Shown: positions 1 to 37,542 of the stretch, in pieces | Layout of the letters: every line of letters starts with the position of its first letter | Numbering within the stretch: the stretch's first letter is position 1 | Source: Pelatocladus maniniholoensis HA4357-MV3 | GTDB lineage: Bacteria; Cyanobacteriota; Cyanobacteriia; Cyanobacteriales; Nostocaceae | DNA length: 37,542 nucleotides | Direction of reading: 5' to 3' | Assembly (NCBI GenBank): GCA_019359115.1 | Contig: JAHHHW010000128.1 | Coordinates: forward strand, 1-37,542 | Notes under the pieces: model-generated | What the model saw: only the letters and a program-made list of their open reading frames with translations | The model's database searches: none | Told to the model about the DNA's origin: nothing | Program-made: the position numbers and the translations under genes

Positions 1-127
1 CTAAAAATGCACAGGGGAACAGCAATAAACCAGACCATCCTACGAATACGAAGCGATCGCGCTTCAACCAGTCGTCGAGAACGTCAAACCACCCTCTGGT
101 AGTACTACGTCCAATTGCGATGGTCAT
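1..127 (-). CDS. psbD: Photosystem II D2 protein, N-terminal part (cut by window edge)
   Basis: Reading leftward from the ATG at 127-125 gives 42 residues starting [17 protein letters not shown] and continuing into a segment with [11 protein letters not shown] and a hydrophobic stretch. This is the well-conserved start of D2, one of the two reaction-centre core proteins that bind P680, pheophytin and quinone QA in the thylakoid membrane. Only the stromal N-terminus and the beginning of the first membrane helix are present; the rest lies left of the window. In many cyanobacteria psbD overlaps psbC downstream, which cannot be tested here. A good -10/-35 pair lies 50-80 bases upstream. The identification rests on near-identity to the family as known and is secure. 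Confidence 0.96.
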
Positions 128-178
128 TAGAAAAAATCTCCAAACTTTATAAGTACAGGTTTTTAACTTTCTGTCTGT

Positions 179-208
179 ATTATAGACTGCCAATTTTTGG
201 CTGATCAA
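179..208 (-). promoter_or_regulatory. psbD promoter (-35 TTGATC, -10 TATAAT)
   Basis: On the minus strand a consensus TATAAT lies at 184-179 and TTGATC at 208-203, with an 18-base spacer. A start about seven bases past the -10 box would give a leader of roughly 45 bases before the psbD ATG at 127. The spacer holds a 5-bp inverted repeat (GCCAA at 189-193, TTGGC at 197-201). Box positions are seen directly; use as a sigma-70 type promoter is inferred. Confidence 0.6.
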
Positions 209-216
209 ATACAGAG

Positions 217-245
217 TGTAAACTAGGTTGTCAATCTAGTTTACA
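217..245. promoter_or_regulatory. 10-bp inverted repeat upstream of psbD promoter
   Basis: TGTAAACTAG at 217-226 is matched exactly in inverse by CTAGTTTACA at 236-245, with a 9-base spacer. It sits just upstream of the -35 box of psbD, a place suited to an activator or repressor dimer. The spacer read on the minus strand contains TTGACA, so the repeat may alternatively cover a second -35 element. No known regulator is identified. The neighbouring 240-257 resembles a degenerate HLR1 (RpaB) direct repeat, TTTACAAA-TT-TTTACTCT, with mismatches in the second half. Confidence 0.45.
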
Positions 246-444
246 AATTTTTACTCTCTCTAATCATATTAAGTGTTCTTCGCTAATTTTTCTAGGTTTT
301 TTTTAACTTAACTTAATCTTTGTCAATAAAAATATTAAATCAAAATCACAATTAAATTTATATTTCTGGTTATAAATACAAAAATCTCAACCATAGATAG
401 ATGAACATAAACATATCTATATCTTTAATTTGCTGCCCTCTTTT

Positions 445-510
445 AGCTAGAAAATGAGTGTGGGGGTGTAGGGGTTTAGAGGTGTAGGAGGAGTTGTATT
501 TTCATAATTG
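445..510. repeat. Dispersed G-rich repeat, copy 1 (second copy 27555-27620)
   Basis: The stretch beginning AGCTAGAAAATGAGTGTGGG and running through a TGTAGGGG/TTTAG/TGTAGGAGGAGT pattern recurs with a few substitutions at 27555-27620. It lies in the spacer between psbD and the UPF0367 gene (128-604), which otherwise holds the psbD control region, AT-rich sequence and no gene that I can see. Function unknown; dispersed intergenic repeats are common in Nostocales. Confidence 0.55.
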
Positions 511-604
511 GTGGTGAAACTTGTTTCATTGTGACTGTCTTGTTCCTTTGGGTTTGTTTCCTTAACGCTAGAATTAGACCTAAAGTTAAATTAATTAAAG
601 CTAA

Positions 605-877
605 ATGTTCACCATTGATTTGACCGTAAAAAACACTCCCTTCCCCATTTCGGTACAGCGTAAGACAGCTGAGGATGCAGAAGCTGTTTATCAGCTAATT
701 TTGGCAGCAATGAGTTCTGGAAAGCCTGAGATTGTAGAACTCAAGTGTGAAGGTAAAACAGAGAAAAAAATTGCTGTACGTGCTATTGAAATTTCTGGAG
801 TACAGGTAATACAGAAAGACGGTGCAGCCACCGCTAGTGGTAGACCACCTGGTTTCTTCGCCCTTGCATCTGAATAA
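605..877 (+). CDS. UPF0367 family protein
   Basis: A 90-residue protein with a central SVQRKTAEDAEAVYQLI segment followed by VELKCEGKTEKKIAV. I recognise this as the cyanobacterial UPF0367 family, small soluble proteins of unknown function and about this length. There is no signal peptide, membrane segment or catalytic motif. The fold is likely alpha/beta: a beta strand, the AEDAEAVY helix, then two strands. It starts at ATG and ends 17 bases before the following ABC ATPase on the same strand, so the two are probably co-transcribed. The alanine/proline-rich tail is the variable part. Family assignment is from recall of the conserved core; the function is not known. Confidence 0.8.
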   Translation: MFTIDLTVKNTPFPISVQRKTAEDAEAVYQLILAAMSSGKPEIVELKCEGKTEKKIAVRAIEISGVQVIQKDGAATASGRPPGFFALASE

Positions 878-894
878 TATAGATGACTTAAACA

Positions 895-1566
895 ATGGCG
901 GAACTAGGTATTAAGGTAAAAGACTTAAACTTCAGCTGGCCTTCTGGAGACAAAGCAATTAAATCTTGCTCTATTGAAGTACCCAAGGGAGAATTTTGGA
1001 TGCTCTTGGGTACAAATGGGAGTGGAAAATCAACATTGCTCAGACTGCTAGCGGGGTTACTAGCACCCCAATCTGGTGAAATTGGGATTTTGCATCCAGT
1101 GGGTTTTGTTTTCCAAAATCCTGATCATCAATTAGTAATGCCTACTGTTGGTGCTGATATCGCTTTTGGGCTAGTGGAAGAAAAATTACCATTACCTGCC
1201 ATCAGAATCAGAGTCGAGGAAGCATTAGCAGCAGTAAATTTGTTAGGACTGCAACGACGTCCCATCTATGCTTTGAGTGGAGGACAAAAACAGCGAGTAG
1301 CGATCGCTGGTGCTTTGGCTCGTCACTGTGCAGTCTTACTACTAGATGAACCCACTGCCTTACTCGATCCAGATAGTCAACTAGAATTAGTGGCTAGTGT
1401 CCGCAAATTGGTCAAAACTAGGGGTATCACAGCCCTATGGGTTACTCATCGCTTAGATGAATTAAATTATTGTGACGGCGCTTTTTTGCTAGAACAAGGC
1501 TTCTTAATAGACAAAGGAGAAGCTCAACGCCTCAAACAGCGTCTGATGCAGTTAGACACAGATTAG
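895..1566 (+). CDS. ABC transporter ATP-binding protein, ECF/CbiO-like
   Basis: A 223-residue single-domain ABC ATPase. Walker A is GTNGSGKST at 39-47, Q-loop Q74 in VFQNPDHQLV, signature LSGGQKQRV at 127-135, Walker B LLLDEPTALLDP ending near 159, and switch histidine H185 in WVTHRLDEL. The FQNPDHQ Q-loop is typical of the CbiO/EcfA subgroup that powers energy-coupling-factor uptake of vitamins and of cobalt or nickel. No T-component or S-component gene is visible nearby, so the membrane partner must be encoded elsewhere. It follows the UPF0367 gene by 17 bases and is followed by a repeat-filled spacer, so it is probably the last gene of the unit. The substrate cannot be read from the sequence. 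Confidence 0.85.
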   Translation: MAELGIKVKDLNFSWPSGDKAIKSCSIEVPKGEFWMLLGTNGSGKSTLLRLLAGLLAPQSGEIGILHPVGFVFQNPDHQLVMPTVGADIAFGLVEEKLPLPAIRIRVEEALAAVNLLGLQRRPIYALSGGQKQRVAIAGALARHCAVLLLDEPTALLDPDSQLELVASVRKLVKTRGITALWVTHRLDELNYCDGAFLLEQGFLIDKGEAQRLKQRLMQLDTD

Positions 1567-1586
1567 GGACAAAGGAGCAGGGAGTA

Positions 1587-1735
1587 GGGAGTGTGGGGAG
1601 TGTGGGGAGTGTGGGGAGTGTGGGGGGAATTATTTAACAAGTCTCTTCCCCAATCCCCATTACCCCTTCGCCCCTAATCCCCACTCCCTTGGGGGGAGTG
1701 GGGACCCCGAGTTCCCCAGAGGGGACCCCTACCTT
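1587..1735. repeat. G/C-rich tandem repeat and paired hairpins
   Basis: About four copies of the decamer GTGTGGGGAG run from 1587 to 1626. Then come C-rich blocks and two hairpins: CCCCACTCCC (1679-1688) with GGGAGTGGGG (1694-1703), a perfect 10-bp stem, and CCCC-AGA-GGGG (1714-1724). This fills the spacer after the ABC ATPase. The first hairpin could end transcription or protect RNA, but no T-run follows. A diverged relative of the hairpin block lies near 22055-22105. Confidence 0.6.
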
Positions 1736-1863
1736 CCCCAATCCCTTTTTTGTAAAGCTATTACGTTTTTTGAAACTGTAACATAGTGTTACAAGGGATG
1801 ATTGAATTACTATAAAAGTTATGAATGAATTTTGTTAACTCTAGATAATTGTGATTCAAAACC

Positions 1864-2415
1864 ATGTCCCGTTCCTTACCCCAAGCCGTTTTTTTGGTGG
1901 ACGGCTACAACATTATAGGCACTTGGTCTTGTCTGAAAAGAACCCGTGACCAAGCTGGATTAGAAGCGGCGCGCTGGGAATTAGTAGAAGCTTTGACAGA
2001 TTACAGCGCATTTCAAGGCTATGAGACACAAATAGTGTTTGATGCCCAATATCAAAATACTAGTAGTAACAAAGAAGTCGTTACAGACCTTTTATCTGTC
2101 TATTATACCGACTTCGGTCAAACAGCAGACACATATATAGAAAAAGCCTGTGCGTCTCTGCGTCCTTCCATAGCTCAATCTTTAATTTCCCGCGTGATTG
2201 TTGCCACATCAGACCGTGTTCAACAACTGATGGTACAGGGGTATGGGGCAGAATGGTTATCAGCACAGCAGTTATGTTATGAAGTACAAGCCACAGTTTG
2301 TCGGGTGCGGCAAAGGTATCAACCACGGAAAAAATCTAATGGTAGATTCCTAGCTAACTCTATTGATGCTAAAGCAAGGCAGCGTCTAGCTGAACTGCGA
2401 ATGGGATTGAAGTAG
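1864..2415 (+). CDS. NYN-domain (YacP-like) ribonuclease
   Basis: A 183-residue protein opening with hydrophobic AVFLVDGYNIIG, the first beta strand and aspartate of a PIN-like NYN nuclease fold. Acidic residues follow in VFDAQY and in the TADTYIEK segment, and RVIVATSDRVQQ matches the SD motif of the YacP/Rae1 group. Together these form the expected metal-binding acidic cluster. The basic C-terminus (RQRYQPRKKSNGR) suits RNA binding. Bacillus YacP/Rae1 is a ribosome-associated mRNA endonuclease, so a role in RNA decay is inferred. It stands alone, with long spacers on both sides, and starts at ATG. Length and motif order fit the family. Confidence 0.82.
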   Translation: MSRSLPQAVFLVDGYNIIGTWSCLKRTRDQAGLEAARWELVEALTDYSAFQGYETQIVFDAQYQNTSSNKEVVTDLLSVYYTDFGQTADTYIEKACASLRPSIAQSLISRVIVATSDRVQQLMVQGYGAEWLSAQQLCYEVQATVCRVRQRYQPRKKSNGRFLANSIDAKARQRLAELRMGLK

Positions 2416-2647
2416 ATAATCAACATCAGCTCAAGCCTAAAGCATCTGTCTGACGGGGGGTTGAAAGTATGTAAGGGTGTAGATTCAGGGTGGGTTGTCA
2501 TTGAGAAGTGTAGAGGATACGAAAATAGATTTGGAGTGCGATCGCTCTATTTAAATCTACTATTTAAGAAAGGGAGGATTTGACTATATCAGCCCTTATA
2601 ACCCTAGTTTTACTAAAAATGCTCTTTCTGCCAAGCTGCATAAAACC

Positions 2648-2878
2648 ATGGAAAGAATAGTTAACCTACACATCGAAAAACTACCAGAAGGGGTTTATCT
2701 AGCAACATCAGATGAAATTCAAGGTTTAGTTGCTCAAGGACGCACAGTTGCTGAAATTTTAGAAATTGCTCGTGATGTAGCACGTAAATTACTAGAAGCA
2801 CAATCTCACAATCAAGAGTCAGATGATTTACAACCAATAGCTGACCAGTTTAACTATCCTTTGGTTGTGGGACAGTAG
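2648..2878 (+). CDS. HicB/DUF1902-like small protein
   Basis: A 76-residue protein. Its first 50 residues (LPEGVYLATSDEIQGLVAQGRTVAEILEIARDVARKLLE) follow the HicB-like partial RNase-H fold pattern: a strand, a turn in which the substrate or target would be judged, then an amphipathic helix. It resembles DUF1902 proteins, usually annotated as antitoxin-like. There is no C-terminal DNA-binding helix-turn-helix and no HicA toxin gene beside it: the next gene is on the other strand, 11 bases away. It may be an orphan antitoxin or an unrelated small regulator. The acidic tail (NQESDDLQ) is variable. A 230-base spacer upstream holds a HIP1 site in a short palindrome near 2537-2550 but no clear promoter. 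Confidence 0.6.
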   Translation: MERIVNLHIEKLPEGVYLATSDEIQGLVAQGRTVAEILEIARDVARKLLEAQSHNQESDDLQPIADQFNYPLVVGQ

Positions 2879-2889
2879 TAATTTAAGCT

Positions 2890-3405
2890 TTAACTCCTCT
2901 CCAACTGCTCCAAATAAGCTATCAAATCCGCAACATTAGAAAAATCTAATAGCGCCTCTCCCAAGTTCTCCAACTGTTCAGCAGATAATCCCCGAAGCCT
3001 TTCAATTAAAGATGAATCAATCTCACCAAAACGCCGATGAAGCTGACGTAATATCAAACTTTCTTCCCCTTGCTTTCTTCCTTTCTGTAAAATATCTTGA
3101 TAAATCACAGATTCTCGCATAATGTCCTCCCGTAAGAAATTACGAATCAAATCTTTTTCAAATCGCAAACCTGCCAAAATTTCGATACAACCTGCAATAT
3201 TTTGTTTTTTTTCTCTATCAGGAATTTCAAGATGTAAAATTTGATTTTCTGCTTGCAGAAAGGTAACAGAATCAGCACGAATTGGTTCTAGAGTTAGTTC
3301 CGTTTTCAGTACCTCGATATGCTGTGGTTCTACACCAAGTAACCAGCGTACAAATTCAATTGGGTACTGTTCGGCTAAATACTTACAAGCGTTGTCGTAA
3401 CTCAA
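2890..3405 (-). CDS. DUF4351/Rpn-family nuclease-like protein, internally deleted
   Basis: The first 55 residues (SYDNACKYLAEQYPIEFVRWLLGVEP, then VTFLQAENQILHLE) and the last 115 (IAGCIEILAGLRFEKDLIRNFLRE, then a DUF4351 domain with LILRQLHRRFGEI) match the two ends of a common cyanobacterial Rpn/PD-(D/E)XK family. Full-length relatives, as I recall them, carry roughly 90-100 extra residues between HLE and the PDREKKQNIAGC segment, including the rest of the nuclease core. Here the two ends are joined in frame, so the catalytic centre appears lost. The start is TTG in place of the usual ATG. It may still be translated, but nuclease activity is unlikely. It is convergent with the HicB-like gene. 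Confidence 0.62.
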   Translation of the reverse strand: MSYDNACKYLAEQYPIEFVRWLLGVEPQHIEVLKTELTLEPIRADSVTFLQAENQILHLEIPDREKKQNIAGCIEILAGLRFEKDLIRNFLREDIMRESVIYQDILQKGRKQGEESLILRQLHRRFGEIDSSLIERLRGLSAEQLENLGEALLDFSNVADLIAYLEQLERS

Positions 3406-3455
3406 ATTTTTTGTTTGTCCTCACTCCACAATAATAATTAAATTACCTTGATAAA

Positions 3456-3482
3456 TAATTTAACTTTTAACTTTTAACTTAA
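3456..3482. repeat. Heptamer tandem repeat (TTTTAAC type)
   Basis: Three near-perfect units of ACTTTTA occur between the nuclease-like gene and the groEL terminator. The same heptamer class appears near 35790-35820 and 35939-35968. This is a short tandem repeat of the type scattered through Nostocales spacers; no function is evident. Confidence 0.55.
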
Positions 3483-3492
3483 AGTTGTTTAT

Positions 3493-3531
3493 AAAAAACA
3501 GCCGCCTCCACAACGAAAGCAGCTGTTTTTT
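3493..3531 (-). terminator. Rho-independent terminator of groESL
   Basis: Read leftward, AAAAACAGCTGC (3530-3519) pairs with GCGGCTGTTTTT (3505-3494) around a 13-base loop, with one G-U pair, and the stem runs into a T-rich tail. It lies 22 bases past the groEL stop codon. Confidence 0.82.
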
Positions 3532-3552
3532 AATTTAGGTAACTACAGAATT

Positions 3553-5196
<1,644 letters not shown>

Positions 5197-5202
5197 CTAG
5201 TA

Positions 5203-5293
5203 GTCCTTTGTCATTCGTTGTTTGTCATTTGTCTTCTGTCTGTTGCCATTTGTCATTTGTAATCAACCAATGACCAATGACCAATGACCAATC
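5203..5293. repeat. CAATGAC-type heptamer repeat inside the groES-groEL spacer
   Basis: Imperfect TTTGTCA units (5203-5260) are followed by four units of CCAATGA (5266-5293), their near complement. The two halves can pair into an imperfect hairpin in the groESL transcript, between the two coding regions. Seen directly; any effect on the relative expression of groES and groEL is speculation. Confidence 0.65.
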
Positions 5294-5294
5294 A

Positions 5295-5606
5295 CTAAGA
5301 AACAATTGCTAAAATGTCTTTTTCAGAAAGTAGTACGTATTCGTCGGTTCCTAGTTTGATATCAGTCCCAGCATATTTGGAGTAGAGAACTTTATCCCCT
5401 ACTTTCACATCCAATGCTTGACGAGAACCATCATCTTTAATTTTGCCGTCACCAACCGCAACAACTTCCCCAACTTGGGGTTTTTCTTTGGCGGTGTCGG
5501 GTAAATACAGACCACCGGCGGTCTTTTCTTCAGAGGCGCTCACTTTTACAAATACGCGATCGCCCAAAGGTTTTACAGTAGAAACGCTTAGAGATACAGC
5601 TGCCAT
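5295..5606 (-). CDS. groES: Co-chaperonin GroES (Hsp10)
   Basis: A 103-residue co-chaperonin that caps the GroEL ring. The family signature [12 protein letters not shown] is at the N-terminus, the [13 protein letters not shown] mobile loop follows near residues 31-43, and the C-terminal beta segment contains [16 protein letters not shown]. Length is normal. The ATG at 5606 has a GGAG-type site about nine bases upstream. It is the first gene of the groES-groEL operon, and the CIRCE operator lies 17 bases upstream of the start codon, so expression should be repressed by HrcA and rise on heat stress. Confidence 0.97.
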
Positions 5607-5622
5607 ACGAATTTCTCCAGAG

Positions 5623-5649
5623 TTAGCACTCTCAACTCCTGAGTGCTAA
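5623..5649. promoter_or_regulatory. CIRCE operator (HrcA binding site)
   Basis: TTAGCACTC (5623-5631), a 9-base spacer, and GAGTGCTAA (5641-5649) match the CIRCE consensus without a mismatch. It lies in the groES leader. On the minus strand a candidate promoter (TTGCCA with 18-base spacing to TAAATT) runs into its right arm, so bound HrcA would block initiation. The operator is certain; the promoter boxes are tentative. Confidence 0.95.
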
Positions 5650-5710
5650 TTTAGCGAACGACTGTATGCAATGGCAATATTTCAGGTTGTACGGGTTCCC
5701 GAACTTTTGA

Positions 5711-5802
5711 GGATTGGGGATCGGGGACAAGAGGACAAGGAGGACAAGGGAGAATTTATTCCAATCCCCAATCCCCAATCCCTAATCCCCAATCCCCAAT
5801 TC
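5711..5802. repeat. CAATCCC heptamer repeats and GGACAAG units
   Basis: A block of GGACAAG units (5725-5747) is followed by about six units of CAATCCC/TAATCCC (5761-5802). A second GGACAAG block occurs at 29696-29724, and CCCGATTCC/CAATCCC variants occur near 9636-9660 and 12787-12832. This fills most of the spacer between groES and the ferredoxin-like gene. Confidence 0.6.
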
Positions 5803-5882
5803 AAGTAACGAATAGTTATATATAGTCAACTTTATTTGCAAAGCTTGGAATTTGTTATAGAACAGAAATCAGAAAGCGTGAG

Positions 5883-6404
5883 ATGGGTAACAAGATAGTG
5901 ATCCAGTTCAGCCATAAAATACAGAAAGCAACTCTATCACCTGAAAATAAAGCCCTAAATAAATCTGTAGAAACTTTAGGACTAACAAAGATTCAGCGAC
6001 ATGTTTTTATCTGTGCTGATCAAACACTGCCTAAATGTTGTTCCAAGCAAGCCAGTCTAGAAGCATGGGAATACTTAAAAAAGCGGCTGAAGGAGCTGGG
6101 GTTGGATGTTGCTAAACAAGATCGTCCTGGTTGCATGTTCCGAACCAAAGCTAATTGCTTGCGAGTTTGTTGCTCTGGGCCGATAATGGTGGTTTACCCG
6201 GATGGTGTCTGGTATCGCCAAGCAACCCCGGAAGTCATCGAGCGGATTATCCAGGAACATTTAATTGGAAATAATGTTGTGGAAGAATATGCTTTTTTAG
6301 TTCATCCTCTGTCAGAAACCTCTGTAGTTGCTGAACAGAAGCTGAATCGAAGCTTAACATCTAAGGGATATAGTGAAGCGGTCAGTTACAAAAGTGCGGG
6401 TTAA
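5883..6404 (+). CDS. Thioredoxin-like [2Fe-2S] ferredoxin
   Basis: A 173-residue soluble protein. [14 protein letters not shown] (C44, C52, C53) and [10 protein letters not shown] (C92, C96, C97) give the two cysteine pairs of thioredoxin-like [2Fe-2S] ferredoxins, the same fold as the NuoE subunit of complex I and Aquifex Fd. The segment [26 protein letters not shown] is highly characteristic of the family. Extra cysteines next to ligands (C53, C97) and C84 are common in cyanobacterial members. Residues 1-35 and the last 30 are variable extensions. It should be a cytosolic electron carrier or cluster protein; its partner is not known. It stands alone behind the heptamer repeats. Confidence 0.85.
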
Positions 6405-6686
6405 GTGTTTACTAGGAGCATCTTGGAACGAGTGAAGTTTGATAATCTATGAGGATTATTATTCTATTGAAGTTTTTTTGTCCGCTCCTTTAAAACCGAT
6501 ATATAATAACGCATTATAAATACTACTGCTCTACGTATCCTTACTGGACTTTTGCCATTGATGATGAAGTAGTTTCAAGGAAAGTAAGTTTCTATTTTGA
6601 GATATTTACTCAACAAAGGCAAGTTAAGTAGGAAAAAGCACAACATCACAATCATCCACCAAAAAGGATCGCTATACAAGGCCCCT

Positions 6687-7364
6687 ATGGATCTACGCGC
6701 GACAAGTGCCACTGCTATGAAAGAACCCAGCATGAAAGATTACAAACGACTTCTACTCATTGATGATGACCCTAACCTCATCTTGCTGGTGAAGGACTAC
6801 TTGGAATTCCGGGGATATGAAGTCATCACCGCAGAAAATGGTCGAGAAGCTTTGGAAATTTTAGAGCAGGATGTTCCAGATATGATCATCTGCGACGTGA
6901 TGATGCCCGAAATGGACGGATATACCTTTGTTGAACAAGTCCGACAAAACGAACGCACTAGTTGGATTCCTGTTCTATTTCTATCAGCAAAGGGACAAAG
7001 CGCAGACCGGGTTAAAGGACTAAATAAAGGTGCTGATGTATACATGGTCAAGCCCTTTGAACCAGAAGAATTGGTAGCGCAGGTAGAATCGTCTCTCAAG
7101 CAAACCATTCGCTGGAAAGAACATCAAGCCAAAGGAGGAGACAACGGTTCGCGTATTCAAGTTCCCTTTGATGTGCAGTTAACCCCAACCGAATTGAAAG
7201 TTGTTCAGTTTGTCGCTAGGGGTTTAGCTAACCGCGAAATTGCTGAAGAACTAAATGTTAGTCAGCGTACAGTGGAAAGCCATGTGTCCAACATGTTGGG
7301 CAAAACCAATCTCCACAATCGTACTGAATTAGCACGGTGGGCGATTGAAAATCAAATGGCATAG
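6687..7364 (+). CDS. NarL/LuxR-family response regulator (Ycf29-like)
   Basis: A receiver domain followed by a LuxR-type helix-turn-helix. With the ATG at 6687 (225 residues), the acidic pocket is D26-D27-D28 in LLLIDDDPN, the phosphoacceptor D70 in IICDVMMPEMDG, S100 in LFLSAKG and K122 in VKPFEP. The HTH runs from about 165 to 225 (TPTELKVVQFVARGLANREIA, then SQRTVESHVSNML). All receiver residues are canonical, so it should be a phosphorylation-switched transcription factor. No histidine kinase is adjacent. In-frame ATGs at 6717 and 6732 are alternatives; the reading frame stays open to a TTG at 6597 with little family-like sequence. I chose 6687 for an AAGG five bases upstream. It resembles plastid and cyanobacterial Ycf29. 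Confidence 0.85.
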   Translation: MDLRATSATAMKEPSMKDYKRLLLIDDDPNLILLVKDYLEFRGYEVITAENGREALEILEQDVPDMIICDVMMPEMDGYTFVEQVRQNERTSWIPVLFLSAKGQSADRVKGLNKGADVYMVKPFEPEELVAQVESSLKQTIRWKEHQAKGGDNGSRIQVPFDVQLTPTELKVVQFVARGLANREIAEELNVSQRTVESHVSNMLGKTNLHNRTELARWAIENQMA

Positions 7365-7383
7365 AGCAAGCTCTAATATATGA

Positions 7384-7973
7384 GTGTTGAGTTATGAGTT
7401 GATTTGTAACGAATTCAAACTCATAACTCAAACTCCAGCACTTAAAAAGTTTTTAGAGGTAGGTGATCCGCCAATCGTCTTCACCCTGGGATCAGCCGCC
7501 GTAATGGACGCTGGTAATTTCTACCAAGAAAGCATCCAAGCTGCAAAACAGTTAAACCGTCGTGCTGTTTTGTTAATTGGTAAAAATCTGCCTCCAGAAA
7601 ATCTTTCAGCAGATGTGATTGCGGTCAACTACGCGCCGTATTCTCAGATTTTTCCTCACGCTTGTGCGATCGCACATCAGGGCGGTATTGGAACCACAGC
7701 TCAGGCGTTGCGCGCAGCTCGCCCAACTCTAATTATGTAATTATGCCCTACAGCCATGACCAACCCGACAATGCAGCACGGGCCAAACGATTAGGAACTT
7801 CTGTTACGATTCACCGTAAGCAATATTCAGCAGCACGAATTGCAAAGGAGTTAAATGAATTGTTGGGGAATCCCAAGTATGCAGCAAATGCAGCAAATAT
7901 CGGACGCATTGTACAAGCAGAAGATGGTGTTAGCCTAGCTTGTAATGCAATTGAGAAACAGCTTAGAGTCTAA
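7384..7973 (+). pseudogene. Glycosyltransferase remnant, N-terminally truncated and frameshifted
   Basis: From about 7432 the translation matches the C-terminal half of a UDP-glycosyltransferase/MurG-like enzyme: GDPPIVFTLGSAA, VNYAPYSQIFPHACAIAHQGGIGTTAQALRA, then RPTLIM followed by a stop at 7738. The frame resumes at PYSHDQPDNAARAKRLG and ends at 7973. The break is an exact tandem duplication of the 8-mer TAATTATG (7730-7737 and 7738-7745); removing one copy rejoins LIM to PYSHDQPD. The N-terminal acceptor domain, about half the usual 400-plus residues, is missing. A 12-bp hairpin (GAGTTATGAGTT 7389-7400, AACTCATAACTC 7418-7429) stands at the truncated edge. Acceptor site and N-domain loss mean no activity. 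Confidence 0.85.
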
Positions 7974-8154
7974 AATATTTCAAAATTTAACTTAAAGATG
8001 ATGCAACAAATTTTGTAGGTTGGGTCTCATAAATTCAACCCAACATCATAAGGATAAGTTGGTTTTCTTGACGCCAAATCAACCTATTCTTAATCTACCA
8101 TTTGGTCTTATCACACCACTAAAAGCATCCTAATATTTAGCTCCAAGCTAATAA

Positions 8155-9546
8155 CTAAAACTCCGCACTCTCTGGTGTACGTGGGAAAGGAATCACATCA
8201 CGAATATTCCCCATCCCCGTCATAAATTGCACCAGTCTTTCAAAACCTAATCCAAAACCAGCGTGAGGAACAGTACCATAACGGCGCAAATCCAGATACC
8301 ACCACAAATCTTCTGGTTTCATTCCTTGCGCGAGTACCCGCCTTTCTAAAACTTCTAAACGTTCTTCCCGTTGGGAACCGCCGACAATTTCACCTATTTT
8401 TGGTGCGAGAATATCCATTGCAGCGACGGTTTTTTCATCATCGTTTAAGCGCATATAAAAGGCTTTAATTTGGGTTGGATAATCAGTTACAATTACTGGT
8501 TTTTTGAATAATTGTTCACAAAGATAACGTTCGTGTTCTGATTGTAAATCTAAACCCCAACTAACAGGATAATCAAACTGCACATCGGCTTTTTCTAAAA
8601 ATTTGATGGCTTCTGTATAGGTGATACGTTCAAATTGACTGTTGATAATATTATCTGCGATCGCTAACACAGTATTATCAATACGCTGGTTAAAAAATTC
8701 TATGTCTTCTGGGCATTTTTCCAGCACATATTTAAAAATATATTTGAGGAATTCCTCAGCTAAATCCATATCCCCGTGAATATCACAAAAAGCCATTTCT
8801 GGCTCAACCATCCAAAATTCTGCTAAGTGACGGGAAGTGTTGGAATTTTCAGCACGAAATGTGGGACCAAAAGTGTAGACGTTACTAAACGCCATCGCCA
8901 TGATTTCGGCTTCTAATTGACCGCTAACTGTTAAGTATGTTGGTCTAGAAAAGAAGTCTTTAGTATAATCTACAGTTTGATTTTCTGTGCGGGGAATATT
9001 TTTTAAATCTAAACTCGTGACACTAAAAAGCTCTCCTGCACCTTCACAATCGCTAGCGGTAATAATAGGAGTATGTACCCACATAAAACCGCGTTCTTGA
9101 AAGAATTGGTGAATAGCTGTAGCACAAGCATTACGAACACGGAAAACCGCACCAAAAGAATTAGTACGCGATCGCAAATGTCCAATTGTTCGTAAAAACT
9201 CAAAGGAATGGCGTTTCTTTTGCAGAGGATAAGTTTCGGGATCAGCTTCTCCGTAAACTTTGACACTATCTGCTTTTAATTCTACACGCTGTCCTTTAGC
9301 GGGAGAAGCAACTAACACTCCACCCACTTCCACAGAAGCACCTGTATTTAATTTTTTTAAGATATTTTCATAATCTGGCAAATCTTGATTAATTACCACT
9401 TGCAAGTTAGCCAGAAATGAACCATCATTTACTTCTATAAAAGTAAAACCTTTTAATTCACGTTTAGTACGCACCCAGCCTTTAATTTCTAGTGAATCAT
9501 CAGGCTGACCATTTCGTAATATTTCTACAATTCTTTGATTTGGCAT
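8155..9546 (-). CDS. asnS: Asparaginyl-tRNA synthetase
   Basis: A 463-residue class IIb aminoacyl-tRNA synthetase that charges tRNA-Asn. An OB-fold anticodon-binding domain ([20 protein letters not shown]) is at 20-41. Motif 2 is in [21 protein letters not shown] and motif 3 in [12 protein letters not shown] near the C-terminus. [11 protein letters not shown]-type ending ([12 protein letters not shown]) matches AsnRS. Length is standard. ATG start with no overlap; the gene is monocistronic, and a weak hairpin (GTTGGGT 8019-8025, ACCCAAC 8038-8044) lies about 110 bases downstream of the stop codon. Having AsnRS suggests direct charging rather than reliance on the Gat transamidation route alone. 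Confidence 0.96.
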
Positions 9547-9659
9547 GTTTGTATCCGAGCATAAAATCTAGAGTTTGACATTTTTAGAATTGTAGACTCT
9601 AAATTTTAATTTAAAAGATTTAGCTCTTAAATAAATCCCCAATCCCCGATCCCCGATCT

Positions 9660-10028
9660 CTACCCAGCACAAGACTTTAATATCCAACCTATGATAACGC
9701 CTAATCCACCAAAGCGTATCGCTTGCCAAAAAGGTTCTCTAAAACTGCGCCACGAAAACAGCTGACTCTCTAAGCAGACTTCTAATACTTCCAACTGCTG
9801 TTGAATTTGTCGTAACTCAGCTTCTATTTCTGGTGTCGGTTTTTTATCTTGACTGAGTTTATAAAGTTTATATTGTAATTGTTTTTGTTGACGGCGATCG
9901 CGTAGCACCTGTTGATGGCGTTCTTTTAAACCCACAAGCGATCGCTCGACTTCTAAGAGTTCTTGTTCAAAATCAAGTTTTTGATTATCCTCTTGTGGTG
10001 GTTCTGACGGTTTTTGAGGCTGCTTCAT
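9660..10028 (-). CDS. Small coiled-coil protein with C-terminal membrane anchor
   Basis: A 122-residue protein I do not recognise by family name. Residues 15-85 are charged and glutamine-rich with heptad-like spacing (KLDFEQELLEVERSLVGLKERHQQVL, then IEAELRQIQQQLEVLEV), so a long coiled coil is likely. Residues 100-120 (AIRFGGLGVIIGWILKSCAG) form one hydrophobic helix that could anchor the protein in a membrane with the coil in the cytoplasm. It starts at ATG, divergent from the next gene 45 bases away, so the two share a short control region. Function unknown. Confidence 0.65.
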   Translation of the reverse strand: MKQPQKPSEPPQEDNQKLDFEQELLEVERSLVGLKERHQQVLRDRRQQKQLQYKLYKLSQDKKPTPEIEAELRQIQQQLEVLEVCLESQLFSWRSFREPFWQAIRFGGLGVIIGWILKSCAG

Positions 10029-10072
10029 TAAAGTAGTAGAGTAAAGGTAAATGCGACAATACCTTGGAGTGT

Positions 10073-10351
10073 ATGTCTCAATCTACACAGCCGCTTAAAA
10101 ACAGTCAACTGAATGAATTTACTACTCTAGAATTAGCTCAAGCTCTCATGGAGAGATTGAGTATTTCTCCTAATGATTGGCATCGCCTCAAGTCTAACCG
10201 TAAAGCTCGTGCTAGTGAACAACTAGCAGCAGCTCTTGTCTTCCTCCTTAAGGAAGAACCAGAAGAAGCTTTAACAAGGTTAGAACAAGCGACAGGTTGG
10301 TTAGATCGCTCTATTTCTGCACCACCTTGTCCTACACACGGAAAAGGGTAA
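10073..10351 (+). CDS. Small conserved cyanobacterial protein (DUF6439-like)
   Basis: A 92-residue soluble, helical protein with the core LAQALMERLSISPNDWHRLKSNRKARASEQLAAALVFLL. It looks like the cyanobacterial family I know as DUF6439, of unknown function; the number is from memory. I start it at the ATG at 10073, with GGAG just upstream (10066-10069), rather than at an in-frame TTG at 10064. It is divergent from the coiled-coil gene and convergent with the RsbW-like gene, separated by a hairpin of repeated GTAATTG units (10366-10398). Confidence 0.62.
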   Translation: MSQSTQPLKNSQLNEFTTLELAQALMERLSISPNDWHRLKSNRKARASEQLAAALVFLLKEEPEEALTRLEQATGWLDRSISAPPCPTHGKG

Positions 10352-10365
10352 TTAGTAATGGGTAA

Positions 10366-10398
10366 TTGGTAATTGGTTTTCCTGTTACCAATTACTAA
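10366..10398. terminator. Hairpin between convergent genes (GTAATTGG repeat)
   Basis: TTGGTAATTGG (10366-10376) pairs with CCAATTACTAA (10388-10398), 11 bp with one G-U. It lies between two convergent stop codons and belongs to a short GGTAATTAG/GGTAATTGG repeat block. It could slow transcription from both sides, but there is only a short T-run (TTTT) inside the loop. Confidence 0.4.
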
Positions 10399-10416
10399 TC
10401 ACCTATTACCAAATCT

Positions 10417-10872
10417 CTAATTCCGCAATAATGGTATACGCGGTCGAGCTTGCTCTAATTGCTTACAAAGTCTTAACTCAGTACCTTTGGTGTTCCACTC
10501 TACTTCGTCAAAAATAAGATGCAAAATCGATAAACCACGACCGTTTTCTGACTCATCTGGTGGTAGATACTCTGTTGGATCTATATCACAATTACAAGAA
10601 GGAATGAAACCTCCCCCTTGGTCTGAGATGATCCACCAATATTTATTATCTATTAAGGAAAAACGTACTACTACCTTTTTACTAGGATCAAGATTATTGC
10701 CATGTTTAGCCGCATTGACTAGAGCTTCTTGAAGTCCTAGTCGTAATTCGGCTTGCATTGGCGTGGGAATTTCTGCCAGAAGTAAATCTAATATTGGACA
10801 GAGGTATAGAGTTGAGGCAAAACTAATAGTACCCCAACAACGTCCTACTGGACGGAGTGAAATGGTGATCAC
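10417..10872 (-). CDS. RsbW-like anti-sigma factor / HATPase serine kinase
   Basis: A 151-residue GHKL-type ATPase domain. The N-box is LRLGLQEALVNAAKHGNN (E and N of the catalytic helix present), the G1-like box IISDQGGGFIP, and the G2 box ENGRGLSILHLIFDEV. This is the RsbW/SpoIIAB class (HATPase_c_2): kinases that phosphorylate anti-anti-sigma proteins and may bind sigma factors in partner-switching regulation. No partner STAS-domain or sigma gene is adjacent. The start is GTG at 10872 without a strong ribosome site, so the true start is uncertain by a few codons. The tail LEQARPRIPLLRN is variable. Confidence 0.82.
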   Translation of the reverse strand: MITISLRPVGRCWGTISFASTLYLCPILDLLLAEIPTPMQAELRLGLQEALVNAAKHGNNLDPSKKVVVRFSLIDNKYWWIISDQGGGFIPSCNCDIDPTEYLPPDESENGRGLSILHLIFDEVEWNTKGTELRLCKQLEQARPRIPLLRN

Positions 10873-11367
10873 AAGAGAAACCCCGCAGCTTCAGAGTTAG
10901 CTAGACATCAGTTTGCTGTCACAGGCACCCTGATAAATTGTGAGGTGGTCGTGTTGCCTTCAAACCTAACGTCTTTGGAACTAAATTTTGAAAATGCTAG
11001 GGAGCATTGGCTCTCCTAATGATTTTGGGCTGTCTCACATAAAACGGCTTAAGTAAACCTGCCCAAGCAGTTAGCAATTCAAAAAGTGCTGTGCATACAT
11101 AAAAGAGTATATATATACTCTTTCACCTGCCGAACTTTAGTTTAGACGACCCAATTCATATTTGAGAATAGCCCATGCGGCTTCTATATTTTTGCACAAT
11201 TAGAACTATATTCTTAGCTTAATTCAAGTCTAGCATTTTTACTATCCGCTAGACTACAAAATTTCGATTTGAGTTTTTTTAAAAGACTTAATATATGTTT
11301 AACTCAACTGAAATGCTGCGATGCATAGATATATTTGAATGGATTCATAGCGCCTGTGCAACAATAG
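10873..11367. other. 495-base gene-free spacer with a perfect 22-base palindrome
   Basis: I see no gene here on either strand. The clearest object is a perfect 22-base palindrome at 11102-11123 whose left half is AAAGAGTATAT. It lies about 230 bases upstream of the RsbW-like gene start and downstream of rlmD, so it could be an operator or a cruciform-prone site. An imperfect hairpin (GGGAGC-ATT-GGCTCTCC) lies near 11001-11018. The remainder is AT-rich without ORFs of coding character. Confidence 0.45.
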
Positions 11368-12729
11368 CTATCGCACAAGAAAAGCTGCTGTTTCTACATG
11401 AGCGGTTTGAGAGAAAAAATCTGCTGGTTGTACACGTGTAAGTGTATATACACCCTTTTCGCAAAATAATTTCAAATCACGTGCCAGGGTTGCGGCTTTA
11501 CAACTGACATAAACGATACGTTCTGGTTGAAATTCTAGTAAAGTTTCTATAACTTGGCGATCGCATCCTTTACGTGGTGGATCTAGCAAAACAATATCTG
11601 GTTTAATTTCTAATTGTGGCAGTAATTTTTCCACTGCACCTGTCACAAAAGTGACATTAGTAATTTGATTGTATTCAGCATTGTTAAGAGCCTGTTCTAC
11701 CGCCTCTGGTTGTATTTCCAACCCAATTGCTTGGCGAACTTGTTTTGCTAATGGCAAAGTTAAAGTACCGATACCACAATAAGCATCAAGCAGCACCTCA
11801 GTTCCTTGTAAGTGCAGTTCTGATTGAATAATCTGTAATAAACTTTCTGCTGTCTCCGTAGAAACCTGGAAAAATGTGTCTGGACGTATGCGAAATTCTA
11901 AACCTGCAAATTCTTCTCGCAAGTAAGCAATACCAGCAATACAACGAGTTTTATATCCAAAAATAGTATTTGTGCGTTTAGGGTTGTGGTTTAAACAAAC
12001 CCCTACTAAAGTAGGATAGCGATTTAACCATTCCTGTGCTTGCTCTTCGATATCTGGTAAATTCCAATCTTTGACTACTAAAGTCAATAATATTTCTCCT
12101 GTGCGACGACCGATGCGTAAACCAAGATGACGGATTATTCCTCTGTGATGTTGTTCGTTGTAAATTGGCCAATCTCGCTCTTGAATATCTTGTTTAATTT
12201 CTGCCAATAAAGAATTTAATCGTGGATCTTGTACTGGACATTGATTTAAATTAATCAATTGATGGCTACCTTTTTGGTAGTAGCCTGTTTGGACATTTCC
12301 AGTTGCAGATACACCCATAGGATAGGTGGCTTTATTGCGATAACCTAAAAAAGAAACAGCTCTTAAAACTCTATCTACAGGTGGTTCCACAAAACCACCA
12401 ATACGTTCTAGGGCTTGGATAACTTGATTGCGTTTTGCTTCTAGCTGATATTCATAATCTATATGTTGCCACTGACAACCACCACATTTATCAGCCACAA
12501 TGCAACTTGGTCGAATCCGGTAGATAGAGGGTTGTAATATTTGTTGCAGCTTGGCATAAGCATGAGTAGATTTGACATGTACTAGACGGACAAGAGCGCG
12601 ATCGCCTGGTACAGTATCTGGTACAAACACCACCCATTGGTGCGATCGTCCCACTCCATCGCCTGTATCAGTTGTGTCTGTAATGTTAATTTCTATTAAT
12701 TCACCTTGTTTCCAAAAAGTATTGGTCAT
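11368..12729 (-). CDS. rlmD: 23S rRNA (uracil-5-)-methyltransferase, RlmD/RumA type
   Basis: A TRAM domain (EINITDTTDTGDGVGR) followed by a SAM-dependent methyltransferase. Iron-sulfur cysteines are CIVADKCGGCQW (C76, C82, C85 with this start) and C164 in NQCPVQ. The SAM site is DAYCGIGTLTLPLA (315 on), then DPPRKGC, and the catalytic cysteine is in VYVSCKAATLARDL. The enzyme makes 5-methyluridine in RNA; cyanobacterial members may act on 23S rRNA or tRNA, and the exact site is not readable. I start at the ATG at 12729, which has AAAGGA five bases upstream; the frame is open to an ATG seven codons earlier inside the repeat-derived spacer. Confidence 0.9.
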   Translation of the reverse strand: MTNTFWKQGELIEINITDTTDTGDGVGRSHQWVVFVPDTVPGDRALVRLVHVKSTHAYAKLQQILQPSIYRIRPSCIVADKCGGCQWQHIDYEYQLEAKRNQVIQALERIGGFVEPPVDRVLRAVSFLGYRNKATYPMGVSATGNVQTGYYQKGSHQLINLNQCPVQDPRLNSLLAEIKQDIQERDWPIYNEQHHRGIIRHLGLRIGRRTGEILLTLVVKDWNLPDIEEQAQEWLNRYPTLVGVCLNHNPKRTNTIFGYKTRCIAGIAYLREEFAGLEFRIRPDTFFQVSTETAESLLQIIQSELHLQGTEVLLDAYCGIGTLTLPLAKQVRQAIGLEIQPEAVEQALNNAEYNQITNVTFVTGAVEKLLPQLEIKPDIVLLDPPRKGCDRQVIETLLEFQPERIVYVSCKAATLARDLKLFCEKGVYTLTRVQPADFFSQTAHVETAAFLVR

Positions 12730-12786
12730 TAGTCCTTTGTCATTAGTCAATTATTGCTGGTTGGTAGTTGGTTATTGTTAACCATA

Positions 12787-12832
12787 CCCAATCCCCGATT
12801 CCTAATCCCCGATTCCTAATCCCCAATCCCCC
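12787..12832. repeat. CCCGATTCCTAAT tandem repeat before apcD
   Basis: Two perfect units of the 14-mer AATCCCCGATTCCT, flanked by AATCCCC variants, lie 60-105 bases upstream of the apcD start. They are the same class as the CAATCCC repeats elsewhere in the window. Confidence 0.55.
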
Positions 12833-12892
12833 TTCACTTGTGGACACAAGACTCGTTAAACTAGCAAATAATAAATCTCGTGATTCAATATC

Positions 12893-13378
12893 ATGACTGT
12901 AGTAAGCCAAGTTATTTTCAAAGCTGACGACGAACTGCGTTATCCTAGCAGTGGCGAACTCAAAAGCATCAAAGATTTTTTGCAAACTGGCGAACAGCGA
13001 GTACGTATTGTTAGTACCCTAGCTGAAAATGAAAAAAAGATAGTTCAGGAAGCTACCAAACAGCTTTGGCAAAAGCGTCCTGATTTTATCTCGCCAGGAG
13101 GGAATGCTTACGGAGAACGCCAGCGTGCTTTATGTATCCGTGATTTTGGTTGGTATTTACGCCTAATTACTTATGGCATACTTGCTGGCGACAAAGAACC
13201 AATTGAAACAATTGGTTTGATTGGTGTGCGAGAAATGTACAATTCCTTGGGTGTTCCTGTACCTGGAATGGTAGAAGCCATCAACTGTCTGAAAAAAGCC
13301 TCCCTTGATTTACTGAATGCAAACGATTCTTTGGAAGCAGCACCTTACTTTGATTACATTATCCAAGCGATGTCTTAA
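12893..13378 (+). CDS. apcD: Allophycocyanin alpha-B chain
   Basis: A 161-residue phycobiliprotein of the allophycocyanin alpha class, starting [23 protein letters not shown]. The chromophore cysteine is C81 in [17 protein letters not shown], where phycocyanobilin attaches. ApcD is a minor core subunit that acts as a terminal emitter, moving excitation energy from the phycobilisome core mainly to photosystem I. The N-terminal VVSQVI and the overall sequence match ApcD rather than ApcA. Length is standard. It is a single gene, as usual for apcD outside the apcABC operon. A hairpin (CAAGGTG 13404-13410, CACCTTG 13417-13423) stands just after the stop codon but has no T-run. Confidence 0.95.
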
Positions 13379-13598
13379 TTTCAAGTGAGTACTCATGCTG
13401 TCTCAAGGTGTAATCCCACCTTGGTTGGTCTAAGTGCAAAATAGCACCTGCATATTGATCATTATTTCTTAATACCATCATACTCCCCACACTTGCTAGT
13501 GGCTCTGGCAGAATCTCTGTCAAGTTACCAACAAGTTGTGGGGATATTTTATTTGTTTTGTTTGGTGGTTGGTTGTTGTTTCCTGTTTGGAACAATCA

Positions 13599-13631
13599 AC
13601 TATTCACAAACTATTCACAAACTATTCACAA
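13599..13631. repeat. Tandem 11-mer, three perfect copies
   Basis: ACTATTCACAA occurs at 13599-13609, 13610-13620 and 13621-13631 without mismatch, directly beside the orphan terminator hairpin. Confidence 0.85.
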
Positions 13632-13633
13632 AT

Positions 13634-13666
13634 AAAAAGCCGACAGGCTTTAATGAGACTGTCGGC
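13634..13666 (-). terminator. Orphan Rho-independent terminator (leftward)
   Basis: GCCGACAG (13639-13646) pairs perfectly with CTGTCGGC (13659-13666) around a 12-base loop. Read leftward, the stem is followed by TTTTTAT (13638-13632). No minus-strand protein gene lies upstream of it, which is why it is notable. It could also stop rightward read-through from apcD, though there is no T-run on that side. Confidence 0.7.
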
Positions 13667-13746
13667 AATTAGTGTGTTCCCTATTAATGACTCGGCTAGA
13701 GTTCAGTTGTCATTTATTCTCTCTGTTTGGCAATTGCAGGAATAGG

Positions 13747-13783
13747 ATCTTAATCATTAAGATTTGTGATTGTCATCACAAAT
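13747..13783. promoter_or_regulatory. Adjacent palindromes with CRP-type core TGTGA-N6-TCACA
   Basis: ATCTTAAT-C-ATTAAGAT (13747-13763) is a perfect inverted repeat. It abuts ATTTGTGAT-TGTC-ATCACAAAT (13762-13783), another perfect one, whose core TGTGATTGTCATCACA (13765-13780) matches the CRP consensus, also used by cyanobacterial SyCRP1 and AnCrpA, exactly. Read leftward, a weak -10 (TATTCC, 13744-13739) lies about 29 bases from the centre of the site, the geometry of a class II CRP promoter. Regulation is inferred. Confidence 0.5.
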
Positions 13784-14127
13784 TTATTGCAGTAAATTTG
13801 TATCTAGCAAAACTTCTTGCTCTCAAGGCTGACTGGTTTGTGAATGTAGTAAACATATATATTATGAAATCGTCTTTATTTTTGGTATTCGTAAAAATAC
13901 TGGAGTATTAGTGGTTGCCAGAAATTAAGCTAAAAAATTATGTATTTTTGTTGTTGCTCGATAAGCAATTCATCAGAAGAACAATAGCAAATTTATGCAG
14001 ATTTGAGCATCTGTTGAGGATTTGCCTATTCCCCATTCTCTATTCCCCGTTCCTTATTTTCAATTGATTACGGGAATGGGACAGAAAATCGATACAATAA
14101 TCATCTGTCCCCTTGGTGCATACTTCC

Positions 14128-16506
14128 ATGACCACCGCTTGCGAACCTCCCTTTTCTCCTGAAGAAATTGCATCTGAAGGTCTTAAACTTGAAGAATACC
14201 AAGAAATAGTCCGACGACTAGGGCGTCATCCCAACAAAGCTGAACTAGGTATGTTTGGGGTCATGTGGTCGGAGCATTGCTGTTATAAAAATTCTCGCCC
14301 TTTACTGAAACAGTTTCCTACCACAGGCGATCGCATCCTAGTTGGTCCTGGTGAAAATGCCGGAGTTGTAGACTTAGGTGGTGGACTACGACTGGCTTTT
14401 AAAATAGAATCTCACAACCACCCCAGTGCAGTTGAACCCTTTCAAGGGGCCGCTACTGGTGTTGGAGGCATTCTGCGTGATATATTTACAATGGGCGCGC
14501 GTCCCATAGCCATTTTAAATTCCCTCCGCTTTGGTTCTCTAGAAGACCCCAAAACACAAAGGCTGTTTAGCGGCGTCATTGCAGGAATTGCTCACTATGG
14601 TAATAGTGTGGGAGTACCCACCGTCGGCGGCGAAGTTTACTTTGACCCTGCTTACTCTGGCAATCCCTTAGTCAACGTCATGGCCCTGGGATTGATGGAA
14701 ACCTCCGAAATTGTTAAATCTGGGGCATCTGGTATTGGCAATCCTGTATTATATGTCGGTTCTACCACTGGACGCGATGGTATGGGGGGCGCAAGTTTTG
14801 CTAGTGCTGAACTCAGTGATGCATCAATGGACGATCGCCCGGCGGTGCAAGTCGGTGATCCCTTTTTGGAAAAGTCTTTAATAGAAGCTTGTCTGGAAGC
14901 CTTTAAAACAGGTGTAGTAGTTGCAGCCCAAGATATGGGTGCTGCTGGTATCACCTGTTCCACCTCAGAAATGGCTGCCAAAGGTGGTGTAGGAATTGAA
15001 TTTGATTTAGATAAAGTACCCGTGCGCGAACTGGAGATGATTCCCTATGAATATCTGCTTTCCGAATCTCAAGAGAGAATGCTATTTGTAGCCCAAAAAG
15101 GACGGGAACAAGAGTTAATCGATGTTTTCCATCGTTGGGGACTTCATGCGGTTGTTGCTGGTACAGTCATTGCCGAACCAGTTGTGCGGATTCTATTTCA
15201 AGGTAAAATAGCAGCAGAAATTCCTGCGACAGCTTTGGCAGAAAATACACCTGTGTATGAGAGGGAATTACTAGCAGAACCACCGGAATATGCACGTCAA
15301 GCCTGGGAATGGACACCAGATGCTTTACCTCCATATACAACTGCTGGCGTAGAAATTAAAGGCAAACAGCATACTTGGAATGATATTTTGTTGATTTTGC
15401 TCGATAATCCGACTATTGCTTCCAAACGCTGGGTTTATCGCCAGTACGATCATCAAGTGCAGAACAATACAGTAATGTTACCTGGTGGTGCGGATGCTGC
15501 GGTAATTCGTTTACGTCCATTAGAAGAAATCCCCAATCTGGCTACCCACAGGGTAATCCAAAATCCAAAATCGGGTGTTGCCGCTACAGTAGATTGTAAT
15601 CCCCGCTACGTTTATCTTGATCCTTACGAAGGTGCAAAAGCGGTAGTCGCAGAAGCAGCACGCAATCTTAGTTGTGTAGGTGCAGAACCTCTAGCGGTGA
15701 CAGACAATCTCAATTTTGGCAGTCCGGAAAAACCAACTGGTTATTGGCAATTAGCAGAAGCTTGTCGTGGTTTGGCAGAAGGTTGTCGGGAATTAGCAAC
15801 CCCAGTAACAGGGGGTAATGTTTCTTTGTATAATGAAACTTTTGATTCTCAAGGTAATCCCCAGCCTATTTATCCAACTCCGGTCGTGGGTATGGTGGGG
15901 TTGATTCCCGATCTCAGCAAAATTTGCGGTCAAGCTTGGCAGACAGCAGGGGATATCATTTATTTGTTAGGTGGATTGTCTTGTGAGTTAACTTTAGGTG
16001 GTTCAGAATACTTAGCCAGTATTCATGATACTGTTGCTGGTAAACCACCACGAGTAGATTTTGACTGGGAACGACAGATACAAAAAGCTTGTCGCGAGGG
16101 AATTCGCCAAGATTGGATACGTTCAGCCCATGATTGTGCTGAGGGTGGTTTGATAATTGCTCTGGCTGAAAGTTGTATCACAGGTAAACTGGGTGCAGAA
16201 ATTAGCTTAAAGTTACCGGAAAATGATTCGCAGCGTCTAGACGAAATATTGTTTGGTGAAGGTGGTGGACGGATTGTAGTTTCTGTAGCACCAGAACAAC
16301 AAGCAATTTGGGAATCTTATTTACAGCAAAACCTGGATCAAAACTGGCAAAAACTAGGTAAAGTTGGGAATTCCGAAATCGGTTTGCGGGTTTTAACCTC
16401 TGATGGTCAAGCTTTAATCAACGCTAGGATTGAGGAGATGGGCGATCGCTACTCAAAGGCGATCGCAAAACGTATAGCCATTTATACCAATACCCAAGAA
16501 CGTTAA
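14128..16506 (+). CDS. purL: Phosphoribosylformylglycinamidine synthase, large subunit
   Basis: A 792-residue PurL of the separate-subunit type, which works with PurQ and PurS. It catalyses the fourth step of purine synthesis, converting FGAR to FGAM with ATP and ammonia. Visible motifs: the N-terminal [64 protein letters not shown], a second AIRS-like half with [11 protein letters not shown], and AHDCAEGGL. No glutaminase domain is present, as expected for this size. I start at the ATG at 14128; an in-frame TTG at 14113 lacks support. Two HIP1 octamers lie in the last 70 bases. A 7-bp hairpin (16511-16517 with 16535-16541) follows the stop codon. purF comes next on the same strand. Confidence 0.96.
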
Positions 16507-16689
16507 ATAATCTAAAGATGAATTGAATTTCATACTTTAGACACTTTACATTTCGCTCTTGATTAGCTTCCGCGAAAATAATAATTACGCTACTGTTTTA
16601 ATGGATGGTTAACCATTTATTAATATTTTTGCATCCATCCATTTACATAATCCTAGTGACTTGACACCCTCATCAGGAGCAAAGCTAGC

Positions 16690-18189
16690 ATGATTCCCAC
16701 CCATCCCGTCACTGTGGATGAACAGCCTCTACCAATTAATAATCAAATGATTCATCAGGACACTCGACCAGATAAGCCAGAAGAAGCTTGCGGTGTTTTC
16801 GGCATCTATGCACCAGAAGAAGATGTAGCCAAACTCACCTATTTTGGATTATATGCTCTTCAACACCGGGGACAAGAATCTGCGGGCATTGCTACTTTTG
16901 ATGGTGAACAAGTACATCTGCACAAAGACATGGGTTTAGTATCCCAGGTCTTCAACGAAGGAATTTTGAGCAATTTGCCTGGTCAGATAGGCGTTGGTCA
17001 TACTCGTTATTCCACCACAGGTTCGAGCCGAAAAGTTAATGCCCAGCCTGCTGTGGTCGATACTTGTTTAGGAAAACTTGCATTGTCACATAATGGCAAT
17101 TTAGTCAACACAATTGAGTTACGTGAACAGTTACTCCAGAACAACTGTAATTTGGTGACTACAACTGATTCCGAAATGATTGCTTTTGCGATCGCCCAAG
17201 AAATAGATGCAGGTCAAAATTGGCTAGAAGGTAGCATTAAAGCTTTTAATCGCCTCAGTGGAGCCTTTAGTCTAGTAATTGGTACACCTGCTGGTTTAAT
17301 GGGTGTTCGTGACTCCAATGGTATTCGTCCTTTAGTAATTGGTACTTTGAAAAGCGATCCAGTGCGTTATGTGCTTGCTTCTGAAACTTGCGGTTTAGAT
17401 ATCATTGGTGCCGAATACTTACGGGATGTGGAACCAGGTGAATTAGTCTGGATTACACAAGAGGGTTTGGCTTCCTACCACTGGAGTCCGCAGCAGCAAC
17501 GCAAGCTGTGTATCTTTGAAATGATTTACTTTGCTCGTCCCGATAGTGTCATGCACAACGAAAGCTTGTACACTTACCGGATGCGCTTAGGACGGCAATT
17601 AGCAACAGAATCACTTATTGACGCAGATATTGTCATTGGTGTTCCTGACTCTGGAATTCCTGCGGCCATTGGCTTTTCCCAAGCCTCTGGTATTTCTTAT
17701 GCTGAAGGACTGATTAAAAATCGCTACGTCGGACGTACATTTATCCAGCCTACTCAAACCATGCGCGAGTCAGGAATCCGTATGAAACTTAACCCCCTCA
17801 AAGATGTACTTAATGGTAAGCGAGTCATAATTGTCGATGACTCGATTGTACGGGGGACTACTAGTCGCAAACTTGTCAAAACCTTGCGTGAAGCTGGGGC
17901 TACAGAAGTACATATGCGAATTTCTTCACCGCCAGTAACTCACCCTTGCTTCTATGGCATTGATACCGATAGTCAAGATCAACTAATCGCAGCGACAAAA
18001 TCAGTAGCAGAAATTACCAAGCAACTAGAAGTAGATAGCCTTGCCTATCTTAGTTGGGAGGGAATGCTGATAGCAACAGGAGAAGATCCACAAACTTTTT
18101 GTTCTGCTTGCTTTACAGGAGATTACCCTGTCGGCATACCAGAGTCACTCAAGGCTTCTAAGTTAATGTTAGAGAAAGTAGTGATCTAA
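16690..18189 (+). CDS. purF: Amidophosphoribosyltransferase
   Basis: A 499-residue glutamine PRPP amidotransferase that commits PRPP to purine synthesis. A 33-residue propeptide precedes C34 in PEEACGVFGIY, the N-terminal nucleophile after processing. The glutaminase part contains LQHRGQESAGI and HNGNLVN. The PRTase site is VIIVDDSIVRGTTSRK. Cysteines in SETCGLD, HPCFYGID and FCSACFTG match the [4Fe-4S] ligands of the Bacillus-type enzyme, so an oxygen-sensitive cluster is likely. It lies 183 bases after purL, so co-transcription is possible but not certain. A strong terminator follows. Confidence 0.96.
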   Translation: MIPTHPVTVDEQPLPINNQMIHQDTRPDKPEEACGVFGIYAPEEDVAKLTYFGLYALQHRGQESAGIATFDGEQVHLHKDMGLVSQVFNEGILSNLPGQIGVGHTRYSTTGSSRKVNAQPAVVDTCLGKLALSHNGNLVNTIELREQLLQNNCNLVTTTDSEMIAFAIAQEIDAGQNWLEGSIKAFNRLSGAFSLVIGTPAGLMGVRDSNGIRPLVIGTLKSDPVRYVLASETCGLDIIGAEYLRDVEPGELVWITQEGLASYHWSPQQQRKLCIFEMIYFARPDSVMHNESLYTYRMRLGRQLATESLIDADIVIGVPDSGIPAAIGFSQASGISYAEGLIKNRYVGRTFIQPTQTMRESGIRMKLNPLKDVLNGKRVIIVDDSIVRGTTSRKLVKTLREAGATEVHMRISSPPVTHPCFYGIDTDSQDQLIAATKSVAEITKQLEVDSLAYLSWEGMLIATGEDPQTFCSACFTGDYPVGIPESLKASKLMLEKVVI

Positions 18190-18211
18190 TAAATTAGGTA
18201 AAAAATGTTTG

Positions 18212-18239
18212 AAGCACCTCAAACTTTGAGGTGCTTTTT
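18212..18239 (+). terminator. Rho-independent terminator after purF
   Basis: AGCACCTCA (18213-18221) pairs with TGAGGTGCT (18227-18235), and the stem extends inward by further A-T pairs. It is followed by TTTTT. It lies 23 bases beyond the purF stop. Confidence 0.9.
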
Positions 18240-18339
18240 GGTTAAATGACGACCTGTTAGGGAGCATCCCAATTTTTCAAACTTACCTGGCGACTATAAG
18301 TCACACGCCAGTCCCAGATTTTTTTGAGGTTAATTTCAG

Positions 18340-18825
18340 ATGTCACTTAAATACTCGGAATATCTTATACATACACACTGGATGAATCACGCCCTACAAT
18401 TGGCACAAATAGCTGGAGAAACAGGAGAGGTACCCGTTGGAGCTGTTATTATTAATTCATCAGGCAACTTGATTGCTGAAGGTGAAAATCGTAAAGAACG
18501 CGACCAAAACCCAACAGCCCATGCAGAAATCCTTGCCCTGAAAGCAGCAGCTAGCAAGTTACAAACTTGGCGTCTGAACCAATGTACTCTCTATGTTACT
18601 CTCGAACCTTGTCCGATGTGTGCAGGTGCAATTGTCCAAGCCCGTGTTGGACTTCTTGTCTATGGCGTGGACGACCCAAAAACTGGCGCTATTCGTACTG
18701 TTGTTAATATCCCCGATAGTGCGGCTTCTAATCACCGTCTGCGTGTCATTGGAGGCATTTTGGAAACTGCTTGTCGTCAGCAGTTACAAATGTGGTTTGC
18801 AAATCGGCGACATCGCACCGAATAA
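18340..18825 (+). CDS. tadA: tRNA-specific adenosine deaminase
   Basis: A 161-residue zinc deaminase that converts adenosine to inosine at the wobble position of tRNA-Arg(ACG). The active site is complete: H61 and E63 in NPTAHAEILALKAA, and C91 and C94 in LEPCPMCAGAIVQ. The VYGVDDPKTGA segment and the C-terminal basic helix (QLQMWFANRR) are typical of TadA rather than other cytidine deaminase-fold enzymes. Length is normal. It begins 150 bases after the purF terminator, so it is its own unit, perhaps with the acyltransferase 115 bases downstream. Confidence 0.92.
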   Translation: MSLKYSEYLIHTHWMNHALQLAQIAGETGEVPVGAVIINSSGNLIAEGENRKERDQNPTAHAEILALKAAASKLQTWRLNQCTLYVTLEPCPMCAGAIVQARVGLLVYGVDDPKTGAIRTVVNIPDSAASNHRLRVIGGILETACRQQLQMWFANRRHRTE

Positions 18826-18940
18826 CGGACAGAGGTAAAACTGTCCAGCTGGTGCAACACAACTCTAGGAAGAAAATCTACGGTGTATCTAATTCCTATT
18901 TTTATTGCTTTTCTAACCTACAGTCAGTTGCCCCGTCATC

Positions 18941-19717
18941 ATGGAACTTCATTCTTGCGACGATCAAATCTGCCACGGAAAACTAGCCCAGACTCCAGTC
19001 AATAGTGAGACGGCAATTTCTACTAAGACCTCATGGTTATCTCCTTGGTTAACCCCTCTGGCGTATTTGTTGGGAGGTCATCTTCTACCTTTATTTTTTG
19101 GACAAATTAGAATTACTGGACAAGAAAATATCCCCACAACAGGACCTGTGATTCTTGCTCCTACCCATCGCGCTCGGTGGGATTCATTATTGTTACCCTA
19201 CGCCAGTGGTCGTTGTGTCACAGGTCGGGATTTGCGATTTATGGTGACTATTGATGAATGTCAAGGTTTGCAGGGTTGGTTTGTGCGGCGCTTGGGAGGG
19301 TTTCCTGTAGATCCTCAACACCCATCAATTACTACTCTTCGCTATGCAGTGGAATTACTTCAGCGTGGAGAAATGTTGGTTATTTATCCTGAAGGCAATA
19401 TTTTTCGTGATGGTGAACTTCATCCTCTCAAGTCTGGAATTGCTCGTTTAGCTTTAACTGCTGAATCTACTGACCCAGATTTAGGAGTCAAAATTTTGCC
19501 CGTTGGTATCGACTATAGTCAACCTTATCCTGATTGGGGTACTGATGTTAGCATTAACATCGGATCTGTCATTCAAGTAGCAGATTATATCAAGGGTTCT
19601 GTAAAACAAGATGCTAAACGTCTGACAATTGATTTAGCAAATGCACTTGAACAATTAAGTCATCATGAATCAACAATTAATACTCATGCGTTTGCAGAAA
19701 TGCCAAATTGTAATTAG
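18941..19717 (+). CDS. 1-acylglycerol-3-phosphate acyltransferase (PlsC family)
   Basis: A 258-residue membrane-associated acyltransferase. Motif I is HRARWD (H76 to D81, the HX4D catalytic pair). RRLGGFPVD is motif II, and VIYPEGNIFRDGELHPLKSG carries motif III (YPEGN 149-153). Hydrophobic residues 33-56 could anchor it in the membrane. The family transfers an acyl chain to the sn-2 position of lysophosphatidate in glycerolipid synthesis; cyanobacteria have several paralogues, and this one may have another acceptor. The first 30 residues are not conserved-looking, so a later start is possible. A TTTGTCA/CAATGAC repeat follows the stop codon. Confidence 0.85.
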   Translation: MELHSCDDQICHGKLAQTPVNSETAISTKTSWLSPWLTPLAYLLGGHLLPLFFGQIRITGQENIPTTGPVILAPTHRARWDSLLLPYASGRCVTGRDLRFMVTIDECQGLQGWFVRRLGGFPVDPQHPSITTLRYAVELLQRGEMLVIYPEGNIFRDGELHPLKSGIARLALTAESTDPDLGVKILPVGIDYSQPYPDWGTDVSINIGSVIQVADYIKGSVKQDAKRLTIDLANALEQLSHHESTINTHAFAEMPNCN

Positions 19718-19767
19718 TCATTTGTCTTTTGTCATTTGTCATTTGCGATCAATACAATGACCAATGA

Positions 19768-21870
19768 CTAAATTCCTAAAATTAATTCCCAGCTATTGAG
19801 TTTCCCTATATCTTGTAGTGCGTAGTCAATTACCCATAACTGCCAACGTCCTCTGGCTGGTAAAGATAATAACTGTCTCAGGATTGGATGCGATCGCACG
19901 GTGTAAGTTGCTTGCAGTTGACTGCGACGACCTAAAGTGCGGCTTTGCAATAATACTAGGTGATTATTGGGCGCTATCAAGTAAATTTCTAAATCACCCA
20001 AAAAATCATGGGTAATGTTGACATTGATTTGAATATCTTTGACTAGGCTAGAATCAGATATCGCGATCGCACTTTTGATTCCCTGTTTGTCATTGTCTGG
20101 AATCGCGACTTTGTTGTTATTCTCTCCTCTGACAAGCCCAGTAGTGGTTAATGTGGCTGTACGAAGTTTTTGGGCTACTTGTACCGCCCGTAAAGCATTT
20201 ACCTTTCCATAACCAAACCATTGCGAATGGCCATTCTCGTCATAAGTGCCATAACGCATCTTCAATTGGGGATCTGGCTCCAGGTCAACAATTTTATCGG
20301 CGGTTTCTTCTAGAATACGTTTGACTTCTTGGGCGCTTAAGTCTGGATTCACTGACAAAATCAATGCTGCTACACCTGCAACTACGGGGGTAGCACTGGA
20401 AGTTCCACCAAAATTGCTAGTAAAATCGCCTGGGTTGTACCCAGCAGCCCCTACTTGGTCTGTTGTTAATATTCCTCGTCCAGATAATGGGGTGGCGATG
20501 CTTGGTTGAGTATAAACATAACCTTGGTCTTGAAACCACATTCCTGGTAAAGCATTGTTACTAGGCGCACACACAGAAATATTAGTTCCCCAATTACTAT
20601 AAGCGGCTTTTTTATTCAAACTCGTGGAAGCAGAAATCGCAATCACATCAGGATGTACCGCAAAACCACTGAGCCACTTAGTATTTCCTTTAACCAAATC
20701 TTTTTGCCATCCTTGCTCATTCACAGTACCGCTTACCGGACGGTTGGCATTACCTGCGGAAAAGAAAATTACACAACCTTTGCCATTACGTCCTTGAGTG
20801 GCAGCACGGGTAATAACGGCGCGTTGGCGTAAGGAAAGGGGAAAGTAAACAGCCGAGGCTCCCCAACTACAAGAAATTATACTGGCTCCCTTGTCAATCG
20901 CCCAATTAAAAATTTCTTCGATTGACTGATCATCTAAAAACCCTGGACTCCGAATTGGCATAAAAGCACAACCAGGGGCAACCCCAGCAATCCCTGTACC
21001 ATTTTCTTCTGCTATGATTATGCCTGCACAAGCTGTACCGTGACTAGCTTCTTTTTCCTTTGGCAAAGGTAAAAAATCGTTTTCTTTTAAGTCTCTAGGG
21101 GCAACAATTTTGCCACTACCTTGAAAATCTGGATGATTTAAATCAAAAGAATCATCCACCACCGCCACGACAACCGAACGAATACCGCGAGTGATATCCC
21201 AGGCTTGTTCCACAGCAATATGAGAAGCATTTGCTAACTGATTACCGCCGTTGTGGTTAAGATACCATTGCTGCGGGTAGAGGGGATCACGAGGTTGATA
21301 ATGGGGTTGCTGATCCGTGATGATGTTGGGTTCAGCAACTACAACTTCTGGTAATGAAATTAATTGATTAGAAATTTTAATAGGGTTTGCCTGTGCTTGT
21401 TCACCGACAATGAAAACAAAAGTATTGGGAAGATTAGGAACCGATTTTTGCTGGACTAAGCCAAATTTGGTGGCGATCGCGTTCATTGTGGCGCTATCTA
21501 CCCAAGCAGCAAATTGAATGGTGATTTGGTCACTCAGATAAACTTTGGTGCTAGGACTATCTTTGATTTGATAAACATGACTAGCAAAAGCCACATTGTT
21601 AGAGTCCCGCGCGACGGACATCGCTCCTTCTAACTGGGAAGGTGGAACGGTGAATAAGGCTAGCTGTGCTGTAGGAATATTACCACGCCAATTGCCCCAA
21701 TTTGCCTGAGATAATACTAGGGGTGAGAGATCATCATGAGGACGGACGGTGAAGCGATCGCTCACCTTTTCTAAGATTAATTCTTCACCACCACGTTGTA
21801 AGATAAATCCCTGGCTACTTGCAGGTATTTCTGTGGGAGGATAATCAGAGGAATTTAGGCGATCGTTCAT
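19768..21870 (-). CDS. prcA: Subtilisin-like serine protease with P domain (PrcA-like)
   Basis: A 700-residue S8 peptidase. The catalytic triad is D239 (VVAVVDDSFDLNHPDF), H277 (SHGTACAGI) and S491 (FGGTSSATPVVAGVAAL), with oxyanion N374 (FFSAGNAN). The C-terminal 130 residues, from about 570, form a P/homo-B domain (VNITHDFLGDLEIYLIAP, then WELILGI), as in kexin-like proteases. There is no signal peptide, so it is probably cytoplasmic. This architecture and size match PrcA, the calcium-dependent protease of Anabaena, which was first found as a Ca2+-stimulated activity; I give the symbol on that basis. Residues 1-200 form a long N-terminal region that may be inhibitory. Single gene. Confidence 0.85.
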   Translation of the reverse strand: MNDRLNSSDYPPTEIPASSQGFILQRGGEELILEKVSDRFTVRPHDDLSPLVLSQANWGNWRGNIPTAQLALFTVPPSQLEGAMSVARDSNNVAFASHVYQIKDSPSTKVYLSDQITIQFAAWVDSATMNAIATKFGLVQQKSVPNLPNTFVFIVGEQAQANPIKISNQLISLPEVVVAEPNIITDQQPHYQPRDPLYPQQWYLNHNGGNQLANASHIAVEQAWDITRGIRSVVVAVVDDSFDLNHPDFQGSGKIVAPRDLKENDFLPLPKEKEASHGTACAGIIIAEENGTGIAGVAPGCAFMPIRSPGFLDDQSIEEIFNWAIDKGASIISCSWGASAVYFPLSLRQRAVITRAATQGRNGKGCVIFFSAGNANRPVSGTVNEQGWQKDLVKGNTKWLSGFAVHPDVIAISASTSLNKKAAYSNWGTNISVCAPSNNALPGMWFQDQGYVYTQPSIATPLSGRGILTTDQVGAAGYNPGDFTSNFGGTSSATPVVAGVAALILSVNPDLSAQEVKRILEETADKIVDLEPDPQLKMRYGTYDENGHSQWFGYGKVNALRAVQVAQKLRTATLTTTGLVRGENNNKVAIPDNDKQGIKSAIAISDSSLVKDIQINVNITHDFLGDLEIYLIAPNNHLVLLQSRTLGRRSQLQATYTVRSHPILRQLLSLPARGRWQLWVIDYALQDIGKLNSWELILGI

Positions 21871-22224
21871 AGCAGTGATTTAAGCTACTGTAAAAAAGCA
21901 ATGGGAACATGATTTCACCGATTTTCGTTTTAGATCGGAGAAACTATATTCGGTCTCGTGACCATCGTACCTTTTGCAATATGTGGGAAAAGGCTAAAGA
22001 GTAAAGGGGAAAGGGATTGTTAAAATTCATTTTTGAAAAAAATAATCCTTTGTCCCTTATCCTCACTTCTTGAAGGAAGTGAAGATCCTAAGTTCCTCCT
22101 TACCCTTCTCACCCACTTCTGTAAGCAGTTTATTATGTGGCTTTGTTTTGTTAAAGTCCAAAACAAAGTTAAGATACCCGAAGTTTCTATCCTTTTTTAT
22201 TGAGTTGTTGCATAAATTTATCCC

Positions 22225-22836
22225 ATGAAGTCTTTAGCTAATGTTCCCTTAATTCGCTTCACTTCTTTATCAGTCATAACAGCCCTCAGTCTGCTGTTAC
22301 CTGTTCATGCTCAACAAGCACAGATTATAAATATCCCTAACCAAGCACAACCTATTGACCCCAATAATCCTAATAACTTGCGTCCAACAGCCCAAAATAA
22401 TAGCATTTTAAGCGTTGATGGTGGCAAGCGGTTAATGTCAGAGGCAGGTCAAGCTGTCAATTCCCAAAACTATGATGCAGCTGCTAAGAAACTTCAGGAA
22501 GCCAGATCAGTTTTTAATCAGCTATCGAATTTTTATCAAGAACTCAATTCCAGCTTTTCTGGAATTGACAATAGAGTCGCTGATTCCCAACGTAAAATGG
22601 CACTAGAAACTGCACAATTGCGTGATGAAGCCACTTATCAACTAGCATTAGTACATCGAGCGCAAAATAAACCGGAATTAGCAGTTCCTTTACTAGTTCA
22701 AATTATCAAGAGTCAAAACCCCACACGAGACTTAGGTAAGAAAGCTTATCAGCAACTATTGGAGTTGGGTTTTGTCAATGCACCTTCCTCCACAGGAGGA
22801 AACAACACCTCTTCTTCGCCTCAGCCAAAAAAATAA
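22225..22836 (+). CDS. Exported helical protein, TPR-like
   Basis: A 203-residue protein with a clear signal peptide: basic start, hydrophobic LSVITALSLLLPVHA, likely cleavage after VHA (about residue 29). A proline/asparagine-rich linker (IDPNNPNNLRPTAQNN) follows. Residues 65-185 are helical with a TPR-like pattern (AGQAVNSQNYDAAAKKLQEARSVFNQL, then ATYQLALVHRAQNKPELAVPLLVQII). The tail is Ser/Asn/Pro-rich. I do not recognise a named family. It is likely periplasmic, perhaps a scaffold for other envelope proteins. A good terminator follows. Confidence 0.72.
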   Translation: MKSLANVPLIRFTSLSVITALSLLLPVHAQQAQIINIPNQAQPIDPNNPNNLRPTAQNNSILSVDGGKRLMSEAGQAVNSQNYDAAAKKLQEARSVFNQLSNFYQELNSSFSGIDNRVADSQRKMALETAQLRDEATYQLALVHRAQNKPELAVPLLVQIIKSQNPTRDLGKKAYQQLLELGFVNAPSSTGGNNTSSSPQPKK

Positions 22837-22873
22837 TTAAAAAATAATATTTACCATAAGTTCATCCAATAGA

Positions 22874-22900
22874 CCGCCGCCATCAGGTGAGCGGATTTTT
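22874..22900 (+). terminator. Rho-independent terminator after the exported TPR-like gene
   Basis: CCGCCGCC (22874-22881) pairs with GGTGAGCGG (22886-22894) around an ATCA loop, with one bulged A and one G-U, followed by ATTTTT. It separates this gene from the structured RNA downstream. Confidence 0.8.
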
Positions 22901-23030
22901 GAATGTCTATCTAAACTCCAGATATATATCTTGGTTTGTGAATAGTATTTATACTCAGGTTCCAGAACTCTCAGATTGGCAATGTCTTAGCCTCATTGTT
23001 GATAATAATATATAAAGAAGTTTGATTTAG

Positions 23031-23471
23031 GAATCGCGGTCAACAACCCAAGTCTAAAGACATTGGGCTAAAGCGCCTAAGAATTAGACAATAGTTGACC
23101 AGACTAAGTACCTTGCGTACTACGTTATTGGCAAGAGTTAAAGACCTACCAGGGAATGCGTAGCCAGTTCCTTGCTCTAGAACCAAAGGATTAAACAGAT
23201 TTATTGGGTTAAGCCAGTGTTCTTTGGATAGTACCGACCAATAACATTGTCTAGGCTAACATTACTCCCGCAAGGGAAGGCTCTTAGGGGCAAAACCGTT
23301 ATGCGTACAGAGTTGCGAGATTTGAAATGGTAATTGTCCCATTGAAAGTGCATTACAAAAGCACACCAAATTAAGTAATTCCCGTGTAATGGATTTAAGG
23401 CGGTTAAAACCGCACGTGTCGTTTCCCTCTCAGCCCTTAAGGGACTGAGTTTCCCACATTCCGCGAGGTCT
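23031..23471 (+). ncRNA. Large structured RNA ahead of bolA (candidate HEARO/omega RNA)
   Basis: No ORF of note, but dense perfect or near-perfect hairpins in one direction. GGTCAAC/GTTGACC (23038-23044 with 23094-23100) encloses CCCAAGTC-TAAA-GAC-A-TTGGG (23047-23067). Then AGTAC/GTACT (23107-23121), TTATTGG (23125-23131, repeated at 23201-23207) with CCAATAA (23238-23244), CCAAAG/CTTTGG (23183-23188, 23222-23227), TCCC-GCAA-GGGA near 23266, GTGC/GCAC (23347-23364), GCGG/CCGC (23400-23413), and CTCAGCCC-TTAA-GGG-A-CTGAG (23429-23449). The end, TTTCCCACATTCCGCGAGG then TCTT, abuts the bolA ATG. From memory, this 3' end resembles HEARO RNAs, the guide RNAs of IscB/IsrB transposon nucleases, here without any IscB gene. 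The alternative is a bolA leader of another class. Confidence 0.5.
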
Positions 23472-23472
23472 T

Positions 23473-23727
23473 ATGATTAGTCCGCAACAGATTGAGGAAA
23501 TGATCAAGGCGGAACTGCCCGATGCCCAAGTTCAAGTACAAGACTTGACTGGTGGTGGTGATCACTACCAGGTGACAGTAGTTTCATCGCAGTTCGCAGG
23601 TAAAGGATTGGTGCAGCAACACCAGTTAATTTATAGGGCTTTAGGACAAGCTATGTCCAGCGAAGCAATCCATGCTTTAGCACTAAAAACGTATACTCCC
23701 GAAACATTTGCTAGTAATAGTCCATAG
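23473..23727 (+). CDS. bolA: BolA family protein
   Basis: An 84-residue BolA-like protein: [22 protein letters not shown], then [31 protein letters not shown], with the conserved DGDHY-type motif here as GGGDHY and the RHQ-type helix as [10 protein letters not shown]. BolA proteins bind CGFS glutaredoxins and share a [2Fe-2S] cluster through a conserved histidine. The glutaredoxin gene lies 104 bases downstream on the same strand, separated by a heptamer repeat, which strongly supports partnership. The start codon directly abuts the 3' end of the structured RNA; no standard GGAG site is obvious, although GCGAGG at 23463-23468 could serve. Confidence 0.93.
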
Positions 23728-23750
23728 TCATTTGTCATTTGTTCCAAGTA

Positions 23751-23805
23751 AATGACCAATGACCAATGACCAATGACCAATGACCAATGACCAATGACCA
23801 ATGAC
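23751..23805. repeat. AATGACC heptamer tandem repeat, about eight units
   Basis: Nearly eight perfect units of AATGACC fill the spacer between bolA and grxD. TTTGTCATTTG just upstream (23727-23741) is complementary to the unit, so the transcript can fold back. Same family as 5266-5293 and 19719-19768. Confidence 0.9.
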
Positions 23806-23831
23806 AACTAGAGAGTAGGAACACAAAAATC

Positions 23832-24155
23832 ATGACACCTGAACTTCAAGAACGTATTGACAGTTTACTCAAAGAAAACAAAATTTTGGTTTTTATGAAG
23901 GGAACCAAATTAATGCCCATGTGTGGTTTTTCCAACAATGTTGTGCAGATTTTGAACACATTAGGAGTTCCCTTTGAAACTGTTAATATTTTGGACGACA
24001 ACGAACTTCGTCAAGGAATAAAAGAATATTCCAACTGGCCAACAATTCCCCAAGTCTATATCAACGGGGAATTTGTCGGTGGTTCAGACATCTTGATTGA
24101 ACTTTATCAAAAAGGTGAATTGCAGCAAAAGGTAGAAGTCGCTTTAGCTTCTTAG
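23832..24155 (+). CDS. grxD: Monothiol glutaredoxin (Grx4/GrxD type)
   Basis: A 107-residue CGFS glutaredoxin. The active site is [16 protein letters not shown] (C33 or nearby), glutathione is bound through [19 protein letters not shown], and KGTK precedes the active site as in the whole family. These proteins carry a [2Fe-2S] cluster as homodimers, or with BolA as heterodimers, and serve in iron-sulfur cluster transfer and iron sensing. The bolA gene is immediately upstream on the same strand. ATG start; length typical of the single-domain class. A symmetrical terminator stands between it and the convergent next gene. Confidence 0.95.
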
Positions 24156-24235
24156 TCATTGATTGGTGGTGAGTGGTTAGTACGGCCGTTCGCTGTCCCC
24201 AATACCCAAACCGTGATCCCCGATCCCTAATTACC

Positions 24236-24279
24236 AAAAATCCCCCCTGTCGAAAAGCTAAAACGTCACAGGGGGGATT
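24236..24279 (-). terminator. Strong hairpin terminator between convergent genes
   Basis: AATCCCCCCTGT (24239-24250) pairs perfectly over 12 bp with ACAGGGGGGATT (24268-24279). Read leftward, the stem ends in TTTTT (24240-24236), so it best serves the minus-strand DUF6761-type gene; it would also block read-through from grxD. Confidence 0.8.
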
Positions 24280-24399
24280 CATAAGTAAAAAAATAAAAAA
24301 TCTCCAAATTTTACACCACTACCATCATTGACGGGGATAGACAACGTGCTATAATTGTCTGCGTCAATCAGGAGTGATCATCTTGTGACTGGTCAAAAG

Positions 24400-24651
24400 T
24401 CACCTGTAGTAATCTGGCTCTGGTTCTGGTAATATCATTGTGAAATTCGATACATCGTATAAATAGCGGGTAGCTTCCTCCTCTAAGCGATGGATCAAAT
24501 ATGGCTCAATGGCGTTACCATGTCGCAGCGCGGCTAGATAACCATCCAAATACATCCGCATATCATCAGTCCGATAACCGCGATTCCATAACTCGACGAA
24601 GGCGTCGGTTAGTCTTTGGTAATAGCGGATGGTTTGTGTGTCTTGGAGCAT
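24400..24651 (-). CDS. Small conserved cyanobacterial protein (DUF6761-like)
   Basis: An 83-residue protein beginning MLQDTQTIRYYQRLTDAFVELW and containing GYRTDDMRMYLDGYLAALRHGN and EPYLIHRLEEEATRYLYD. It is strikingly conserved among cyanobacteria and, as I recall, is annotated DUF6761; function unknown. It is acidic, helical and soluble. I start at the ATG at 24651, where the conserved block begins; the frame is open 15 codons further to a TTG, but that part does not look conserved. A perfect inverted repeat lies about 47-69 bases upstream of the start. Confidence 0.75.
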   Translation of the reverse strand: MLQDTQTIRYYQRLTDAFVELWNRGYRTDDMRMYLDGYLAALRHGNAIEPYLIHRLEEEATRYLYDVSNFTMILPEPEPDYYR

Positions 24652-24697
24652 ACTGCTGTAAAAATCTCTTTGGAATGAGAATTGTAAATTATTCAAG

Positions 24698-24720
24698 CTG
24701 AAATGTGAAGTACATTTCAG
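24698..24720. promoter_or_regulatory. Perfect 9-bp inverted repeat upstream of DUF6761-like gene
   Basis: CTGAAATGT (24698-24706) and ACATTTCAG (24712-24720) are exact inverse copies with a 5-base spacer. It lies in the leader or promoter region of the minus-strand gene, in a 560-base spacer (24652-25213) that otherwise shows only AT-rich sequence and no gene. It could be an operator or an RNA hairpin. Confidence 0.45.
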
Positions 24721-25213
24721 TTTGACATCTATTTAAAATCCCTATCTTCTGCTATGGGGAGTACCCTTGCATGAGTTACAACCTAAACTGATCCTATTCC
24801 AGAAAAACATGATTTTGATGTGTTGGTAAGTTATTGTTATATTTTGCTCTCACAACAACATCGTCTTCATATTTGTTGACGCAATTGGTGGTTGTTTGTG
24901 CCTGGTAGCATCTGTTTTAATTAAATAGATGGGATATGTCATTGGTTATAAACAAGTTAGCACAATTGCTTTTTTGGTAAATAACACCCTATATTTGGAA
25001 CGGAATACTTAACTAAAAAAATATTTAGTAATTATAACAAAAATTTAATAATGTTGCCAATTCGTTTCTGGATAAGGCTTTTGATGAAATTTATTGCCAC
25101 ACTGTGCATGAGTAAATTAAAAATTATTAGTAATTGAAGTAGCAAGGGTTACAAAACCTAAGACATAGGCTTTGTTACTTTGAAAGTCATGCACGCTAAG
25201 GGGTCTTGCCACC

Positions 25214-25975
25214 GTGGGTTCGGTTTGTATTGAAATCGTAGAGGGAAATCCCCATCTGAGATCGTTGCTTGGCTGGCACTTGCAACAGCTGGAATATCGA
25301 GTGCATCAAGCTGCAAGTATTTATCAGGCTAGGGAAGTTTTTTTAACTCACCATCCAACACTAGTCATTTTAGATGCGGATTTGCCTGATGGAGATGGCA
25401 TTGAGTTTTGCCGATGGTTGCATCGTCAGCAGCAACCATTGATTTTAATGCTATCTGCGCGCAGTAATGAAGCTGATATAGTTGCTGGCTTGAAAGCGGG
25501 GGCGGATGATTACCTGACTAAGCCATTTGGAATGCAGGAATTTTTAGCACGGGTAGAGGCGCTAATACGCCGCAACCGTACACCTGTAGCCCCAGCTTAT
25601 TTGGATTATGGGAGTTTGCAAATTGATTTAGTGCAACGCCGTGTCCGTTTTCAAGGAGAATTTATAGATTTAACACCGCAGGAATTTAGTTTGTTATATG
25701 TTTTAGCACAAGCAGGAGGAGTACCTTTAAGTAGGTCAGAATTGCTGCGACGTGCTTGGCCTGATGCGATCGATAATCCTCGTACCATTGATACTCACGT
25801 TTTATCACTGCGGAAAAAAGTAGAACTTGATCCGCGACAACCTAGCTTAATTCAAACCATCCGTAACGTAGGATATAGGTTTAATATGGAGATTTTGAAT
25901 ATCAATTTGCCACAATCACTGACAAAGTTAACGGCAGAAAAATTCAATAATCAACATTCAACAATCAGTAGTTAG
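25214..25975 (+). CDS. OmpR-family response regulator, NblR-like
   Basis: A 253-residue receiver plus winged-helix regulator. D54 (VILDADLPDGDG) is the phosphoacceptor, with S81 (LMLSARS) and K103 (LTKPF). The usual Asp-Asp acidic pair is E10-G11 (IEIVEGNPHLRS), so one metal-binding acid is missing. The DNA-binding domain runs from about 130 to 230 (LTPQEFSLLYVLAQAGG, then RTIDTHVLSLRKKVELDP, RNVGYRF). Atypical receivers of this sort include NblR, which triggers phycobilisome breakdown and works without phosphorylation; I think this is the NblR/NrrA-like group but cannot prove which. GTG start at 25214 with AAGGGG about ten bases upstream. No kinase adjacent. Confidence 0.82.
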   Translation: MGSVCIEIVEGNPHLRSLLGWHLQQLEYRVHQAASIYQAREVFLTHHPTLVILDADLPDGDGIEFCRWLHRQQQPLILMLSARSNEADIVAGLKAGADDYLTKPFGMQEFLARVEALIRRNRTPVAPAYLDYGSLQIDLVQRRVRFQGEFIDLTPQEFSLLYVLAQAGGVPLSRSELLRRAWPDAIDNPRTIDTHVLSLRKKVELDPRQPSLIQTIRNVGYRFNMEILNINLPQSLTKLTAEKFNNQHSTISS

Positions 25976-25979
25976 AGGT

Positions 25980-26058
25980 AATACTTGTTAGTTGTTAGTT
26001 ATTAGTTATTACTTCTTAAGTATTTACTACTAAGAACTATTTACTAACTAACAAATAG
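25980..26058. repeat. GTTAGTT-type repeat between convergent genes
   Basis: GTTAGTTGTTAGTTATTAG (25988-26006) and, inverted, ACTAACTAAC (26044-26053) flank AT-rich sequence, so the spacer can fold into a long weak hairpin between two converging stop codons. Confidence 0.45.
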
Positions 26059-26826
26059 CTAACCCCATTCTTCAGTAGTTTGTGTTTGTGCCTGTACCAA
26101 GCTTTCTCGTAATTTAGCCCAGTCTATATCAGTAGCACTTTGATTTGCCATTAGCCGTCCTTGTTGTAAGTACAACAGCCGATCGCAAAAAATTTCAGCC
26201 ATTTCTAGCTGGTGATTTACCATTAAAACTGTAGTTTGACGACTTTGGGCTAATTGAGTAAGAATTGTCATCACACGGGAAGCAGTACCTACATCTAAAG
26301 CAGAAGTAGGTTCATCTAATAATAAAATTTGTGGTTGAATGATTAATGCTCGTGCGATCGCGATTAATTGGCGCTGTCCTAAAGAAAGTTGCACTTCCGT
26401 TTTTCCTAGCCAGTCATCGGGTATGTGCAGCTGTTCAATCGAGTTACTGACTCTTTGCTGAATAGTCTGTTTAGGCAAACCACGCAAAACCAAAGGATAT
26501 GCCAAAGCATCTTTGACAGTCATTGCTAGCAGCTTAGACTCTTGGAGAACAAGTGTGATACAAGCACGTAGCTGTAAAACTGGTATTTGACGGTATTCCT
26601 GATTATTTAAATATATTTTGCCACTACTTGGTTCACTCAAACGGTTGAGAAGGTGTAATAAATAACTTTTTCCAGCACCAGATGGACCAACAATAGCAAT
26701 GCGATCGCCCTCAAATACTTCAAAAGAAATATCCTGTAAAATTGGGTATCCTTGCTGTTGACCTTGTAAAGTTGTGTATAAATTAACTTTTTCTAATCTG
26801 AGTTTTGCTTTTGGCAAAGTTTCCAA
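26059..26826 (-). CDS. ABC transporter ATP-binding protein (FetA/YbbL-like)
   Basis: A 255-residue ABC ATPase with Walker A GPSGAGKSYLL, Q-loop LVLQESKLL, signature LSLGQRQLIAIARAL, Walker B ILLLDEPTSALD and H-loop MVNHQLEMA. LSLGQ replaces the canonical LSGGQ. The sequence fits the phosphate/iron-exporter FetA-like single-domain group, but no FetB-type permease is next to it. The start is TTG at 26826, supported by AAAGG six bases upstream and the absence of an early ATG. The following upstream gene on the same strand is a membrane protein 128 bases away, without permease character. Substrate unknown. Confidence 0.82.
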   Translation of the reverse strand: METLPKAKLRLEKVNLYTTLQGQQQGYPILQDISFEVFEGDRIAIVGPSGAGKSYLLHLLNRLSEPSSGKIYLNNQEYRQIPVLQLRACITLVLQESKLLAMTVKDALAYPLVLRGLPKQTIQQRVSNSIEQLHIPDDWLGKTEVQLSLGQRQLIAIARALIIQPQILLLDEPTSALDVGTASRVMTILTQLAQSRQTTVLMVNHQLEMAEIFCDRLLYLQQGRLMANQSATDIDWAKLRESLVQAQTQTTEEWG

Positions 26827-26843
26827 TTTGAACCTTTAGTTAA

Positions 26844-26880
26844 TTATGAATGATGAATTATGAATTATGAATTATGAAAA
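26844..26880. repeat. TGAATTA heptamer tandem repeat
   Basis: About five units of TGAATTA/TGAATGA lie just upstream of the ABC ATPase start (minus strand), with the inverse CATAATTTATGA at 26900-26911 allowing a weak hairpin. Confidence 0.6.
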
Positions 26881-26954
26881 ATATGATCTTCAACATTCAT
26901 AATTTATGATACTTAACTCATTACTAGCTTATAAATTATTCTGTACATCAAAAT

Positions 26955-27521
26955 TTAACCGAAATTACCTTGCGTTATGGCGGTAGCAATTGTCCAACCA
27001 TCAACCAATAAAAGCAATAAGGTAAAGCCAAATAAAATCAAATACATCCATGGCTGGGCTAAAGGATAAACATCAGTGGTATCTATACCTGTTTTTTGTT
27101 GTACCAGTTTTACCATCTGAGCAAAACCCGCCACACGCATGGGCAATAAATAAGCTTTGCCGTCTTTACTGAGAAAATAGTAAACTAGTCCTCCCTGTCC
27201 AGTAGTGCGGGGTTTTAACTGTTTTACCTCCGACCAAGGTAACGACCAACCTTTACGAAAAAAACCTGGAACCCAATTTGGATAAGTTACCTGAATCCCT
27301 TGGTCATCTAAAATTACACGTTCCGTTAAGACTGCATACAAGCCAATAAAACCAATGCTAATTCCTAGCCAAAATAAGGTCGGTGGAATGGGCGCATTTG
27401 TGACTTCAGCTAAAAAAGGTAAAGGTAGGGTTAGCGCTAGATATAAGCTTAAAAGGGTAATCCGAATTAGAGGAGATAGGCGAAAAATTGCAGGCGAAGT
27501 ATTAACTGAGTTTGCTGTCAC
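26955..27521 (-). CDS. Membrane protein with PH-like domain
   Basis: A 188-residue protein with hydrophobic segments at about 18-38 (PLIRITLLSLYLALTLPLPF), 47-63 (TLFWLGISIGFIGLYAV) and 158-178 (WMYLILFGFTLLLLLVDGW). Between them, residues 65-145 (RVILDDQGIQVTYP, then GWSLPWSEVKQLKP, GGLVYYFLSKDGKAYLLPMRVAGF) look like a bacterial PH-type beta domain. I do not recognise a named family. The start is GTG at 27521; an in-frame stop is two codons upstream, so no earlier start exists. Function unknown; thylakoid or plasma membrane location cannot be told apart. Confidence 0.7.
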   Translation of the reverse strand: MTANSVNTSPAIFRLSPLIRITLLSLYLALTLPLPFLAEVTNAPIPPTLFWLGISIGFIGLYAVLTERVILDDQGIQVTYPNWVPGFFRKGWSLPWSEVKQLKPRTTGQGGLVYYFLSKDGKAYLLPMRVAGFAQMVKLVQQKTGIDTTDVYPLAQPWMYLILFGFTLLLLLVDGWTIATAITQGNFG

Positions 27522-27554
27522 GGCTCATTACAATTCTTAACTTTCAACTATATA

Positions 27555-27620
27555 CTAGCTAGAAAATGGGTGTGAGGGTGTAAGGGTTTAGGGGTGTAGG
27601 AGGAGTCATACTTTTATAAG
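27555..27620. repeat. Dispersed G-rich repeat, copy 2
   Basis: Matches 445-510 with scattered changes, from TAGCTAGAAAATGGGTGTGA through GGGGTGTAGGAGGAGT. It lies between the PH-like membrane gene and the WD40 relic. Confidence 0.55.
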
Positions 27621-27674
27621 TTCGTTGTGTTATTTATCACATGTAGTAATAGCTATGATTAAGCAAAGAGCGCT

Positions 27675-27773
27675 TCATATCTTACCCATTGTGCCTCGGT
27701 TAGACCTTTCATAACTGCCACTGGCGAGTTGCTTACCGTCAGGACTAAATGCGACGCTCGTTGTATTTTTTCG
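27675..27773 (-). pseudogene. WD40-repeat gene relic
   Basis: Read leftward, the frame between stops gives RKNTTSVAFSPDGKQLASGS followed by YERSNRGTMGKI and a stop. TSVAFSPDGKQLASGS is the unmistakable core of a WD40 blade, as found in the many-bladed WD40 proteins of Nostocales. Only about two-thirds of one blade remains, and the YE where a DxTIKLWD strand should follow is already degraded. There is no start codon. It marks a former WD40 gene, now deleted, just downstream of the toxin-antitoxin pair. Confidence 0.75.
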
Positions 27774-27800
27774 TTAACACAGCGATCAGGAGTAGCTTGT

Positions 27801-28151
27801 TCAAGTTTGACCTGGTAAATCTAACGCAATTAATAAAGCTTGATTTAATAGAATCATTGCTTCATCACTAAGCATCCCACGTATATGCAAAAAGCGAGTT
27901 TTTGATAATACCCGTACCTGATCTGCCATAGCAATAGAGTCGTTGGTTAATCCACCGTCTGGGGATTGAATTAACACCTGAGTGGGATAAAGTCGTTTAC
28001 CAGTTTGAGAAGTAGTACAGGGAACAGCCAAAACTACTGGACTATAAGCATTAATTGCATCTCGACTAACGATGATAACGGGACGAGTTCCCCCTTGTTC
28101 AGAACCTTCAATAGGTTCAAGTCGAGCGTCATACACTTCTCCCCGCTTCAT
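27801..28151 (-). CDS. MazF/PemK-family toxin (endoribonuclease)
   Basis: A 116-residue MazF-fold protein: MKRGEVYDARLEPIEGSEQGG, then RPVIIVSRDAINAYSPVVLAVPCTTS. R23 and T46 sit where the MazF catalytic arginine and threonine lie. MLSDEAMILLNQALLIALDL is the expected C-terminal helix. MazF toxins cut mRNA at short motifs and are held off by their antitoxin. The ATG at 28151 overlaps the antitoxin stop codon as ATGA, giving translational coupling; the frame is open further upstream, but that lies inside the antitoxin gene. Target sequence not predictable. Confidence 0.9.
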   Translation of the reverse strand: MKRGEVYDARLEPIEGSEQGGTRPVIIVSRDAINAYSPVVLAVPCTTSQTGKRLYPTQVLIQSPDGGLTNDSIAMADQVRVLSKTRFLHIRGMLSDEAMILLNQALLIALDLPGQT

Positions 28152-28423
28152 GCTGGAGATTCTTCCAATTGCAAAGCTTCCCAACTCGCTACGGCAAACT
28201 CAGCCTCCATCTGTAGTACTTGAGCTTGATATTCTGGATCTTGTGCCATTTCAACCAGTGCTGCATCAATTTCTGCTCGTTTGAGTGCTTTAAGCTCGTG
28301 TAGAAGCGCCTGTGCTACAAATTCATTGCGATTCTTAGCTTTTCCTTGGCTAACTACCTTGTCAGCTGCCGCTAAAAGCTCCGCAGGTAGAGTGATTGTC
28401 GTGCGGATAGTCTGATTTTTCAT
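28148..28423 (-). CDS. Ribbon-helix-helix antitoxin (MazE/CopG-like)
   Basis: A 91-residue protein. Residues 1-45 (MKNQTIRTTITLPAELLAAA, then DKVVSQGKAKNRNEFVAQAL) form a ribbon-helix-helix DNA-binding domain: an N-terminal strand, then two helices. The acidic, disordered-looking C-terminus (EMAQDPEYQAQVLQMEAEFA and on) would wrap the toxin. It overlaps the MazF gene by four bases. As in other type II systems the antitoxin dimer should bind its own promoter and repress the pair. The ATG start is clear. Confidence 0.88.
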   Translation of the reverse strand: MKNQTIRTTITLPAELLAAADKVVSQGKAKNRNEFVAQALLHELKALKRAEIDAALVEMAQDPEYQAQVLQMEAEFAVASWEALQLEESPA

Positions 28424-28558
28424 AACTATTTTGATGCTTAAACTGATGCAAATAATAGCATCTATTTAAGCATATAGGAATCGTACTTGAATTTTACTAA
28501 GTATACTGAGAAACAAACCCTTGTATGGTGTGCTAAATAAATGTTCTTTATCTTGCCA

Positions 28559-29134
28559 CTATTCAGGAAAAAAGCAAAGAATAGAACAACAAAAACCGGG
28601 TAAAAGTGGCGAAGTTATTTCATCATCACCTAACAAAGTTGCAACTAAAATTAATCGCGCTTTTTCTCGTCGATAAACTTCTACATGTTTGGTGAAGCGA
28701 TCAACAATCCAATACTCCCGCACACCTTGAACTGAATAAAGTTTCAGTTTCGCTTCCTTATCTCGCAGTTCGTTTTGTTTACCAGGAGATAAAACCTCTA
28801 TTATCAACTCTGGTGCGCCGATCAAATGTCCCGCCTCATCTTCAATTTGAGCTAGTCTTTCTCGACTTACCCAAACCACATCTGGTATGACACTATCCGC
28901 TTCAGAAAAAATTAAACCAGGAGCAACAACTGTTTCTCCTAAACCACTCGCATCTGACCAAACATCAAGTTGTCGAGCAACTTTAACACAAACTTGTTGA
29001 TGGCGACGATGAGGAGAGCGAGTCATGAAAAGTTCTCCGTCAATGATTTCATAGCGCGTCCACTCATTTTGAGGTAGAACTTCCAGATCATAAATTGTCC
29101 AGCGTACTCCTTCAATAGCTTGGCTCATAATCAT
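28559..29134 (-). CDS. Uma2-family (DUF820) endonuclease
   Basis: A member of the very large cyanobacterial Uma2 family with a PD-(D/E)XK nuclease fold. Core residues are visible in RYEIIDGELFMT, SVIPDVVWVS (the PD aspartate), PELIIEVLSPG (E-V strand) and KEAKLKLYSVQGVREYWIVD. The family spreads in Nostocales in dozens of copies; its members are thought to be restriction-like or mobile-element-associated, but function is mostly unproven. In-frame ATGs at 29134 and 29128 and a TTG at 29155 are all possible starts. The C-terminal CCSILCFFPE is unusual for the family and may reflect drift. Confidence 0.85.
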   Translation of the reverse strand: MIMSQAIEGVRWTIYDLEVLPQNEWTRYEIIDGELFMTRSPHRRHQQVCVKVARQLDVWSDASGLGETVVAPGLIFSEADSVIPDVVWVSRERLAQIEDEAGHLIGAPELIIEVLSPGKQNELRDKEAKLKLYSVQGVREYWIVDRFTKHVEVYRREKARLILVATLLGDDEITSPLLPGFCCSILCFFPE

Positions 29135-29221
29135 CTCTGTCTGGCTTGTTGCCAAGATTTAGTTTGATTTTATCTAATTTAAAAGTCTTTAAATTAAAGC
29201 GATCGCATAACTGTTTTGCTC

Positions 29222-29659
29222 TCAAGGTAAATACTTCTGCACTACACTCCAACCAGTTAACGATACCCAAGCAAAAGCAAAGAATATAGCAATGTTAGCA
29301 CCGATATGAATCCGTCTAGCCCAAGGATGTCCAACACGAATTTGTGTAGCACTTCCGGCTGATAGTAAAACTAACATCACAGTCGTTAATCCAGCCCAGA
29401 GGTGCTGTGAGTGTCCTAAAGAACCAAAGTGACCGTAAGTACCAACAATGCCAATAAGTAGCAATAATAATACCAAACTCACCAGACATATACCGATTTT
29501 ATAGTGGAGAAAGCGCAACCAGCCTGATTCTCTTTGCTGCAAAGTTCTAGCACGAAACATCCGCATACCCATGATCGCCAAAATTACATAGGCTACTAGT
29601 GACAAACCCATCGCCCACGCCGCTATTTTCCACAACCACAAAAATGAAGGTAGATCCAT
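29222..29659 (-). CDS. DUF4079 membrane protein
   Basis: A 145-residue protein with four hydrophobic segments: about 12-32, 50-73, 88-105 and 120-140. HYKIG, GHSQHLWAG and HIGANIAIFFAF place histidines at helix ends, as in the DUF4079 family common in photosynthetic bacteria; paired histidines suggest a b-type heme protein related to cytochrome b561-like folds, which is inference. ATG start. It is in the same direction as the DUF1830 gene upstream, but a terminator lies between, so it is a separate unit. Confidence 0.8.
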   Translation of the reverse strand: MDLPSFLWLWKIAAWAMGLSLVAYVILAIMGMRMFRARTLQQRESGWLRFLHYKIGICLVSLVLLLLLIGIVGTYGHFGSLGHSQHLWAGLTTVMLVLLSAGSATQIRVGHPWARRIHIGANIAIFFAFAWVSLTGWSVVQKYLP

Positions 29660-29672
29660 AATTAATGATTGT

Positions 29673-29724
29673 AGATGGGGATCGGGGATTGAGAGCAGGG
29701 ATTGGGGACAAGGGGGACAAGGGA
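29673..29724. repeat. GGGGATTG/GGACAAG repeat block
   Basis: GATGGGGATCGGGGATTG and GGACAAGGGGGACAAGGGAG resemble the block at 5711-5747 and belong to the same dispersed family. It sits upstream of the DUF4079 gene. Confidence 0.5.
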
Positions 29725-29761
29725 GAAAAATTAACTAACTGCTAACCAATGACAAATGACC

Positions 29762-29796
29762 AAAAATAAAAAAGGGCTGCTAAATTGTGCAACCCT
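29762..29796 (-). terminator. Terminator after the DUF1830 gene
   Basis: Read leftward, AGGG-T-TGC (29796-29788) pairs with GCA-G-CCCT-type sequence (29780-29773) across an AT-rich loop, with one mismatch, followed by TTTTTTATTTTT. It lies 23 bases past the stop codon. Confidence 0.75.
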
Positions 29797-29818
29797 CAAA
29801 GAAATTAAACAAATTTTT

Positions 29819-30211
29819 TTAATCAACGGATGCGAAACCAGATATTGTTAAAGGTTTTGTTGTATCTTCTGTTTTTGTCTTAATAGACTGTACTATCGGT
29901 TTTTTATTGATAGAGTCATTTGCTTGTTCTGAGTTTGGCAATTCGTAACTACTAGGTTCGTTAAGTGCAAGGCGATCGCACGGAATTTTATCCGATAAAA
30001 TAGCACTTGCCATCATACCCGTATGAATCTCAAGTTGAGCTTCAATGGGGGCTTCAAACGCTAGCCTCTGTCCAGGAAAAACAACCCTTTCAAAGTACCA
30101 GTTAGGAATGTTCGAGATGCGAGCCACCTGTATTTTGCTCGTGGCATTTACGTAACAGCAGAGAATCTTTCCTGATTGCTCCGGTGGTAGAGGATCTAAT
30201 ATTTGAGCCAT
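29819..30211 (-). CDS. DUF1830 domain protein
   Basis: A 130-residue protein whose first 75 residues (GKILCCYVNATSKIQVARIS, then NIPNWYFERVVFPGQRLAFE and APIEAQLEIHTGMMASAIL) match the cyanobacterial DUF1830 family. The domain is small and beta-rich with a conserved CCYVN motif; function is unknown. The last 55 residues are polar, with many Ser, Lys and Thr, and look disordered. ATG start. Upstream 30212-30866 is gene-free except for a small repeat element. Confidence 0.8.
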   Translation of the reverse strand: MAQILDPLPPEQSGKILCCYVNATSKIQVARISNIPNWYFERVVFPGQRLAFEAPIEAQLEIHTGMMASAILSDKIPCDRLALNEPSSYELPNSEQANDSINKKPIVQSIKTKTEDTTKPLTISGFASVD

Positions 30212-30463
30212 AACTGCTGAGGAGCTTTACGCCACAATTTTATCTTACATATAAAAACTAACACTGATTGATCCCCAGTTGCTGTAACTCCGACTACCAA
30301 CTGAAGTTTTCTAAATTATTTTCTACCTAAAGAAATACAAATTTTTAGTTATGAATTTTTCGTAAAATTTTATGCCTTTTTTGCAATTATATATTAAGTG
30401 TGAACAATTCATCAATACTTTAGAGGGAAGTCAATTAGAGCCAACTCTTACGAACGAAGGATT

Positions 30464-30573
30464 GGGAACTTCCAAATAAAAAAACATCCCGTTGTACCAG
30501 AGACGACTTGGAGATCAACAGACGAAGAAATCGCCTTCGGTAAAAATTGGATAATTTATTTTTTGGAGTTCCC
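30464..30573. mobile_element. 110-base MITE-like element with terminal inverted repeats
   Basis: GGGAACTTCCAAATAAA (30464-30480) is repeated inverted, with small gaps, as TTTATTTTTTGGAGTTCCC (30555-30573). It has no coding capacity worth noting. A related left end, GGAACTTCCAAGTAAAAAAA, recurs at 32537-32562, starting on the last base of the radical SAM stop codon. No clear target duplication is visible. It may be a small non-autonomous element or a repeated hairpin RNA. The rest of the 655-base spacer (30212-30866) is AT-rich with no gene seen. Confidence 0.5.
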
Positions 30574-30866
30574 TTAGACCAAAAGAAACAGCTTTTTTGC
30601 TCTTGTTTATTTCGTGATCCCATTTCATAAGGAATAGTTTAGTTGCTTTCATTAACCTTAAGAGCTAGTTTTTATTTTTTCTTTTCAGACTAAGCAGTGC
30701 AGATGCTCGCTTATAGAGTGAAGTCGATGTTATTGTAAAGCTATAGATATACTAATTTCATAAAATGTTATCCATGCTATGCATTTGTGATACAGGGCAA
30801 CATTGGCTATTTTCATCATCACTTAAACCAAGCCATGAAAATCAGTAATCGTCATTAATATCAAGA

Positions 30867-32537
30867 ATGTCAAGGACGATTTTGATACAAACACTAAAAC
30901 CAAAACCAGCGACTACAGAATCAAAGTTTGCTCTTTTACCCCAGAAAAACGGCAAGATGGAAGCTCAAACATTCAATAAAATTCTCTATGTTCGCCTTCC
31001 GTGTAACCCCATCTTTCCTATTGGGGTTGTATACCTTAGCGATCATGTCCACAAGCAATTTCCTAACATTGAACAGCGTATCTTTGATTTAGGAACAGTA
31101 CCACCTTTGGATTATGCTAAAGCTCTAGATGGCTGTATCGATGAATTTCAGCCGACACTGTTAGTGTTCTCGTGGCGGGATATCCAAATTTATGCGCCAG
31201 TAGGTGGACGTGGTGGTAATCCATTGCAGTATACCTTTGAGTTTTTCTACTCTCGCAATCCATTTCTCAAGCTACAGGGAGCCTTTGGTTTGCTGCGGAT
31301 AGCATCGGGATACTACGGCGAACTGTGGCGGAATCTAGGATTACTGAAGCGGGGTATCAAACGCGCTCAACGTTATCAGCCGAATGCTCGTGTAATTGTT
31401 GGTGGTGGTGCTGTCAGCGTCTTTTACGAACAGCTAGGTAAAAGCTTACCAAACCAGACTATTGTCTCTGTAGGTGAAGGGGAAACTTTGCTGACAAAAC
31501 TACTTAGCGGACAAGAATTTCGGGATGAAAGATGCTATGTGGTTGGAGAAGATCAACCACGCGATCGCCTCATTCATGAACAACCCACACCATTAGAGAA
31601 AACTGCTTGTAACTACGACTACATCGAAACCATCTGGCCAGAATTTAAATATTACCTCCAAGACGGAGACTTTTACATCGGTGTCCAAACCAAACGTGGT
31701 TGTCCTCACAACTGCTGCTATTGTATTTACACCGTTGTGGAAGGTAAACAGGTACGCATTAACCCCGCCGATGAAGTTGTTGCTGAAATGCGACAGTTAT
31801 ACGATCGCGGTGTTCGCAATTTCTGGTTTACTGACGCCCAATTTATCCCAGCCCGTAAATTTATTGCTGATGCTGTTGAACTTTTACAAAAAATCGTCGA
31901 TTCTGGAATGGAAGACATTCACTGGGCAGCATACATCCGGGCTGATAATCTCACTCCCCAATTGTGTGATCTGATGGTGAAAACTGGGATGAACTATTTT
32001 GAAATTGGTATCACCAGTGGTTCTCAAGAATTAGTGCGGAAAATGCGGATGGGCTACAATCTCCGTAATGTTTTGCAAAACTGTCGGGATTTAAAAGCAG
32101 CTGGGTTTAACGATTTAGTTTCCGTCAATTATTCTTTTAATGTGATTGATGAACGTCCGGAAACAATTCGCCAAACCATCGCCTATCACCGCGAACTGGA
32201 ACGGATTTTTGGGGTAGATAAAGTCGAACCTGCGATCTTTTTTATTGGACTACAACCCCACACTCACCTCGAAGAATATGCTTTCAAAGAAAATATTCTC
32301 AAACCAGGGTATGATCCGATGAACATCACACCTTGGACTGTCCAAAAGATGCTGTGGAACCCAGAACCCCTTGGTTCGTTCTTTGGCGAAGTTTGCTTGC
32401 AAGCTTGGCGACAAAATCCCAATGACTTTGGACGCGAAGTCATGAAAATATTAGAGGAAAAACTGGGTTGTGGTGAACTAGAAGAAGCACTTTCTGCACC
32501 CATTGAGCCAAAACCAAAACAATTGGTGGGTGTTTAG
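30867..32537 (+). CDS. B12-binding-type radical SAM protein
   Basis: A 556-residue protein with an N-terminal Rossmann-like, B12-binding-type region (ILYVRLPCNPIFPIGVVYLS, then DEFQPTLLVFSWRD, ARVIVGGGAVSVF, and SVGEGETLLTKLL). A radical SAM domain follows, with C279, C283 and C286 in RGCPHNCCYC as ligands of the SAM cluster; C284 is an extra cysteine. HWAAYIRADNLTP and NYFEIGITSGSQELVRKM are the usual later strands. The DxHxxG cobalamin motif is not seen. I recall this family being annotated in cyanobacteria as a photosystem II high-light acclimation radical SAM protein; that is recall, not proof. M31 is an alternative start. Confidence 0.82.
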   Translation: MSRTILIQTLKPKPATTESKFALLPQKNGKMEAQTFNKILYVRLPCNPIFPIGVVYLSDHVHKQFPNIEQRIFDLGTVPPLDYAKALDGCIDEFQPTLLVFSWRDIQIYAPVGGRGGNPLQYTFEFFYSRNPFLKLQGAFGLLRIASGYYGELWRNLGLLKRGIKRAQRYQPNARVIVGGGAVSVFYEQLGKSLPNQTIVSVGEGETLLTKLLSGQEFRDERCYVVGEDQPRDRLIHEQPTPLEKTACNYDYIETIWPEFKYYLQDGDFYIGVQTKRGCPHNCCYCIYTVVEGKQVRINPADEVVAEMRQLYDRGVRNFWFTDAQFIPARKFIADAVELLQKIVDSGMEDIHWAAYIRADNLTPQLCDLMVKTGMNYFEIGITSGSQELVRKMRMGYNLRNVLQNCRDLKAAGFNDLVSVNYSFNVIDERPETIRQTIAYHRELERIFGVDKVEPAIFFIGLQPHTHLEEYAFKENILKPGYDPMNITPWTVQKMLWNPEPLGSFFGEVCLQAWRQNPNDFGREVMKILEEKLGCGELEEALSAPIEPKPKQLVGV

Positions 32538-32562
32538 GAACTTCCAAGTAAAAAAATATCCC
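32537..32562. repeat. Second copy of the GGAACTTCCAA repeat end
   Basis: GGAACTTCCAAGTAAAAAAA then TATCCC matches 30465-30490 with two substitutions. Its first base is the last base of the radical SAM stop codon, so the repeat touches the coding end. No matching right end was found, so it is a half copy. Confidence 0.6.
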
Positions 32563-32736
32563 ATTGCTTTTAGAGCGGAGGAGAAGGGTGAAATCAGGTA
32601 GAGGGGGAGTTTTGACGAATATTAGCACTCTAAGTAGATAGCATAATTTAGTCTCAGACAGTAAACTAAAGTGTCATAAGCCCTGATTTCACCCTCTGCC
32701 GTTCAGCACCCTTTGCGGTTCGTTTAATCAAACCTC

Positions 32737-34137
32737 ATGTTACAAGGTTCAATACTCCAACAACTGGAAATAGCTCATCGCCATAGCAAAAGACCAATTA
32801 GATTCGGAGTGTACTATAAAAACACCCTAGTCGCTCTGTGTCATGCCCTAGAAGATCACATATTAAATGATGTCACCTCACCCTTGGTAATTACCGCCTT
32901 TGAACAGGGGAAATGGTATCTTCAAGAAGCACAAAGATATGCAGATATCGCCAAAAAATCCGGTCACGTAGCCATAATGGCAGCCCCGGATACTGGCTGG
33001 GCAGAACATCCTACAAGTCAATTACCTAATGTTGATCTAGTTGCTTTAGATCCAGCCGATCCAGTAGCTCAGGAATGGCACTTGATTATCCTATCACCAA
33101 AATACACAGCAATGGTAATTTGTCAAGAATTATCAGAGGCTGATTATGGTGCTTCTGGATTGCCTGCGTCGGACTTAGAACGAAAATTTTACGGCTTGTG
33201 GACATTTGAACCAGAATTAGTCAAAGAAACAGCCGCATTGGCGATCGCTCACATTCAACGCTACAACCCAGAATTAGCAGCACAACTCACTGTCTATAAA
33301 GAAGCGATTCAGCCTAGCTTGGCTACATCAGAAGAATTGAGTGCGGTAGTTTCCCGTGTAGTTGATTACCTCCAAACCGGACAAGAAAACATCTCTGTTC
33401 CTACCAACATACGCCACCAAGCCCTAGATAGTAACTTAATTTCCAATGAAATCCAGGCATTTTTGCGGATGGCGCAAATCATAGATGCTGCTGATATTAC
33501 CAATCCCATGGCAGCAGCAGAAGTTGTGACGCTGGTAGAAACAATGGGACAACTTTTAGATTTGCCCGCATGGCAGATCAAAAGATTGCGCCTAGCTGGA
33601 TTACTACACCGTTTAGATCCATTGCAAAGAGTAGAAAGCGTACTAACTCCCAGTAGTACTACTTATTACCAAGAAGATGCACCCAGTTGTCCTTTAACTT
33701 GTCCTCTTGTACCAGGAGCGCAGGTACTGCGAACTATGCCACGACTACGAGCCATAGCACAAATTATTACTCACCAAACCGAGTATTGGGATGGAAGTGG
33801 TGAACCTGCGGGATTAGCTGGTGATGAAATTCCTCTAGAATCGAGAATTTTGGCACTCATTGTGGAATTTCAGTGGCGAGTGCATCAAAAACAATCATCT
33901 CAGTTGAGTCGTGAAGAAATCATTAATCAAGCTTTAGAAGAATGCAGACAACAATCACGACGCTTTGATCCAAAATTGATAGATACCTTGATACTATTAG
34001 TCATGGGTTTACAACAAGGACTAGAGTTACCTACAATTACACCCAAACTCAGCGTTGGTATGTGGTTGTTAGATTCTCGACTCGATAGTGAAACCAAAAC
34101 TAGTGTCGAAATAAATCAAAATTTCCGTATCCAATAA
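32737..34137 (+). CDS. DICT sensory domain plus degenerate HD-GYP protein
   Basis: A 466-residue protein. Residues 1-135 are a DICT domain (SKRPIRFGVYYKNTLVALCH, ALEDHI, then QEWHLIILSPKYTAMVICQEL), found in cyanobacterial light- and signal-sensing proteins. Residues 235-430 align with an HD-GYP phosphodiesterase: LAGLLHRLDPLQ (286-297) where LLHDIGK is expected, and HQTEYWDGSGEPAGLAGDEIPLESRILAL, where GSGEP replaces GSGYP. The HD dyad is H291-R292, so the metal site is probably broken. It should act as a sensor or binding protein rather than a working cyclic-di-GMP hydrolase. ATG start; single gene. Confidence 0.8.
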   Translation: MLQGSILQQLEIAHRHSKRPIRFGVYYKNTLVALCHALEDHILNDVTSPLVITAFEQGKWYLQEAQRYADIAKKSGHVAIMAAPDTGWAEHPTSQLPNVDLVALDPADPVAQEWHLIILSPKYTAMVICQELSEADYGASGLPASDLERKFYGLWTFEPELVKETAALAIAHIQRYNPELAAQLTVYKEAIQPSLATSEELSAVVSRVVDYLQTGQENISVPTNIRHQALDSNLISNEIQAFLRMAQIIDAADITNPMAAAEVVTLVETMGQLLDLPAWQIKRLRLAGLLHRLDPLQRVESVLTPSSTTYYQEDAPSCPLTCPLVPGAQVLRTMPRLRAIAQIITHQTEYWDGSGEPAGLAGDEIPLESRILALIVEFQWRVHQKQSSQLSREEIINQALEECRQQSRRFDPKLIDTLILLVMGLQQGLELPTITPKLSVGMWLLDSRLDSETKTSVEINQNFRIQ

Positions 34138-34230
34138 GTGCTTTTTTTGGTTAGTGTTTTTTGTCGGTTAGTTATTAAATAATGTTTTAACTAACCACAT
34201 AAACGTTTTAGCAGTTTCCCCCTAGAGTAG

Positions 34231-34265
34231 GACACTTAGACGCGCTAGCGGCTTCCCGCTAGGGT
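34231..34265. repeat. TAGACGCG-AGCGGCTTC palindromic repeat, copy 1
   Basis: TAGACGCGCTAGCGGCTTCC contains the hairpin CTAGCGG-CTTC-CCGCTAG (34245-34262). A variant, TAGACGCGGAGCGGCTTCTT, occurs at 35846-35865, and a looser one near 37450. This is a dispersed palindromic repeat of the kind scattered through Nostocales genomes. Confidence 0.6.
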
Positions 34266-34294
34266 AAATCACAAAGAGATTTTTTATAGATTTT

Positions 34295-34933
34295 ATGAAT
34301 ATAGAAGCTATTAAATCAGGAAAAATTAAGCATTTAGCAGGAGCTAATTTAGAAGATGAGGATTTATCAAATTTGGATTTAAACCGCATTAATTTTGCTG
34401 GTGCTACTCTTGTGGGTACAAATTTCACTGCTTCTAAACTTGAAGGTGGTCATTTGGAAGGTGCTAATTTGATGGGAGCAAACCTACAAGCAACTGATTT
34501 GCGGGCAAATTTGCTGGGCGCGAACTTGATGCAAGCAGATTTGACAGGTGCTGACTTAAGGGGTAGCAATTTACGTGGTGCTAATTTAATGGGGGCGAAA
34601 CTGAGTGAAGTGTCTTTTGCTGGTGCTTTCTTGAGTGGTGCAAATTTGATGAACGTCAACTTACAAGGGGTTGACTTACGGGGTGCTGATTTACGAGGAG
34701 CTAACCTGACGGGGGCGAATCTCAAAGGCGCAGATTTAAGCCGTGCAGATTTGCAAGGGGCGTTGTTGAGTGAAGCAAATTTAGAAGAAGCAGATATGAG
34801 AGAAGCTAATCTGTCAGGAGCAAACTTGACAAGTGCAAATTTACTGTGTGCAGAGTTAGAAGGGGCGAATTTAAATGGAATAAATTTAGATCGGGCTTGT
34901 TTGGTAGGGACAATGGCTGAAGTTGCTTCGTAA
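34295..34933 (+). CDS. Pentapeptide-repeat protein
   Basis: A 212-residue protein. After about 15 residues (MNIEAIKSGKIKHLAGANLE), the rest is A(D/N)LXX repeats, roughly 37 units, such as GANLMGANLQATDLRANLLG and GADLRGANLTGANLKGADLS. They form a right-handed quadrilateral beta-helix. Cyanobacteria carry dozens of such proteins, most of unknown role; a few mimic DNA and bind gyrase, others mark membranes. There is no signal peptide or fused domain. ATG start. A dispersed palindromic repeat lies just upstream. Confidence 0.9.
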   Translation: MNIEAIKSGKIKHLAGANLEDEDLSNLDLNRINFAGATLVGTNFTASKLEGGHLEGANLMGANLQATDLRANLLGANLMQADLTGADLRGSNLRGANLMGAKLSEVSFAGAFLSGANLMNVNLQGVDLRGADLRGANLTGANLKGADLSRADLQGALLSEANLEEADMREANLSGANLTSANLLCAELEGANLNGINLDRACLVGTMAEVAS

Positions 34934-35108
34934 ACAAAAGTAACTAAAATATTATTTTTCCAGTAATTAAAAGGTTGAGCATTGATGTTGATTAACACAA
35001 TGAGATTAGTGTTTAGATCTACTGGTTCAACCTTATGCTGGTCAATGGAACAATCCTGTGTAATCACTACCAGATAGTCCAACAACTGGGAAGTGGTGGG
35101 TTTGCTGA

Positions 35109-35732
35109 CACTTATTTGGCAAGCGAAAATTTGCGAACTCTAGCGACTTTTCTGAAGGACTAGCAGCAGTTAGGATTAGTGATAAAGTAGGCTATGTAAA
35201 CAAAAGTGGTAACGTTGTCATTCAGCCACAATTTGATTACGGTGGTGACTTTTATGAAGGGCTAGCGTGGATAAAGGTAAACGGAAAGAGTGGCTATATT
35301 GATAAGAGTGGTAAAGTCGTCATTAAACCACAATTTGATAACCGTTTTAACTTCTCCGATGGGCTAGCAGCAGTGAAGAATAACGGCAAGTGGGGATATA
35401 TTGACAACAGAGGCAACGTAGTAATAGAACTGCAATTTGATCATGGTTATAAATTCTCTGAAGGATTAGCAGGGGTAAAGATTAATGGCAAATGGGGTTA
35501 TATCAACAAAAGTGGAACAATAGTTATCCAGCCACAATTTACTGATGCTTACAACTTTTTTGAAGAACTAGCTTTAGTAAAGGTTGGTAACAGGTGGGGC
35601 TATATTAACAAAAATGGTAATTTCGTTATTCAACCACAATTTGAGGATGCTGGAGGCTTTTACGAAGGGCTAGCCTGGGTACAGGTTGGTGACAAATATG
35701 GTTATATTCGCAATCCCTTAAAGAGTCAGTAA
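35109..35732 (+). pseudogene. WG-repeat protein fragment lacking a start
   Basis: From 35109 (just after an in-frame stop at 35106) to the stop at 35730 the frame is open and gives five WG/KWG repeats: DKVGYVNKSGNVVIQPQFDY, KSGYIDKSGKVVIKPQFDN, KWGYIDNRGNVVIELQFDH, KWGYINKSGTIVIQPQFTD, RWGYINKNGNFVIQPQFED. No ATG, GTG or TTG lies in the first 88 codons; the first usable start is GTG at 35373, inside the third repeat. The beginning of the gene therefore appears to be missing. The repeats themselves are in good order, so the loss may be recent. WG repeats form beta-propeller-like or solenoid proteins of unclear role. Confidence 0.75.
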
Positions 35733-35734
35733 TT

Positions 35735-35985
35735 ACTTAAAAAGTAAAAAGAACCAAGTAAAAAGTAAAAATAAAGATGAATTCAATATTTCTTTTTACT
35801 TTTGCCTTTTAACTTTTAACTTGTTTCTTGCACTACGTGTCTCGTAGACGCGGAGCGGCTTCTTGTAGAGCAACAAATCTTTATCTTCTTTTTCATGAAT
35901 AAATTCAGGCGGCTCAAGACCGATTTTATTCTTCTTTCTTTTGCCTTTTAACTTTTTACTTTTGCCTTATTCGGTCAATATTTCA
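35735..35985. repeat. AT-rich repeat spacer (CTTTTTACTTTTGCC and TAGACGCG units)
   Basis: AGTAAAAAG units (35741-35771) face their inverse CTTTTTACTTTTGCC (35789-35803), and CTTTTGCCTTTTAACTTTT recurs at 35939-35957. The palindromic repeat variant TAGACGCGGAGCGGCTTCTT lies at 35846-35865. No gene is visible in this spacer. Confidence 0.5.
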
Positions 35986-35990
35986 ATATT

Positions 35991-36857
35991 TCAATTTTTG
36001 ATATTGAATTTTGCATTTTTAGATCCATCTATGTCAACTGTGGATGCTTTTCCCTTCATCCAAAATGCCAATACACCCATTAATACTAACCCCATGACTC
36101 CCATCAAAGGATTTTTATTTACCCCAGTCACCCAATCAGGAACCCGATTCGTATATTCAATTAATCCGCCAATATTAATGATATAATAACCCCAAACTAT
36201 ACCCCCATGTAAACCAATAGGTAATCCCAAACGCCCCCGTCGCCAGCGCTTTCCCCATACCTGCGTCAATCCCAGCAGCACCAGAGCCGGAAGTTGTGGC
36301 AATGTGTGAATAATCGCTTCCAAAGGCTTAATAAAATGCGATACCCCATAAATTATTGCACTTGTCCAAAGTGCTACAGGGGGAGAATAATCTCGCTGCA
36401 ATTCATCTAATAACCAGCCTCGAAATAACAATTCTTCGACAAACCCAATACCCAAACCTGTAAGAGAACCTTCTAATACTACTTTTAATAAAAAACTTTT
36501 GGGTTGTTGCCACACCAAAAATCCTAACAACCCTTCTAAACCAAATAAAATCAAAATGCTAATTAATCCTATAGCTAAACCCTGTAGTAAATCTACTCCG
36601 TTTAATCGCGTAAACTGTAAACCGTAGTGCTGTAAAATCTGAGGTTGCTTGTAAACTTGGTTGCCCCATATTCTGAGTAGAAAAATAAATTCTACATACA
36701 GTAGTACCATTGTTAAAATACTTACTAAGTTAGCATCAGATACTAATAAATATATTGGTATGGCAAAAGGCAACCACAGCACTAATAAAACCACAAGAAA
36801 ACAACCCAGCCTGATGAATACAGAATGCTGGGCTAAAAAAGCAAGGTTTATTTTCAT
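35991..36857 (-). CDS. CPBP-family intramembrane metalloprotease
   Basis: A 288-residue integral membrane protein with about eight hydrophobic segments. The family motifs are present: E141-E142 and R146 in GFVEELLFRGWLLDEL, H174 in IIYGVSH, and H217 in LPIGLHGGI. This is the Abi/CPBP (CAAX-like) glutamic-type protease family. Relatives process membrane or prenylated proteins in eukaryotes; in bacteria they include bacteriocin-immunity and thylakoid proteins, and the substrate here is unknown. ATG start at 36857. The C-terminal tail past the last helix is short and polar. It is followed upstream on the same strand by clpS, about 120 bases away. Confidence 0.88.
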   Translation of the reverse strand: MKINLAFLAQHSVFIRLGCFLVVLLVLWLPFAIPIYLLVSDANLVSILTMVLLYVEFIFLLRIWGNQVYKQPQILQHYGLQFTRLNGVDLLQGLAIGLISILILFGLEGLLGFLVWQQPKSFLLKVVLEGSLTGLGIGFVEELLFRGWLLDELQRDYSPPVALWTSAIIYGVSHFIKPLEAIIHTLPQLPALVLLGLTQVWGKRWRRGRLGLPIGLHGGIVWGYYIINIGGLIEYTNRVPDWVTGVNKNPLMGVMGLVLMGVLAFWMKGKASTVDIDGSKNAKFNIKN

Positions 36858-36978
36858 ACCAAATTGGCTAGACTTTTAAGAATTTCAGCTAGTTTATCAA
36901 TAATGTTCTCACTTATAGACCAACTTGGTTTTAAAATTTGGGAGTGATCACAGCGATCGCTGATAACTATTCACTGAT

Positions 36979-37260
36979 TTATTCTTCTGGTTCAATTGTA
37001 CTAACCAACCCATGATTTTTTAAAGTCTCACAATAAAACTCAGCAGGCTCCTGAGCACAAGTAATGACTAAAGCAAGACCATTGCTATGGGCCTCCATCA
37101 TGATGCTAACAGCCTGTGGTTGAGTAAGGCTGGGTACCGTAGTTAATAGAACCTGCACTACATACTCCATAGTGTTGTAGTCGTCGTTATGGAGCAAAAC
37201 GCGATATTGAGGCGCTAGTTTTCTGGAAGTTGAAGGCTTCTGTTTGGTTTCGACTGACAC
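36979..37260 (-). CDS. clpS: ATP-dependent Clp protease adaptor ClpS
   Basis: A 93-residue ClpS with APQYRVLLHNDDYNTMEYVVQVL, the conserved substrate pocket of the N-degron adaptor, and VSIMMEAHSNGLALVITCAQEPAEFYCETLKNHGL. ClpS binds the N-domain of ClpA/ClpC and hands over proteins with destabilising N-terminal residues. The start is GTG at 37260; residues 1-20 are the flexible lead that enters the Clp pore. Cyanobacteria have two ClpS types; this has the length of ClpS1, a guess from size only. Single gene, with a HIP1 site just after its stop codon. Confidence 0.92.
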   Translation of the reverse strand: MSVETKQKPSTSRKLAPQYRVLLHNDDYNTMEYVVQVLLTTVPSLTQPQAVSIMMEAHSNGLALVITCAQEPAEFYCETLKNHGLVSTIEPEE

Positions 37261-37423
37261 GGCTGCTTGCTCTACTGGTAATTTACTACAACAAGTTTTT
37301 TATCTAGAGATTGCTTACTAGAGTTAGCTTTACAGTTACTTATGAATTATTGTATAGCACCAAAAAGGTTGTTGGTAGTAATTGGTTAGTTGTTAGTCAT
37401 TTGTCATTGGGCAATAAGTAAGT

Positions 37424-37500
37424 GAACTACCCAACGCTGACCTTACGGTACAGCGTGGGCTTCTGTACTCAAAGGCGAGTGCCGCAAATGAGACTTTCGT
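37424..37500. repeat. Strong hairpin, possible IS200/IS605-type end
   Basis: ACTACCCAACGCTG folds on to CAGCGTGGGCTTCTG: CCC-A-ACGCTG-ACC-TTAC-GGT-A-CAGCGT-GGG (37430-37460), a near-perfect long stem. The following GGGCTTCTGTACTCAAAG recalls sequences I associate with TnpB-carrying IS200/IS605 elements in cyanobacteria. The window stops before anything confirms it. The 37261-37423 spacer upstream of clpS holds only AT-rich repeat-like sequence. Confidence 0.35.
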
Positions 37501-37542
37501 CCTATTTTTGGTCTTACCTCCCCTCCTACAGCAGAGACGGAT

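Follow-up and report, generated by a model that had tools for sequence, protein, structure and literature searches.

The window analysed here is a stretch of 37,542 nucleotides of Pelatocladus maniniholoensis HA4357-MV3 (contig JAHHHW010000128.1, positions 1-37,542), and at 23039-23472 on its forward strand lies a 434-bp mobile element that holds an omega RNA but no protein gene and ends directly 5' of the ATG of bolA (Table 1; C-numbers denote contigs of the same genome, G000). MITE-like elements of Y1 transposases are non-autonomous IS200/IS605 elements, and it is very probable that we are dealing with one of these, carrying a solo HEARO/omega RNA and built to work in the manner set out below. 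Stand-alone omega RNAs are already known and this element adds another; less expected is that about half of the omega-RNA elements that we mapped sit on start codons, mostly with a Shine-Dalgarno-like GAGGT end.

Table 1. Features of the bolA insertion site, in window coordinates
Feature	Position	Strand	Remarks
Whole inserted element	23039..23472	+	434 bp, no ORF; own-genome matches and empty sites in congeners
Predicted guide, the old bolA leader	23023..23038	+	16 nt shown (not a measured length); now 5' of the omega-RNA scaffold
Omega-RNA (HEARO) scaffold, 5' half of element	23039..23265	+	RF02033 model 1-211 of 211
3' part of element	23266..23472	+	iscB coding relic not found (tblastn)
Subterminal hairpin CTCAGCCCTTAAGGGACTGAG	23429..23449	+	Read directly from the sequence; also occurs in the end after tnpA
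GAGGT, Shine-Dalgarno-like, supplied by the element	23465..23469	+	3 bases 5' of the bolA ATG
ATGA, insertion-site tetranucleotide, TAM-like, holding the first bolA codon	23473..23476	+	
bolA, intact host gene downstream	23473..23727	+	84 aa; PF01722, E 1.1e-18
Glutaredoxin-family gene, host gene outside the element	23832..24155	+	107 aa; PF00462, E 6.1e-24; adjoins bolA

The sequence-only reading had seen a large structured RNA without an ORF at 23031-23471 and had tentatively assigned it to the HEARO/IscB omega RNAs. Both points were borne out. The HEARO model (RF02033), which had been named there as a check, matched 23039-23265 (+) over its full length (1-211 of 211) with 154.3 bits (E = 8.4e-33; gathering cut-off 83), and no other Rfam family exceeded its own cut-off in the window; when 22800-23700 was scanned permissively, a single further match appeared, with an E value of 4.4. 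The predicted fold of 23039-23472 has an energy of -126.4 kcal/mol, compared to a mean of -106.7 kcal/mol for shuffled sequences (z = -3.1; 0 of 100 shuffles as low), and the Rfam structure mapped onto this copy comprises 67 pairs in 12 helices, with 6 pairs non-canonical. The longest stop-free run on the sense strand is 40 codons; there is no sense-strand ORF of at least 50 aa in 23039-23472, and the sole ORF of that size is antisense, at 23201-23353. Since no HNH/IscB ORF lies directly downstream of the scaffold within the element, we file it as a solo omega RNA, in agreement with the solo guide RNA proposed earlier. We considered that the element arose by internal deletion of an IscB or TnpA gene, and dropped this origin after TnpA and four IscB/IsrB-like proteins, compared with the solo elements by tblastn, returned chance hits only (best E 0.074).

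The limits of the element came from its relatives in the same genome. A blastn search with 22980-23500 gave 28 own-genome matches, and the near-full-length ones besides the window copy (on C90, C21, C133 and C96) all start at 23039 and stop with the ATGA, at 23476 or 23477 (query coordinates 60 to 497/498, in a query that included the ATGA). The stretch first reported at 23031-23471 thus takes the limits 23039-23472, the latter just before the bolA ATG (23473, the gene being identified by PF01722). The terminator thought to bound it upstream was not recovered, with 0 terminator-like sites in a scan of 22800-23500, and a consensus scan of the same interval found 0 sigma-70-like promoters against 1.6 expected.

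We compared the locus in three congeners (G001, G002 and G003), as had also been suggested, and the outcome favored the omega-RNA reading. In all three the 5' flank of the window joins bolA directly (...GGAATCGCG|ATGATTAGTCC) with nothing between, and 96-98 of 100 joined window bases are identical. The occupied junctions read guide|GTCA...GAGGTCTT|ATGA, the three empty sites share the same junction, and there is no target duplication. The 16-base leader at 23023-23038 is identical in G003 and lacks one T in G001 and G002. A second copy, located before argS on C140, likewise has exact-junction empty sites in all three congeners. The bolA insertion is absent from all three and therefore probably young.

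The genome contains 16 HEARO matches above the cut-off and 2 below it, among which the window copy is the second best. Including the ATGA, the solo copies measure 303-650 bp and a copy on C146 that bears an IscB gene 1634 bp; the latter carries a different omega-RNA subtype, with a GTCAGT start. In four solo copies (on C102, C142, C163 and C140) the 3' part is longer by 158 bases, located at one common position (about 259-264 of the element); the window copy lacks them. All 18 own-genome 3' ends listed are followed by ATGA, a count that is not independent because the query contained ATGA, and most have a CTCAG...CTGAG-like hairpin. At 6 of the 18 the ATG opens a long ORF (220, 585, 405, 239, 111 and 84 aa). 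Pfam assigns four of these to an NAD-binding protein, an arginyl-tRNA synthetase, a trypsin/PDZ protease and a heme oxygenase; the window ORF is BolA, and the 111-aa ORF resembles an ArsR-like regulator by eye.

Candidate partner proteins are encoded elsewhere in the genome. There are five matches to RRXRR-domain (IscB/IsrB) genes, of which three encode full-length IscB-like proteins (423-439 aa) on contigs other than the window's; their RuvC-like and HNH stretches align with those of two plasmid-borne relatives, one annotated as iscB. The other two are a 350-aa protein without an HNH match and a fragment with a 72-aa open frame. The 350-aa, IsrB-like protein (C121:7379-7840, +) directly follows a 32.9-bit HEARO match (C121:7166-7349, +), and the two make a candidate IsrB locus. 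Y1 transposases account for three matches. One of them, the C108 tnpA (PF01797), is directly followed by a 3' end that is 71% identical to the last 78 bases of the window element (97 aligned columns, 3' end only compared) and then by ATGA; the subterminal hairpin occurs there with a longer loop, and a divergent tnpB-like gene lies beside the tnpA. A divergent tnpB-like/tnpA pair occupies L045:179-1989; its tnpA side has the end of the omega-RNA elements and their ATGA flank, and one target tetranucleotide could serve TnpB and IscB on opposite strands.

The sequence-only reading had also noted that the ATGA at the bolA start matches a target-type motif, and this was upheld on a larger sample. 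When the flank was left free in the search pattern, 106 distinct related 3' ends from this and related genomes were followed by ATGA in 98 cases, GTGA in 2, CTGA in 1 and something else in 5; these ends were deduplicated only by their 50 downstream bases, and probable orthologous insertions remain among them (for example L095/L107 and L083/L130). The underlying loci cover part of the places located; G029, for example, contributes 2 of 26, though the Dolichospermum ST_sed8 loci among the 40 named loci probably cover the same genome. Many of the weak matches to the omega-RNA profile among these ends (scores of about 17-30) are probably hairpin look-alikes, and we dropped the idea that all profile matches are omega RNAs. 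We then defined a set of omega-RNA elements, 37 in all (35 solo and 2 of IscB length), for which both ends are mapped. It consists of those with profile scores of at least 90 and a match from profile position 1 onwards, together with five own-genome copies missed by the 3' pattern (window, C140, C105, C80 and C21). The set excludes L154 (score 97, start at profile position 50, with a flank TGAT that becomes ATGA when moved by one base), C59 and C7 (3' ends not mapped), and C8 and C121. All 37 begin with GTCA and all 37 are followed by NTGA (35 ATGA, 1 GTGA and 1 CTGA). Clean insertion beside a fixed tetranucleotide without duplication, as at the bolA and argS empty sites, and an end in common with an element of a Y1 transposase in the same genome (C108, 3' end only) are what is expected of an IS200/IS605-type element.

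An omega RNA carries its guide 5' of the scaffold (compare PMC9581776). The guide had been predicted to come from just 5' of 23031; its source is indeed 5' of the element, but from just 5' of 23039. The target predicted for the window guide is TGATTTAGGAATCGCG followed by ATGA, with ATGA as the presumed working TAM by analogy with IsrB. Should the TAM be NTGA, the motif determined for the related IsrB (PMC9581776), guide plus NTGA occurs only in the empty allele, while the occupied site has guide plus GTCA. No second site with two or fewer mismatches to guide plus NTGA was found in the window's genome; four sites have 3 mismatches, and one of these is followed by GTGA.

From these parts we propose the following. 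A Y1 transposase acting in trans would have placed the element immediately 5' of ATGA, the bolA start, so that the scaffold now directly follows the promoter and leader of the host's bolA. The transcript from the bolA promoter would then be an omega RNA with the old bolA leader as its guide, continuing into the bolA mRNA. This RNA would be loaded into IscB encoded elsewhere in the genome, and the complex would cut DNA in which the leader is uninterrupted and followed by ATGA, such as empty sister chromosomes, incoming alleles and sites left by excision. As this group of cyanobacteria is polyploid, sister chromosomes with an empty site would offer ready targets. Cutting of empty alleles would help the element to be retained or to home, whereas the occupied copy would escape, having GTCA and not NTGA after the guide sequence. 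The bolA ORF is kept, and its ribosome-binding site would be taken from the end of the element.

The position on a start codon is not peculiar to bolA. Of the 98 ATGA-flanked 3' ends, 46 have an ATG that begins an ORF of 80 aa or more, compared to 621 of 4667 background ATGAs (13.3%) put through the same test in the same loci, and to 11.1% among tolerable sites (1650 intergenic and 206 start-like); this background is based on ORFs rather than annotation and on loci that already hold element sites. Among the omega-RNA elements, 19 of 37 lie on a gene start codon vs. 11% of tolerated ATGA sites (Fisher P = 3e-9, nominal, as are all start-codon P values here, because probable orthologous insertions remain among the loci). 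In all 19 the frame of the empty site meets an upstream stop within 96 bases, which puts the ATG at the beginning of the gene or close to it, rather than far inside one. In two genomes (L095 and L107) such ends lie directly before the start of apparently the same 447-aa ORF, biotin-carboxylase-like by eye, and this insertion is probably shared and older.

The ends themselves resemble ribosome-binding sites. In the 19 pairs, the predicted duplex with the anti-Shine-Dalgarno sequence had a mean of -6.2 kcal/mol for element ends vs. -1.9 kcal/mol for the displaced leaders (Wilcoxon P = 6e-4, with 5 of the 19 ascertained through GAGGT); the order was reversed, with the displaced leader better, in 3 of 19 (L120, L129 and L156). 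At bolA the values are -6.6 kcal/mol for the element end and -4.2 kcal/mol for the native leader. Because the search pattern behind the 40 named loci itself contains a fixed GAGGT, these loci are no test of its conservation, and they supply 5 of the 19 start-codon elements; GAGGT is present in 12 of the 14 start-codon elements outside those loci.

We tentatively suggest, while holding it rather more likely to be wrong than right, that an ATGA TAM, because it holds an ATG, makes omega-RNA elements dock on start codons in sense, where the host promoter would transcribe the guide RNA, the host leader would become the guide, and the GAGGT end would restore translation. If true, a single tetranucleotide would account for promoter capture, guide capture and damage control alike, and elements before genes such as argS, an essential gene, would be tolerated with their guides expressed. 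A start-codon bias exclusive to omega-RNA elements is not supported, as 25 of 61 elements with the same 3' ends but no omega RNA recognised by the profile are also on start codons; this comparison is blurred by a family of 324-348 bp in the latter group, one scanned copy of which has a sub-threshold HEARO match. The start-codon excess may therefore be a property of the common ends with their transposase, or of survival, and not of the RNA.

That 324-348 bp family is a second solo family, found at eleven G074 loci (L103, L125, L126, L131, L132, L136, L140, L142, L143, L144 and L146) with a GAGGTYTT|ATGA end. A GTCA start and ATGA after the end were present in 11 of the 11 checked. The single copy scanned permissively, L125, gave a full-length HEARO match at a sub-threshold 39.2 bits, and the family may be a divergent omega RNA, possibly of IsrB type, below the Rfam cut-off.

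Three other explanations of the window element were weighed. The sequence-only reading had allowed for a new bolA leader, that is, a native and conserved leader RNA of riboswitch-like kind that has nothing to do with omega RNAs. Such a leader would also be structured and stop at the start codon, but it is refuted by the HEARO match and the clean empty sites in all three congeners, which argue against any conserved leader here; together with the many copies elsewhere in the genome they leave it a negligible probability. The element could instead have been co-opted, with its structured leader, the binding of IscB-omega RNA, or both, now regulating bolA as an adapted leader. An intact gene does have it as its leader, complete with a Shine-Dalgarno-like site from the element, and about half of the mapped related elements are on gene start codons. 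However, the insertion is probably young given the three congeners that lack it, the sites precede unrelated genes, and no intact target of the guide occurs in the window's genome; we therefore consider co-option quite improbable.

A relic is a more serious rival, which overlaps with our preferred reading and differs only in present activity: the element would be of the same kind, its RNA no longer expressed or loaded, and be tolerated before bolA. We aligned 13 copies of the window subtype with MAFFT (12 from the window's genome and 1 from another genome), mapping the Rfam structure from the window; the 12 are those of the 16 own copies above the cut-off that remain when C146, C8, C59 and C121 are left out as other subtypes. 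Pairing was maintained in 84.4% of cells overall, but helices 2, 4 and 8 paired in only 57-65%, and within the scaffold the divergence of the window copy from 10 other own-genome copies is 5-19%. Against this, the window copy ranks second among the HEARO matches of its genome, and in 8 of 10 own-genome comparisons with it the similarity is clearly greater over the scaffold than over the 3' part (C142 is a near tie and C96 is reversed). Twelve pairs carry changes on both sides, compared to a shuffled mean of 5.9, a number reached by 0 of 500 shuffles and above the 2-6 of slid controls (the shuffles ignore relatedness); the covariation score was 0.151 vs. 0.094 when shuffled. This covariation may stem from parent copies instead of selection on the window copy. 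On balance a relic appears unlikely, well behind an element of the proposed working design in our estimation.

The element shares with HEARO/IscB omega RNAs (RF02033) the full-length model match, the conserved pairs, the 5' position of the guide and the NTGA after the 3' end, and differs from them in having no HNH/IscB ORF in cis and in an activity that is only predicted. From non-autonomous IS200/IS605 elements, which it resembles in the fixed tetranucleotide on one side, the lack of target duplication, the subterminal hairpin and the end of a tnpA/tnpB-like locus, it is set apart by its omega-RNA cargo. It is like the stand-alone omega RNAs in having no nuclease gene of its own and candidate nucleases elsewhere in the genome; base-mapped empty sites and the start-codon position are additions, either of which the original study may report. 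Stand-alone omega RNAs reportedly act in trans with IscB (a finding attributed to Altae-Tran and others in 2021), and the original description of HEARO is said to have given an ATGA/GTGA flank. That stand-alone omega RNAs work with IscB is stated in PMC9581776, and a link between HEARO and the nuclease is drawn in PMC9755519. According to PMC9581776 the IsrB TAM is NTGA, with TTGA preferred at 60 C; ATGA, the flank of the window element, is cut too. IsrB has no HNH, however, and the window RNA scores as HEARO, whereas the RNA beside the HNH-less relative in this genome reaches only 32.9 bits.

Among the matches listed for the open-access literature, judged by title and opening of the abstract, none reports start-codon occupancy for HEARO, IscB, IS605 or IS200 elements, which is weak evidence of absence. 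HEARO matches in another cyanobacterium were left out of a transcriptome discussion as 'intron remnants', according to an excerpt of PMC8400943, and HEARO loci are therefore probably under-read. A map of transcription start sites has been described for Nodularia spumigena CCY9414 (PMC3610870), and among the related loci a HEARO copy lies in L109 (genome G104). The window element is a stand-alone omega RNA resolved to the base: sister species have the empty site, candidate IscBs are encoded in trans, and its junction would account for the occupied site escaping cleavage. Start-codon occupancy combined with a ribosome-binding-like end provides a testable account of how a promoterless guide RNA might be expressed and insertions at genes tolerated.

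Finally, the sequence-only reading had placed the RNA in front of an Fe-S partner gene pair. Both genes were confirmed, bolA by PF01722 and the downstream glutaredoxin by PF00462, but their pairing with the element looks like an accident of the insertion site, since other copies precede argS, a Deg-type protease, a heme oxygenase, an NAD-binding protein, or no long ORF. Between bolA and the glutaredoxin gene, at 23751-23806 of the window, a tandem AATGACC repeat is visible by eye.
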